Assembly: GCA_028819435.1 (NCBI GenBank) | Contig: JAPPLK010000069.1 | Coordinates: forward strand, 1-41,973 | DNA: 41,973 nucleotides | Reading direction: 5' to 3' | Source of the DNA: Nitrospira sp. | Lineage (GTDB): Bacteria; Nitrospirota; Nitrospiria; Nitrospirales; UBA8639 | Shown here: one piece after another, positions 1-41,973 of the stretch | Position numbering within the stretch: the first letter of the stretch is position 1 | Layout: the number at the start of each line of letters is the position of its first letter | Notes under the pieces: generated by a model | Databases searched by the model: none | Told to the model about the DNA's origin: nothing | Seen by the model: only the letters and a program-made list of their open reading frames with translations | Position numbers and translations under genes: made by a program

Positions 1-401
1 CGTTCGAGATTCATCACGGATTGAGTCATGGGATGTGGCTCAAAATATCCCTGGGAAAACTATCACTTGCATTGTTTGAGCAGGCTAACGCACAAGGCAA
101 TCCCTTGCAAGCGAGAAAACCGGGGTGGAGATTGTTGGCGTGTTTGTAATATGAACGAGTCGCCTGTCCTGCCGAACCCACATCATATGCCACTTCATGT
201 GTAGGGGTTCATCCCATGCGGTCAACACAAGGTGCCGCTATACTGCCCTGCCACAAGTGAAATGAAAAGAAGGGGGCTTATACGGATATATTCACTACAG
301 GTTGGAATAAGAAACTCTTGACACCAAGGTCATTTACTTCATAAACTTATAAAACAAACAAAACAATAAATACAAACTTAAAATAAAATGGAGGATGAAC
401 A
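1..401. other. Intergenic region upstream of the XhoI-like restriction-modification genes
   Basis: I see no convincing gene here. An open frame on the minus strand overlaps the real gene at 402 and has no recognisable protein character. The last 100 bases are very AT-rich and hold a promoter-like pair of hexamers, listed separately, and a ribosome binding site at 390-394. The left part has no clear repeat or RNA gene. Confidence 0.5.
318..345 (+). promoter_or_regulatory. Putative sigma70 promoter of the restriction-modification cluster
   Basis: A consensus -35 TTGACA (318-323) is followed after 16 bp by CATAAA (340-345), which matches 4 of 6 positions of the -10 consensus. It lies in AT-rich DNA about 60 bp before the first gene of the cluster. 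The start point would be near 352. Assignment is by pattern only. Confidence 0.4.
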
Positions 402-404
402 TTG

Positions 405-818
405 ATGCGAACGAATTACCCCAAAGGCTTCTTCATGGAAAAGGCGCGACAAATAGTGAAGGATAGACCTGGATCGACTATGCGCGAGGTCGCAGAACGC
501 TTCCATCGGGACTACCCTGATTTCTCTAAAGCAAAGAATCCTCTTCAATCCTTGGGAACAACTCTCGCTAAACAAGTAAGGGAAGACCTGGAGCCACGTA
601 TAGAGGCTCAAGGTAGGCCTTTGCGTTTCTACTACAAGGATGATGCAACGCCTGCGGAGGGAGGAAAAGAAGCAATGCATTCCGTCGTTGGGCAATCTTC
701 GCCGGTATCTGTCATCACCATGACTGCTGGAGATACTCAATTCAAGGGACCTGCGACCAAGGAAAACATACGACGCATTAAACAGTGGTTGGAAGAAATG
801 GAAACTGATGCAAGTTAA
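405..818 (+). CDS. Small HTH-like protein upstream of the DNA methyltransferase
   Basis: A 137-residue, basic N-terminal protein. Residues about 8-65 look like a winged-helix unit: a first helix (ARQIVKDRP), a second (TMREVAERFHRDYP) and a basic third (SLGTTLAKQVREDLEP), followed by a strand ending in LRFYY. This resembles HARE-HTH or restriction-associated wHTH domains, but I cannot name the family. The C-terminal half is hydrophilic and ends in a short helix (IRRIKQWLEEME). ATG at 405 is chosen; the ribosome site GGAGG at 390-394 serves it or the in-frame TTG at 402 equally well. It lies directly upstream and co-oriented with a methyltransferase and restriction endonuclease, so a regulatory (controller-like) or DNA-binding accessory role is plausible, but this rests on position and fold impression only. 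Confidence 0.65.
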   Translation: MRTNYPKGFFMEKARQIVKDRPGSTMREVAERFHRDYPDFSKAKNPLQSLGTTLAKQVREDLEPRIEAQGRPLRFYYKDDATPAEGGKEAMHSVVGQSSPVSVITMTAGDTQFKGPATKENIRRIKQWLEEMETDAS

Positions 819-1004
819 GTCAGAGGGACGGGTTGGCACATTCCCCTCGCTAAGTATGCCATTCATTGTCAGACAATTTGAAAGGGCTTATACTGCGGAA
901 CTGAAAATTTGGATTCTGACTGGTCGGTTGGACAAAATTCGTACCGTATCGTGTATGGAAAAAAGGTCTTACACAATTCAGGACGCATCAATGACATAAT
1001 CGCC

Positions 1005-1988
1005 ATGGCAACGAGATCTGTCTTGAATTATGATCGCTATCTGCCTGGTTCGGTCGCCGAACTGAAAAACCCGCAAACTGGTATTCCCCGTATTGCAAAG
1101 GATAAACGGCTCCTCAAGCAGATAGAGGCTGCTGTCCAGCAAATCCCGACATCACACCGATTAGTCCAGGGAGATGCGCGCGAACTGACGTTTCTTGAAG
1201 ATGAATCCATTCATTTGGTGGTGACTTCCCCACCGTACTGGATCTTAAAAAAATACAAAGACCACCCTAGCCAGCTTGGGGATATCAAAAACTATGAAAC
1301 ATTTCTCCGTGAACTTGATAAAGTGTGGTCGCATTGTCATCGCGTGTTGGTCCCGGGAGGGCGTCTGATTTGCGTGGTCGGCGACGTCTGTCTGGCACGA
1401 AGAAAGAACGACGGAAGACACACGGTTGTTCCGCTTCATGCCTCTATTCAAGATCACTGCAGAATACTTGGGTTCGACAACCTGGCACCAATCATCTGGC
1501 ACAAGATTGCCAATGCCGTGTTTGAGGTGTCGGGCAATGGTGCCGGATTCTTGGGGAAACCTTATGAACCCAATGCCGTCATCAAGAACGACATTGAGTT
1601 CGTCCTGATGCAACGCAAACCGGGTGGATACCGGAATCCGACAGTCGCAATGCGGATACTCTCCGTCATATCTGATCAAAACCACAAACAATGGTTTCAG
1701 CCCATCTGGTCCGGCCTTACCGGCGCATCGACCCGACCGCACCCCGCCCCCTACCCAGAAGAATTAGCGTCGCGGTTGATCCGAATGTTCTCCTTCGTAG
1801 GAGATACCGTATTGGATCCGTTCATGGGAACGGGGACCACCACGGTTGCCGCGACCAAGTGGGGACGCAACTCCATTGGCGTGGAGATCGATCACTCTTA
1901 TTTTGACATCGCGGAGAAACGGATTCGCCACACGACGGGTTCATTGTTCTCTTGCGCCGAAATAAAAACAGAAACAAAAAAGAAATAG
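1005..1988 (+). CDS. Beta-class DNA methyltransferase (SPPYW type) of the XhoI-like restriction-modification system
   Basis: A DNA amino-methyltransferase that would protect host sites from the neighbouring endonuclease. Counting from ATG 1005 (327 aa), the catalytic motif IV TSPPYW is at about 74-79 and the SAM-binding motif I DPFMGTGTT is at about 271-279, followed by GVEID. This IV-before-I order is the beta class. SPPYW is most typical of N4-cytosine enzymes, although it does not exclude N6-adenine. The frame stays open upstream to TTG 909 with an in-frame GTG at 951; none of the three starts has a good ribosome site. I chose 1005 because similar proteins begin MA-T and the upstream residues look uncharacteristic. 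The endonuclease start follows the stop by only 3 bases. Class assignment is firm; the modified base and target site are inferred. Confidence 0.88.
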   Translation: MATRSVLNYDRYLPGSVAELKNPQTGIPRIAKDKRLLKQIEAAVQQIPTSHRLVQGDARELTFLEDESIHLVVTSPPYWILKKYKDHPSQLGDIKNYETFLRELDKVWSHCHRVLVPGGRLICVVGDVCLARRKNDGRHTVVPLHASIQDHCRILGFDNLAPIIWHKIANAVFEVSGNGAGFLGKPYEPNAVIKNDIEFVLMQRKPGGYRNPTVAMRILSVISDQNHKQWFQPIWSGLTGASTRPHPAPYPEELASRLIRMFSFVGDTVLDPFMGTGTTTVAATKWGRNSIGVEIDHSYFDIAEKRIRHTTGSLFSCAEIKTETKKK

Positions 1989-1991
1989 GTT

Positions 1992-2710
1992 ATGCAAGAC
2001 CGGTTGGCGAAAGCCATTCAATATTTTTGGAAGGCAAGAAGTCATCAGCACAAAAAGCAAGGGGCAACCTCGGGAAAAAGGATGCCGGCAACCGGAGTGC
2101 CGTTACTGGCGGCAAACATCTTAACGGGTTCATAAGGCTTTTGACTGAGCTGCTGTCAGAGGCAGGGTTGCCGGATTCCACGATCCATACCAGAACTACT
2201 ACCCTGCCTGGCTATTTCAGACCCACCAAGAATTGGGATTTGCTGGTGGTCGTGGACGACCGGCTTTTAGCATCGATTGAATTCAAAGCCCATATCGGAC
2301 CGTCTTTTGGTAACAATTTCAACAATCGCGTAGAAGAAGCCCTAGGCAACTCAACGGATCTGCTAACCGCGTACCGGGAAGGTAAATTCAAGCCGTCACA
2401 AAAGCCGTGGCTCGGGTGGTTAATGCTTTTGGAAGATACGCCGAAATCCACGTCACCAGTTAAAGTAGACGAGCCGCATTTTGAGGTATTCCCCGAATTC
2501 AAGACGACGTCATACGCCAAACGCTACGAATTGTTTTGTGAACGCCTGATGCGGGAACGCTTATATGATGGAACTTGTTTGATTTTGTCCGACAGAAAGG
2601 GTGGTCTGAAAGGGAAATTCACCGAGCCAAATCAAGAATTCAGCTTTGCGACATTCGCAGCATCGTTGACCGCTCACGCAATGGCGTATGCCAACATGCG
2701 AAAGCCATAA
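1992..2710 (+). CDS. XhoI/PaeR7I-type restriction endonuclease, with an apparent -1 frameshift near the N-terminus
   Basis: A type II restriction enzyme of the XhoI/PaeR7I family, which cuts CTCGAG. The body shows family hallmarks: LPGYFRPTKNWD, then a PD-(D/E)XK core with Asp encoded at 2237 and E-F-K at 2279-2287, then GPSFGNNFNNR. The body is open back to TTG 1952, but that stretch overlaps the methyltransferase and looks unrelated to the family. A good N-terminus starts at ATG 1992, 3 bases after the methyltransferase stop, in the next frame (MQDRLAKAIQYFWKAR), and stops at 2133-2135. One extra A in the A5 run at 2075-2079 (or at 2052-2056) would join the two into a 239-residue protein, close to the family's roughly 245. 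So the gene is disrupted, phase-variable, recoded or mis-sequenced. Family assignment is strong; activity is uncertain. Confidence 0.82.
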
Positions 2711-2782
2711 GGGGCCGGAAGGCTATTCTCGCTACATGCTCTCCAACACAATTCTGAGGTCTATTTCTATCTAATACGCTAA

Positions 2783-4408
2783 CTATGCGCCGATGCCTCG
2801 TGGCTTAATCATCTCCATGGTATCGATCCCAGCCAGCATGACGTCCACTCCATCCGGTGCTCGTCCACTCTCAAAAATTGCTTGCCAGTAATCGTTGTTT
2901 CGTTTTCCGCCAAACACCGACAATGATAGGTCTTTGTTGACCCACAGCGGTAGCTTTTTCAAAGCATCGACGAAGTTCTCAATATTCTCCCAGCAAGCGT
3001 CCGGAATCGGATACTGGAATAACTTATTCTCATCAATCGGCTTGCCTGTAGTGATGAAATAATTCTGAACGATTTGGCGTAAATATCGCAGCCAGTTATA
3101 GAGAATCTCTTCTTTGGCCATTCGAAAGGCGCGAAGGTGCGGCTCCGGGATACTCTTACCTTTCCGGATATCACTCTCGATGCGCCGTGTACCGAGTGAA
3201 TGATCAAACATTCCTATGTAAATCTTCTCCGCAATAATGTTCATCAAACGGACAATTTGTTCGATTTCGAGTCGCCGCGGATTTGCCCCTTCTTCGGATT
3301 TGTAATTGAAGGGCGTTGTAAGCAAATCGCTGTGGACAAAGAATGAATAAAATGTCTTGTCAATCGTGCTGTAACTCAGAGGCATGTCGGTGCCGCGTCC
3401 ACCATAGTCAATGTAATCCCGCAGCTTGTTGTCGGTGTGCGTTGTGACGCTACTACGAATCCAATCGATGATATATCTCTTCATCTCTCGGCTTTCTCCT
3501 TTGAAGTGATTTGCAAGATCACGTTCTGAGAAACTTTCGTCGGCCTCGTCTCTGCCACATTCACGTCTGTAACGATCCATCCTATCTGCCAACAACGAAC
3601 TGCCGAGACTGCGCTGGACTGACTTGTCGAATGCAACTTGACGTAGCGTGGTTCCCGCATGCGTGTTTGCAGTCAGCAGGATGTCACGGTCTGGATTGAT
3701 AAACACTCGGACTGGTAGACAGCGGACACCTAGAAGAATTTGTGCCGCTGTCTTGTGTTGACCGTCGAAGATATAAACCTTGGAAGCCTTGCCATGAGAA
3801 GTATCTAGCCACCCTAAAGCGATATGAAGTTGCGGCAACTTTCTATGGAATTCTTCTAGTATTTTTTTGAGATTTTTCCCTATCGCCCGTGGATTAATGT
3901 GGTCATCATGATGCAGATACTCGATGGGTAGATTCAGAAAGCTGTATCGAAATTTGGAAATTTTGTCTTCATAAATGGGAACCGTGAGAACATCGTTCTG
4001 TCCAATATCTGAAAACCCTGTCTTCAGCGTGTCTCCTTCGACATTTGTTGATAGTGGATGTTTTGCCCCACCATACTCGGAGAGAACATCTCCGAGATTG
4101 GGAGAGCGGTCTTCCGATTTAATCGACTCAGTTATTCTGTCGAAGGAGGCAAGGATTCTCGCCACCCGGAGATCGCTGGCTTGTTTTGTTCGATTGCACG
4201 AATCGTGGGTAACGGCGAAATTGTCCGGTCCGTCTTTCCCGCCAACCTTAGTTGGCTCCACATGATCTATATCAATATGGTTACCGTGAATGGCGAGATC
4301 AATAACCTTGCCACAGATGAAGCAGTTGCTTGCCTGCGAGCTCAAAAGATCCTTGATGAGGCTTTGCCGATCTTCATTCGACAGTCTACTTAGATAGAGA
4401 GATCCCAT
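2783..4408 (-). CDS. HNH nuclease/DGQH (ParB-like) domain fusion protein
   Basis: A 541-residue protein starting at ATG 4408 with AGGAG four bases upstream. Residues 29-72 form an HNH nuclease unit: C29-x2-C32, D48-H49, N63, H68, C71-N72, with the usual GG between. Around 145-270 there is a DGQHR/ParB-like module with the diagnostic FDGQHKTAAQ at 214-223, followed by PVRVFINPDRD and an NTHAGTTLRQ stretch. The remaining 270 residues are mostly helical and unrecognised. DGQHR proteins occur in DNA modification and defence settings, and HNH domains cut DNA or RNA. The gene lies 118 bp downstream of, and co-oriented with, the NDT-like/ATP-cone gene, and faces the restriction genes. I infer a nuclease effector paired with a nucleotide-sensing partner. 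The domain calls are read from motifs and the system role is speculative. Confidence 0.78.
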   Translation of the reverse strand: MGSLYLSRLSNEDRQSLIKDLLSSQASNCFICGKVIDLAIHGNHIDIDHVEPTKVGGKDGPDNFAVTHDSCNRTKQASDLRVARILASFDRITESIKSEDRSPNLGDVLSEYGGAKHPLSTNVEGDTLKTGFSDIGQNDVLTVPIYEDKISKFRYSFLNLPIEYLHHDDHINPRAIGKNLKKILEEFHRKLPQLHIALGWLDTSHGKASKVYIFDGQHKTAAQILLGVRCLPVRVFINPDRDILLTANTHAGTTLRQVAFDKSVQRSLGSSLLADRMDRYRRECGRDEADESFSERDLANHFKGESREMKRYIIDWIRSSVTTHTDNKLRDYIDYGGRGTDMPLSYSTIDKTFYSFFVHSDLLTTPFNYKSEEGANPRRLEIEQIVRLMNIIAEKIYIGMFDHSLGTRRIESDIRKGKSIPEPHLRAFRMAKEEILYNWLRYLRQIVQNYFITTGKPIDENKLFQYPIPDACWENIENFVDALKKLPLWVNKDLSLSVFGGKRNNDYWQAIFESGRAPDGVDVMLAGIDTMEMIKPRGIGA

Positions 4409-4526
4409 TACACTCCTCGTTTATAAGGACACAGTGACAGCAAAATTCAAAGAAGGTTGGTTATTCCTCTGCGAGGTGGATCGTATATCGAATGTCAAAT
4501 GGTGGTTAATGGACAGACGAAGACCT

Positions 4527-5648
4527 TTAATCAAACCAGCGGTTCTCCTTCTTGAGCAAGGCCTTGATGTCGTTCGCTATTCGCTCCTTCTCCCCCTTGT
4601 CCTGGACGCGGATCTGGAACGTCTGCATCGTTCCCTTTTTCCCCTTGTCGTAGAGCTTTCCCTCAATCAGGAATGGCGTTGGCGAGGACTCAACGAATGC
4701 CCCGCACGTGCTTCTCGAGTCCTTACTGTTGAATTGTCTTAGATCAATCCTCGTAATGCCAGGCGTTGCAGAAATGGTCCGGAACACGTGCCGGGCGTCT
4801 TTTGATGGGATTTCATCGAGTGCTTTAATAGCCTTTCCCCAAATTGTCGCGTGACTCTTGGATGAGGCCACATCCACCTTCATTCCTGAACTAGGCACCG
4901 TAGATGATGACCGATTTTTGAAGAAGTCCTCATTCTTCTTCAGGACGGTGGTTTTCCATTCTACCAGAACGCCCTTGACGGTTTCTGCATGGACGGAATC
5001 CGTTTCGAGATATTCAAGAGTTGCCACAATCGCGTTGTTGATGTCGGAAGTGGTCAACGAGTGACTAATCCTCCGCGTGCTCTTCTTCAGACGTTCAATG
5101 ATTGCAGGCAAGGCGAGCCGAGGCACCACGATGTCATCGCATTTCGCGCGTCTGCATGCAGTGCGAATCGAGACGACCAGCTTGCGCCGCTTGAATGGTT
5201 CCCGCTGTGACTTGCGCTTTACGACCTCCCACGTAGCTTCTGCCCGCAACAGGTCCAATAATGTATTTGCGGCCTTCAACGGCGTGTCCGTGACAGCGTC
5301 TGCGTAGAATTCCAAGGTCCGGTTTTTGAGGTTGTTAGGGTCGGCAACGACGACGGGGCGCCCTTCCTTATGTGCATGCACGATGCCGATGGCCGACCCG
5401 ATCGACTCGCGCCACATGTTGACGAGTAATCCGTCCGCTTCCTTGATGGCCCTCAAGTCTTCTTCAACGGCCTGGTGTGCCGTTGCACCCGGCCTGAGCA
5501 ATGGCAATTCAGCGGGATCGATGAAGTCGAAGGACTTACTGTACTGCGACTTCTTGATGACGTTACGCCATTGATGTACCTGATCCTTATTGCTGCATCC
5601 GCTGATAGGCCCAGCCAGATAGACACGAAACTTCTGTTGCTTCGACAT
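4527..5648 (-). CDS. Nucleoside 2-deoxyribosyltransferase-like/ATP-cone fusion protein
   Basis: A 373-residue protein from ATG 5648, chosen over upstream in-frame codons because GGAGGG stands 5-6 bases before it. Residues about 7-103 have the nucleoside 2-deoxyribosyltransferase-like Rossmann pattern: VYLAGPISG at the first strand, then ADGLLVNMW, then SIGSAIG and GRPVVV. In related proteins the SxGTxxE segment carries the catalytic Glu; here that place is Gly88. Residues about 141-226 resemble an ATP-cone, the nucleotide-binding module of ribonucleotide reductase and NrdR: PFKRRKLVVSIRTACRRA, later SDINNAIVATLEYLE. The C-terminal 145 residues are not recognised. It probably binds nucleotides rather than transferring deoxyribose. 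It precedes the HNH/DGQH gene by 118 bp, probably in one transcription unit. Domain calls are by eye. Confidence 0.72.
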   Translation of the reverse strand: MSKQQKFRVYLAGPISGCSNKDQVHQWRNVIKKSQYSKSFDFIDPAELPLLRPGATAHQAVEEDLRAIKEADGLLVNMWRESIGSAIGIVHAHKEGRPVVVADPNNLKNRTLEFYADAVTDTPLKAANTLLDLLRAEATWEVVKRKSQREPFKRRKLVVSIRTACRRAKCDDIVVPRLALPAIIERLKKSTRRISHSLTTSDINNAIVATLEYLETDSVHAETVKGVLVEWKTTVLKKNEDFFKNRSSSTVPSSGMKVDVASSKSHATIWGKAIKALDEIPSKDARHVFRTISATPGITRIDLRQFNSKDSRSTCGAFVESSPTPFLIEGKLYDKGKKGTMQTFQIRVQDKGEKERIANDIKALLKKENRWFD

Positions 5649-5674
5649 GCCGACCCTCCACATCGACCGAGTCA

Positions 5675-5703
5675 ATTGTATACAGCCGGACATTTGAAAG
5701 CAA
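5675..5703 (-). promoter_or_regulatory. Putative promoter of the NDT-like/ATP-cone gene
   Basis: On the minus strand a -35 TTGCTT (5703-5698) and a -10 TACAAT (5680-5675) are separated by 17 bp. The start point would fall about 20 bases before ATG 5648, leaving room for the strong GGAGGG ribosome site. Pattern-based assignment. Confidence 0.45.
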
Positions 5704-5933
5704 AAAACTTCACCGTATCCTTGCACCTATGTAGACCGAACTTCAGCACCTGCTCCAGCTACCGTTCCTCATATCACGCGCACCCATCGTGACGCCGCTA
5801 CCACGGCGTCTTCGTCCGAAAATTCAAGTAGCGCGACAGGATCACTCCCAAGATAACTCCCTGAGCCGCACGGGAGTTCCATTTATTCACTGCCCTGTTG
5901 AACGAAATGCAGTAGGGGGTTGTCCGCCCTCGC

Positions 5934-7139
5934 TCAGTGAAGGAACCAGGGCAGGACGCGGAAGCCCTTGAAGTCGAAGCTCTCCTCTCCGCCGTGGACT
6001 AGGACGCCACCTTGGTTCGGATTGGAGGGGATCGACGTCCACCAGGCGAGCTTATCGACGGCGTCACCGGCAACGGTCTGACCCGACTTCACCTCCACCG
6101 GGATGATTCGTTCGCCGGTGTCGATCAGGACGTCGATCTCGTGCCCGGTTGCGTCTCTCCAGAAAAACAACGGCGGGTCGCGGCGGGTCGCGGCGAAGTT
6201 CTTGACCAACTCCGAGACGACGAACGATTCGAACACGGCACCCCGTAGCGGGTGGCGCTCCAACGTCCCGGCGTCCCGAATATCGAGCAGGTAGCAGATG
6301 AGCCCAGTATCGAGGAAGTGCAGCCGCGGGCGTTTACGCATGCGCTTGCGATAGTTCGCATGATGGGGCGGAAGGGTCGTGGCCAGGAAACCGATCTCGA
6401 GGGCCGTGAGCCAACGTTTCGCGGTCTGCTGGGTGATCCCAACGTCGCTGGCGAGCGTGGTCAGGTTGAGTTCCTGGGCCGTGTGCGCGGCGGCCAGTCG
6501 AACGAAACGCTCGAAGCTCCGTTGATCGGAGATCTGCATGACTTCGCGGAGATCACGTTCGACGTAGGTGCGAAAATAGTCCGACAGCCACTCCCCGGCC
6601 GGTATGCCTAGGTCGTGAATGCGCGGGTAGAAGCCGTCGAGCAGCGTGTCCCAGAGCCCTTTGCGCGGTAGCCGCCTCTTACGCCCGGTGGTTTTCCTTC
6701 GAGTACGATCGAGGTTCAGCGGGTCGAGCGGAGGACTTTCGCGCAACTCCGAGAGCGACAACGGATATAATCGGAGAAAAGCCGTACGCCCGGCGAGCGT
6801 CTGCGACACCGATTCCATCAGGAGAAGATTTTGTGAGCCGGTCAGGATGAAGCGCCCGGGAAGGCTGTCCGCATCGACGAGTACCTGAATGTAGGAGAGC
6901 AATTCGGGAACGCGCTGGATCTCATCGAGAATCAGACGGTTCGCCTGGGTCAGAAAGCTCCGCGGGTCCTGGACCGCCCGCGCTCGAACGTCCGGTGCCT
7001 CAAGCGACAGGTAGCGATATTCGCCAAAGAGTGCCTGAACCAGCGTCGTCTTCCCCGATTGACGGGGACCCGTGAGCGTCACAACCGGGTAGGTCGCGGC
7101 AGCGGCCTTCAGTGCTTGGGTCAAGTGACGGCGTAACAT
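5934..7139 (-). CDS. AAA+ ATPase with C-terminal DUF4143 domain
   Basis: A 401-residue protein of the large AAA_14/DUF4143 family. The Walker A motif TGPRQSGKTT is near residues 23-32, Walker B with LILDEIQRVPEL near 70, and the sensor-like ILTGSQNLLL near 100. The C-terminal half has the DUF4143 pattern, ending with a nuclease-like segment HEIDVLID...IIPVEVKSG that has the D-x(n)-E-x-K spacing seen in this family. Cellular function is unknown; members are abundant in mobile and defence regions. ATG 7139 is the only good start but has a weak ribosome site. The gene stands alone. The codon usage looks GC-rich and regular, unlike the more AT-rich restriction genes to its left. Confidence 0.88.
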   Translation of the reverse strand: MLRRHLTQALKAAAATYPVVTLTGPRQSGKTTLVQALFGEYRYLSLEAPDVRARAVQDPRSFLTQANRLILDEIQRVPELLSYIQVLVDADSLPGRFILTGSQNLLLMESVSQTLAGRTAFLRLYPLSLSELRESPPLDPLNLDRTRRKTTGRKRRLPRKGLWDTLLDGFYPRIHDLGIPAGEWLSDYFRTYVERDLREVMQISDQRSFERFVRLAAAHTAQELNLTTLASDVGITQQTAKRWLTALEIGFLATTLPPHHANYRKRMRKRPRLHFLDTGLICYLLDIRDAGTLERHPLRGAVFESFVVSELVKNFAATRRDPPLFFWRDATGHEIDVLIDTGERIIPVEVKSGQTVAGDAVDKLAWWTSIPSNPNQGGVLVHGGEESFDFKGFRVLPWFLH

Positions 7140-7323
7140 TCCAACGACTTTAGCAAGTCACACGATTCATGTCAATTCAGTGATACTATCATTGATAAAG
7201 CATGAATTGAACGCTCACGCAATAGTGTGATGCCAACATGCAGGTGCCACCAGTAAAGCTACCTGCCACCGTTGATTCAATTAGGAACGGCTCAGGTGAT
7301 GTGCGTCAAATAATGCAGATTTC

Positions 7324-7352
7324 TTGCATATCCTCCCGATTTTTCCTAGAAT
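7324..7352 (+). promoter_or_regulatory. Putative sigma70 promoter of the CBS-domain gene
   Basis: TTGCAT (7324-7329) and TAGAAT (7347-7352; 5 of 6 matches to the -10 consensus) are separated by exactly 17 bp. The predicted start near 7359 lies about 40 bases before ATG 7401. Confidence 0.5.
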
Positions 7353-7400
7353 ACGCCGCACCGTTCCCCAGCCTTTTCCGTCTTCTTGAAGAGGAACGCA

Positions 7401-7790
7401 ATGGCGACCATCGGACAATTGATGAACAGGGATCTAAGCGTCGTGACCGAGGACATGACGGTCAAACAGGCTGCCGGACAAATGCACGAACAGCGCATCG
7501 GGTCGCTGTTGGTAAAGAAAGGAAACGATTTCTCCGGTATTGTGACCGAGACCGACGTGGTTCGGGCCGTAGCCGAACAGGACGACGTGGCAAAGACTTC
7601 CGTGGTTCACGTCATGTCCAGTCCCATTCTGACCGTCGAGAAGAAGCTGTCGCCCCACTATGCAAGAGATCTTATGGCCAACAAACGGATTCGTCACTTG
7701 GCCGTAAGCGATAACGGGAAAATCGTGGGGATTCTTTCAGCGCGCGACCTCCTGGCCTACTTTAAAACCATGTCCAAAGAGGTTCCGTAA
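7401..7790 (+). CDS. Tandem CBS-domain protein
   Basis: A 129-residue cytoplasmic protein made almost only of two CBS motifs, at about residues 3-60 (MNRDLSVVTEDMTVKQAAGQM...GSLLVKKG...GIVTETDVVRAV) and 68-122 (VMSSPILTV...RIRHLAV...GKIVGILSARDLLAYF). CBS pairs bind adenine nucleotides such as AMP, ATP or SAM and report energy state; the partner of this stand-alone pair is unknown. ATG 7401 is preferred over TTG 7386 because AGAGGA lies 6 bases upstream. A good promoter precedes it. It is convergent with the sdh operon, with only 18 bp between the two stops. Confidence 0.88.
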   Translation: MATIGQLMNRDLSVVTEDMTVKQAAGQMHEQRIGSLLVKKGNDFSGIVTETDVVRAVAEQDDVAKTSVVHVMSSPILTVEKKLSPHYARDLMANKRIRHLAVSDNGKIVGILSARDLLAYFKTMSKEVP

Positions 7791-7808
7791 TCCCCGACCT
7801 TCCCGTTC

Positions 7809-8690
7809 TTACGCCACCCCGAGTTTCTCCAACACCGGCGTCGTAGACACCAGATTGCGTTTGAGGCCGAGTGCCCACGGCTCCAGGCCCATGGCAAGTC
7901 CGAGCAACTGGGGCAAATGTAAAATCGGCAGATCAATTTCCCGGCGCTCGTGTTTGGCGGCCTTGACTTGAAGCCCGTCGAGGTTGAGATGACACAAGGG
8001 GCACGGCGTGACCATCACGTCGGCTCCGTGCTCTTTGGCATCGGACGTATGATGGGCAACCATCTGCAGCGAGCCGGGTTCGTTAATGGTAAGCAACGGC
8101 ATGCCGCAGCATCGGGTCTTGCCGGGGAAATCCACCACCTCGGCGCCCAGCAACGTGATCACCGTTTCCAATGATTGGGCCCTTGCCGGCTGTTCGTCAA
8201 ACCCCAGCGCCGCACTCGGCCGTTGAATGTAGCACCCATAAAACGGGGCCGCCCGCAACCCCGTCAACGGCCTCTTCACCGCTTGCCGGAGCTTTTCCTC
8301 CCCGACGTCTTCCAGGAGAATCCAGACAAAATGTTTCACCGTGGTGGTGCCGCGGTAGGAGAGCCCCTCTTCGGCCAGAACCCGGTTGACGTCGTCCAGA
8401 TAGCCGGGCTCCGTCGTCAGCCGATGATTCGCCTGACTCATCACGCCTTGACACGTACTGCAAATCGTCATGATGGGAAGCCCCTGCTCCTCGGCCAGGG
8501 CCAGGGTATGGGCGTTCAGGATATCCCCCAAACGCAAATCCTTTTCCTGCAAGACCCCAGCGCCCGTACACGACGCCGTCGTCATTTCTTCCAACTCAAT
8601 CCCCAATCGAGGGTACACCTGTTTCACGGATTGATAGAGTTCGGGGCATCCTCCTTTTGACACGCACCCGGGGAAAAACGCGTATTTCAT
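7809..8690 (-). CDS. sdhE: HdrB/SdhE-like CCG-domain subunit of succinate dehydrogenase/fumarate reductase
   Basis: A 293-residue protein with two cysteine-rich CCG domains like heterodisulfide reductase subunit B. The first has C9, C41, C77 and C80; the second has C153, C194-C195 (RCCGMPLL), C230 and C233 (CPLC). In the first domain CTGAG replaces the usual CCG, so one cysteine is missing. In class E type (SdhABE/MfrABE) complexes this subunit carries Fe-S clusters and links SdhAB to quinone at the membrane in place of heme-bearing anchors. It overlaps sdhB by 4 bases (8687-8690), so the two are translationally coupled. It has no transmembrane helix, as in other SdhE proteins. Annotation pipelines usually call it CoB-CoM heterodisulfide reductase subunit B family. 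Confidence 0.85.
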   Translation of the reverse strand: MKYAFFPGCVSKGGCPELYQSVKQVYPRLGIELEEMTTASCTGAGVLQEKDLRLGDILNAHTLALAEEQGLPIMTICSTCQGVMSQANHRLTTEPGYLDDVNRVLAEEGLSYRGTTTVKHFVWILLEDVGEEKLRQAVKRPLTGLRAAPFYGCYIQRPSAALGFDEQPARAQSLETVITLLGAEVVDFPGKTRCCGMPLLTINEPGSLQMVAHHTSDAKEHGADVMVTPCPLCHLNLDGLQVKAAKHERREIDLPILHLPQLLGLAMGLEPWALGLKRNLVSTTPVLEKLGVA

Positions 8691-9646
8691 CGTGGCTCCT
8701 TTGCTCGTTGAAACAATCGTCGGATTCGATCAATCCCCGGTATCGGGCGATGCAAGGGTCCGGACCTGGGAAGTTTGCCTCGGGGCAATGCTCGAAAAAT
8801 CATCGGTAAAAAGGAGAGCATCTGCCGGAGATTGGTAAGCCCGAACGTCCGAACGGCCAACATGGGTTCATCCAAGCGGCCTTTCTGCTCGATAATATCC
8901 GCAAACGCTTCGGTATGACGCGAGCCGGAGGTCGACGGTACGCCGTGCTCGATTCCCTTGGCCCGAAGCGTCATAATGCGGTCCATGGCCCCCACGCCTT
9001 TGGGGCACACTTCGATGCACTCCATGCACCGCGTGCAATCCCACATGCCGCCCGGATTATTAAGTTCCCCCAATCGTGACGAACTGTTCCCGTCCCTGGG
9101 GTCTGCCACGAACCGATAGGCCTTGGCCAACGCCGCGGGTCCGACAAAATTCGGACTGACCTCCAAGGCCGCACAGTCCGACACGCAAGCCCCGCACATG
9201 ATACAGTGCATGACCCCCGTCAAATGATTCATGGCCTCCGGTGCCGCGAGATACTCGCCTTCCGGCGCAGGACCCGTAGGCTGGAGCCAAGGCTGAACCT
9301 GGCGGATCTTCTCCCAAAACCCGGCCATGTCCGTGACCAGATCCTTGATCACCGGCATATTGTTCATGGGTTCCACGTGGACCGTCTCGCCCGACGAGAC
9401 CATGGATGCCACTTTGGTTTTGCATGCCAACGCGGCATGCCCGTTGATGCGCATCCCACAGGACCCGCAGATGGCGCCCCGGCATGAACATCGCAGAGTC
9501 AGCGATTCATCCACGGTTTCCCGGATCCTGATTAACGCGTCGAGGACCGTATCCGACCGCTCCGTTACCAATTGGTAATCCTGGAAATAGGATTGTGGCG
9601 ATTCCGCTTCAGGATTAAAGCGGCGAATGCGAAACGTGGTTAGCAT
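8687..9646 (-). CDS. sdhB: Succinate dehydrogenase/fumarate reductase iron-sulfur subunit
   Basis: A 319-residue electron-transfer subunit. A plant-type [2Fe-2S] site is formed by C55, C60, C63 and C75. Two further cluster motifs follow: C148-x2-C151-x2-C154-x3-C158 and C204-x2-C207-x2-C210-x3-C214-P. Having Cys at every position suggests [4Fe-4S] clusters as in the archaeal-like, non-classical enzymes, rather than the [3Fe-4S] of the mitochondrial type. It passes electrons between the FAD of SdhA and the HdrB-like subunit. It is longer than E. coli SdhB (about 238) because of a C-terminal extension of around 80 residues. It lies 73 bp after sdhA and overlaps the next gene by ATGA. Confidence 0.92.
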   Translation of the reverse strand: MLTTFRIRRFNPEAESPQSYFQDYQLVTERSDTVLDALIRIRETVDESLTLRCSCRGAICGSCGMRINGHAALACKTKVASMVSSGETVHVEPMNNMPVIKDLVTDMAGFWEKIRQVQPWLQPTGPAPEGEYLAAPEAMNHLTGVMHCIMCGACVSDCAALEVSPNFVGPAALAKAYRFVADPRDGNSSSRLGELNNPGGMWDCTRCMECIEVCPKGVGAMDRIMTLRAKGIEHGVPSTSGSRHTEAFADIIEQKGRLDEPMLAVRTFGLTNLRQMLSFLPMIFRALPRGKLPRSGPLHRPIPGIDRIRRLFQRAKEPR

Positions 9647-9656
9647 GGCGTCTCAT

Positions 9657-9680
9657 GGACAACCACGGGGGGTTGTCCCT
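9657..9680. repeat. Family A hairpin repeat (copy 1)
   Basis: A perfect 8-bp inverted repeat, ggacaacc/ggttgtcc (9657-9664 and 9671-9678), with a 6-base loop followed by CTACG. It lies in the sdhA-sdhB gap and overlaps nothing coding. Other family copies share the architecture but have a different stem sequence. Confidence 0.6.
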
Positions 9681-9693
9681 ACGATCATGGTTA

Positions 9694-9716
9694 GGGGACG
9701 GCCCCTGTGCCGTCCC
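9694..9716. repeat. Family A hairpin repeat (copy 2)
   Basis: An 8-bp inverted repeat, gggacggc/gccgtccc (9695-9702 and 9709-9716), directly next to copy 1 in the sdhA-sdhB gap. The same stem occurs in the two copies inside ftsK. As RNA, the two hairpins could tune the sdhA/sdhB expression ratio, but that is inference. Confidence 0.6.
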
Positions 9717-9719
9717 AAA

Positions 9720-11435
9720 TCAATACACGCGGACCTGCGGTTCCCACCGGGTAATCCGGACAGGCAGATAATCGAGTCCGGGCGACCCGCCTGGACGATG
9801 ATGAATCAGAATATGCTTCAGCCAATGGTCATCGTCACGTTCGAGACAATCCGTTCGAAAATGCGCCCCGCGACTTTCCGTTCGAGTCACGGCGCCCAGC
9901 GCAATGGTTTCAGCGCAATCCAGCATAAAGTCGAGTTCCAACGCCCGAACGAGGCTCGTATTGAACACCTGTCCTTTATCATGAATGGCCACACGATTCC
10001 ACCGCTCACGAAGACTGCCGACCATCTGTTGTGCATGAGCCATCCCTTCCTCATCACGAAATACGCCGAAGCCCTCGGTCATGGCGCACCCCATCTCATG
10101 CCGGATGCGCGCCACGGTGTCCCCGGTCTCAGGCCGTGCCAAGACCTTTTTGAGGGCGTTTTCTCCATCCTTCACCACGCCGTCGCTGATACGAGAGAAA
10201 GCCAGGGTTTCCGCATACTCTCCGGCACAACGGCCCGCCCGGCGCCCGAACACGACGGTCTCCAGCAGAGAATTCGCTCCGAGCCGATTCCCGCCGTGAA
10301 GACTCAGGCATGCGGCTTCCCCGGCCGCGAACAAGCCGGGCACGCCTTGCCAGCCGCCCGCGAGGTCCCAGCAGCGCCCCTCGACGTCCGTCTTCACTCC
10401 ACCCATCATGTAGTGCATGCCCGGGCATATGGGAACTGGCTCTTCAGTCAAGTCGATATTGGCAAACGACTTCGCTTCCTCAAAAATTTGGCTGAGTCGC
10501 TCCCGGATGAGTTTCTTGCCCAAATGCCGACAATCCAGCAACACGCAGCCATTGATCCCCCGGCCTTCATTAATCTCGATTTGCTCGGCGCGCGACACCA
10601 CGTCGCGTGAAGCCAGTTCCATCATGTTCGGAGCATATTGCTCCATGAACCGTTCTCCCTCGGCATTCAGCAAATAGGCGCCTTCCCCGCGAGCGGCCTC
10701 ACTCAAGAGCAACCCTTTTCCCTGCAAGGTCGTGGGATGATATTGGACCATCTCCATGTCCATCAGCGGGGCTCCGCCCCGATAGGCAATCGCGATGCCG
10801 TCACCGGTACAAATCAGCGCATTCGTACTCGGCTCGAACACGCGCCCCAAGCCCCCCGCGGCAATGACCACGGCCTTGGCCTTGAACAACGCCATACGCC
10901 CGCTTCGTATCTCAAAGGCCAGGACCCCGCTGCATCGACCCTGTTCATCCTTGACCAACGAGGTCACGAACCATTCTTCAAACACCGGAAGGCGCGCCTT
11001 CATCGCCTGCTCATACAGGACGTGTAACAACGCCTGTCCGGTAAAATCGGAGACGAAAAAGGTGCGGGCGCGTTTCTGCCCGCCGAAGCGACGGGTGCCC
11101 AACCGTCCTTCTTCATTCCGGTTGAAGATCACGCCCATGTGTTCCAGGGCCAGAATGTCCTGCCCGGCTTCCTGCGCCAGAATTTCCACGGCATCCTGGT
11201 CGCTCAGGTAATCGCTGCCCTTCACCGTCTCAAAGGCATGCTCTTCCCACTTGTCTCCCCGGTCGGTCAGCGCGGCGTTAATACCGCCCTGCGCGGCATT
11301 GGAATGGCTCCGAACGGGATGAACCTTGGTGATCACTGCCACGGTCGCTCCGGTCTGACGCGCCGCCAACGCCGCCCGCAACCCCGCCAACCCGGCCCCC
11401 ATCACAAGCACGTCAAATTCGTAAGTCGTCACCAT
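9720..11435 (-). CDS. sdhA: Succinate dehydrogenase/fumarate reductase flavoprotein subunit
   Basis: A 571-residue flavoprotein that interconverts succinate and fumarate. FAD-binding GAGLAGLRAA is at residues 13-22. HSNAAQGGINAAL carries the His that binds FAD covalently in this family. Substrate-site segments include QYHPTTL, the motif GGVKTDVEGR, and the C-terminal FAD loop HGGNRLGANSLLETVVFG. Length and motif order are normal (about 570-600). It is the first gene of sdhA-sdhB-sdhE, which feeds quinones in the TCA cycle or runs backward in a reductive cycle; direction cannot be read from sequence. The start is ATG 11435, with a weak ribosome site. Confidence 0.95.
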   Translation of the reverse strand: MVTTYEFDVLVMGAGLAGLRAALAARQTGATVAVITKVHPVRSHSNAAQGGINAALTDRGDKWEEHAFETVKGSDYLSDQDAVEILAQEAGQDILALEHMGVIFNRNEEGRLGTRRFGGQKRARTFFVSDFTGQALLHVLYEQAMKARLPVFEEWFVTSLVKDEQGRCSGVLAFEIRSGRMALFKAKAVVIAAGGLGRVFEPSTNALICTGDGIAIAYRGGAPLMDMEMVQYHPTTLQGKGLLLSEAARGEGAYLLNAEGERFMEQYAPNMMELASRDVVSRAEQIEINEGRGINGCVLLDCRHLGKKLIRERLSQIFEEAKSFANIDLTEEPVPICPGMHYMMGGVKTDVEGRCWDLAGGWQGVPGLFAAGEAACLSLHGGNRLGANSLLETVVFGRRAGRCAGEYAETLAFSRISDGVVKDGENALKKVLARPETGDTVARIRHEMGCAMTEGFGVFRDEEGMAHAQQMVGSLRERWNRVAIHDKGQVFNTSLVRALELDFMLDCAETIALGAVTRTESRGAHFRTDCLERDDDHWLKHILIHHRPGGSPGLDYLPVRITRWEPQVRVY

Positions 11436-11529
11436 GGTTCAAACGGATCGCTGAACAAAAGGGTTCTCATTCATTCTATCATAGGTGTTGTGATGCCTTT
11501 CTCTCATTCCGGCTGTCCCCTATTTACAA

Positions 11530-11569
11530 CTCCCTCGCCCCTTGAGGGAGAGGGCTGGGGTGAGGGGGC
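11530..11569. repeat. Family C repeat between res and sdhA
   Basis: A copy of the CCCTC...GAGGGAGAGGG...GGTGAGGGGG element. It contains a perfect 7-bp stem, ctccctc (11530-11536) with gagggag (11544-11550). It follows the end of res and may help end that transcript, although no T-run is present. Confidence 0.55.
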
Positions 11570-11628
11570 ATTCGCAAGGACATACGCCATGGCGCCTGTC
11601 TTCTAAGCCGCATAAGATGAAGCCCGGC

Positions 11629-14600
11629 TCACGCCTGTTCCAAAACATGACCGATCATCTGCTTCAGACAATCGTCTTCTTCCAGAAAATACACGCCTCG
11701 CTGCTTCCAGTCATCTCGGGACCGTACGGTCTCGTCTATCAGGGCCGGTGGCGTGACGGACAGGATATAGGCATGCAGGCGCACATCGGGATCGCTGTCC
11801 CGGATTTGTGCTTCGGTCTTTTTGATCTCGTGATGCAGGCTGATCTTATGTTGCGCGCGTGATCCGTAGCGGCTCAGCCCTTTGGGGTCGAGAAAAATGA
11901 CGTGCTGGCAGATCTCGTCCTTCAACCAGACGATAAAGTCAGGGTAATAGGCGTAATCGTCGAAGAACGACACACCTCTGCCGCACGTCCGGTTGCGAAT
12001 CAGAAACAACTCTTTGCCGTGCAGGCAGGGGTCGCGGCGTTCCGCCAGCGCGGCCAGCTTCTCAACGACGTTCCTTTCATCCTTGTTCAGGGGAACCGGC
12101 TGAATCGTCACTTTGCGATCCGGCCCGGCATACAGTAACGGTTTATAGGCATGGGCCTGCGTCATGATGACGCTGACGTTCAGATTATGAAAATCGCCTG
12201 CGCGAACGTTCGCTGCCAATTCATGAACGTCTTCGAGCAACAGTCTCTCGGTCGCATCCACGGATAACTCATAGGCTTTGATATTATTCGGATCTTCGTC
12301 GTCCAGCGTGACCACCTCAATCCTGGCATGTTCCCATTGCCGCCGTTGCTTGCGCCAGAATTGATCGGCGTATTCGGTGATGAGATCCAGCGCAACGTCT
12401 TCGAGTGCCGCTATCTGCGAAAATCCGGTCACGGCCAAGCGTTCCGGCGGCATATACAGGTCATACCAATCGCGGCATTTCAGCAGACGGTCTACCGTGT
12501 CACGCTCGATGATCAGGTTATGCCAGCCCCGTTGCTGTTTCCGCTTCAACAGCTTGTCGTACAGGCGCGTTCGGTTGAAAAACGCGACCTGATCTGGTGG
12601 GAGTTCGAAACGTCTTTTTGCAGCCGATTGTTCGGACACGACACCCGAAGACGCAACGGATTGCAACCGTGAATACAAGTCGAGAGTGATGACGTCCTGC
12701 CCTGCACCGGGGCCAGGGAGGACAGTGCGCTCCGTAGAACGCGCGTATTGCACGCCCTCCTTGAGCCGGATCAATTTCAGGCCTGTCCTGAGCATGGTCG
12801 AAGGGCCTGTCTTCCTGGCGAAGTTCCAAGTGACGGGTAAACGGACCGTTTCCCGTTCAACACGCACGCCTTCCTTTTCCAGAATGTCCCGAAAGGTCTG
12901 CATGTAGTTGGCCCGCAAGCCGAAGATATTCAACGTTTCCAGATGGGCCAGTTCCGCACTGCCCGTTGGCAATTCCGCTCCGCTTTTCTGGTGGCGTTTC
13001 AGGCTCATGTTCCAGCCTTTCAAGCGCACACCCCGCCCGAACATCTGGATGATCTCCGGTCCTTCACCGACACCGACGTGCATCAATCCCATGGTCGCCA
13101 CGCGCCACGAGTTCCAGCCGGCAATGAAACGTCGCGCGCCGATGACAATATTCACCGGCGAATCACGTCTGTCCACGTCGGCGAAAAGCCGTTCCGCAAA
13201 ACCGGCTTCCCGGGAAACGACGACATGCGGGTTGTCCTGCTCCGTCAGCAATTTGTACAGCGCAGCGGAATCACCGACGTTGACCACGCCAAAGGCCGGC
13301 CCATCTCCGGCGTGCAGATGCAATTCGCCCTCGCCCGCGGTCAGGTAAACCACGTGCAGTTTCCCCAGTCCGTGAAACAGGGTAACGCACAGGTCCGTAT
13401 AGAGATCGTCGACCGAGTGTGCAGGCACGTGTTCGGAAAGATAGATGAACCGGTCCCTGAAATAGTCCCGTCCACTCTCGTCGGTCAGGCCGGACTGCCC
13501 ATCCAGTAGTTGCCTGATCATAACGCGCATCGCGTTGCCGTCGGCCAGCACCCGGGCCAGGAAATTCAGGATGCTCACGACGTCGGACTGCGTTTCCTTA
13601 TCTGCCTTGCCGGAGCCAGTCACCGTCTTACCCAGGAAGACCCAGAGTGGTCTAGTCACGTTGAAATCGGCCCAAGCCGTCGACTTGTCTCGCCAGGCGC
13701 GGCATTGTTGATAGAAAGTCAGCAGACAGCCCAGCAAGTACACGTCGCGGTTCATGTCTTCCATGCCTTGGGGCAGGTTGGAAATGACGTAATCCTTGCC
13801 GTAGCCATCCTCATGGAACCAGCGATAGGAGTAATCGAACAGCATGCACTTTCCATATGCGTCACGTAGCACATCGTCCTTGCCCGCGATTTGGTTGAAG
13901 GTGGCGGAATATTCGAAGGTGAAGCCGCCACGGGAGAGTTCTTTGCGGCGCTCGCGCCATACCTTGCCCGAGGCACCTAAGTGTCCTTCGTCCACCAACA
14001 CCAGGTTATTGTCACCGAAATCCCCCACGGCGATACGCTTGACACCTTTCTTTTCGGCCAGTTTGTTGAGATCAATAATTTCCACGTGTGAAAACAGGTC
14101 GGCCCCGGCTTCGGCAGAAAACAGCCGCGCGGGTAAACCGCTTGCCTTCAATTCCTTTTCGTGTTGCATTGACATCTGTTCGTTGGGCGTGAGCAGAACG
14201 ACGTTGTTGAGTCGCCCGCCCGAGTCGGCCAGATACTGCCGGTATTGCAGGATATGGGCGTGCATGAGAAGCGTCTTGCCGGAGCCGGTCGCGCTCTGAA
14301 ACGCGATGGTCCGCAGGTCGTCGAGCGTGTAATCCGGCATGTCTCTCGTTAACCGGTGTGCAACCCGTGTCCTGTTCAAGTCAGCACAGAGAGCCTCGGG
14401 ATCGTGAAAATACCTGTCCAGATAACGTTCGGTGAACAACAGGGCGAGGCATTGATACGGCTTCCAGACGCGGCCCTGTTCAGGGGTCATGCGCAGTTTA
14501 TGGCTATGAGCGACGATGTTGGCGTCGTATCGGGCCAGTTCCTCGGCCCGGACCGGAGCGGCCGATGAAAGATACAACGCGCGGGCGTACTCGCTCTCCA

Positions 14601-14748
14601 CACCGACATCGAAACCGGCCAGCACGTCGCGCAGCCGTTCCAGCATGGCACGCATGCCATCATACCCGAACTCTTGACAAATAAAGCGATGCAGGACGAG
14701 GCGGTTTTGAAGGAGAGAGGTCCCGACCAAGCGACGACGCGAAGACAT
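11629..14748 (-). CDS. res: Type III restriction Res-like helicase-nuclease
   Basis: A 1039-residue superfamily 2 translocase with a C-terminal nuclease, the restriction subunit of a type III-like system. Walker A ATGSGKT is at 153-159. The Walker B box is DEGH (253-256) rather than DEAH. The motif V/VI region reads FIAGWNSWRVATMGLMHVG then IIQMFGRGVRLKG. Near the C-terminus YYPDFIVWL followed by VIFLDPKGL gives a PD-(D/E)XK-like core with Asp in place of the common Glu. It needs Mod for site recognition and ATP for one-dimensional diffusion or translocation. An in-frame family B repeat (12781-12808) encodes TGPSTMLRTGL. It is downstream of the DUF1640-like gene and, further up, mod. Confidence 0.88.
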   Translation of the reverse strand: MSSRRRLVGTSLLQNRLVLHRFICQEFGYDGMRAMLERLRDVLAGFDVGVESEYARALYLSSAAPVRAEELARYDANIVAHSHKLRMTPEQGRVWKPYQCLALLFTERYLDRYFHDPEALCADLNRTRVAHRLTRDMPDYTLDDLRTIAFQSATGSGKTLLMHAHILQYRQYLADSGGRLNNVVLLTPNEQMSMQHEKELKASGLPARLFSAEAGADLFSHVEIIDLNKLAEKKGVKRIAVGDFGDNNLVLVDEGHLGASGKVWRERRKELSRGGFTFEYSATFNQIAGKDDVLRDAYGKCMLFDYSYRWFHEDGYGKDYVISNLPQGMEDMNRDVYLLGCLLTFYQQCRAWRDKSTAWADFNVTRPLWVFLGKTVTGSGKADKETQSDVVSILNFLARVLADGNAMRVMIRQLLDGQSGLTDESGRDYFRDRFIYLSEHVPAHSVDDLYTDLCVTLFHGLGKLHVVYLTAGEGELHLHAGDGPAFGVVNVGDSAALYKLLTEQDNPHVVVSREAGFAERLFADVDRRDSPVNIVIGARRFIAGWNSWRVATMGLMHVGVGEGPEIIQMFGRGVRLKGWNMSLKRHQKSGAELPTGSAELAHLETLNIFGLRANYMQTFRDILEKEGVRVERETVRLPVTWNFARKTGPSTMLRTGLKLIRLKEGVQYARSTERTVLPGPGAGQDVITLDLYSRLQSVASSGVVSEQSAAKRRFELPPDQVAFFNRTRLYDKLLKRKQQRGWHNLIIERDTVDRLLKCRDWYDLYMPPERLAVTGFSQIAALEDVALDLITEYADQFWRKQRRQWEHARIEVVTLDDEDPNNIKAYELSVDATERLLLEDVHELAANVRAGDFHNLNVSVIMTQAHAYKPLLYAGPDRKVTIQPVPLNKDERNVVEKLAALAERRDPCLHGKELFLIRNRTCGRGVSFFDDYAYYPDFIVWLKDEICQHVIFLDPKGLSRYGSRAQHKISLHHEIKKTEAQIRDSDPDVRLHAYILSVTPPALIDETVRSRDDWKQRGVYFLEEDDCLKQMIGHVLEQA
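12781..12808. repeat. Family B repeat in frame inside res
   Basis: The element reads CCTGTCCTGAGC...GGTCGAAGGGCC, a partial palindrome that also occurs intergenically at 21046 and 27885 and within mod, ftsk and fmt. Here it adds a few residues to the Res helicase without a frameshift or stop. Confidence 0.65.
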
Positions 14749-14762
14749 CAGCGAGACTCAAG

Positions 14763-14788
14763 TAGGGGCAGACCTGCGTGTCTGCCCT
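14763..14788. repeat. Family A hairpin repeat just upstream of res
   Basis: GTAGGGGCAGAC, loop, GTCTGCCC: an 8-bp stem gggcagac (14767-14774) with gtctgccc (14781-14788). It stands in the untranslated stretch 15 bases before the res start codon, so it could affect res expression. Confidence 0.6.
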
Positions 14789-14923
14789 GATTTGCAGACG
14801 ACATCAGCTTTGACTTTTGCATTGTCACGTGTGACGCAGAGCACGACGGTCAAGATATGGGAAGGAAGGTGAGTTGCGTTCAATGGGTTGAGGCCAGTGC
14901 TTGACGGCAGACGGTCGTGATCC

Positions 14924-15175
14924 TCACCAGACCTTGCCCAGAACCGCTAAAACCAGCGCGACGATCAACGCCAGTGTCCAGCGATGAAATCGCAGTTCAG
15001 CCCGAAACTCGGCCAACTCGGCTCGAAGCTCGGTTTTGAGCGCAAGTAAATCGGCTTTGGTCGCTAAGTGCTCAGTCTGATGATCGTGGATAGCCCGGGC
15101 AATCCCCTTGGCCTGCTTGGGCTCCAAGCCGGTACTTTCTAATTGCTCAGCCAAGGTAATCGTGTCGGTAGCCAT
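14924..15175 (-). CDS. DUF1640-like coiled-coil protein with C-terminal membrane helix
   Basis: An 83-residue protein. An N-terminal segment (LAEQLESTGLEPKQAKGIARAIHDHQ) and LATKADLLALKTELRAE match the DUF1640 pattern. A coiled coil (about 30-60) follows, and then one C-terminal transmembrane helix (WTLALIVALVLAVLGKVW). The function of bacterial DUF1640 proteins is unknown; they often lie near mobile or toxin-antitoxin genes. ATG 15175 is only 8 bases after a good -10 hexamer, so the transcript may be leaderless. It lies between mod and res on the same strand, 175 bp before res, but may be a cargo gene rather than part of the restriction system. Confidence 0.75.
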   Translation of the reverse strand: MATDTITLAEQLESTGLEPKQAKGIARAIHDHQTEHLATKADLLALKTELRAELAEFRAELRFHRWTLALIVALVLAVLGKVW

Positions 15176-15183
15176 AGCGAGGA

Positions 15184-15212
15184 ATTGTATAGCAGACTCA
15201 ACAATTGTTCAA
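15184..15212 (-). promoter_or_regulatory. Putative promoter giving a near-leaderless mRNA for the DUF1640-like gene and res
   Basis: On the minus strand -35 TTGAAC (15212-15207), a 17-bp spacer and -10 TACAAT (15189-15184; 5 of 6 matches). The expected start at about 15177 leaves at most a few bases before ATG 15175. It may also drive res. Confidence 0.5.
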
Positions 15213-15325
15213 TTCGTTTATCGGTCCGAACAGACGATCAATTGGCCTGAAAAAAATCCCGGCAGGGTGCTCCCTTTTCCTGCCTTGGTGTATAGACGGT
15301 ACACCTTACCTAGAGGATTGTCTGC

Positions 15326-15351
15326 AGGCGGGCACACAGGCCCGCCCCTAC
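15326..15351. repeat. Family A hairpin repeat (intergenic)
   Basis: A 7-bp stem ggcgggc (15327-15333) with gcccgcc (15340-15346), a 6-base loop ACACAG and trailing CCTACA. Same layout as the other family A copies, with a different stem. Confidence 0.6.
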
Positions 15352-15401
15352 ATAGCTGCCACCCTACGTCATTGATACGAAAATAACCAACAACCCCCGA
15401 A

Positions 15402-15437
15402 TCCGTCATTCCCGCAGTTTTTAGCGGGAATCCAGGG
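15402..15437. repeat. Family D repeat (GTCATTCCCGC...GCGGGAATCCAG), copy 1
   Basis: Inverted repeat arms ATTCCCGC and GCGGGAAT around a short loop. This is a well-known type of bacterial interspersed palindrome. Copy 2 lies in reverse orientation about 50 bp away. Confidence 0.6.
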
Positions 15438-15484
15438 TCTTTTGTCTTTTCCTTCGTGCCTTGGCCACTTCCCCAAAAACAAGA

Positions 15485-15513
15485 CTGGATAACCGCGTAC
15501 GCGGGCATGACGG
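15485..15513. repeat. Family D repeat, copy 2 (inverted)
   Basis: CTGGATAACCGCGTACGCGGGCATGACGG is the divergent reverse-oriented version of the element at 15402. Together the two flank about 50 bp of unique DNA, an arrangement typical of palindromic-unit pairs. Confidence 0.5.
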
Positions 15514-15666
15514 CAGGAGGTTATTGATACACGGTGTCCAACTCCTTCGGCTAATCCAACCTACGACTGATATCGTCATTCGGACAGACGTGATACAGAA
15601 AATTTGACTTGGAAATATTCGGTGGCTAGTTTTACGGATTTCCGTTTTGTGATGAGCAGAGTAGCC

Positions 15667-15915
15667 ATGTCGTATCCCAAGGTCCAGTCCGTCGAAGTTA
15701 TTGATGATCATACACTATTGGTCAAGTTTGATAATACGCAAACCAAAAAATATGACGTAACGCCATTGCTGGAAAAAGAAATGTTTGCTCCCTTGAGAAA
15801 TCCTGCTTTATTCAAATCCGTGCAAGTGGAGCAAGGTGGTTATGCCGTCGCATGGAACAGCGACATTGATATCAGTGAATATGAGTTATGGAGTAACGAT
15901 CAAACCGTGTCCTGA
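15667..15915 (+). CDS. DUF2442 domain-containing protein
   Basis: An 82-residue protein with the DUF2442 pattern: YPKVQSVEVIDDHTLLVKFDN, then KYDVTPLL, a middle segment MFAPLRNPALFKSVQVEQGGYAVAW, and the final DISEYELWSNDQ (the usual 'I..d.LW' ending). DUF2442 proteins are small and usually lie beside DUF4160 genes in toxin-antitoxin-like pairs; I see no DUF4160 partner here. Start ATG 15667 is preferred, with in-frame ATG 15652 also possible. It is the only plus-strand gene in the restriction island, so it probably came in separately. It is more AT-rich than its neighbours. Confidence 0.8.
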   Translation: MSYPKVQSVEVIDDHTLLVKFDNTQTKKYDVTPLLEKEMFAPLRNPALFKSVQVEQGGYAVAWNSDIDISEYELWSNDQTVS

Positions 15916-16127
15916 TAAGGCGGTGTCTATACCTGTCGGGACGACGTCCGGTTTCCGCAGGGCGGATTTAGTGTAGCGGAATTCGAGTTTGTGCTACGGT
16001 GTCGAGTTACACCGTTGGCTAATCTGACTTACGGCTTCTACTTGGCGGGTCGTTCGTGATAAAGATTCGTGGCCATGGCGTTCCGAAAACGTGAGATGAT
16101 CTGCTGACGCATCACGTAACTTAGTTA

Positions 16128-19100
16128 TCACGCAGACTCCTCAAACATCAATTCCCGAAAAACCGGTTCGATGGTTTTTGCGGTCCATGTTTCAGTCGGC
16201 TGTTTCAGGGCATTTAGGATGTGGTCGCCGTTGGTGTAGATGATGTCGAGTGATTCGGGCAGTTCGGCGCGGTGACTTGTGAACCATTTCTCCAGTGCGG
16301 CGTTGTCGGTTTCGTTCAGGTTGCGCCAGAGGATCAGGCAGTGCTTGCCCTCGGCGTCCGTGCCGGTGATGGCAAGAACGCCGTCCATCCGGCGGCGCGA
16401 TTCGACGCGCAGGCCCAGCAGGTAGTTGAAGGTTTCGGGTAGATCGACGGGGATTTCTCGTCGTGTGCCGTCGCGGACCACGGACAAGGTATAGGCAAAG
16501 GGATCGGTGAAGTCCTGGCCGAGCAAGCAGGCACTTCCCGCGGTTTCTTTACCCAGCGCGTAGCGCAGCCGATAGTCCTCCGCCAGTGTAGAATTTTGTG
16601 CCAACAAATCCTGTTGCGCGGAGTCCGGTGGCGTCACCTCCAGGCTGTCCAGCGTGTCTTCGTAGGATTCGAGACAAATTATCTTTGTAAGTAGACTGAC
16701 GCCTTCCCGATCAATGGGCTTCCCAGCCTTCCACGCTTTTGAATAAACGGCCTTTAATACTCTGGGCACAGTTACTTCATCGAAATACTCTCCCATTTCC
16801 ACGAGGATGAACCGACGATCCCCATCATCCGCTCGATTTAATTCGATTACGGCGTGTGCTGTGGTCCCGGACCCACAGAAAAAGTCCATTACGCAAGCGT
16901 TCTCCGATGCTTTTGAAACACGAAGTGAATCGACGGTTGCGTGAACCGATTTAGGAAAAGAAAACTTTTCAGATTCTCCGAACATCCGTCGAAGAAGGTT
17001 GGTACCATGTTCTGTTGAGGAGTACTCGCTTTTGTCCCATACGGTCAGAGGAAGAGTGCCTTGTTCATTCAGTCTGGATTTGCGATAGACTCCCAGTTGC
17101 TTGGTTTGATCTCGCCTGACACAGAATTCTTCCGGCATGGCTCTTGCTGTCTCCAGCCCCCATTTCCAAGTTTTCTCCGAACCATCAGGTGAGACGGGGT
17201 ACAGAATAGTTTCATGCGAACGTGGAGCTTCGTCCAGGTCCCACTGATTCGTTTCGTTGTTCCATGTTGCTTGCGGGAATCGTACTCCATCTTTATCTGA
17301 GATAAAAATTGGATAGAACAGTTTGGGCCTCGCTTGTCGGTTAGCATTCGTCCCACCGTGTTTTCTAAAGTTGACCCACTCGTATGCTCCTTGTTCATCG
17401 TCGAATTTATACCGCGATAGCTGTTGTTCCGAATGTGACAACCTTCCAATAGTCACATCTTCGTTATTACCAAAAAACAGGGCATATTCATGTGCGCTTG
17501 AAAATCCTTTGCCTGTAGATCGTCCAGAGGGATTGTTCTTTATGGCTACCACTCCGAGCAACGTTTCACGAGAGAACACACCTTCCAAGAGCGATTTGCA
17601 ACGATGAAATTCAAAATCGTCGATGGTGAGACACAGGATTCCGTTACTGACAAGAAATTTTTTCGACGCTTCGAGTCTATTCTCTAAAAACGAGAGCCAT
17701 GAAGAACTTTTATACCCGTTTTTATAGAGAATTTCTGAAGCATCGGTGTTGTATGGCGGATCAATATAGATACAGTTCATTTGGCCTTGGTATCGTGCCT
17801 GCAATAAATTCAATGCCTGGAAGTTCTCGCCGTGTACCAGCAGGCCGTTCAGTTGCTCGTCCAGTGGTCCGGCTTCGGAGATTTCTGTCAGCAGGCGGTC
17901 GGTGAAATTCGCGTTGAAGTGCCGGGTGTCCAGGACCAGGTAGGGGTTACCTTTGAGGAAATCCACGGTCAAGGGGTTGGTATAGGGCGTGCCGTTGCCT
18001 TGGTCCCCCTCACCCTGGCTCTCTCCCAGTGGGAGAGGGAAATTTTCGTTGGTGATTTCGTTAATGGCGAACAGTTTGATCCATTCGTCGTGCTGTGATT
18101 TGTTGGCGGCGATTTCCGCGTATAGAGATTCCGGTATGCGGTCCAGGGTTACGCAATACTGCGTGTCCAGGATGAATTTCTTTTTCAGCCAGAGTTGTTT
18201 CTGAAAATTTTCCAATTGCGCCAGAAAGTCGATGAGTTTGTCGGCTACGTGCCGGACTGCGCGCATCCGGGCCAGTGCCCGGTCCAACCTGGCTGCATCG
18301 CCCAAGGCCAAGTCATCCAAGTTCAGTACGTCGTTTTTCAGATAGAAATCCAGTTCACGGCGCAGGAACCCGCCCAGGTCCTTATGAATGAAGTAGTCGA
18401 AGCTGTTCTTGGCGGTATAGACGGCCAGGTGTTTGTCCAGCACCGTGCGCTCGGGGTCGTGTTCCGTGGGAGCGGGCACAGTGAGCAGGATCTGCCAGTC
18501 CGGTTGCAACGTATGTAGAATCCGTTTTGCGATGGCCTCGTTGATTCGGTCCTGCTGTTTCGACCCGGTGCCGGGAAATGTTTTCTTTTCACGGTCGGTC
18601 AGTGGCCGGTGTTCAAATCGAACGATTAGTTCGCCGCTGTCTATTGCTACTGCCCCCTTCGACTCCGCTGAAGCTACGCTCAGGGCGAACGGATTCCGTT
18701 CACGCTGAGCGTCGCCCCGGAGGGGCAAAGTCGAAGCACGGACAGGCCTTTCGACCGGGCTGAGAACAGGCTTTGTCCTCTCGCTTTCTGCAAGCAGAAA
18801 CCGGCGTTGTTTGCCACTTGCCTCCTTGACGTTGTCCTTTTCGTTGTCCGCTACGGCAATTTCAAACCGCACTCGCCGGGTTTCTGCTCCCATGCCTACG
18901 GCAAAGACGTAGGACGAGTAATTTTCAGTCGTCTTGACGTAGTACTGGTCGGCATTGGCCCAGTGCAGCTTGACTTCTTCGCCGTCGTAGGGGATCAGGT
19001 AGGTCGGCTGACTGCCGCCTGAATACCGGCGCAGGGACATGAAGTCGCCCTCATTGTAATACCGCGCGAAGAAATTGGCGAGATGGTTGTAGACGTCGGT

Positions 19101-19451
19101 TTCCGCAGCGAGGTCAGCTTTGGCCTCGGCAAGTTGCCTTTTCAACTCTTTGACTTTCTGTGTGGTTTCCGGATCAACGCCCAAATTTTTGGCTTGCCCG
19201 CGGGCTTCGGCCAGGTCTTTTTCGAGTTCGGCCTGTGTGCCGGCGGCGTTCTCCTCCAGCGCACCTCGTACCTGAGGCAACAAGTCATATTCGAGGAACG
19301 CTTCGATTTCCTTCGCCTTCAGGTTCATGATGCGGTACAGGCCGAAGTCCAGGTCACCCCGGTCGAGTTGGAACATCTCGCGCAGGATGGCTTTCAGCCG
19401 GTCGAACTTTTCGTTGAATGGCGAAGCAGGCTGGATCCTCTTACTGTTCAT
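16128..19451 (-). CDS. mod: Type III Mod-like DNA methyltransferase with long N-terminal region
   Basis: A 1107-residue site-specific DNA (probably adenine-N6) methyltransferase, Mod of a type III-like system. Motif IV DPPYNTDA starts at about residue 564 and the SAM motif I FFCGSG at about 857 (beta class), with the presumed target-recognition region between. The first ~550 residues are an extension with a coiled coil (about 65-115). This is far longer than classical EcoP1I/EcoP15I-type Mod (around 650). Two repeats lie in frame: family B at 18652-18771 and family C at 18005-18040 (LPLGESQGEGDQG), both in apparent linkers. ATG 19451 is preferred; GTG 19466 is in frame. It follows higA by 51 bp and pairs with res. 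Confidence 0.88.
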   Translation of the reverse strand: MNSKRIQPASPFNEKFDRLKAILREMFQLDRGDLDFGLYRIMNLKAKEIEAFLEYDLLPQVRGALEENAAGTQAELEKDLAEARGQAKNLGVDPETTQKVKELKRQLAEAKADLAAETDVYNHLANFFARYYNEGDFMSLRRYSGGSQPTYLIPYDGEEVKLHWANADQYYVKTTENYSSYVFAVGMGAETRRVRFEIAVADNEKDNVKEASGKQRRFLLAESERTKPVLSPVERPVRASTLPLRGDAQRERNPFALSVASAESKGAVAIDSGELIVRFEHRPLTDREKKTFPGTGSKQQDRINEAIAKRILHTLQPDWQILLTVPAPTEHDPERTVLDKHLAVYTAKNSFDYFIHKDLGGFLRRELDFYLKNDVLNLDDLALGDAARLDRALARMRAVRHVADKLIDFLAQLENFQKQLWLKKKFILDTQYCVTLDRIPESLYAEIAANKSQHDEWIKLFAINEITNENFPLPLGESQGEGDQGNGTPYTNPLTVDFLKGNPYLVLDTRHFNANFTDRLLTEISEAGPLDEQLNGLLVHGENFQALNLLQARYQGQMNCIYIDPPYNTDASEILYKNGYKSSSWLSFLENRLEASKKFLVSNGILCLTIDDFEFHRCKSLLEGVFSRETLLGVVAIKNNPSGRSTGKGFSSAHEYALFFGNNEDVTIGRLSHSEQQLSRYKFDDEQGAYEWVNFRKHGGTNANRQARPKLFYPIFISDKDGVRFPQATWNNETNQWDLDEAPRSHETILYPVSPDGSEKTWKWGLETARAMPEEFCVRRDQTKQLGVYRKSRLNEQGTLPLTVWDKSEYSSTEHGTNLLRRMFGESEKFSFPKSVHATVDSLRVSKASENACVMDFFCGSGTTAHAVIELNRADDGDRRFILVEMGEYFDEVTVPRVLKAVYSKAWKAGKPIDREGVSLLTKIICLESYEDTLDSLEVTPPDSAQQDLLAQNSTLAEDYRLRYALGKETAGSACLLGQDFTDPFAYTLSVVRDGTRREIPVDLPETFNYLLGLRVESRRRMDGVLAITGTDAEGKHCLILWRNLNETDNAALEKWFTSHRAELPESLDIIYTNGDHILNALKQPTETWTAKTIEPVFRELMFEESA
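18005..18040. repeat. Family C repeat in frame inside mod
   Basis: CCCCCTCACCCTGG...CTCTCCCAGTGGGAGAGGG, the same element that occurs intergenically at 21104, 28275 and elsewhere. Read on the minus strand it encodes LPLGESQGEGDQG, inserted just before the conserved catalytic half of Mod. Confidence 0.7.
18652..18771. repeat. Family B composite repeat in frame inside mod
   Basis: About 120 bp built of two family B modules (CCTTCGACTCCGCTGAAG...CTCAGGG and AGTCGAAGCACGGACAGGCC...TTCGACC). It encodes about 40 low-complexity residues (from about RPVLSPVERPVRAS to ALSVASAESKG) between two folded segments. Length is divisible so that the frame is kept. Confidence 0.7.
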
Positions 19452-19479
19452 GGTCTCGTCTTTCACTCTAGGATGATTT

Positions 19480-19507
19480 GGGCGGACACGCAGGGTCCGT
19501 CCCTACG
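19480..19507. repeat. Family A hairpin repeat at the higA-mod junction
   Basis: gggcggac (19480-19487) pairs with gtccgtcc (19495-19502) with one G-T wobble, and is followed by CTACG. The right arm reaches the higA stop codon. Confidence 0.55.
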
Positions 19508-20603
19508 ATGTCGCCTTCCACTCCAGGCGTATTTTTAATTTGTTCAGAGGCGTCTGCCATTGCAGACAGGCTTCATGTTGGAGCCGCCCGACAACAATGC
19601 TCGGGGCTATTCCTTGTTCCTTGGCGAATAGACGAACAGCCATTTCACTGTATGAGGAAGTTGCGAGAAGTTGCTTCCAGTCGCCACGTGGGATGAGAAA
19701 ATTCGAGGCCCATAGGTTGGCTTCCGACTCGACCTCGGCAATTTCTTTATTCGATTGCATCCAATCGATAAAGACCTGTTTTTTGCTATGCAGGAGGACA
19801 TGGGCGGCCTCGTGGAACAAGCTGAACCACAGGTGATCGTCGGTCTTATGGCGGAGGCTGAGTTCAATCACGGCCTTTCGAGGGGTCAGCCACCAGGCTG
19901 CGCCACTGAGAGCAATCTGCGGGAAAGGTTTAAGGAGCACCAAGGCCACGCCGGCTTCATTGCAGAGTTGTTGCGCCTCTTCCAGAGCGCGCGCTACCGG
20001 CGTCTGCGTGAGTCCGCGAATGTCTTTCAACGCCTGCTTGAATCGAGTCTCATTGTAATCGGCGCACTCCTGCTGCTCAGCCTCAAGCTCTCCAAGCCGG
20101 AGCCACGTTGCCAGCGCCGTTTTGTCGCTTTGGAAACTGGGCGAGTGTCGATAGGCAACGCTCATCCCTTCATACTTCGCGTGCCAGGCGTTGACCGACC
20201 CCACACCGAAGAAGGTCAGCAGCTTTGATATCGCCTGGGCATCGGATGCGGGTTTGTCGAGTACGCTTCGGTTTACCAACTCCTTAACAGGAAACGCCTT
20301 TAGCCAGGGAGCCTCCTTTTTTGTCTCTTGTGCCTCGACATGGCGGGCCTTGTGAAGCCGATAGCGGGCTTCTATGCCCAGCCAGATGCTGGCATCAAGG
20401 CCAAGAACTTTCTCAAATTGGAGCGCGGTCTTGGGTTCAACGGGAGCCTTGCCGGCGATGATCTCGCTGATGAGTTTTGCGGAACGGCCACACCGGCGGG
20501 CAAATTCGGCATGCGAGAGGTGTTGACTCTGCAAGTGTTCCTCTACGACCCAGCCGGGCGGAACTGCATAGTCGGGTTCGTAAGAATAGGTCGTGACGGC
20601 CAC
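19503..20603 (-). CDS. higA: HigA-like XRE antitoxin fused to ImmA/IrrE (M78) zinc peptidase domain
   Basis: A 366-residue protein beginning at GTG 20603, with GGAGG about 7 bases upstream. Residues about 10-85 form an HTH of the HigA/addiction-module type: PPGWVVEEHLQSQHLSHAEFARRCGRSAKLISEII...KTALQFEKVLG. The C-terminal half is an ImmA/IrrE-like domain with the zinc motif HEAAHVLLH and the downstream E-x-E-A-N-L-W-A motif. ImmA-type proteins cut repressors, so this antitoxin may self-inactivate or cut another protein on signal. It lies 13 bp after the HigB-like toxin gene and 51 bp before mod. It probably represses its own promoter through the palindrome at 20967. Confidence 0.85.
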   Translation of the reverse strand: MAVTTYSYEPDYAVPPGWVVEEHLQSQHLSHAEFARRCGRSAKLISEIIAGKAPVEPKTALQFEKVLGLDASIWLGIEARYRLHKARHVEAQETKKEAPWLKAFPVKELVNRSVLDKPASDAQAISKLLTFFGVGSVNAWHAKYEGMSVAYRHSPSFQSDKTALATWLRLGELEAEQQECADYNETRFKQALKDIRGLTQTPVARALEEAQQLCNEAGVALVLLKPFPQIALSGAAWWLTPRKAVIELSLRHKTDDHLWFSLFHEAAHVLLHSKKQVFIDWMQSNKEIAEVESEANLWASNFLIPRGDWKQLLATSSYSEMAVRLFAKEQGIAPSIVVGRLQHEACLQWQTPLNKLKIRLEWKATS

Positions 20604-20616
20604 GTCGTTTCCTCCT

Positions 20617-20949
20617 TCAGTGGTAATCAATAACTTCGATGATCGTGATTGCGGTCACTTCATCCGTGTTCATTTCACCTCCGGCTTTCCGCGCCGGTGT
20701 GTCGGCAGGTTCAAAAATCAACCGATACGGATGAATGAGATCAACGGCATACTGTCCGGCACGCTTTCCGTGAAGCTGATGACGCCGGTTTGGTGGAAGG
20801 GTCGGCACCATCGACAACGTTGGAGCCTCCCTGAGCACTGCGAGGCGCGTCATGATCGTGCGCGCCATGCGAACGCTGTAGTCTTTCCGGAAAGCACTGG
20901 CAGAGTTGAACGTTTGGGCGAGCTTTTTTGTCCGGAAGGCGATTTCCAC
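20617..20949 (-). CDS. higB: HigB-like RelE-superfamily toxin
   Basis: A 110-residue basic protein resembling HigB/RelE mRNA interferases, which cut mRNA at the ribosome. Recognisable parts are RMARTIMTRLAVLREAPTLS, then the core RRHQLHGKRAGQYAVDLIHPYRLIFEP, and the final strand TAITIIEVIDYH. GTG 20949 is the start; there is no clear ribosome site and an ATG lies in another frame at 20962. It is the first gene of a toxin-before-antitoxin operon, the normal order for higBA. It contains a Lys/Arg-rich face but catalytic residues vary in this family, so activity is inferred. Confidence 0.83.
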   Translation of the reverse strand: MEIAFRTKKLAQTFNSASAFRKDYSVRMARTIMTRLAVLREAPTLSMVPTLPPNRRHQLHGKRAGQYAVDLIHPYRLIFEPADTPARKAGGEMNTDEVTAITIIEVIDYH

Positions 20950-20966
20950 GTTTATGGCACATTTTA

Positions 20967-20983
20967 GTTACCTAATAGGTAAC
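20967..20983. promoter_or_regulatory. Perfect 17-bp palindromic operator of higBA
   Basis: GTTACCTAATAGGTAAC is an 8+1+8 perfect palindrome 18 bp before the toxin start codon. It lies 9 bp after a consensus -35 TTGACA on the minus strand (20998-20993), so it would cover the -10 region. It is the likely binding site of the HigA-like HTH protein. Confidence 0.65.
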
Positions 20984-20992
20984 ACTTTATCA

Positions 20993-20998
20993 TGTCAA
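20993..20998 (-). promoter_or_regulatory. -35 element of the higBA promoter
   Basis: A perfect TTGACA on the minus strand. The best -10 candidates (TATTAG at 15 bp or TTAGGT at 17 bp) fall inside the palindrome at 20967-20983, consistent with operator occlusion of the promoter. Confidence 0.5.
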
Positions 20999-21045
20999 AT
21001 GCGGAAAAACAAGCAAATGGCAGTTCCGTTATTGAGTTACGCTAC

Positions 21046-21080
21046 GCCTGTCCTGAGCGTAGCGAAGCGTAGTCGAAGGG
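21046..21080. repeat. Family B repeat (intergenic)
   Basis: CCTGTCCTGAGCGTAGCGAAG...AGTCGAAGGG. This intergenic copy shows the element exists outside genes and supports the view that the copies inside genes are insertions. Confidence 0.65.
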
Positions 21081-21103
21081 CTAACCTGATCTACCTCGAC
21101 TGG

Positions 21104-21140
21104 CCCCCTCACCCTGCCCTCTCCCACAATGGGGAGAGGG
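21104..21140. repeat. Family C repeat (intergenic)
   Basis: CCCCCTCACCCTGCCCTCTCCC followed by a short spacer and GGGGAGAGGG; stem CCTCTCCC/GGGGAGAGG. It closely matches the copy inside mod. Confidence 0.65.
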
Positions 21141-21223
21141 TTCTGTAAGCCTATTTTCATATCAATTGTCAACAAACGAATGTCAGCGAAGAATAGCCTG
21201 CGAGCGTCTTCTCAGCGGCTGCC

Positions 21224-21251
21224 TTGCGACCCGTCGGGGGCATCGTGTAAT
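21224..21251 (+). promoter_or_regulatory. Possible promoter of the di-iron oxygenase/methyltransferase pair
   Basis: TTGCGA (21224-21229), a 16-bp spacer and TGTAAT (21246-21251). The predicted start is about 45 bases before ATG 21302. Weak -35, so tentative. Confidence 0.35.
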
Positions 21252-21301
21252 CTGGATTTGGCCATTGTGATGAGTGAGCGGCCGTTTCTGATGTGAGTTG
21301 C

Positions 21302-22012
21302 ATGAGCCCCGTTCAAGCTATCCCTTCCGACGTCGAATCGCTTGTCCTGGAACTCCAGGCGCATCCGGTCAATACCAACGAATTTTTCCGAACGTTCAAA
21401 TCCCGAAAACTCCGGCCGCAACAACTCCGGGCCTTTGTCCAACAGTACCACTATTTTTGCTTCCATTTCGTCAAGGTCCTGGAAGGGCTGCTATACCACA
21501 CCCCGATCCACGAGATGGAAATGCGAACCAAGTTGGCCAAGACCCTGTTCTCGGAGTTGGGCAGCGGCTCACCCGACCGCGTACACATCCGGCAACTGGA
21601 ACGGTTTGCGTCTGTCATCGGGCTGCAGCAGCAGGATCTCCAATGCACGGTCCCGATCCCCGAAGTGACGACTTACCTTGACACGTTGCGGCGGCTATAC
21701 CTTGACTCCGGTCATTTGACCGCACTGGGCGCGGCCTTGGCCGTCGAAACCACCGCGGCGTCCGAATTCGAATACTTCGTGCCGGGTCTCGAACAGTATG
21801 AGCAGTTTCAGCCCGGCGAGTTGGAATTTTTTACGTTACATCTGGCCGAAGAACAACACCACGGCAATTGGCTGGTCGAGGCCGTGCGCAAGACGGCCCG
21901 GTCCGAAGACGACTTGCATCGCGCGGCCGCGGGCGCCAGGGAAACCGCCGATGCCTGGATGGAATTCTGGGCAGGCATGTACCGGATGGTATTTGATGCC
22001 AACCCCGCCTGA
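21302..22012 (+). CDS. Heme-oxygenase-like di-iron (CADD/PqqC-like) protein
   Basis: A 236-residue all-helical protein of the iron-containing redox enzyme family (HDO fold, related to CADD, PqqC and TenA). Candidate metal ligands fit the HDO set: E85 (FSELGSG), H95 (DRVH), E149 (AVET), then H180-x3-E184-x2-H187 (HLAEEQHH). CADD makes p-aminobenzoate from its own tyrosine, and other members decarboxylate, oxidise or cleave small substrates with O2. The substrate here cannot be read from sequence. ATG 21302 is chosen over GTG 21293. The next gene, a PqqD-like/methyltransferase fusion, overlaps its stop or follows within 14 bp, so the two are co-translated and probably act in one pathway. Confidence 0.8.
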   Translation: MSPVQAIPSDVESLVLELQAHPVNTNEFFRTFKSRKLRPQQLRAFVQQYHYFCFHFVKVLEGLLYHTPIHEMEMRTKLAKTLFSELGSGSPDRVHIRQLERFASVIGLQQQDLQCTVPIPEVTTYLDTLRRLYLDSGHLTALGAALAVETTAASEFEYFVPGLEQYEQFQPGELEFFTLHLAEEQHHGNWLVEAVRKTARSEDDLHRAAAGARETADAWMEFWAGMYRMVFDANPA

Positions 22013-23507
22013 CTCGCTTGATTGCATGACTTCCCCTGTCCCATCCCTTGAACCCCTTACCCTGGAAGGCGAGATACTCCAACAGCGGGCTTGGCGTATG
22101 CCGGACCTCGTGGTCTACCAGCACGGAGAGCAGGAATGGTGGGTCACACCCTTGGATGAAGACCTGCCTTTGGTCCGGCTGAACCGGATGGGTGCCTCCC
22201 TCCTCGGGGCCATGGATGGGCGCCTGTCGATCAGTGCGCTTCTTGATCAATTCGGCAAATGGATCTGTGGCACCAACCAGGAAACCGGCCGGTGGTTTCT
22301 GGAACGGTGGTCCTTACCCCGCTATTCGTTGTGTTATTTCGGAACGGAACCGCCCAGCGGGCACAGCGTCAACGCAAAGTGGGACCTCCTCCTCCAGAAG
22401 GTACGCGAACAATGGCATGAAAACGTAGCGGTCGAAAGCGAGGAACACCTCACGGAATTTCATCACAAGGGGATTCAGAGTCATCACGGCCATTTTGAAA
22501 TCGTGGAAACCACGGTTTCGCATCTTCTCCGGGAACCTTGTGAAGCGCTGCACGGATTCTCCTACGGCCAATTGCTCGCCAAAACCCTCCGGCAGTTGGG
22601 CTGGTGGAGTCCGAAACCCCAACGGGTCGTGGAGGTGGGCGCGGGCCTGGGCTACCTGTCCCAGGAAATGGCAAAGGAATTTTCGCGGGTTGAACGACGC
22701 GGCGTGGAATACATCTTTCTGGATCTCACCCGGGCCTTTCTGCAATCCCAGCTCGCGTTAGCCGGCAAAGCCGGATGGAACGCCAAAGTCCTGAACGCGA
22801 ACGCGGAGCAGTTACCCCTCGCCGAGTCCAGCGTGGACCTGGTCATCGACAATGAAAACCTGGCGGATATGACCCCGGTCCACTTATCCAAAGAAGAACT
22901 GGAAACTCGCAAGGGCGCGACTCCCGAACATCAGCAATGCCTGGACCTGATCCGGAAACTCCGTTTGAACCTGGACACCCCGTATCCCGACGAAGCGATC
23001 TTCAACTACGGCGCCATTCAATTCCTGCAAGAACTCTGGCGCGTGCTCAAACCGGGCGGGCGGGCGTTGCTGATTGAGTTCGGGATCGATTCAGGCTGGC
23101 CGGACCCCGTGCGGCTTCCCGGGCATACGGAATACGAAGTGCAATATACCTACCTGCGCCACGCGGCCAGGTGGTTGGGCTTTCGTGAACAATACTGTGC
23201 GCTACCCCAACTGCTCTCGATTCGACGGGATACGCAAGTCCTGTGCACCGGTGCCGCCTACGCCATCCGGCGCCTGCAGGAGGCTGAGGACAGGGCATTC
23301 GCCGTGCGGGCGTATACTGAAGGGGAATTAAAGGCCGCACTCGGCGAGACGCTGGCCAAACTGACCGGCCTGCACTACCACAACGTCCTCGATCCGGCCT
23401 GGTTCGGGCTGTGGGATTTCAAAACCCTGATTCTGGAGAAACCCGGCGGGTTTCACCGCCCCGCCTACAAGGAATCCCAAGGCTTCCGCTGGTATAGCCA
23501 ACGGTAA
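21996..23507 (+). CDS. PqqD-like domain/SAM-dependent methyltransferase fusion
   Basis: A 503-residue protein if started at ATG 21996 (GGATGG upstream, 17-bp overlap with the previous gene) or 493 from ATG 22026. Residues about 34-95 resemble a PqqD-type peptide-recognition fold: a two-strand hairpin, then LVRLNRMGASLLGAMDG and SISALLDQFG. Residues about 195-400 form a class I methyltransferase: motif I VVEVGAGLGY (211-220), the strand IFLDLT (240-245) and motif ANAEQLPLAESSVDLVIDN (269-287); KPGGRALLIEFG follows later. PqqD domains usually present a peptide or carrier to a modifying enzyme, so the substrate may be peptide-bound. The neighbour di-iron oxygenase supports a biosynthetic role. 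The product is unknown. Confidence 0.75.
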   Translation: MPTPPDSLDCMTSPVPSLEPLTLEGEILQQRAWRMPDLVVYQHGEQEWWVTPLDEDLPLVRLNRMGASLLGAMDGRLSISALLDQFGKWICGTNQETGRWFLERWSLPRYSLCYFGTEPPSGHSVNAKWDLLLQKVREQWHENVAVESEEHLTEFHHKGIQSHHGHFEIVETTVSHLLREPCEALHGFSYGQLLAKTLRQLGWWSPKPQRVVEVGAGLGYLSQEMAKEFSRVERRGVEYIFLDLTRAFLQSQLALAGKAGWNAKVLNANAEQLPLAESSVDLVIDNENLADMTPVHLSKEELETRKGATPEHQQCLDLIRKLRLNLDTPYPDEAIFNYGAIQFLQELWRVLKPGGRALLIEFGIDSGWPDPVRLPGHTEYEVQYTYLRHAARWLGFREQYCALPQLLSIRRDTQVLCTGAAYAIRRLQEAEDRAFAVRAYTEGELKAALGETLAKLTGLHYHNVLDPAWFGLWDFKTLILEKPGGFHRPAYKESQGFRWYSQR

Positions 23508-23508
23508 G

Positions 23509-24960
23509 TTACAATGACGTCTGCTCGGGCTGAAAGGCCTTCTTGCCCATCACCAGGTTGTATCCAACCGTGTAACAGTATTCGCTCGCCGGGACAAATT
23601 CAAAGTTGACCCCGTCAATCACTTTGGAGGTTTTCTGTTGTTTTGACGTGACGAGCATGTCTCTCAGATCGTTTGAACGGCAAAAGCGGAGACTGCTTTT
23701 GAGTTCATGGGAATCTTCCGAAAACCGGTCGGACCACATGACTTCCATGGCCCATTGGATGGTCGACTCAGGCCCTCTAAAGACCATGTCAACTTCTCCG
23801 CCAGGCCACCGGGAATAATGGAACCTGGATATATCCGCATGAAACCACTGGGAGAATATTGCCGTTTCTATTAATGAACCCATTGATTCGTCATGGGATT
23901 TGACCGGAGCAAACAGGGCGCAATAGATCGACGGATTGGTCAGGTACACTTTGAAAAAATTTGCCCGTCTGAACCGTCGCCCACTTTGGTCAACCCGATG
24001 AAGCACCCTAAGCAAAAAAGCAGCTTCAAGATATTCGATGTATCGTTTAATGGTATTCTTCGCGACACCGGAATTTTGTGTCAGGTCCTCCAAGGAAACC
24101 TCGTTGGCCGTATTAAACGCAAGCGTGGTGAATAACGAGTTCAGTTCCTGGATGTCCTGGATACCATAGAGGCTCGGCAAATCGCGTAGGAGAACCTTGT
24201 CGACAATGTCCGCCTTGACGAATCTCCCCGGATCTTTCTGGATATCGGCTGAAAAGACGACCTCCGGATACCCGCCGTAGTTGAGGTAATCAACAAACAC
24301 TTTATTCAAATGCTCGATATCCTGTGCGTGGGAAAAGTTTGGCCCCTTCGACAACTTTGGACGCTTCAATTTGGGCATTGGCTTCTTGGAACTGTCCAAT
24401 AGGGTCAGATATTCATGGAACGTGAGTGGAGGCAGGAGAAACTCCGTAAACCTTCCGGCACCCGATTCTACGCTCTTCAGCCGTAGGGCGACTGCAGCGG
24501 AACCCGACGTGATCGGTTTCACCGCAGGGAACGCATCCATCAGTGTCTTCAGGTGGATTTCCCAGTCCTTCAGGTACTGAATCTCGTCATAAAAGACATA
24601 CGTGGGAGTTGTCTTGTAGTCAGTCCCGCTGACCTCACCAAAAAATTCCAGAAGCTGCTCGAGGCCGAGGCTGTTGTACAAAGGGTGATCAATGGAAAAG
24701 TAGACGATTTGCTTTGGCGGAATTGTTTGCAGGAGCCGACTAATGGTGTGATGAATGAGGACGGTTTTCCCGACTCGTCGGGGGCCCATAAGAAGAATTG
24801 CTCGTCGAATATTTTGACTTTCGATAAGGGGATAAAAGAGTTCCAAATAGGGTCGGGGCTTCCACTGGGTATAGTTCGAGGGCACCTCATGAGGCCTATC
24901 CCACCAGGGATTTTCAAATTCAATTCGCTTTAATATCTGAGCTTTCGGAACGTCTCTCAT
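23509..24960 (-). CDS. AAA+ ATPase of the DUF4143-like family
   Basis: A 483-residue protein from ATG 24960; an in-frame TTG at 25023 is less likely. Walker A MGPRRVGKTVLIH and Walker B YVFYDEIQYLKDWE are followed by TSGSAAVALRLKS and a LPPLTFHEYLTLL segment, then a C-terminal DUF4143-like domain with HADISRFHYSRWPGGEVDMVF. It is related to, but clearly distinct from, the ATPase at 5934. Cellular function of the family is unknown. It is convergent with the methyltransferase gene (1 bp between the stops). Codon use is more AT-rich than its neighbours, which suggests lateral transfer. Confidence 0.85.
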   Translation of the reverse strand: MRDVPKAQILKRIEFENPWWDRPHEVPSNYTQWKPRPYLELFYPLIESQNIRRAILLMGPRRVGKTVLIHHTISRLLQTIPPKQIVYFSIDHPLYNSLGLEQLLEFFGEVSGTDYKTTPTYVFYDEIQYLKDWEIHLKTLMDAFPAVKPITSGSAAVALRLKSVESGAGRFTEFLLPPLTFHEYLTLLDSSKKPMPKLKRPKLSKGPNFSHAQDIEHLNKVFVDYLNYGGYPEVVFSADIQKDPGRFVKADIVDKVLLRDLPSLYGIQDIQELNSLFTTLAFNTANEVSLEDLTQNSGVAKNTIKRYIEYLEAAFLLRVLHRVDQSGRRFRRANFFKVYLTNPSIYCALFAPVKSHDESMGSLIETAIFSQWFHADISRFHYSRWPGGEVDMVFRGPESTIQWAMEVMWSDRFSEDSHELKSSLRFCRSNDLRDMLVTSKQQKTSKVIDGVNFEFVPASEYCYTVGYNLVMGKKAFQPEQTSL

Positions 24961-25222
24961 CGGGAATCCCGCTAGGCTTGGTCTTGCCAAGTATGTAATA
25001 TCAGAACGATCGGCTAAGATCAATGCATTGATCTTAATCTGAGATTCAACAAAACTTCATTGTTTATCCAACGGTTGTATTAGAAAAGTGCTATGGATAC
25101 AGGTTCCAGGAGCGGGCGAGGTTTACCAGGACTCCTTCCCGTACCCCGTACTCGCTGACCACACACCGTGCGGCGTTCAGTTCTTGCATCACGCAACGAA
25201 GGATAAGACTCCTGCATCGGCT

Positions 25223-27844
25223 TTATCCGATCGTTCCCAGTTCCAATTTGGTTTGCCATTTTCGCAATACGGTGGATTTGAGCAACTGATGATCCGGATG
25301 CGACAACTGCGGGTCCCGCTCTATCATGACGAACGCCTCTTGCCGGGCCTGCTCCAAGGCCGTGGCATCCCGGACCAGGTTCATTACGCGAAACTCGGGG
25401 ATCCCGGACTGCCGCGTTCCCATCATTTCACCCGGTCCACGAATTCGAAGATCCTGTTCGGCAATCGCAAACCCATCGGCACACTGTACCATTGCCTTCA
25501 GGCGCTGCCCCGCGGTTTGCGTCGGTCCGGCCGGCCTACGCGGGCGTTCCGCGGCAGGCTCCGAGGGGAAAGGCAACGCCGGGACAAACGTGCCCCGCGC
25601 CGGTACATCCGTGCCCAAATCCCAACGCCTGCCTGCGGAACTGATCAGGAAACAGAACGAACGTTGCACGCCCCGCCCGACCCGACCGCGAAGCTGGTGG
25701 AGTTGGGCCAACCCGAACCGGTCGGCGTGTTCGATCACCATCACCGTGGCATTGGGCACGTCCACGCCTACTTCGATCACCGTCGTGGCCACCAGGACGT
25801 GGACGTCGCCAGCCCGGAACGCTTTCATGATTTGGGCTCGCTCATCCGACTTCATGCGTCCGTGGATGATGCCCACGTGCATCCCGACAAATTCCATGGA
25901 CCGTAAGCGTTCCGCTGCCTGCATCACCGCTTCGAGGTCGAGCTTTTCGGATTCTTCCACCAATGGATACACGATGTACGCCTGCCGTCCTCCGTTGACT
26001 TCCTTCCGCACCAACTCGTACGCCCTGGACCGCGCGTTGTGGCGAAAGACGCGCGTCCGGATGGGTTGGCGCCCGGCAGGCAATTCGTCGATGACGGACA
26101 CGTCAAGGTCTCCATAAATGGTCATGGCCAAGGTGCGGGGGATCGGGGTGGCAGTCATCACCAGGACGTCGGGGTACAGGGCTTTCTCACGCAGCTTCCC
26201 TCGCTGGAGCACGCCGAATTTGTGTTGCTCATCCACCACCACGATTCCCAACTTGGCGAATTGCACGTCCTGTTCCAACAGCGCGTGCGTCCCCACGATG
26301 AGTTGCACGTCACCCGCGGCGATGCGCGCCAACGTGGCGGCCCGCTCCTTCGGCGACGTTCCACCGGTCAGGAAGGCGACGGACACGTCAAGCGCGTCCA
26401 GGTACGGACGGATGGTCAACACGTGTTGTTCCGCCAAAATCTCGGTCGGAGCCATCAAGGCGGCCTGATACCCGTCCCCGCAAGCCCCCAACATCGCATG
26501 CAGGGCCACGATGGTCTTGCCCGACCCTACGTCGCCCTGGAGCAACCGGTTCATGGGCCGGGCCGCGTGCATATCCGCTTCAATCTCGGCAAGCACCCGT
26601 TGTTGGGCATCCGTAAGTTGAAAGGACAAGTGCTTCTGCAACGGCATGGTGTACGACCCGGAGAGCCGGAAGGCAATGCCGGGTGACGCCGATTGACGCA
26701 TACGCTGCCGAAGCGCTAACGCCAGTTGCAGGAGAAAGCCTTCTTCAAAGGCCAGCCGGTGATGCGCCGGCGTCTGCCAGTCGTTCAGCAAGGACAGGTC
26801 CGAACCCGTGCCGGGAAAATGGAGCGACGCAATGGCCGCATTCAGCGAAGGCCACTGGTGTTGCTCCAGGAGACGTGAGGGAAGCGGGTCCTGCAAATCG
26901 GAGCCATACGTTTCCAGCAGGCCCCACAGAATCCGTCGAAGTTGCCGGGAACTCAGCCCGCGCGTTTCATGATAGACTGGGACGATGCGTCCCACGTGAA
27001 GCAGCAGGTCTTCATCCTCATCTACGACCTCATACTGCGGGGTCCGCATTTGGACCCCGACCCCACGGCGTTGCCGCACCACCGGACCGCTGAGCACCAC
27101 GCGCAACCCGTTCTTGAGTACGTCGTCGAGATACGGCTGGTTGAAGAACACGACTTCCACGGCACCCGTTTCATCCTGAACCGACATCGTGAACAGAGTC
27201 ATGTTCCGTCGTCGCGTCCGCCGGAGTCCGGCATGGTGGATGGTTCCGGCTATCGTGGCTTTTTCATCGGGAACCAATTGAGAAATGGACACAATGCGCG
27301 AACGGTCTTCATACCGCCAGGGTAAAAACCACAAGGCGTCCTCAATCGTACGAATCCCCAATTTTTCCAGTAACAGCGTACGTTTGGGTCCGACCCCCTT
27401 GGCAAACCGGATATCGGTCTCGTGTAGAGTACGGTCCGATTCCTCGTGGAGCTTCTTCGCGCCCCGCGAATCATTTTGCTCGGCCGTCACTCTACGATTC
27501 ACGTGGGGTTCCGGGCTTGGCAGGGAATCTGAAACCTGCTGAAGTGCCATGGCAGATAAACGACCCAGGACCTGTCTGGCCGTCTCCAATCGGTTCGGGG
27601 TCCGTGCCGGACCTCCCTGCTCCTGAAACAAAAAAAGCAGGACCAATAATTCCGCTTCGACGCGGGCGGGAAAGACCGTACTCCGCAAGGCCTCCACGAT
27701 TTGTGAGGAAACGAACGAAGCAAGCTGTGCCGTGGATGAGACGGGGTTTCCTCTATTCTCATAGGCTGTTTGAATTAGACGATTCAACCGGTCCAACAAC
27801 GCCTGCAATGCCTGGGGAGTGTGCACCGGTGCGTTCATCTCCAT
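25223..27844 (-). CDS. recG: ATP-dependent DNA helicase RecG
   Basis: An 873-residue branch-migration helicase that reverses stalled forks and processes Holliday junctions. An N-terminal extension of about 140 residues precedes the family's wedge/OB domain (FAKGVGPKRTLLLEKLGI onwards). Walker A GDVGSGKT is at about 437-444 and the DEQH box at 538-541. Motif VI QLRGRVGRGVQRSFCFL is followed by the conserved DGFAIAEQDLRIRGPGEMMGTRQSG. Between these lies an insertion of about 40 residues (about 736-778) containing two GT(D/F)VPA heptads. ATG 27844 is the best start; the ribosome site is weak. E. coli RecG has 693 residues, and part of the excess is the N-terminal extension known in many other bacteria. 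Confidence 0.95.
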   Translation of the reverse strand: MEMNAPVHTPQALQALLDRLNRLIQTAYENRGNPVSSTAQLASFVSSQIVEALRSTVFPARVEAELLVLLFLFQEQGGPARTPNRLETARQVLGRLSAMALQQVSDSLPSPEPHVNRRVTAEQNDSRGAKKLHEESDRTLHETDIRFAKGVGPKRTLLLEKLGIRTIEDALWFLPWRYEDRSRIVSISQLVPDEKATIAGTIHHAGLRRTRRRNMTLFTMSVQDETGAVEVVFFNQPYLDDVLKNGLRVVLSGPVVRQRRGVGVQMRTPQYEVVDEDEDLLLHVGRIVPVYHETRGLSSRQLRRILWGLLETYGSDLQDPLPSRLLEQHQWPSLNAAIASLHFPGTGSDLSLLNDWQTPAHHRLAFEEGFLLQLALALRQRMRQSASPGIAFRLSGSYTMPLQKHLSFQLTDAQQRVLAEIEADMHAARPMNRLLQGDVGSGKTIVALHAMLGACGDGYQAALMAPTEILAEQHVLTIRPYLDALDVSVAFLTGGTSPKERAATLARIAAGDVQLIVGTHALLEQDVQFAKLGIVVVDEQHKFGVLQRGKLREKALYPDVLVMTATPIPRTLAMTIYGDLDVSVIDELPAGRQPIRTRVFRHNARSRAYELVRKEVNGGRQAYIVYPLVEESEKLDLEAVMQAAERLRSMEFVGMHVGIIHGRMKSDERAQIMKAFRAGDVHVLVATTVIEVGVDVPNATVMVIEHADRFGLAQLHQLRGRVGRGVQRSFCFLISSAGRRWDLGTDVPARGTFVPALPFPSEPAAERPRRPAGPTQTAGQRLKAMVQCADGFAIAEQDLRIRGPGEMMGTRQSGIPEFRVMNLVRDATALEQARQEAFVMIERDPQLSHPDHQLLKSTVLRKWQTKLELGTIG
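25583..25624 (-). repeat. In-frame tandem repeat of a 21-bp unit in recG
   Basis: Two adjacent 21-bp units, read on the minus strand as GGCACGGATGTACCGGCG and GGCACGTTTGTCCCGGCG plus one codon each, encode GTDVPAR and GTFVPAL. They lie within an insertion between two of the most conserved segments of RecG. Confidence 0.6.
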
Positions 27845-27884
27845 GCCGGGGCGAATAGTACAATAGATAACGGCCCCGGACAAA

Positions 27885-27910
27885 GGGCCTTCGACTGGCT
27901 CAGGACAGGG
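27885..27910. repeat. Family B repeat upstream of recG
   Basis: GGGCCTTCGACTGGCTCAGGACAGGG, an intergenic copy between recG and rpmB (which are divergent). Confidence 0.6.
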
Positions 27911-27981
27911 TTGTCAGACGAATCAACGGTATGGTATCAAGCAGAACGTTGCGTCACGTTTCAAGAAAAGGAGTCATCGTC

Positions 27982-28170
27982 ATGGCTTTTTCCTGTGTAG
28001 TGTGCGGAAAAAAACGCATGAGCGGAAATAACGTCAGTCACGCCAATAACAAAACGAAGCGGGTCTTCAGGCCCAACCTTCAAACCGTTCGGGCGTTACT
28101 CAACGGCACGGCGCAACGCATTCGAGTCTGCACCAGGTGCCTGCGATCCGGCCTGATTCAAAAGGCGTAG
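27982..28170 (+). CDS. rpmB: 50S ribosomal protein L28
   Basis: A 62-residue ribosomal protein. It has the zinc form of L28 with two CxxC pairs, CVVCGKK and CTRC, and the family core [23 protein letters not shown] 27982 is supported by AAGGAG about 8 bases upstream. It stands alone, divergent from recG, and is followed at once by a terminator-like hairpin. Confidence 0.95.
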
Positions 28171-28190
28171 GACTGCCTTCGGCAGTCTGC
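28171..28190 (+). terminator. Terminator-like hairpin after rpmB
   Basis: A perfect 7-bp stem, gactgcc/ggcagtc (28171-28177 and 28181-28187), with a 3-base TTC loop, directly after the stop. The T-run (TGCTTC) is poor, so it may need help from Rho or act as an RNA-stability hairpin. Confidence 0.45.
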
Positions 28191-28216
28191 TTCACTCCCA
28201 CACACCGCATGAAATT

Positions 28217-28309
28217 TCCTCTCCCTTGACGGGAGAGGATTAAGGTGAGGGTGAGAAGAGGGCCCTCGTGGAAACCCTCACCCTAGCCCTCTCCCATAGG
28301 GAAAGGGAA
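28217..28309. repeat. Inverted pair of family C repeats between rpmB and msrB
   Basis: Two copies face each other: CTCTCCC...GGGAGAGG...GGTGAGGGTGAG at 28217-28256 and CCCTCACCCTAGCCCTCTCCC...GGGAAAGGG at 28275-28309. The arms are complementary and could form one long cruciform or act as a bidirectional terminator between these convergent genes. Confidence 0.65.
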
Positions 28310-28312
28310 CGG

Positions 28313-28822
28313 TTAGGCGGCCCGAAACTGAAGCGCCGCGGAATTGATGCAATACCGCAAGCCGGTCGGCGGTGGGCCATCGTTGAAAATATGACCCAGG
28401 TGACCGTCGCAACGCGCGCAGTGCACTTCGGTTCTGGGATACAATAATTTCCAATCGGTTTTGGTTCCCACAACCCGCTCCGATAGCGGCTGCCAGAAAC
28501 TCGGCCAGCCGGTGTTGCTGTCATACTTGACCTCCGAGGAGAACAACGCCAGAGCACAACCCGCACAATAGTACGTGCCCACGTCCTTGCTGGCATGATA
28601 GCCATTGGAATACGGCCGCTCCGTCCCTTCCTGGCGAAGCACGTAGTACTGTTGAGGAGTCAGGGTCGCCTTCCATTCCTCGTCGGTTTTGACGACTTTG
28701 ACGATGGCGCCCGGTTCCACTTGGGTCGTGGCTAACACCGGGGAGAAACCCATGGCTTTCACGATGAGTCCCAACCCGGCCAATGCCCCTATCTGCAAGA
28801 CCGTCCGTCTTCCGATCTCCAT
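28313..28822 (-). CDS. msrB: Peptide-methionine (R)-S-oxide reductase with Tat signal
   Basis: A 169-residue exported enzyme that reduces methionine R-sulfoxide in proteins. It starts at ATG 28822, with the strong AAGGAGGGAGG 4-5 bases upstream; longer in-frame openings lack one. The N-terminus [16 protein letters not shown] is a twin-arginine signal. The zinc site is formed by two CxxC pairs (CAGC, CARC). [16 protein letters not shown] and the catalytic RYCINS follow. MsrB is normally cytosolic, so this is a periplasmic repair enzyme, presumably using an extracytoplasmic reductant. Confidence 0.93.
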
Positions 28823-28962
28823 ATGCCTCCCTCCTTTCCATGACTCGCTGCCGTCGACTCTAGCGTCCGGGGTTTTGTCGTCAGCATGCTCCTGCTGATT
28901 CAGTCTACTCTTTAGCAAGCCGTGATGCCAGAGGAGGAAAGACGTCGAAAGGCAGAAAACCC

Positions 28963-29628
28963 CTACCCGAACAGGAGCGAGAGCAGGTCGCCTGGTTTTT
29001 CACAATGGTAGTCGGGGTTGAGGGCTGACACTTTGTCCCGGTTGCCGTAGCCGTAGCCGACCACGCAGGCAGACACCCCGGCAGACTGGGCGGCCCGCAC
29101 GTCGTTCGTGCTGTCGCCCACGAGCACGGCTTCTTCCGGTCGAACCGAGAGACGATCCAGGATGCGCAACAACATTCCCGGATCGGGTTTCAGGTCGGAC
29201 TGGTCGAGGGGACCCTCTATCGCGACAAACCGGTCCTTGATTTTCAAGCCTTCGGTGATGCGCAGGGTGTATTCCAGCGCTTTATTCGTAGCCAAGGCCT
29301 TCATGCGCGTATCGCGCCCGTCAAACAATTGGTCCAAGCCGGGATACAACTGCGTGGTGTCCAGACAATGCGCGAGATAATGCCCGCGGAAGATCCGTAG
29401 CGCTTCTTCATAGCGCGCCTCATTGGCCTCCCCGACGGATAAGCGCAACAGCCGTTTGACCCCGTCGCCCACGAAGGTAAAAATCCGTTCGGTAGGCAGC
29501 GTGGGTAAATCCAGATCCCCGAGCGTGAGGTTCACAGACGCGGCAATATCGTACTTGGAATCAATGAGGGTCCCGTCAAGATCAAAAATGACCAACCGAA
29601 CGGAGTCCGTGAGGGCGCCGCGTTTCAT
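28963..29628 (-). CDS. gph: HAD-family phosphatase (phosphoglycolate phosphatase-like)
   Basis: A 221-residue Haloacid dehalogenase-superfamily phosphatase. Motif I is DLDGTLIDS (about 16-24), the motif II Thr is in LATNKAL, the Lys follows in [14 protein letters not shown] and motif IV is LVGDSTNDV. The cap ([10 protein letters not shown]...[10 protein letters not shown]) resembles phosphoglycolate phosphatase Gph, which removes 2-phosphoglycolate; substrate is inferred. It overlaps the preceding exported-protein gene by 4 bases (ATGA), so the two are coupled. Confidence 0.87.
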
Positions 29629-30191
29629 GACCGGCCGGCGTTGACGAGATCGTCCCTGAGCCTGCGCAACGTCCGGGCGCGGTCGTCGTTGGTTTCACGG
29701 AGCATGGCGTCCTTGACAAAGTCCGCCAAGCGGCTCCGGCCCACGTGCGGAGGAAATACCGGTGACACCATTTTCCAGTGGTTGCCCACGGCTCGGATAC
29801 GAATAGAGAACTGTTCCTCCCGCGGCTCCGGCACGAACGTGGCGGTTTTCACGTGAAAAACGCCAAGGACCTGAAAGGTGACGGGAATGAGCGCTTCCGT
29901 GCTGCTTACGATCGTCCATTGTGTGACGTCGTCGCTAACTGAATACTTGCGGATCACCACAAACCGTTCCCAGGCCGGCTCTTCCTGTTCCCACGCCACG
30001 TAGGGCTTGACCGCTTCGTATGAGTGCGCCGTCAACCGGGCTCCCCGTTGATCCAACGACAGATATTTGTCGACCACCTTGGCCGGATCATTGGTCAGGT
30101 CGCCCGTCAAACTCAAGACGGACAAAGGAAACGTTCCCACGGCCAGAGCCAAGCTCAAAAGACACAACTGAACTCTCATGCAACCACCCAT
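29625..30191 (-). CDS. Exported protein of unknown function
   Basis: A 188-residue protein with an N-terminal signal peptide (VQLCLLSLALAVGTFPLSVLS) and cleavage likely near residue 27. The mature part is a beta-rich domain with DPAKVVDKYLSLDQRGARL and later GNHWKMVSPVFPPHVG, resembling small periplasmic NTF2-like folds. I do not recognise a family. ATG 30191 is favoured by AAGGA 4 bases upstream; ATG 30179 is also in frame. It overlaps the HAD phosphatase start by 4 bases and is probably the first gene of that operon. Confidence 0.75.
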   Translation of the reverse strand: MGGCMRVQLCLLSLALAVGTFPLSVLSLTGDLTNDPAKVVDKYLSLDQRGARLTAHSYEAVKPYVAWEQEEPAWERFVVIRKYSVSDDVTQWTIVSSTEALIPVTFQVLGVFHVKTATFVPEPREEQFSIRIRAVGNHWKMVSPVFPPHVGRSRLADFVKDAMLRETNDDRARTLRRLRDDLVNAGRS

Positions 30192-30596
30192 GGTTTCCTT
30201 CTTTCTCCCATACTTACGTGTAGCTGAACCATCTCATAGCGCCGTATTTTGTTGGCCGGAGTATATTGCCTGATGAGATACGACGGCTACATAGGACACA
30301 GACAAGAAGAACCGCAAAGGAACATAAGACGCCGCGACCACGAATGCAAGGGGGCGAGAATACCGCCGCGCCATCAATGTCCGTTCATTGGAACCCAGAT
30401 CGATATGCACGGGCCTCTCAAGAAACGTTTCCGGAGCCACATGACAACAGGATAAGAAGGCAACGGACACTTGCCCTCAGGTTGCTATCAACCGGTTCTG
30501 GTATTACATTCCCATAGATCTTCCCGAGCGGTGACGCCACGTGGAAATATGACGGTTCGCTGACACATGTCCAACCTTTGAGAGAGGCCTTCGCCG
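30192..30596. other. Divergent intergenic region before the tetraheme cytochrome
   Basis: About 400 bp with no supported gene. A degenerate family E-like segment (GATGAGATACGACGGCTACA) lies at 30273-30292. I see no clear promoter pair for either flanking gene. Confidence 0.45.
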
Positions 30597-32642
30597 ATGT
30601 CCTGGTTCCGGTTCTCCCGCCGCCGCGTCGTGCTGTTGACCGTCGGGGTGCTGGTCTTGCTCGACGTGGGGCGGTCCATCAATGCCCGACTGGACTTGTC
30701 CGAACCCCGGGATGTCTGGCAACCCGATCCCGCTGTCTATGCCGACATGACTTGGCCACCGGGTTCCGATCTGGCGTCCGAAACGCCCGTGGGCCGGCGG
30801 GTTTTCGTTGAACGCTGTGCGATCTGTCATGGACCTGATGGCCGCGGCAATGGTCCGGCTGCGCCGTCACTCATTCCCCATCCCCGCAACTTTACTCACG
30901 GCACTTTCAAATACAAGTCCACACCCGCGGGGCAGCCTCCGCTTGAACGTGATCTCATGCGCACGGTCTCGCATGGACTCCGTGCGAGTGCGATGCCGTA
31001 TTTTCATGATCTCCTGAGTGACGCGGAAATTCGCGCAGTGGTCCGGTACATTCAAGGCCTGTCCTCGGTCTTTACGGATCCTCCGCCTCACGCCATCACG
31101 ACCCCCGCGCGCATTCCGCCGGATGCCGAAAGCCTGGCTCGCGGGAAGGCCCTGTATACGCAATATGGCTGTGTGACGTGTCATGGTCCCGAGGCGCGAG
31201 GCGGGCTTCCTTTTCAGGAAACCACCGGGTACCCCGTGATTTCTCGTGACCTGACGGCCCCCTGGACCTTTCGCGGAGGGAGCGACCCTGAACAGGTCTG
31301 GTTGCGAGTCACAACCGGCCTGGCCCCCGGCCCGATGCCGGCTTTTGAGAGTGTGTTGACTCCTGACCAACGATGGGACGTGGTGAATTATGTGCTATCG
31401 CTCGCCCGGGTTCCGCCTTGGGAGCCTGGCGGTCTGCTTGCGGGCCCCGGCCACGACCCGGATTTGCTGAAACGTGGGCGGTATCTGGTCCATGCGCAGA
31501 TGTGCGGGATCTGCCATACTCAGACGAATCCGATCGGCATCTATCGCGGGGATGACTTTTATTTGGCGGGTGGGATGCGAGTTGGGGTCTATCCACACGG
31601 CGTCTATATTGCCCGCAACTTAACTCCGGACGACGAAACCGGGTTGGGGACCTGGACCGAAGATGAGATTGCGACGGCGTTGCGCACGGGCCGCACTCCG
31701 GACCGACTGCTGAATCCGTGGGCCATGATTTGGGCCTTCTTTCATAGTTTGACCGACGACGATGCCCTCGCCATTGCCCGTTACCTGAAGTCGCGGCCCG
31801 CCGTGCGCAATCACATTCCCCCGCCGTTGCATTACGGCGTGCTGGAAACACTCGCGGTCAAACTTGCCGGTCCCCTGCCGGAAGGCCGGCCGCGGGTTCT
31901 GACCTATGCAGCCGGAAACTATGGCCAACCCGATTCGGGTGCGTACCCGGACCTGCCTCAAAGATTTCTCATCTGGGGACAAGCAGTAGTCCTCCTGGCG
32001 GGTCTTCTGGCGTTCCTGTTGGCCGCGCCGCAAGGCCGGCGCTTTCCGCGAAGCGTGAAGGAATGGCTCCTGGCCGGACTGGCGGCGACGGGAATCGGGA
32101 TCGGTGGCGTACTGGGGGCTTTCCTCTACTTCACCCCCACGATACATCTCATTCCCCCGGAAGAGATTGCGGCAGGGGTCACGTCGGGTATCCCGCAGGT
32201 CGACTCGGCCGGCCTGCCCAGTCCCGAACAGGTCGCATTGGCGAAGCGCGGGCAATATCTCTATAAGATCGTCTCGTGCAACAACTGTCACGGGCCTGAT
32301 GGTAGCGGAGGGCAGAAAATCAGTTGGCGGCCCGCCGGGTCACATTGGACTCGTAATCTGACGCCGGATCCTACGGCCGGGATCGGGGACTGGAGCGACG
32401 AAGAAATCGCCCGCGCGATTCGTAGCGGCGTGGCGCGAGACGGCCGACCCTTACACTGGCAGGGTATGATCTGGGACCATGCGTCGAATCTGGATGAGGA
32501 AGACGTGCGTGCGCTCATTGCGTATCTCCGCACCTTGCCGCCCGTGGCCCGAGCGGTGCCGCCGTTCCGCCCTCCTGATGGACGCGACTGCGCACGGGCC
32601 ACCGTGTACCTGGTCGATGACCTGACGCCCGGCTGCCGGTAG
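30597..32642 (+). CDS. Membrane-bound tetraheme c-type cytochrome
   Basis: A 681-residue protein with four CxxCH heme sites: C74-C77-H78, C192-C195-H196, C303-C306-H307 and C561-C564-H565. It starts with an uncleaved membrane anchor or signal (about 10-24) and has two further transmembrane helices near 460-477 and 489-512. Three heme domains therefore precede the central membrane hairpin and one follows it; all four should lie in the periplasm. Each resembles class I mono-heme domains with later Met-rich loops (MPYF, MPAF). It probably carries electrons between a quinol or periplasmic donor and an oxidase; no neighbouring redox partner tells which. ATG 30597 with GAGAGAGG upstream. Confidence 0.88.
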   Translation: MSWFRFSRRRVVLLTVGVLVLLDVGRSINARLDLSEPRDVWQPDPAVYADMTWPPGSDLASETPVGRRVFVERCAICHGPDGRGNGPAAPSLIPHPRNFTHGTFKYKSTPAGQPPLERDLMRTVSHGLRASAMPYFHDLLSDAEIRAVVRYIQGLSSVFTDPPPHAITTPARIPPDAESLARGKALYTQYGCVTCHGPEARGGLPFQETTGYPVISRDLTAPWTFRGGSDPEQVWLRVTTGLAPGPMPAFESVLTPDQRWDVVNYVLSLARVPPWEPGGLLAGPGHDPDLLKRGRYLVHAQMCGICHTQTNPIGIYRGDDFYLAGGMRVGVYPHGVYIARNLTPDDETGLGTWTEDEIATALRTGRTPDRLLNPWAMIWAFFHSLTDDDALAIARYLKSRPAVRNHIPPPLHYGVLETLAVKLAGPLPEGRPRVLTYAAGNYGQPDSGAYPDLPQRFLIWGQAVVLLAGLLAFLLAAPQGRRFPRSVKEWLLAGLAATGIGIGGVLGAFLYFTPTIHLIPPEEIAAGVTSGIPQVDSAGLPSPEQVALAKRGQYLYKIVSCNNCHGPDGSGGQKISWRPAGSHWTRNLTPDPTAGIGDWSDEEIARAIRSGVARDGRPLHWQGMIWDHASNLDEEDVRALIAYLRTLPPVARAVPPFRPPDGRDCARATVYLVDDLTPGCR

Positions 32643-32737
32643 CACGGCAGGCTTTACCGCATCAGGCGCCTTCACGGGATAGTCAACGTCCGGCTGCTGG
32701 TTGACCAAAGGAAACAACAACGACGCCGGACCCCTGA

Positions 32738-33427
32738 TCAGCTTTTTGGAAGAAAATCTTCGACGATGACGACGCCTTCAGGAGGAGTGAGGGTGATGAT
32801 GGTGTCGTCCAGGCCCTTGTTGACTTTGAAGCCGGAGAACCGAAAGGTGGACACGTTACCATTGTTCTCATGTAAGGCGAGGGCTTGAATCATATAGGTA
32901 CGCGGTTGGATTTCCGCCACGATCTTGACGAGCGACGGCGGCGGCGCACCGGCCACGGGTTTGGGGATCAGCGTCACCAACGGCAACCCGCCTTCCCCTT
33001 TCTCGCCGTCTCCCGTGAGTTGCGGGGTAAAGTGTTCGGCCAGTTTGCCGACTCCCTGGAGCAACCGGAGTGGGGCCTTGGTCGAGACCATCATCGTAAG
33101 ACTGCCCTTCAGCACCTGATTGTGGGCAGGCACGTACATGGCCACCTGATCCTCATACACGTAGATGTGCTCCACCGAGGGTTCCAGGTAATCCCAGCGG
33201 AGACGGCCTGGTTTCTTGAGATAGACACGACCGGAGGAGCGGACCGGCGTATCGAACCCTTGAATGCGCGTTTCCTGGACAAAGTCAGCCTGGAAATCCT
33301 TGATCTGCGCGTATTGCGCATCGACGCGATTGATCAGCGCTCCAAGCTCATCGCTCGCCTTGGCCTGCGCGAGCGCCGGGATCACTCCCAACACGCACCC
33401 GATCACGATCCATGCCGATTGCTTCAT
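32738..33427 (-). CDS. lolA: Outer-membrane lipoprotein carrier protein LolA
   Basis: A 229-residue periplasmic chaperone that moves lipoproteins from LolCDE to the outer membrane. It has a signal peptide (WIVIGCVLGVIPALAQA), then FQADFVQETRIQ, GRVYLKKPGRLRWDY and the VYVPAHNQV and LKGSLTMMV beta segments of the LolA barrel. The start overlaps the ftsK stop by 4 bases (ATGA), so translation is coupled. Its presence shows a Gram-negative cell with an outer membrane. Confidence 0.92.
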   Translation of the reverse strand: MKQSAWIVIGCVLGVIPALAQAKASDELGALINRVDAQYAQIKDFQADFVQETRIQGFDTPVRSSGRVYLKKPGRLRWDYLEPSVEHIYVYEDQVAMYVPAHNQVLKGSLTMMVSTKAPLRLLQGVGKLAEHFTPQLTGDGEKGEGGLPLVTLIPKPVAGAPPPSLVKIVAEIQPRTYMIQALALHENNGNVSTFRFSGFKVNKGLDDTIITLTPPEGVVIVEDFLPKS

Positions 33428-35874
33428 CCCACCTCTTCTTCAAGTGCCATCCGGCGACCCAGAACTTCACGACGGCCATCGCGTCCTGGCGCACTCACTA
33501 GGCCTTCTTCTTCCATCTGTTCAATCATGCGTGCCGCCCTGGGATACCCAAGCCGCAACCGACGTTGAATGAGCGACGCGGAGGCCTGCCCGGAGGTCAA
33601 CACGATTTCCCTGGCTTGCTCATAGATTTCGTCGCGTTCCTGGTTTTCTTCGACGATGACCTGTTCCTGGAACGCCGGTTCGTTGCAGAAGTCCGGACCA
33701 GCTTGCGCCTTCACGTACTCGACGACCCGGCGAACTTCGTCGTCTGAGACGTAGGAGCCGTGCAGCCGCGTCAGACGGCCGGTGCCCGGCGGCAAATAGA
33801 GCATGTCTCCCCACCCGAGCAGGGATTCGGCCCCATTGGTATCGAGGATGGTCCGGGAATCAGTCTTGGACGAGACCTGGTAGGCGATCCTGGTGGGGAA
33901 ATTGGCTTTGATAAGGCCGGTCACCACGTCCACCGAAGGACGTTGGGTAGCCAGGATCAGATGGATGCCCGACGCCCGGGCCATTTGCGCCAGCCGGGCG
34001 ATTTTTTCTTCCACTTCTTTGGGTGCCGTCATCATGAGATCAGCAAATTCGTCGACTACCACCACGATGTAGGGAAGCGGTTGCGGGGCCTCGTCCGGGT
34101 CATGGTCGCCAGTGTCATCGGCCGGTGGTCCGGCTGTCTCTCCCGTGAGGGTTGACCGCGCAGGTCCCGGTTTTTGCGGGACGGCACCCTTCGACAAGCT
34201 CAGGGCAGGCTCGGGGCCGTCCCCTACGGCCTGGTTATAGGCCTGGATATTACGCACCCCGTATTCCGCGAGCAGACGATAGCGGCGCTCCATTTCCTGT
34301 AGGACCCAGGTCAGCCCGCGCGCCGCGGCTTTCGGAGACGTCAACACCGGATGCAACAGGTGCGGGATTCCGTCATAGATCTGCAATTCCAAAACCTTGG
34401 GATCGATGAGCAACAACTTGACTTCGTCGGGATGGGCGGAAAACAGGAGGCTCAACAACATGCTGTTCAATCCCACACTTTTGCCCGATCCGGTTGCCCC
34501 GGCCACCAACAGGTGCGGCATGGTCTTGAGATCCGCGACGCACGGCCGGCCGAAAATGTCCTTTCCCAGGGCCAGCGTCAATTTGGACCGGGACCGGGTG
34601 TACGCCTCGCTGTTCAGGATTTCCCGTAAGGCCACGGTTTCCTTGTGCGGGTTGGGGACTTCGATACCCACCGTGGATTTGCCGGGCAGCGGAACCACGA
34701 TCCGCACACTCGGAGCCTTCAGGGCCATCGCCAAATCGTGGGCGAGTGTCACGATTCGCGCGACTTTGATGCCGGGTCCAGGAGCAAATTCGTACATCGT
34801 GATGACCGGCCCCGGGTGCGCTTCCGTGACTTTTCCGGCAATGCCGAAATTCTGAAGCGTGTTCGTGAGGATTTGAGATTGCGACTCCAAAAGCTGATCC
34901 GTCTGCCGCGCATTCGAAACAGTGGGCTTCTCAAGCAGGGCGGGGTCCGGCAGGTGATAGCCCTCTGCCACCTTGCGGATCGCTTCGGGCCGCTGGCCGG
35001 CAAGAGGGCGGTCTCGCGGGACGGCACGCAGGCCGTCCCCTACGGGATAATCCGTCTCAGGGGGATTGGGTTCTGTTTCAAGAGACGGCTCCGCCGGGGA
35101 AGTATCCTGTTTCAGAAACGAAAAGGTCGCCCTTCGCCCACCCAACTCCCGATTGATCTTGAGCGGTTTATTGGCCTTGGGTTGCGAGCGGTCTTTCCAC
35201 CAGGAGGGCCAGTGTAAAACGGAAGGCCACTTCAAAACGGGACGTCGTACCAGTGCCCCCATCTTGCCCACGCTCTTGGGAATACGTTCGAATCCGGCCG
35301 AGAGGGAAAAAGGCGTAATGAGCAAGAGGGAAACAAGCATCAAGGCTCCCAGGAGGATCGTGGCACCCCATCGGCCGAACAAGGGTTCCAGCATGCCGGC
35401 TGTCCAAGCACCCGCGTGTCCGGCATAGACACCCGAGGTGATCCCGTTTTCCAAAACCTGTACGGAAACGGGATGATGCAACCACACGAGCGTGCTCAAC
35501 CCCATGATGAGCAGTACGGAGCTCAGGATCGTTGTGACGGATTTGCGTTCCGTTAGGAACATGCGAATGGCGTACACGAGGATGACAAACGGGATCGCCA
35601 AGGCTGTGGAGCCCACGAGCCAAATCAGCACCTTGGCAATGTAGGCACCCACCAGCCCGACCAGGTTCTGCGGGCTGCCGCGTTCCACCACCGCGTCACT
35701 CCCCGGGAATCCGGACCAGCCGACGTCATGGAGTGAAAAGGACCACAAACTCAGAAAGATCAACACGGCCAGCGTGACGAGCAGAATACCGACAATTTCC
35801 CGGTTGATTGGAAGGGCGGGGCGGGGCGCTGCCGGCCTGGCGGACTTCTTGGCGGGCCTGAAAAATAGGCGCAT
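33424..35874 (-). CDS. ftsK: DNA translocase FtsK
   Basis: An 816-residue septal translocase that moves chromosome termini at division. About four transmembrane helices lie in residues 25-190, followed by a linker, then the motor with Walker A GATGSGKS (459-466) and Walker B VVVDEFADL (605-613), and a C-terminal winged-helix gamma domain ending in YPRAARMIEQMEEEGLV. Repeats lie in frame: family A encodes VGDGLRAVPRDRP (about 277-290) in the linker, and a family A copy split by a family B copy encodes VGDGPEPALSLSKGAVPQKP (about 550-569). The second sits in a variable loop between Walker A and B. The last 4 bases overlap lolA. Confidence 0.95.
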   Translation of the reverse strand: MRLFFRPAKKSARPAAPRPALPINREIVGILLVTLAVLIFLSLWSFSLHDVGWSGFPGSDAVVERGSPQNLVGLVGAYIAKVLIWLVGSTALAIPFVILVYAIRMFLTERKSVTTILSSVLLIMGLSTLVWLHHPVSVQVLENGITSGVYAGHAGAWTAGMLEPLFGRWGATILLGALMLVSLLLITPFSLSAGFERIPKSVGKMGALVRRPVLKWPSVLHWPSWWKDRSQPKANKPLKINRELGGRRATFSFLKQDTSPAEPSLETEPNPPETDYPVGDGLRAVPRDRPLAGQRPEAIRKVAEGYHLPDPALLEKPTVSNARQTDQLLESQSQILTNTLQNFGIAGKVTEAHPGPVITMYEFAPGPGIKVARIVTLAHDLAMALKAPSVRIVVPLPGKSTVGIEVPNPHKETVALREILNSEAYTRSRSKLTLALGKDIFGRPCVADLKTMPHLLVAGATGSGKSVGLNSMLLSLLFSAHPDEVKLLLIDPKVLELQIYDGIPHLLHPVLTSPKAAARGLTWVLQEMERRYRLLAEYGVRNIQAYNQAVGDGPEPALSLSKGAVPQKPGPARSTLTGETAGPPADDTGDHDPDEAPQPLPYIVVVVDEFADLMMTAPKEVEEKIARLAQMARASGIHLILATQRPSVDVVTGLIKANFPTRIAYQVSSKTDSRTILDTNGAESLLGWGDMLYLPPGTGRLTRLHGSYVSDDEVRRVVEYVKAQAGPDFCNEPAFQEQVIVEENQERDEIYEQAREIVLTSGQASASLIQRRLRLGYPRAARMIEQMEEEGLVSAPGRDGRREVLGRRMALEEEVG
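34178..34227. repeat. Family A repeat split by a family B repeat, in frame inside ftsK
   Basis: The family A arms gggacggc (34178-34185) and gccgtccc (34216-34223), the latter followed by CTAC, are separated by 30 bases instead of 6. The extra DNA is a family B element (CCTTCGACAAGCTCAGGGCAGGC, about 34188-34210). A simple A copy with the same stem lies 800 bp away in the same gene. Confidence 0.75.
35018..35043. repeat. Family A hairpin repeat in frame inside ftsK
   Basis: gggacggc (35018-35025), loop ACGCAG, gccgtccc (35032-35039), then CTAC. On the coding strand it encodes VGDGLRAVPRD in the linker between the membrane domain and the motor. Confidence 0.75.
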
Positions 35875-35948
35875 GGACTGACTCTATCACATGGCTGCGA
35901 CTTTTATCAACCAAATTACCTAGTGAAGAATCAGTAAACTGCTCCATT

Positions 35949-35993
35949 CTCTCCTCTCCCTTGACGGGAGAGGACAAAGGTGAGGGTGAGAGA
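35949..35993. repeat. Family C repeat upstream of ftsK
   Basis: CTCTCCTCTCCCTTGACGGGAGAGGAC...GGTGAGGGTGAGAG. A perfect CTCTCCC/GGGAGAG stem with a 5-base loop. It nearly matches the copy at 28217. Confidence 0.65.
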
Positions 35994-36006
35994 AAGGATG
36001 AAAACT

Positions 36007-36030
36007 GCGCGATGAGATCGCGCGGCTACA
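36007..36030. repeat. Family E repeat (stem-GAG-stem-GGCTACA)
   Basis: gcgcgat (36007-36013), GAG, atcgcgc (36017-36023), then GGCTACA. A second copy with a different stem but the same layout is at 38490-38514. Confidence 0.6.
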
Positions 36031-36095
36031 ACGACCACCGAAAAAGACTCGGGATCCGTCCCCGACATCCCTAATCGGGGGTCCGGTTTATATGG

Positions 36096-36911
36096 TCAAG
36101 GATGACGGAAGAGGGAAAGAGGATGGATGAAATCAGCCAGGGCGATAAATTCCTTGACCGTGAGCGTTTCGGCTCGGCGGCGCGGGTCGATATTGGTTTC
36201 TTCCAGGGCCCGTCGGAGCACGGGTTCTTCCCAGCCTTCGTCCCGGCAGGAGTTGATGAGAGTTTTGCGGCGATGCGCAAATGCACCCCGGACGACCTTC
36301 ATGAACACGTCGTCAAATCCGGGGTCGGTCGGTTTACGGGCGGCTCGGCCAGTCAGGCACACGACCGCGGAGTCCACTCGCGGGAGCGGGCGGAAACAAC
36401 TGGCCGACACGACGAAGGCCTTGTGGGGTTTCGTCAAATATTGGGTGACGACGGACAAGAGGCCATAATCCCGTGAGCCTGGCGCCGCGATCATGCGCTC
36501 GGCCACTTCACGTTGCAGCATCAGCACCATCCGGTCGATGCGCTCACGTTCCTCCAGCAACCGGAATACCAGGGGCGTCGATACGTAGTAGGGTAAATTG
36601 GCGATGACGACCGTGCCTGCGGGCAGGGTGTCATAGGGAAAGGTCAGGGCGTCTCCATGATGCAATTCCAAGGCGTCCTGTTGCGCGCAAGTGTGCGCCA
36701 AGTACTCGACCAGAAGCCGGTCGATCTCTACGGCAATCACCCGGGCGACGCGTTCGCACAACGCGTGCGTAAGGGCGCCCCGTCCAGGGCCGATTTCAAA
36801 GACCACGTCTTCCGGACGCAACGCCGCGACCTCCAAGATCTTGCGGACGACGTTGGGGTCGATGAGAAAATGTTGTCCGAGGCGTTTTCGCGGGCGAGGC
36901 AGAACGGGCAT
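36096..36911 (-). CDS. rsmA: 16S rRNA (adenine1518-N6/adenine1519-N6)-dimethyltransferase
   Basis: A 271-residue methyltransferase that dimethylates two adjacent adenines in 16S rRNA helix 45. It has the family start RKRLGQHFLIDPNVV, SAM motif I VFEIGPGRGALT, acidic motif EIDRLLVEYL and the catalytic NLPYYVSTPL. It lies 5 bp after the small gene at 36917 and shares its operon. Confidence 0.95.
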   Translation of the reverse strand: MPVLPRPRKRLGQHFLIDPNVVRKILEVAALRPEDVVFEIGPGRGALTHALCERVARVIAVEIDRLLVEYLAHTCAQQDALELHHGDALTFPYDTLPAGTVVIANLPYYVSTPLVFRLLEERERIDRMVLMLQREVAERMIAAPGSRDYGLLSVVTQYLTKPHKAFVVSASCFRPLPRVDSAVVCLTGRAARKPTDPGFDDVFMKVVRGAFAHRRKTLINSCRDEGWEEPVLRRALEETNIDPRRRAETLTVKEFIALADFIHPLSLFRHP

Positions 36912-36916
36912 CGGTA

Positions 36917-37255
36917 TCAGGTTGACGGGGTTTCGTCCTGGCCTTGCAGCCCCTTGGTTTCAATTTCCTGGGAGAGTTGGTAGAGGTGGCGGAGGCACAT
37001 TTCGATATCGTCACTCAATTCATCGTACATGTCCGCTCCGGCAAAGGCCGTTTCCAACCAGTCCTTGGACAATCGTTTCCGGTAGCCGTCGCCGAGTTGT
37101 TCTCCCACCAGCGTGACCACCTGTTTTTTCCATTTGTAGAATTGTTCTTTGGCCAGGATCGCGTTCACGGCTTCCAGCAGGTGTGGCTGAATGATTTTGA
37201 GTTCGCGGATTTGCTTTCCGATGAATTCTAATGCCTGTTTGGTCTGCTCACCCAT
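36917..37255 (-). CDS. Small conserved helical protein upstream of rsmA
   Basis: A 112-residue, charged, mostly helical protein. It starts at ATG 37255, with GAGGA about 5 bases upstream. I recognise no domain; the pattern (FIGKQIRELKIIQPHLLEAVNAILAKEQFYKWKKQVV) suggests a helical bundle, with an acidic C-terminus. It lies between fmt and rsmA on the same strand (33 and 5 bp gaps), so it is co-transcribed with translation-related genes. Function unknown. Confidence 0.78.
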   Translation of the reverse strand: MGEQTKQALEFIGKQIRELKIIQPHLLEAVNAILAKEQFYKWKKQVVTLVGEQLGDGYRKRLSKDWLETAFAGADMYDELSDDIEMCLRHLYQLSQEIETKGLQGQDETPST

Positions 37256-37288
37256 AGTATCCTCGACTGCGTTCACACGCTCCGACGT

Positions 37289-38287
37289 TTACGATACACA
37301 ACTTTCCGGCTGCGGACTAAGCGTTTCCTGTGCTCGAAGAGCATATCCTAGCAGAAACTGTTCCACGGACATGCGTTTTTTGTTCGCGGGTTGCACTTCC
37401 AGCACTTCGATCCTGCCCTCACCCGTCTCCACCCAAAAGGATTTCGGACCCACGGCCAGGATGGTGCCGGGTCGTTGCCTGCCGCTGGCCAAGCCGCCTT
37501 TTTCATCGACACGGCCTTTGCAGATGATCAACCGCTGTTCCCTTCGCTCCGCTCCGCTCCGCTCAGGACAGGCATGATGAAAGGTGTAGGACCCGGGCCA
37601 CGGCGAGAGGCCCCGGATCCGGTTGGCGATTTCCGTGGCCGATTGTGCCCAATCGATCACGCCGTCCTCTTTTTTCAGTAACGGGGCCACCGTCGCCCGG
37701 CTATGATCCTGTGCGCGAGGGACGACCGTGTGCGCGGCCAAGCGCGTCAGCGTCTCCACCAGGAGCGCGCCACCGGCCAGCGCCATCCGTTCGCCCAATT
37801 CCAGTGTGGTATCTTCGGGTTCAATCGGGATGGGTTGCTGAAGCAACACGGCTCCCGTATCCATGCCTTCATCCATCAACATGGTGGTGATGCCGGTTTC
37901 CGTATCTCCATGGATGAGCGCCCATTGGATCGGTGCGGCTCCCCGGTAGGCGGGCAGCAGGGAACCATGGACGTTGACGCACCCCATGGGCGGCAGATCC
38001 AGGATCGTTTTGGGCAGGATACGGCCAAAGGCTGTTACGGCGATGATGTCCGGTTTCCACTCGGAAAGTTGTTGCAGGAATTCCAGGCCCTTGATCTTGT
38101 CGGGCTGCCGCACGGGCAATCCCTTGGACAACGCCAGTTCCTTGACCGGGCATGCCACCACGGCCTGTCCTCTCCCCTTGGGGCGGTCGGGCTGCGTGAC
38201 CACGCCCACGACCTCATGGTCCGAGTTGGCCAGGGCTTCCAAGGACGGCACTGCAAATGCGGGGGTGCCCATAAAGACGACGCGCAT
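37289..38287 (-). CDS. fmt: Methionyl-tRNA formyltransferase
   Basis: A 332-residue enzyme that formylates initiator Met-tRNA with 10-formyl-tetrahydrofolate. The N-terminal MRVVFMGTPAFAVPSL and the formyl site NVHGSLLPAYRGAAPIQW are intact, followed by DTGITTMLMDEGMDTGAVLL. A family B repeat in frame (37540-37573) gives ACPERSGAERREQRL in the C-terminal domain, between YTFHH and IICKGRV. The start is supported by AAGGAAA. It is the first gene of fmt-small gene-rsmA. Confidence 0.95.
   Translation of the reverse strand: MRVVFMGTPAFAVPSLEALANSDHEVVGVVTQPDRPKGRGQAVVACPVKELALSKGLPVRQPDKIKGLEFLQQLSEWKPDIIAVTAFGRILPKTILDLPPMGCVNVHGSLLPAYRGAAPIQWALIHGDTETGITTMLMDEGMDTGAVLLQQPIPIEPEDTTLELGERMALAGGALLVETLTRLAAHTVVPRAQDHSRATVAPLLKKEDGVIDWAQSATEIANRIRGLSPWPGSYTFHHACPERSGAERREQRLIICKGRVDEKGGLASGRQRPGTILAVGPKSFWVETGEGRIEVLEVQPANKKRMSVEQFLLGYALRAQETLSPQPESCVS
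37540..37573. repeat. Family B repeat in frame inside fmt
   Basis: CCCTTCGCTCCGCTCCGCTCCGCTCAGGACAGGC, with an internal CCGCT triple. It encodes about 12 extra residues in the C-terminal tRNA-binding domain. Confidence 0.65.
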
Positions 38288-38489
38288 GGAATTTCCTTAC
38301 CATCCTCCCCGCCTTCACGCAACTTCCCTGTTGGCCCGATCCGGATTCGCCGTCTTTGACGAGCGAACAACAAAATGGGGCTTAAATCGTGAGGTTAACA
38401 ATGACCAGTTTTCTTAGAAAAGCCCCTTAATGTGTAGCCGCCGCATCCCTGCTCGGGGGCAGGGACATGCCTCATGCGGCCAGAAAAAT

Positions 38490-38514
38490 TGCGGCATAAG
38501 ATGCCGCAGCTACA
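38490..38514. repeat. Family E repeat (second copy)
   Basis: tgcggcat (38490-38497), AAG, atgccgca (38501-38508), then GCTACA. An 8-bp perfect stem, with the same trailing sequence as the 36007 copy. Confidence 0.6.
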
Positions 38515-38597
38515 ATAAGAAGAGGACATAGACTGACCTATATAATCCTCAACAACACATACCATATTATTGCCTAGTTTATATTACTCAATCTCGT

Positions 38598-38627
38598 TGA
38601 CACAGTCGGATGCCCTATCCTATGATG
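38598..38627 (+). promoter_or_regulatory. Strong sigma70-like promoter of yebC-ruvA
   Basis: Perfect -35 TTGACA (38598-38603), an 18-bp spacer and TATGAT (38622-38627; 5 of 6). Predicted start near 38634, leaving a 5' leader of about 70 bases before ATG 38705. Confidence 0.6.
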
Positions 38628-38704
38628 CCAGTCAAGCGACGGTGCCCCTGAAATATCGGGACATATCGCAAGAATTTCACACGATTGCACGAGGGAACGA
38701 CGGC

Positions 38705-39457
38705 ATGGGTGGTCATAGTCATTGGTCCACAATCAAACGGCATAAGGCCGGGGTCGATGCCAAACGCGGAAAAGTGTTCACCAAACTGATCCGCGACCTG
38801 ACCATCGCGTCCCGCAATGGCGGAGATCCCGACGCGAACCCGACCCTGCGGACCTGTATCGCCAAAGCCAAGGAATCCAACATGCCGGCCGATACCATCA
38901 AACGTGCCATCCAGCGGGGCACGGGGGAACTACCGGGCGTCAATTATGAGGAGTTCACGCTCGAAGGCTACGGGCCCGGTGGAACCGCTATCCTGATTGA
39001 GGTGATGACGGATAATCGCAACCGCACGGTGTCGGAAATTCGCAGCATGCTGGGGAAGAATCACGGCACCATGGCCGAAGCCGGGGCCGTGGCGTGGCAG
39101 TTCCACCAGAAAGGGCTCCTGGTTGCAGACGGGCCGGCGCTTGATGAAGATCAGCTATTGAACATCGTCCTGGATGCCGGCGCGGAGGATATGAAACAGA
39201 CCGGTGCCGGCTTTGAAATCACCACGGAGATCACCGCGTTCGAAGCAGTCAAGGCGGCCTTGCACGAGGCCGACGTTCACACGTCGTTGGCTGAACTCAC
39301 GTATCTCTCTCAGAATCAGATCCGTCTCGAGGAAAAACCGGCCGAACAGATGTTGAAATTGATGGAAATCCTGGATGACCACGACGATGTCCAAAAAGTG
39401 CACGCCAACTTCGACATTCCGGATGCAGTGATGGAAAAAGTCGCGGCCTCCGGCTGA
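38705..39457 (+). CDS. yebC: YebC/PmpR family protein (probable transcriptional regulator or translation factor)
   Basis: A 250-residue protein of the YebC/TACO1 family. It has the canonical start GGHSHWSTIKRHKAGVDAKR, then GKVFTKLIRDL, NMPADTIKRAIQRGTGEL and the C-terminal EEKPAEQMLKLMEILDDHDDVQKVH. YebC proteins have been described as DNA-binding regulators and, more recently, as factors that relieve ribosome stalling. ATG 38705 with GAGGGA upstream is preferred over the long in-frame opening. It precedes ruvA by 33 bp. Confidence 0.95.
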   Translation: MGGHSHWSTIKRHKAGVDAKRGKVFTKLIRDLTIASRNGGDPDANPTLRTCIAKAKESNMPADTIKRAIQRGTGELPGVNYEEFTLEGYGPGGTAILIEVMTDNRNRTVSEIRSMLGKNHGTMAEAGAVAWQFHQKGLLVADGPALDEDQLLNIVLDAGAEDMKQTGAGFEITTEITAFEAVKAALHEADVHTSLAELTYLSQNQIRLEEKPAEQMLKLMEILDDHDDVQKVHANFDIPDAVMEKVAASG

Positions 39458-39490
39458 GGTCTGTCCACCCCTCTCGCGTGACCCCGCTTC

Positions 39491-40096
39491 ATGATTGCCA
39501 ACCTGACGGGAATCCTGGCGGCGAAAGACCCTTCACGGGTCGTGATCGACGTCAACGGCGTGGGGTATGAAGTGTTCATCCCGCTCAGCACGTATTTCGC
39601 CCTTCCGGACCTGCGTGCGCCCCTGACGTTGCACGTCTTCACGCACATGCGGGACGATGCCATTCAATTATTCGGGTTCCTGACGACCGACGAAAAAACA
39701 GCCTTTACCCTGTTGACCAAAATTTCCGGCGTGGGCGGCAAACTGGCCCTGAGCGTGTTGTCCGCCTTGAAGGTTGCCGATCTGAGGGAGGCCGTGCTTG
39801 CCGGTGACGTGGATAAACTCGCGTCCGTTCCGGGCATCGGGAAGAAATCCGCAGGCCGCATTGCCCTGGAACTCAAGGATACCATCACCTGCCTCGGGGA
39901 TGGAACGCCGGAAGCAGCCGACGCCTCGGCGTCAATTGACGCCCCACGGGAGGATGCCCTGTCGGCACTGGTCAACCTGGGATACCGGCATCGCGATGTC
40001 AAAAATGCCCTCGACCAGGTGAGTCGAATCAGTCCTGCTCTCACGTCACTCGACGAATTGATCCGGGAAGGCTTGAAACTGCTTTCGAAAGGCTAG
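39491..40096 (+). CDS. ruvA: Holliday junction branch migration protein RuvA
   Basis: A 201-residue protein that binds four-way junctions and loads the RuvB motor. It has an N-terminal OB fold (MIANLTGILAAKDPSRVVIDVNGVGYEV), two helix-hairpin-helix motifs (KISGVGGKLALSVLS and ASVPGIGKKSAGRIA) and the C-terminal RuvB-binding domain (DALSALVNLGYRHRDVKNAL). Co-transcribed with yebC, the common arrangement. No ruvB lies downstream here. Confidence 0.95.
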   Translation: MIANLTGILAAKDPSRVVIDVNGVGYEVFIPLSTYFALPDLRAPLTLHVFTHMRDDAIQLFGFLTTDEKTAFTLLTKISGVGGKLALSVLSALKVADLREAVLAGDVDKLASVPGIGKKSAGRIALELKDTITCLGDGTPEAADASASIDAPREDALSALVNLGYRHRDVKNALDQVSRISPALTSLDELIREGLKLLSKG

Positions 40097-40099
40097 CTG

Positions 40100-40140
40100 C
40101 CTCCCTCGCCTTTGGAGGAAGAGGGCTGGGGTGAGGGGGC
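40100..40140. repeat. Family C repeat after ruvA
   Basis: CTCCCTCGCCTTTGGAGG...GAGGGCTGGGGTGAGGGGG. It lies between the ruvA stop and the stop of the small zinc-ribbon gene, so it may serve as a hairpin end for both transcripts. Confidence 0.55.
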
Positions 40141-40323
40141 TTACAGCGTTTCCCGGATTTTCGCTCCGCGATAGCCGTTTCGCACGACGCGATAGAAGAA
40201 CCTGAGCACGTCCACCAGATCGAACCAGAATCCGCAATTGAGGCACCTGGCGTAGAGGTGTTTCGTCATCGTGGTGTAATGCCGTTCCACCATCATCAGG
40301 CCCTGACACTTGAGACATTCCAT
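40141..40323 (-). CDS. Small zinc-ribbon protein
   Basis: A 60-residue protein with two CxxC knuckles (CLKCQG and CLNCGFWFD). The last 20 residues are basic (FFYRVVRNGYRGAKI). Such tiny zinc ribbons are frequent in this type of genome; function unknown. ATG 40323 has a weak ribosome-like CGGAA 10 bases upstream. A longer opening in another frame overlaps it but has no domain. Confidence 0.62.
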   Translation of the reverse strand: MECLKCQGLMMVERHYTTMTKHLYARCLNCGFWFDLVDVLRFFYRVVRNGYRGAKIRETL

Positions 40324-40418
40324 GATCTGTTTCCGTCTGGTGTTCCTTGCCGTGCTTGTTCACATTCTCCATTTCAGGAGCAGCCAGCTCCTTGCGCCCC
40401 GCTTTCGCAGGGGCAAGC

Positions 40419-41585
40419 CTAGCCCTGCTGCCTGAATTTTAACCCATGGTGCAAGAAGATCGATACACTATTTTCAGCGTTGTTGACAACCGCCAGGCCG
40501 GGTTCTTCGCCCCGGTCCGGAGCGACGATCAACGTCGTCAGGGCAAACGGCCCTCGGGGCGTGCGATAGTGTCGCGGGGGATAGTGAAAGGTGCCGTCGC
40601 CGTTTCCGAACAACACCGAAATACTCCCCGATTGGATGTTCACGACCGCGGCATCGGGAATATCGTCTCCATCGAAATCCCGGGCCAGGCCGTCATTGGG
40701 ACCCGCGTCACCGCCTGAATCCATACCCTCCTGAAACGTGCCGTCGCCGTTTCCCAAAAAGACGGTGATCGTGTTCATCTGCCCGTTCACTACCAGGAGG
40801 TCCAACACACCGTCGTTGTTGAAGTCGGCGCAGGAGACGGATAAAGGCCGCTTACCCGTCCGGTAATCGGTGGGCGAGAGAAAGGTGCCGTCGCCTTGGC
40901 CCAACCAGATCGAGACGGCGCTGCTCATCGGCCCGCCGTTGGTCACCGCCATATCCACGTGCCCGTCCTGGTTGAAATCCGCGGTGGTCACCGAGGTGGG
41001 GGTATCCCCATATTCGTACAGCGGCCCGATCCGGAATTTCCCGTTCCCGTTTCCAAACAGCAGTTGCAGCTTGTCGTTGCGCAGGGCCGCCACCAAATCC
41101 ACCTGACCGTCACTGTTGAAATCTCCACTGGCGATGGAGACCGGCGTCCGGTGGACGGGGTACAACCCGTCTTTCTCGAACGTCCCACCACCCCGCCCCG
41201 TAAAAATCGCAACCTGATTGCTCCCGGAACAGGCGATCGCCAAGTCCTCGTGCGCGTCGTTGTTGAAGTCCAGGACCGCCAAATTCCGCGGTTCCTTGCA
41301 TACCCGAATGGAGACTTGCGCCTGGAAACTCCCATCCCCGTTCCCGAGCAGGAGGGACAGGGTATTCGCCGAAATGTTGCTGGTCACCAGGTCCGAAAAT
41401 CCATCCTCATTGAAGTCCCCGGCTCTTACGGCGGTCGGGTTTTTCCCGACGTCATAACTGGCAAAGAGATAGAGCAGGTCCGGGGGCACGTAGGGATCTT
41501 TGGGCGAACACCCGGGCAGAAACAGTATGCCGCACAACGTGAGGAACCGGAGTATGTTGCCTGCCATCAGGCGGGGAACGACCAT
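40419..41585 (-). CDS. FG-GAP/VCBS-repeat lipoprotein
   Basis: A 388-residue secreted lipoprotein. ATG 41585 is chosen because AAGGGG lies 8 bases upstream and it directly leads into a lipoprotein signal (LRFLTLCGILFLPGC), with the Cys near residue 26. At least six FG-GAP/VCBS blades follow, each with a Ca-binding D-x-D/N-x-D-G-type loop: DFNEDGFSDL, DFNNDAHEDL, DFNSDGQVDL, DFNQDGHVDM, DFNNDGVLDL and DFDGDDIPDA. The repeats predict a beta-propeller with an adhesive or protein-binding surface at the outer membrane. The partner is unknown. Confidence 0.85.
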   Translation of the reverse strand: MVVPRLMAGNILRFLTLCGILFLPGCSPKDPYVPPDLLYLFASYDVGKNPTAVRAGDFNEDGFSDLVTSNISANTLSLLLGNGDGSFQAQVSIRVCKEPRNLAVLDFNNDAHEDLAIACSGSNQVAIFTGRGGGTFEKDGLYPVHRTPVSIASGDFNSDGQVDLVAALRNDKLQLLFGNGNGKFRIGPLYEYGDTPTSVTTADFNQDGHVDMAVTNGGPMSSAVSIWLGQGDGTFLSPTDYRTGKRPLSVSCADFNNDGVLDLLVVNGQMNTITVFLGNGDGTFQEGMDSGGDAGPNDGLARDFDGDDIPDAAVVNIQSGSISVLFGNGDGTFHYPPRHYRTPRGPFALTTLIVAPDRGEEPGLAVVNNAENSVSIFLHHGLKFRQQG

Positions 41586-41973
41586 TTCAGCACCCCTTCT
41601 CGGATCGTGCGGTTCCCGGCATGGGTCCGGGCTTATCATTACCTCCGCAGAGAATAGAACAGTATATGAGCTTTGGCTATGCGACACAACGGGTTATTCC
41701 TGGGATGCTAACCAGAGGGCTTGAAAAGGGGAGGAACGGATGCCGGGAAAATGATTGTTGGATAGTGAGAACCTATCAGCGGAAATTTTTTCCCAATATC
41801 TGCATGAATATTCCTGGAAGAATCCCGTGTTTTTTTGCACATTTCACGATCTTCTTACGCACGGGCAATTGTATTTTGCCTCTGCTTGATGTGTCGCCTA
41901 TGCCATGTGAATCAAGCCTTAGGAACCTCTGATTTATTGTGATAGCGGGATGCAGGGCAAGGCGTCCCGGAGC
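41586..41973. other. Right-hand end without a supported gene
   Basis: Nearly 400 bp beyond the FG-GAP gene. I see no complete gene, RNA or clear repeat. A purine-rich AAAAGGGGAGGAACGG segment near 41725 looks like a ribosome site but leads to no long frame in the window. Confidence 0.4.

What the first reader, a model, noticed from the sequence alone, without database searches (positions are those of the whole stretch)
1992..2135. XhoI-type nuclease has its N-terminus in a different frame, joined only by an A-run slip
The body of the endonuclease lies in one frame; a family-like N-terminus begins at ATG 1992 in the next frame, 3 bases after the methyltransferase. One more A in the A5 run at 2075-2079, or the A5 run at 2052-2056, joins them. 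Possible causes are a sequencing error, an inactivated enzyme, on/off phase variation, or -1 programmed frameshifting (G GGA AAA AGG context).
Basis: seen in the sequence. Interest (0 to 1): 0.65.

Follow-up and report, generated by a model that had tools for sequence, protein, structure and literature searches.

The report
Restriction gene broken by single-base deletion
A DNA-cutting defence enzyme gene in a sponge-associated bacterium appears to have lost one base near its start, probably switching the enzyme off while its protective partner gene stays intact; this is ordinary decay of a restriction system, and not the A-run slippage or programmed frameshift first suggested.

Summary
The frame break is real in the assembly. 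ATG 1992 opens the XhoI/PaeR7I-family N-terminus, and the rest of the enzyme (to 2710) lies in the -1 frame. About 110 homologues, including five from the same genus, have both parts in one frame.

The A-run explanation is not supported. In the nearest congeners (G001, G006, G007) both A5 runs have the same length and place as here. The window is one base short elsewhere, at about 2064-2074, in a variable linker between the N-terminal helix and the catalytic body.

The body is still under strong purifying selection (4 nonsynonymous versus 48 synonymous differences from G001), so the break is recent, an artefact, or bypassed.

The R gene is a hot spot of damage in this genus. Of seven genomes with the methyltransferase, three have an intact nuclease. 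One has a TAG, one has ATA for the start codon, one (this window) has the frame break, and one single-contig genome lacks the nuclease. All seven methyltransferases are intact.

Best reading: a recent inactivating single-base deletion in an eroding type II R-M system. An assembly error is the main rival. Phase variation and programmed frameshifting have no comparative support, though a chance G_GGA_AAA heptamer would restore the frame.

The parts
1005..1988 (+). N6/N4 DNA methyltransferase (327 aa, PF01555), intact; partner of the nuclease
   Evidence: Pfam PF01555 E=1e-39 on the longer ORF; ATG 1005 conserved in five congeners; intact in seven genomes of the genus
1992..2135 (+). N-terminal open frame of the XhoI-family nuclease. 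Family-like up to about codon 27 (2072), then out of frame to TAA 2133-2135
2064..2074 (+). Site of the frame break: window is one base shorter than all congeners, within a variable linker codon patch
   Evidence: DNA alignments; patch lies between helix 2-22 and the low-pLDDT loop 29-40 of the model
2072..2710 (+). Nuclease body in the -1 frame (GKKDAGNRSAVTGGK... to stop), PD-(D/E)XK type, catalytic D83, E97 and K99 of the family present
   Evidence: PF04555, A1 alignment, model and VIA-align to restriction enzymes such as PspGI Z 10.7
2052..2056 (+).
2075..2079 (+).
2072..2078 (+). G_GGA_AAA, a potential -1 slippery heptamer created by the frame change; slipping here would give a 239-aa family-like product
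   Evidence: codon reading; no supporting structure or conservation

Best explanation
This is a type II R-M locus (an N6/N4 methyltransferase followed by an XhoI/PaeR7I-family nuclease) in a bacterium of the sponge-associated Nitrospirales genus 'bin75'. The nuclease gene has recently lost one base in its linker region. Translation from the native, probably coupled, start at 1992 then gives a 47-aa fragment, and the body is read only from a poor TTG at 1952 or not at all, without the conserved N-terminal helix. The likely result is a loss of restriction while methylation continues, one step from an R-M system to a solitary methyltransferase. Shown: the frame break, its position, the intact MTase frame, the conservation of the missing N-terminus, and different lesions in congeners. 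Inferred: that the base is really missing in the cell, that the enzyme is inactive, and that the MTase is active.
For: About 110 homologues have the N-terminus in frame. A single missing base lies at about 2064-2074, with A runs unchanged in the close congeners. The N-terminal helix with A8, W13, R16, Q19 and Q23 is 90-100% conserved in the A1 alignment and modelled as a confident part of the fold. Other congeners carry different lesions in the same gene: TAG at codon 143 in G007 and ATA in place of the start ATG in G013. Single-contig genome G010 has the MTase at 84% identity but no nuclease. The MTase is open in all seven. In 113 gene alignments (about 116 kb) of this assembly against G001, only this gene shows a clear frame break. 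In the neighbourhood scan of the congeners, the only interrupted gene found in G007 is this one.
Against: The body shows almost no decay: 4 nonsynonymous against 48 synonymous differences from G001, omega 0.019, and 2 nonsynonymous against 6 synonymous window-only changes. The break must therefore be young, which is also what an assembly error would look like. No reads or second assembly of this species could be checked, and the ATA start of G013 could in principle still initiate weakly.
Confidence: 0.62

Rival explanations
1. Assembly or consensus error: the gene in the cell is intact, and one base was lost in the MAG, possibly from strain mixing in this variable patch.
For: Body and N-terminus both remain under strong constraint. 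The assembly is in 114 contigs. The published survey of solitary REs notes that many frame breaks in R-M genes are sequencing errors, e.g. MjaVIP, and that 109 of 138 checked Brucella cases were not confirmed (PMC3488263).
Against: No other clear frame break in 113 gene alignments of the same assembly against G001. The site is not a long homopolymer. Congeners lost the same gene by other changes, so real loss is expected here.
Confidence: 0.28
2. Translational bypass: ribosomes slip -1 on G_GGA_AAA (2072-2078) and make some full-length 239-aa nuclease, so the break lowers rather than abolishes expression.
For: The heptamer is in the right phase, a -1 slip gives exactly the family-like sequence ...QGATSGKKDAG..., and a purine-rich AAGGGG lies about 8 bases upstream. 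Purifying selection on the body is intact.
Against: No relative has the break, so it is not a conserved program. The heptamer and AAGGGG are ordinary coding sequence in congeners. Downstream folding is at shuffle level, z -0.13 to -0.94. G_GG.A_AA.A was inefficient in earlier E. coli work and X_XX.A_AA.G motifs are the proficient ones (PMC4066793).
Confidence: 0.06
3. Phase variation: the number of bases in a short tract switches reversibly and turns the nuclease on and off.
For: Frameshift switching of R-M genes is known, e.g. repeat-length changes in Mycoplasma agalactiae MTases (PMC9465063).
Against: Tracts here are five As or fewer, the A runs do not vary in the close congeners, no homopolymer of 6 or more lies in the R gene, and congeners carry irreversible-type lesions at other sites.
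Confidence: 0.03
4. A real alternative N-terminus starting at TTG 1952 inside the methyltransferase gene.
For: The frame is open from 1952.
Against: No homologue has it, and it removes nearly invariant residues while a family-like N-terminus sits in the other frame.
Confidence: 0.01

Closest known systems
XhoI/PaeR7I family type II restriction endonucleases (PF04555)
   Same: Whole body matches (E=1e-78), catalytic and conserved positions present, adjacent DNA methyltransferase
   Different: Frame broken between N-terminal helix and body
R-M systems with a degraded partner gene and the transition to solitary methyltransferases
   Same: Intact methyltransferase next to a damaged nuclease; congener G010 has the methyltransferase alone
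   Different: Only a single base is missing and the rest of the gene is still fresh
Programmed -1 frameshifting of the dnaX or insertion-sequence type
   Same: A -1 heptamer in the right phase and an upstream purine stretch
   Different: Not conserved, no significant downstream structure, less efficient motif type in bacteria
Phase-variable R-M genes (tract-length switching)
   Same: A one-base length change flips the frame
   Different: No long repeat tract; tract lengths constant in the close congeners

Membership tests
XhoI/PaeR7I family endonuclease (PF04555) | Match to the Pfam profile over nearly its full length | tested here: met
   263.7 bits, profile 5-190 of 191
XhoI/PaeR7I family endonuclease (PF04555) | PD-(D/E)XK-type catalytic residues | tested here: met
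   D83, E97 invariant and K99 nearly invariant in A1, present in the window; fold of the G001 homologue resembles restriction enzymes, PspGI Z 10.7, rmsd 3.3, 171 aligned
XhoI/PaeR7I family endonuclease (PF04555) | Conserved N-terminal helix in the same reading frame as the body | tested here: not met
   in another frame in this window; so the locus is a damaged copy of a member gene rather than an intact member
XhoI/PaeR7I family endonuclease (PF04555) | Cleavage at CTCGAG | not testable with these tools
   CTCGAG occurs 4 times against 11.1 expected in the window, suggestive only
Programmed -1 ribosomal frameshift | In-phase slippery heptamer | tested here: met
   TC G_GGA_AAA A at 2070-2079
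Programmed -1 ribosomal frameshift | Conservation of the two-frame arrangement in relatives | tested here: not met
   No relative has a break at this position
Programmed -1 ribosomal frameshift | Stimulatory RNA structure downstream | tested here: not met
   z-scores -0.13, -0.94, -0.00
Phase-variable gene | Hypervariable simple-sequence tract in the reading frame | tested here: not met
   No homopolymer of 6 or more in 1992-2710; A5 runs constant in the close congeners
Pseudogenised R gene beside an intact M gene | Intact methyltransferase frame next to an interrupted nuclease frame | tested here: met
Pseudogenised R gene beside an intact M gene | Loss of nuclease activity in the cell | not testable with these tools
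   needs a restriction assay

The most novel reading that the evidence does not exclude
A recent one-base deletion has turned the nuclease into a low-level enzyme made only by -1 slippage on G_GGA_AAA, so the cell keeps weak restriction; this would be a natural case of compensatory frameshifting in a restriction enzyme.
Probability: 0.05. Interest if true: 0.6.

Novelty: new member of a known kind. Interest (0 to 1): 0.2.

Why it matters
On its own it is a routine broken restriction gene. Together with its congeners it gives a small natural series (intact, start codon changed, nonsense, frame break, gene absent) of nuclease loss with the methyltransferase always kept in one genus of sponge-associated nitrite oxidisers. 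That is a usable case for asking whether methylation is retained for its own sake. It also shows that an apparent slippery-site frameshift can be resolved by comparing close relatives.

Tried and rejected
A-run slippage was rejected by DNA alignment. Programmed frameshifting was checked by RNA folding, conservation and literature on heptamers. A second frame break at the MTase N-terminus (flagged) was rejected: the true MTase start is ATG 1005, and the flagged part is non-coding upstream sequence. A clustered-mutation or conversion patch around the break was considered, but strict window-only changes are not clustered. PDB sequence search gave nothing and Foldseek gave no E below 0.001; the VIA list was used only to place the N-terminal helix and the general fold. 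No phage record matched. Several stop and frame candidates look like shadow ORFs or sequence upstream of starts and were not counted. First attempts with a wrong frame gave no result.

Full report
Setting. The window is contig C26 (41,973 bases, the complete contig) of a 2.62-Mb, 114-contig assembly. Congener G006 has a contig of the same length (54,036) as the GenBank record of Nitrospira sp. bin75, also fetched as L003. [quoted passage not shown]

Observation. An N6/N4 methyltransferase (PF01555) ends at TAG 1986-1988; its start is ATG 1005, conserved in five congeners. Three bases later ATG 1992 opens a 47-aa frame that begins like an XhoI-family nuclease. The rest of the nuclease (PF04555, E=1e-78) lies one frame back and ends at 2710.

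Where the base is missing. I collected 80 homologues from genome contigs, 9 from viral contigs and 30 loci from whole genomes. The genome contigs and whole-genome sets overlap: some are the same genome. In the inspected homologues the N-terminal peptide and the body are in one frame. The DNA alignment with five congeners shows CACAAAAAGCAAGGGGGATCCACAGGGAAAAAGGATGCC in G007 (G001 and G006 differ by a base or so), and CACAAAAAGCAAGGGGCAACCTCGGGAAAAAGGATGCC here. The A5 run at 2052-2056 and the A5 run at 2075-2079 are unchanged; in G012 the second is A6 through an in-frame substitution. The window is one base short between 2064 and 2074, where three codons differ from all congeners. This stretch is the least conserved part of the N-terminal region (query positions 24-27) and sits just before a low-confidence loop of the AlphaFold model (residues 29-40). 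So the A-run explanation fails.

What is lost. Residues A8, W13, R16, Q19 and Q23 of the N-terminal helix are 90-100% conserved in the 59-sequence alignment (wider tally). The model of the intact G001 homologue (mean pLDDT 91.9) places residues 2-22 in a confident helix, and structural alignments with restriction enzymes extend over it (PspGI, Z 10.7, rmsd 3.3, 171 residues, model 1-233). A product without this helix is unlikely to be fully functional; that step is inference.

Age of the break. Window against G001, the body has 4 nonsynonymous and 48 synonymous differences (omega 0.019). On sites changed only in the window there are 2 nonsynonymous and 6 synonymous; being dead for the whole branch is rejected (P about 1e-6), for half of it P is 0.004, for a quarter 0.15. 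The break is therefore recent, an artefact, or bypassed. Selection alone cannot separate these.

Artefact or real. Against G001, 113 gene alignments covering about 116 kb of this assembly show one clear frame break, this gene, with the criterion of both parts at least 75% identical. The reverse direction lists several candidates that I did not resolve, some of them probably shadow ORFs. In the local neighbourhoods of the congeners, the only interrupted gene in G007 is again the nuclease (W to TAG at codon 143); one adjacent ORF in G006 and one short ORF in the window also show stops. G013 has ATA where the others have the start ATG, with TAG two codons upstream and no ATG, GTG or TTG before the conserved region. 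G010, a one-contig genome, has the methyltransferase at 84% identity with no nuclease remnant detectable nearby; another methyltransferase follows it instead. Thus of seven methyltransferase carriers in the genus, three have an apparently intact nuclease (G001, G006, G012), and all seven methyltransferases are open. The rough calculation that two of four local lesions fall in the R gene by chance gives P about 0.006; it is post hoc and should be read lightly. Broken homologues outside the genus are interrupted at other places (L042, L045, L070, L080, L105). Real loss is thus the expected fate of this gene here, but an assembly error cannot be excluded without reads; the literature warns that many such breaks in R-M genes were sequencing errors (PMC3488263).

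Programmed frameshifting and phase variation. The change of frame happens to put G_GGA_AAA (2072-2078) in phase, and a -1 slip there gives precisely the family-like product of 239 aa. But the heptamer and the AAGGGG upstream are the Gln-Gly and Gly-Lys-Lys codons of the congeners, so any single-base loss upstream would create the same picture. No relative shares the arrangement, RNA folding downstream is not better than shuffled, and in E. coli X_XX.A_AA.G motifs are the proficient ones while G_GG.A_AA.A was reported inefficient in earlier tests (PMC4066793). Tract-switching normally needs longer tracts than occur here (the need for long tracts is general knowledge).

Verdict. A damaged member of a known family, most likely a recently inactivated restriction gene next to an intact methyltransferase gene. 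Low interest alone, modest interest as one of several different nuclease losses in one symbiont genus.

Noticed in passing
window 2730-7206: About 4.5 kb just downstream of the nuclease is absent at this place in G001, G006, G012 and G013; pieces of it occur in G007 and near the MTase of G010. It holds an HNH protein (2783-4408 -), a 399-aa ORF (4527-5726 -) and a protein (5934-7139 -) matching PADLOC PDC-S01.
   Followed up: partly
L185 3425-5680 (G010): A congener has the methyltransferase without its nuclease, followed directly by a second, different methyltransferase gene.
   Followed up: partly
window, whole: CTCGAG (XhoI site) occurs 4 times where 11.1 are expected; two of the four lie in the 4.5-kb insert at 4714 and 6396.
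   Followed up: no
plasmid hits H31-H40, e.g. L186 3001-3426: Many enterobacterial and Pseudomonas plasmids carry a PaeR7I-like fragment lacking its N-terminal part, with no gene annotated and no methyltransferase listed beside it in the one inspected.
   Followed up: partly
window 402-818 +: 138-aa ORF upstream of the methyltransferase without any Pfam, NCBIfam or PADLOC match; no DNA match at this place in G001, G006, G007, G012 or G013.
   Followed up: no

Follow-up and report, generated by a model that had tools for sequence, protein, structure and literature searches.

A heme-oxygenase-like oxygenase and a probable MidA-related methyltransferase form a two-gene unit of Nitrospirales

Results

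Organization of the locus

The window, i.e., the whole 41,973-nucleotide stretch of Nitrospira sp. DNA analysed here (contig JAPPLK010000069.1 of assembly GCA_028819435.1, a genome of 2.6 Mb in 114 contigs), carries two adjacent genes on its forward strand. The first, at 21302..22012 (+; ATG at 21302, last codon ending at 22009, stop codon at 22010-22012), encodes a 236-residue oxygenase of the iron-containing redox/heme-oxygenase-like family and of the superfamily of heme-oxygenase-like dimetal oxidases (hereafter, the HDO), and the second, at 22026..23507 (+, stop included), encodes a 493-residue methyltransferase. Thirteen bases separate the HDO stop codon from the methyltransferase ATG at 22026, and an alternative ATG at 21996 would make the two genes overlap; a previous reading of this DNA from the sequence alone (the sequence-only reading) had described them as overlapping or abutting. 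The junction is TGAATG in several close relatives, and across 20 pairs the gap before the methyltransferase match ranges from 1 to 149 bases. A promoter-like element, TTGCGA-18 nt-TAATCT, lies 5' of the HDO gene at 21224..21253 (+) and is kept across the 11 upstream regions that we aligned; a scan with the generic promoter consensus did not list it and returned a sole match no better than those in shuffled sequence, and an Rfam scan over the locus gave no match.

Genes for a type III restriction system, a PD-Lambda-2-like protein and an AAA/DUF4143 protein flank the pair in the window. The upstream stretch at 11629-20949 is a defence island adjoining the pair; besides type III restriction/modification genes it holds a sub-threshold HigB-like toxin and an IrrE/HTH protein of PD-Lambda-2_B type. 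The AAA_14/DUF4143 protein (23509-25023, minus strand), which matches the candidate defence model PDC-S01, is encoded by a gene whose end lies 2 bases away from the stop codon of the methyltransferase; it is present at four of the related loci (L077, L078, L081 and L082) and absent from another (L076). Housekeeping genes, namely RecG and, in many genomes, also Ppx/GppA (by eye), lie downstream of the pair, and a second, small methyltransferase of the TehB/Methyltransf_25 type lies just 5' in the same direction in 9 of 41 compared regions, which include nine paralogue regions without the pair. No substrate gene was linked to the pair in the neighbourhoods compared.

Distribution and coupling of the two genes

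Among 245 Nitrospirota genomes sampled evenly, 77 were of Nitrospirales (the order to which the window belongs), and the methyltransferase was found in 76 of these. In the other classes of the phylum, weak, low-identity matches occurred in 6 of the 245 genomes (E 5e-5 to 8e-4), and none of the five regions that were read (all but that of G224) held an orthologue: by eye, the match was an ordinary MidA-type protein in three of them, a different class I methyltransferase in the fourth and a sensor-kinase-like ORF in the fifth (G064). By sequence comparison, then, the methyltransferase is without clear counterparts in other Nitrospirota classes. Named genomes were scanned with a single-sequence query: among the best 80 of 174 loci, the closest named relatives were Nitrospira/Nitrospirales metagenome bins, and 78 records were titled Nitrospira, Nitrospirales, Nitrospiraceae, Nitrospirae or Nitrospirota, the other two, one Nitrospinota and one Opitutia, being taken for misbinned or mislabelled contigs. 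The HDO gene lay immediately upstream (1-149 bp) at 25 of these 80 loci.

In a second sample, 50 of 59 relatives had the methyltransferase, which was absent from the four genomes of family f4, and 27 had a close HDO. All 27 also had the methyltransferase, and in 26 of them the two genes were side by side. In the remaining genome (G030) the two genes sit at the ends of separate contigs, while in one of the 26 (G022) the HDO adjoins only the N-terminal fragment of a split methyltransferase. In that single-contig genome (L062, L079) the C-terminal piece lies about 540 kb from the N-terminal piece, representing either a rearrangement or a misassembly. Conversely, 23 of the 59 genomes had the methyltransferase without the HDO, so the HDO step is optional. 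Conservation of the pair at 55-97% protein identity in many genomes cannot be attributed to chance, and comparison of neighbourhoods in relatives bears out the sequence-only reading in treating the two genes as coupled; the pair is a two-gene unit of Nitrospirales. Distances between HDO proteins and between their methyltransferases were also correlated (Spearman 0.77, Mantel p <= 0.0005, n = 20), a co-divergence compatible with a pair that was inherited together and lost in places, host kinship alone giving part of the correlation. Among viral contigs no match to the pair was found, and among plasmids the HDO was found in 3 records and the methyltransferase in none.

An HDO with a complete ligand set and without the p-aminobenzoate residues

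The HDO matched two Pfam families above their cut-offs (PF14518 Haem_oxygenas_2, E 1.1e-23; PF03070, E 3.8e-10), and its AlphaFold2 model (mean pLDDT 88) has the seven-helix heme-oxygenase-like fold. Alignment with CADD, BesC and 9pj4 places the six metal ligands, three histidines and three carboxylates, at E85, H95, E149, H180, E184 and H187 in ATG numbering (codons starting at 21554, 21584, 21746, 21839, 21851 and 21860, respectively, and together spanning 21554..21862, +). These positions match those of the CADD ligands, the His/carboxylate pattern is common to BesC, and all six residues are invariant in the 20 HDO sequences of our alignment (A2; 55-95% identical to the window protein). The HDO-family assignment and the complete ligand set proposed from the sequence alone were hence both correct, and the protein would be expected, from these residues, to bind two metals (Fe/Fe or Fe/Mn) and to activate O2 at a 3-His/3-carboxylate site.

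Structural comparison of the model with VIA-align gave similar scores to HrmI (Z 25.0), BesC (24.8), CADD (24.3) and PqqC (23.3); since these lie within about 2 units of each other, the fold is silent on the reaction. BesC and HrmI, which act on lysine derivatives, share the fold over 213-225 residues (Z 24.8-25.0) but are only 14-19% identical to the window HDO and have other neighbour genes, and the NCBIfam model for BesC was missed (52.3 bits vs. a cut-off of 500). Within its known superfamily, the HDO makes up a new subgroup. A further paralogue, 25-28% identical and sharing the six ligand positions, occurs at L067-L075 (genomes G027, G029, G015, G018, G039, G040, G042, G051 and G053), where the neighbours resemble homogentisate dioxygenase, the fumarylacetoacetase family, 4HPPD and a CoA ligase, all below NCBIfam cut-offs.

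The sequence-only reading had also raised the supply of p-aminobenzoate as a possible role, and this proposal did not survive closer comparison. In both sequence and fold, the solved structures nearest to the HDO include those of CADD and the Nitrosomonas-type enzyme, and the p-aminobenzoate synthases CADD and NePabS share its fold and metal ligands. According to two reports (PMC11965152, PMC13108848), however, a self-sacrificing p-aminobenzoate synthase requires a sacrificed Tyr (Tyr27 of CADD) and an amine-donor Lys (Lys152), and in a profile alignment Tyr27, Tyr43 and Lys152 of CADD correspond to Phe29, Phe45 and Phe159 of the window HDO, Phe29 being invariant in 20 of 20 HDO sequences (A2). 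The CADD model TIGR04305 was missed by a wide distance (51.9 bits vs. a 200-bit cut-off), and class IV aminotransferases resembling PabC were found in 41 of 41 relatives (2 of 41 above the proteobacterial PabC cut-off). For these reasons we reject the annotation as a p-aminobenzoate synthase, and consider a CADD-type self-sacrificing enzyme with a methyltransferase partner to be extremely improbable.

A class I methyltransferase with likely MidA kinship

The class I nature of the methyltransferase, already recognised in the sequence-only reading, is clear from its Pfam matches (PF13649 Methyltransf_25, 5e-10; Methyltransf_11, 8.3e-10) and its invariant SAM-binding motif (E203, G205, G207 and G209). 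What that reading did not include is a kinship with MidA/NDUFAF7. For the catalytic domain, about residues 133-474 (22422..23447, +), the five best VIA-align matches in the PDB were all MidA/COG1565 proteins (Z 17.5-18.6 over 266-273 residues), followed by a row at Z 16.9 and, below that, ordinary small-molecule and protein methyltransferases; with a lead of about 0.6 Z (17.5 vs. 16.9), MidA counts as tied with what follows. Profile comparison with hhalign aligned the protein to MidA at 93.9% (E 1.5e-7, 202 columns) and placed D-N-E-N-L-A-D-M-T-P-V of the window opposite L-S-N-E-L-V-D-A-F-P-V of MidA, so that the MidA motif N-E-L-x-D-x-x-P-V has a counterpart here (codons of N276 E277 N278 L A D M T P V at 22851..22880, +). 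Within this counterpart N276, E277, N278, A280, D281, M282 and T283 are invariant in 36 methyltransferase sequences, and P284 is kept in at least 90%.

MidA and NDUFAF7 (PF02636, COG1565), protein arginine methyltransferases that act on the 49-kDa subunit of complex I, appear to share the domain architecture over 266-273 residues (Z about 18), but the window protein differs by an extra N-terminal domain and by missing PF02636 (18.1 bits vs. a cut-off of 23.3), and a profile search of PDB sequences placed LahSB and other generic methyltransferases first, with no MidA among the matches listed. Hence, 'MidA-like' is our best lead rather than a statement of membership, and the protein is likely a divergent MidA/NDUFAF7 relative. 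It is not the canonical MidA, which coexists above its cut-off in 40 of 41 genomes and, in the genome of the window, is a separate gene directly 5' of what look by eye like complex I genes. A PADLOC match to mad2 over the SAM domain (E 1e-12) was put down to the general relatedness among class I methyltransferases. A distant MidA-like domain is also found in a further Nitrospirales protein, about 480 aa long (L213 117-1631, L214 5193-6629, L215 and L217); inspection by eye revealed nothing PqqD-like at its N-terminus, and the two proteins are distinct.

Partial copies of the methyltransferase 3' end were seen downstream of the gene at 8 of 64 loci that held the full gene and at least 1.5 kb of downstream sequence, in part of Nitrospira; the window locus has no such copy. 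At these 8 loci every copy has the orientation of the gene and stops no more than 60 bases from the gene's end, and no copies of other parts of the gene were found at the 64 loci, an upstream match at L148 being the gene itself. Further loci with copies came from other comparisons (in all, L186, L187, L189-L193, L195-L197, L124, L133, L162, L171 and L180); the copies span roughly the last 40-440 bases, sometimes as two units in a row. The DNA between gene and copy encodes small toxin-antitoxin-like or nucleotidyltransferase modules (such as BrnT, HepT with a nucleotidyltransferase, and Gp49-like with HTH), and no integrase was recognised by eye near the copies. The pattern resembles repeated, serial insertion at the 3' end of a conserved protein-coding gene.

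The N-terminal domain and the search for a precursor peptide

The sequence-only reading had described the methyltransferase as fused to a PqqD-type domain that might present a peptide to the enzymes. The region in question, about residues 27-80 (22104..22265, +), is predicted to form strands at 30-32, 38-40 and 50-52 followed by helices at 54-62 and 69-79 (pLDDT of the block about 45-83, a moderate to low confidence), a third helix not being confidently predicted. This predicted order of strands and helices, together with an L-N-x-x-G ... D-G motif, resembles that of PqqD and RiPP recognition elements. PqqD (PF05402) was also the commonest Pfam match among 19 such N-terminal domains (6 of 19, best E 0.022, none above the cut-off); the winged-helix PKMT_2nd came second with 3 of 19 (its best E being 0.054), and the window's own domain had no Pfam match in this test. 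Scanning 21 genomes with PF05402 gave sub-threshold matches, two of which, in G002 and G043, fell exactly on the domain (13.0 and 12.1 bits vs. a 23.4 cut-off; profile positions 13-38), and no match in the genome of the window; hhalign against three PF05402 proteins from relatives found the same register at only 1.9% probability. The fused domain stands as a plausible winged helix of PqqD type, as judged from the predicted structure, and it falls below every curated cut-off.

The fold would be compatible with the proposed peptide presentation, but the domain is kept in the methyltransferases of genomes without the HDO, so it is part of the methyltransferase and may have no role in the work of the HDO. 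That no precursor peptide is obvious was confirmed more broadly: with long ORFs masked to suppress antisense shadows of Ppx, no conserved short ORF was shared between groups within +/-4 kb of the methyltransferase at 80 loci, and a precursor peptide nearby was accordingly rejected.

Discussion

Because the HDO lacks the residues for p-aminobenzoate formation, the pair probably carries out a two-step modification of a shared substrate. Our preferred reading, held tentatively and with somewhat less than even confidence, is that the methyltransferase modifies a side chain of a protein or peptide and that the HDO oxidises the same substrate. Under this hypothesis, the methyltransferase would dock its substrate through the N-terminal winged-helix (PqqD-like) domain, and the SAM-dependent domain would N-methylate a side chain of a protein or peptide encoded elsewhere, which, by analogy with MidA, might be that of arginine. 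The HDO, where present, would oxidise this substrate before or after methylation. An HDO acting on methylated arginine would be known chemistry, as SznF has an HDO domain that carries out two hydroxylations of N-omega-methyl-L-arginine (PMC13108848). SznF, as described there, differs in using a free amino acid and a 3H/4C ligand set, and the likeness is one of description. In favour of the preferred reading are the fold and ligands of the HDO, the strict co-occurrence and co-divergence of the pair, the conserved upstream element and the likely MidA kinship; against it, class I methyltransferases share one fold, the methyltransferase is common without the HDO, a canonical MidA coexists, no substrate gene is linked and the N-terminal model is of moderate to low confidence.

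A small-molecule pathway is a serious rival, even if we judge it somewhat unlikely. In such a pathway, a quinone, lipid or amino-acid-derived metabolite would be C-, N- or O-methylated and the product oxidised by the HDO. Generic small-molecule methyltransferases do score close to MidA in the structural comparison (Z 15-17), and, among annotated plasmid relatives, those nearest to the HDO (32% and 26% identical) adjoin an aminotransferase, an FAD oxidoreductase, a TauD-type dioxygenase and an ATP-grasp protein, neighbours that look like the synthesis of an amino-acid-derived metabolite. Nitrospira is also described as making methyl-plastoquinone (PMC12324825). However, the quinone methyltransferase MpqE is a separate gene, above its cut-off in 19 of 21 genomes including that of the window, and the methyltransferase of the pair was therefore ruled out as MpqE; further biosynthetic genes are lacking beside the pair in most genomes, and a docking domain would be unexpected in a small-molecule enzyme. 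Alternatively, both enzymes might act on a precursor peptide whose leader is bound by the PqqD-like domain, yielding a RiPP-like cofactor or metabolite. The Pfam matches (PqqD the commonest, 6 of 19) and the predicted strand and helix order speak for this possibility, as does a complete pqqBCDE set adjoining the pair in one genome (G039, C68; L063 8518-11606), all four genes of which exceed their NCBIfam cut-offs. We nonetheless find it doubtful, given that no PqqD cut-off was passed, that the alignment to PF05402 proteins was so weak, that no short ORF was conserved within 4 kb across groups in the 80 loci, and that the PQQ neighbour was seen in that genome only.

In our literature search, judged from listings, no description was found of an HDO paired with a PqqD-like/methyltransferase protein, including in Nitrospira, and the methyltransferase is an uncharacterised lineage-specific protein. 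The main nitrite oxidisers and the complete ammonia oxidisers belong to Nitrospirales. A bolder form of our preferred reading, modification of a protein or peptide side chain, is that a MidA-like methyltransferase with a docking domain of its own marks one of the core proteins, such as a subunit at a quinone site or in nitrite oxidation, with the HDO further oxidising the methylated residue, which would make this a Nitrospirales-specific modification. We regard this form as improbable; if true, it would mean a new methyl/oxidised side chain in the respiratory machinery. What the present results do accomplish is to remove a tempting but wrong annotation, that of a p-aminobenzoate synthase, from a gene coupled to a methyltransferase that is near-universal and highly conserved in the sampled Nitrospirales. 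The HDO superfamily is rich in unusual oxidations, and identifying the substrate of the pair would account for a gene that defines this lineage and could bring to light an additional modification that depends on O2.
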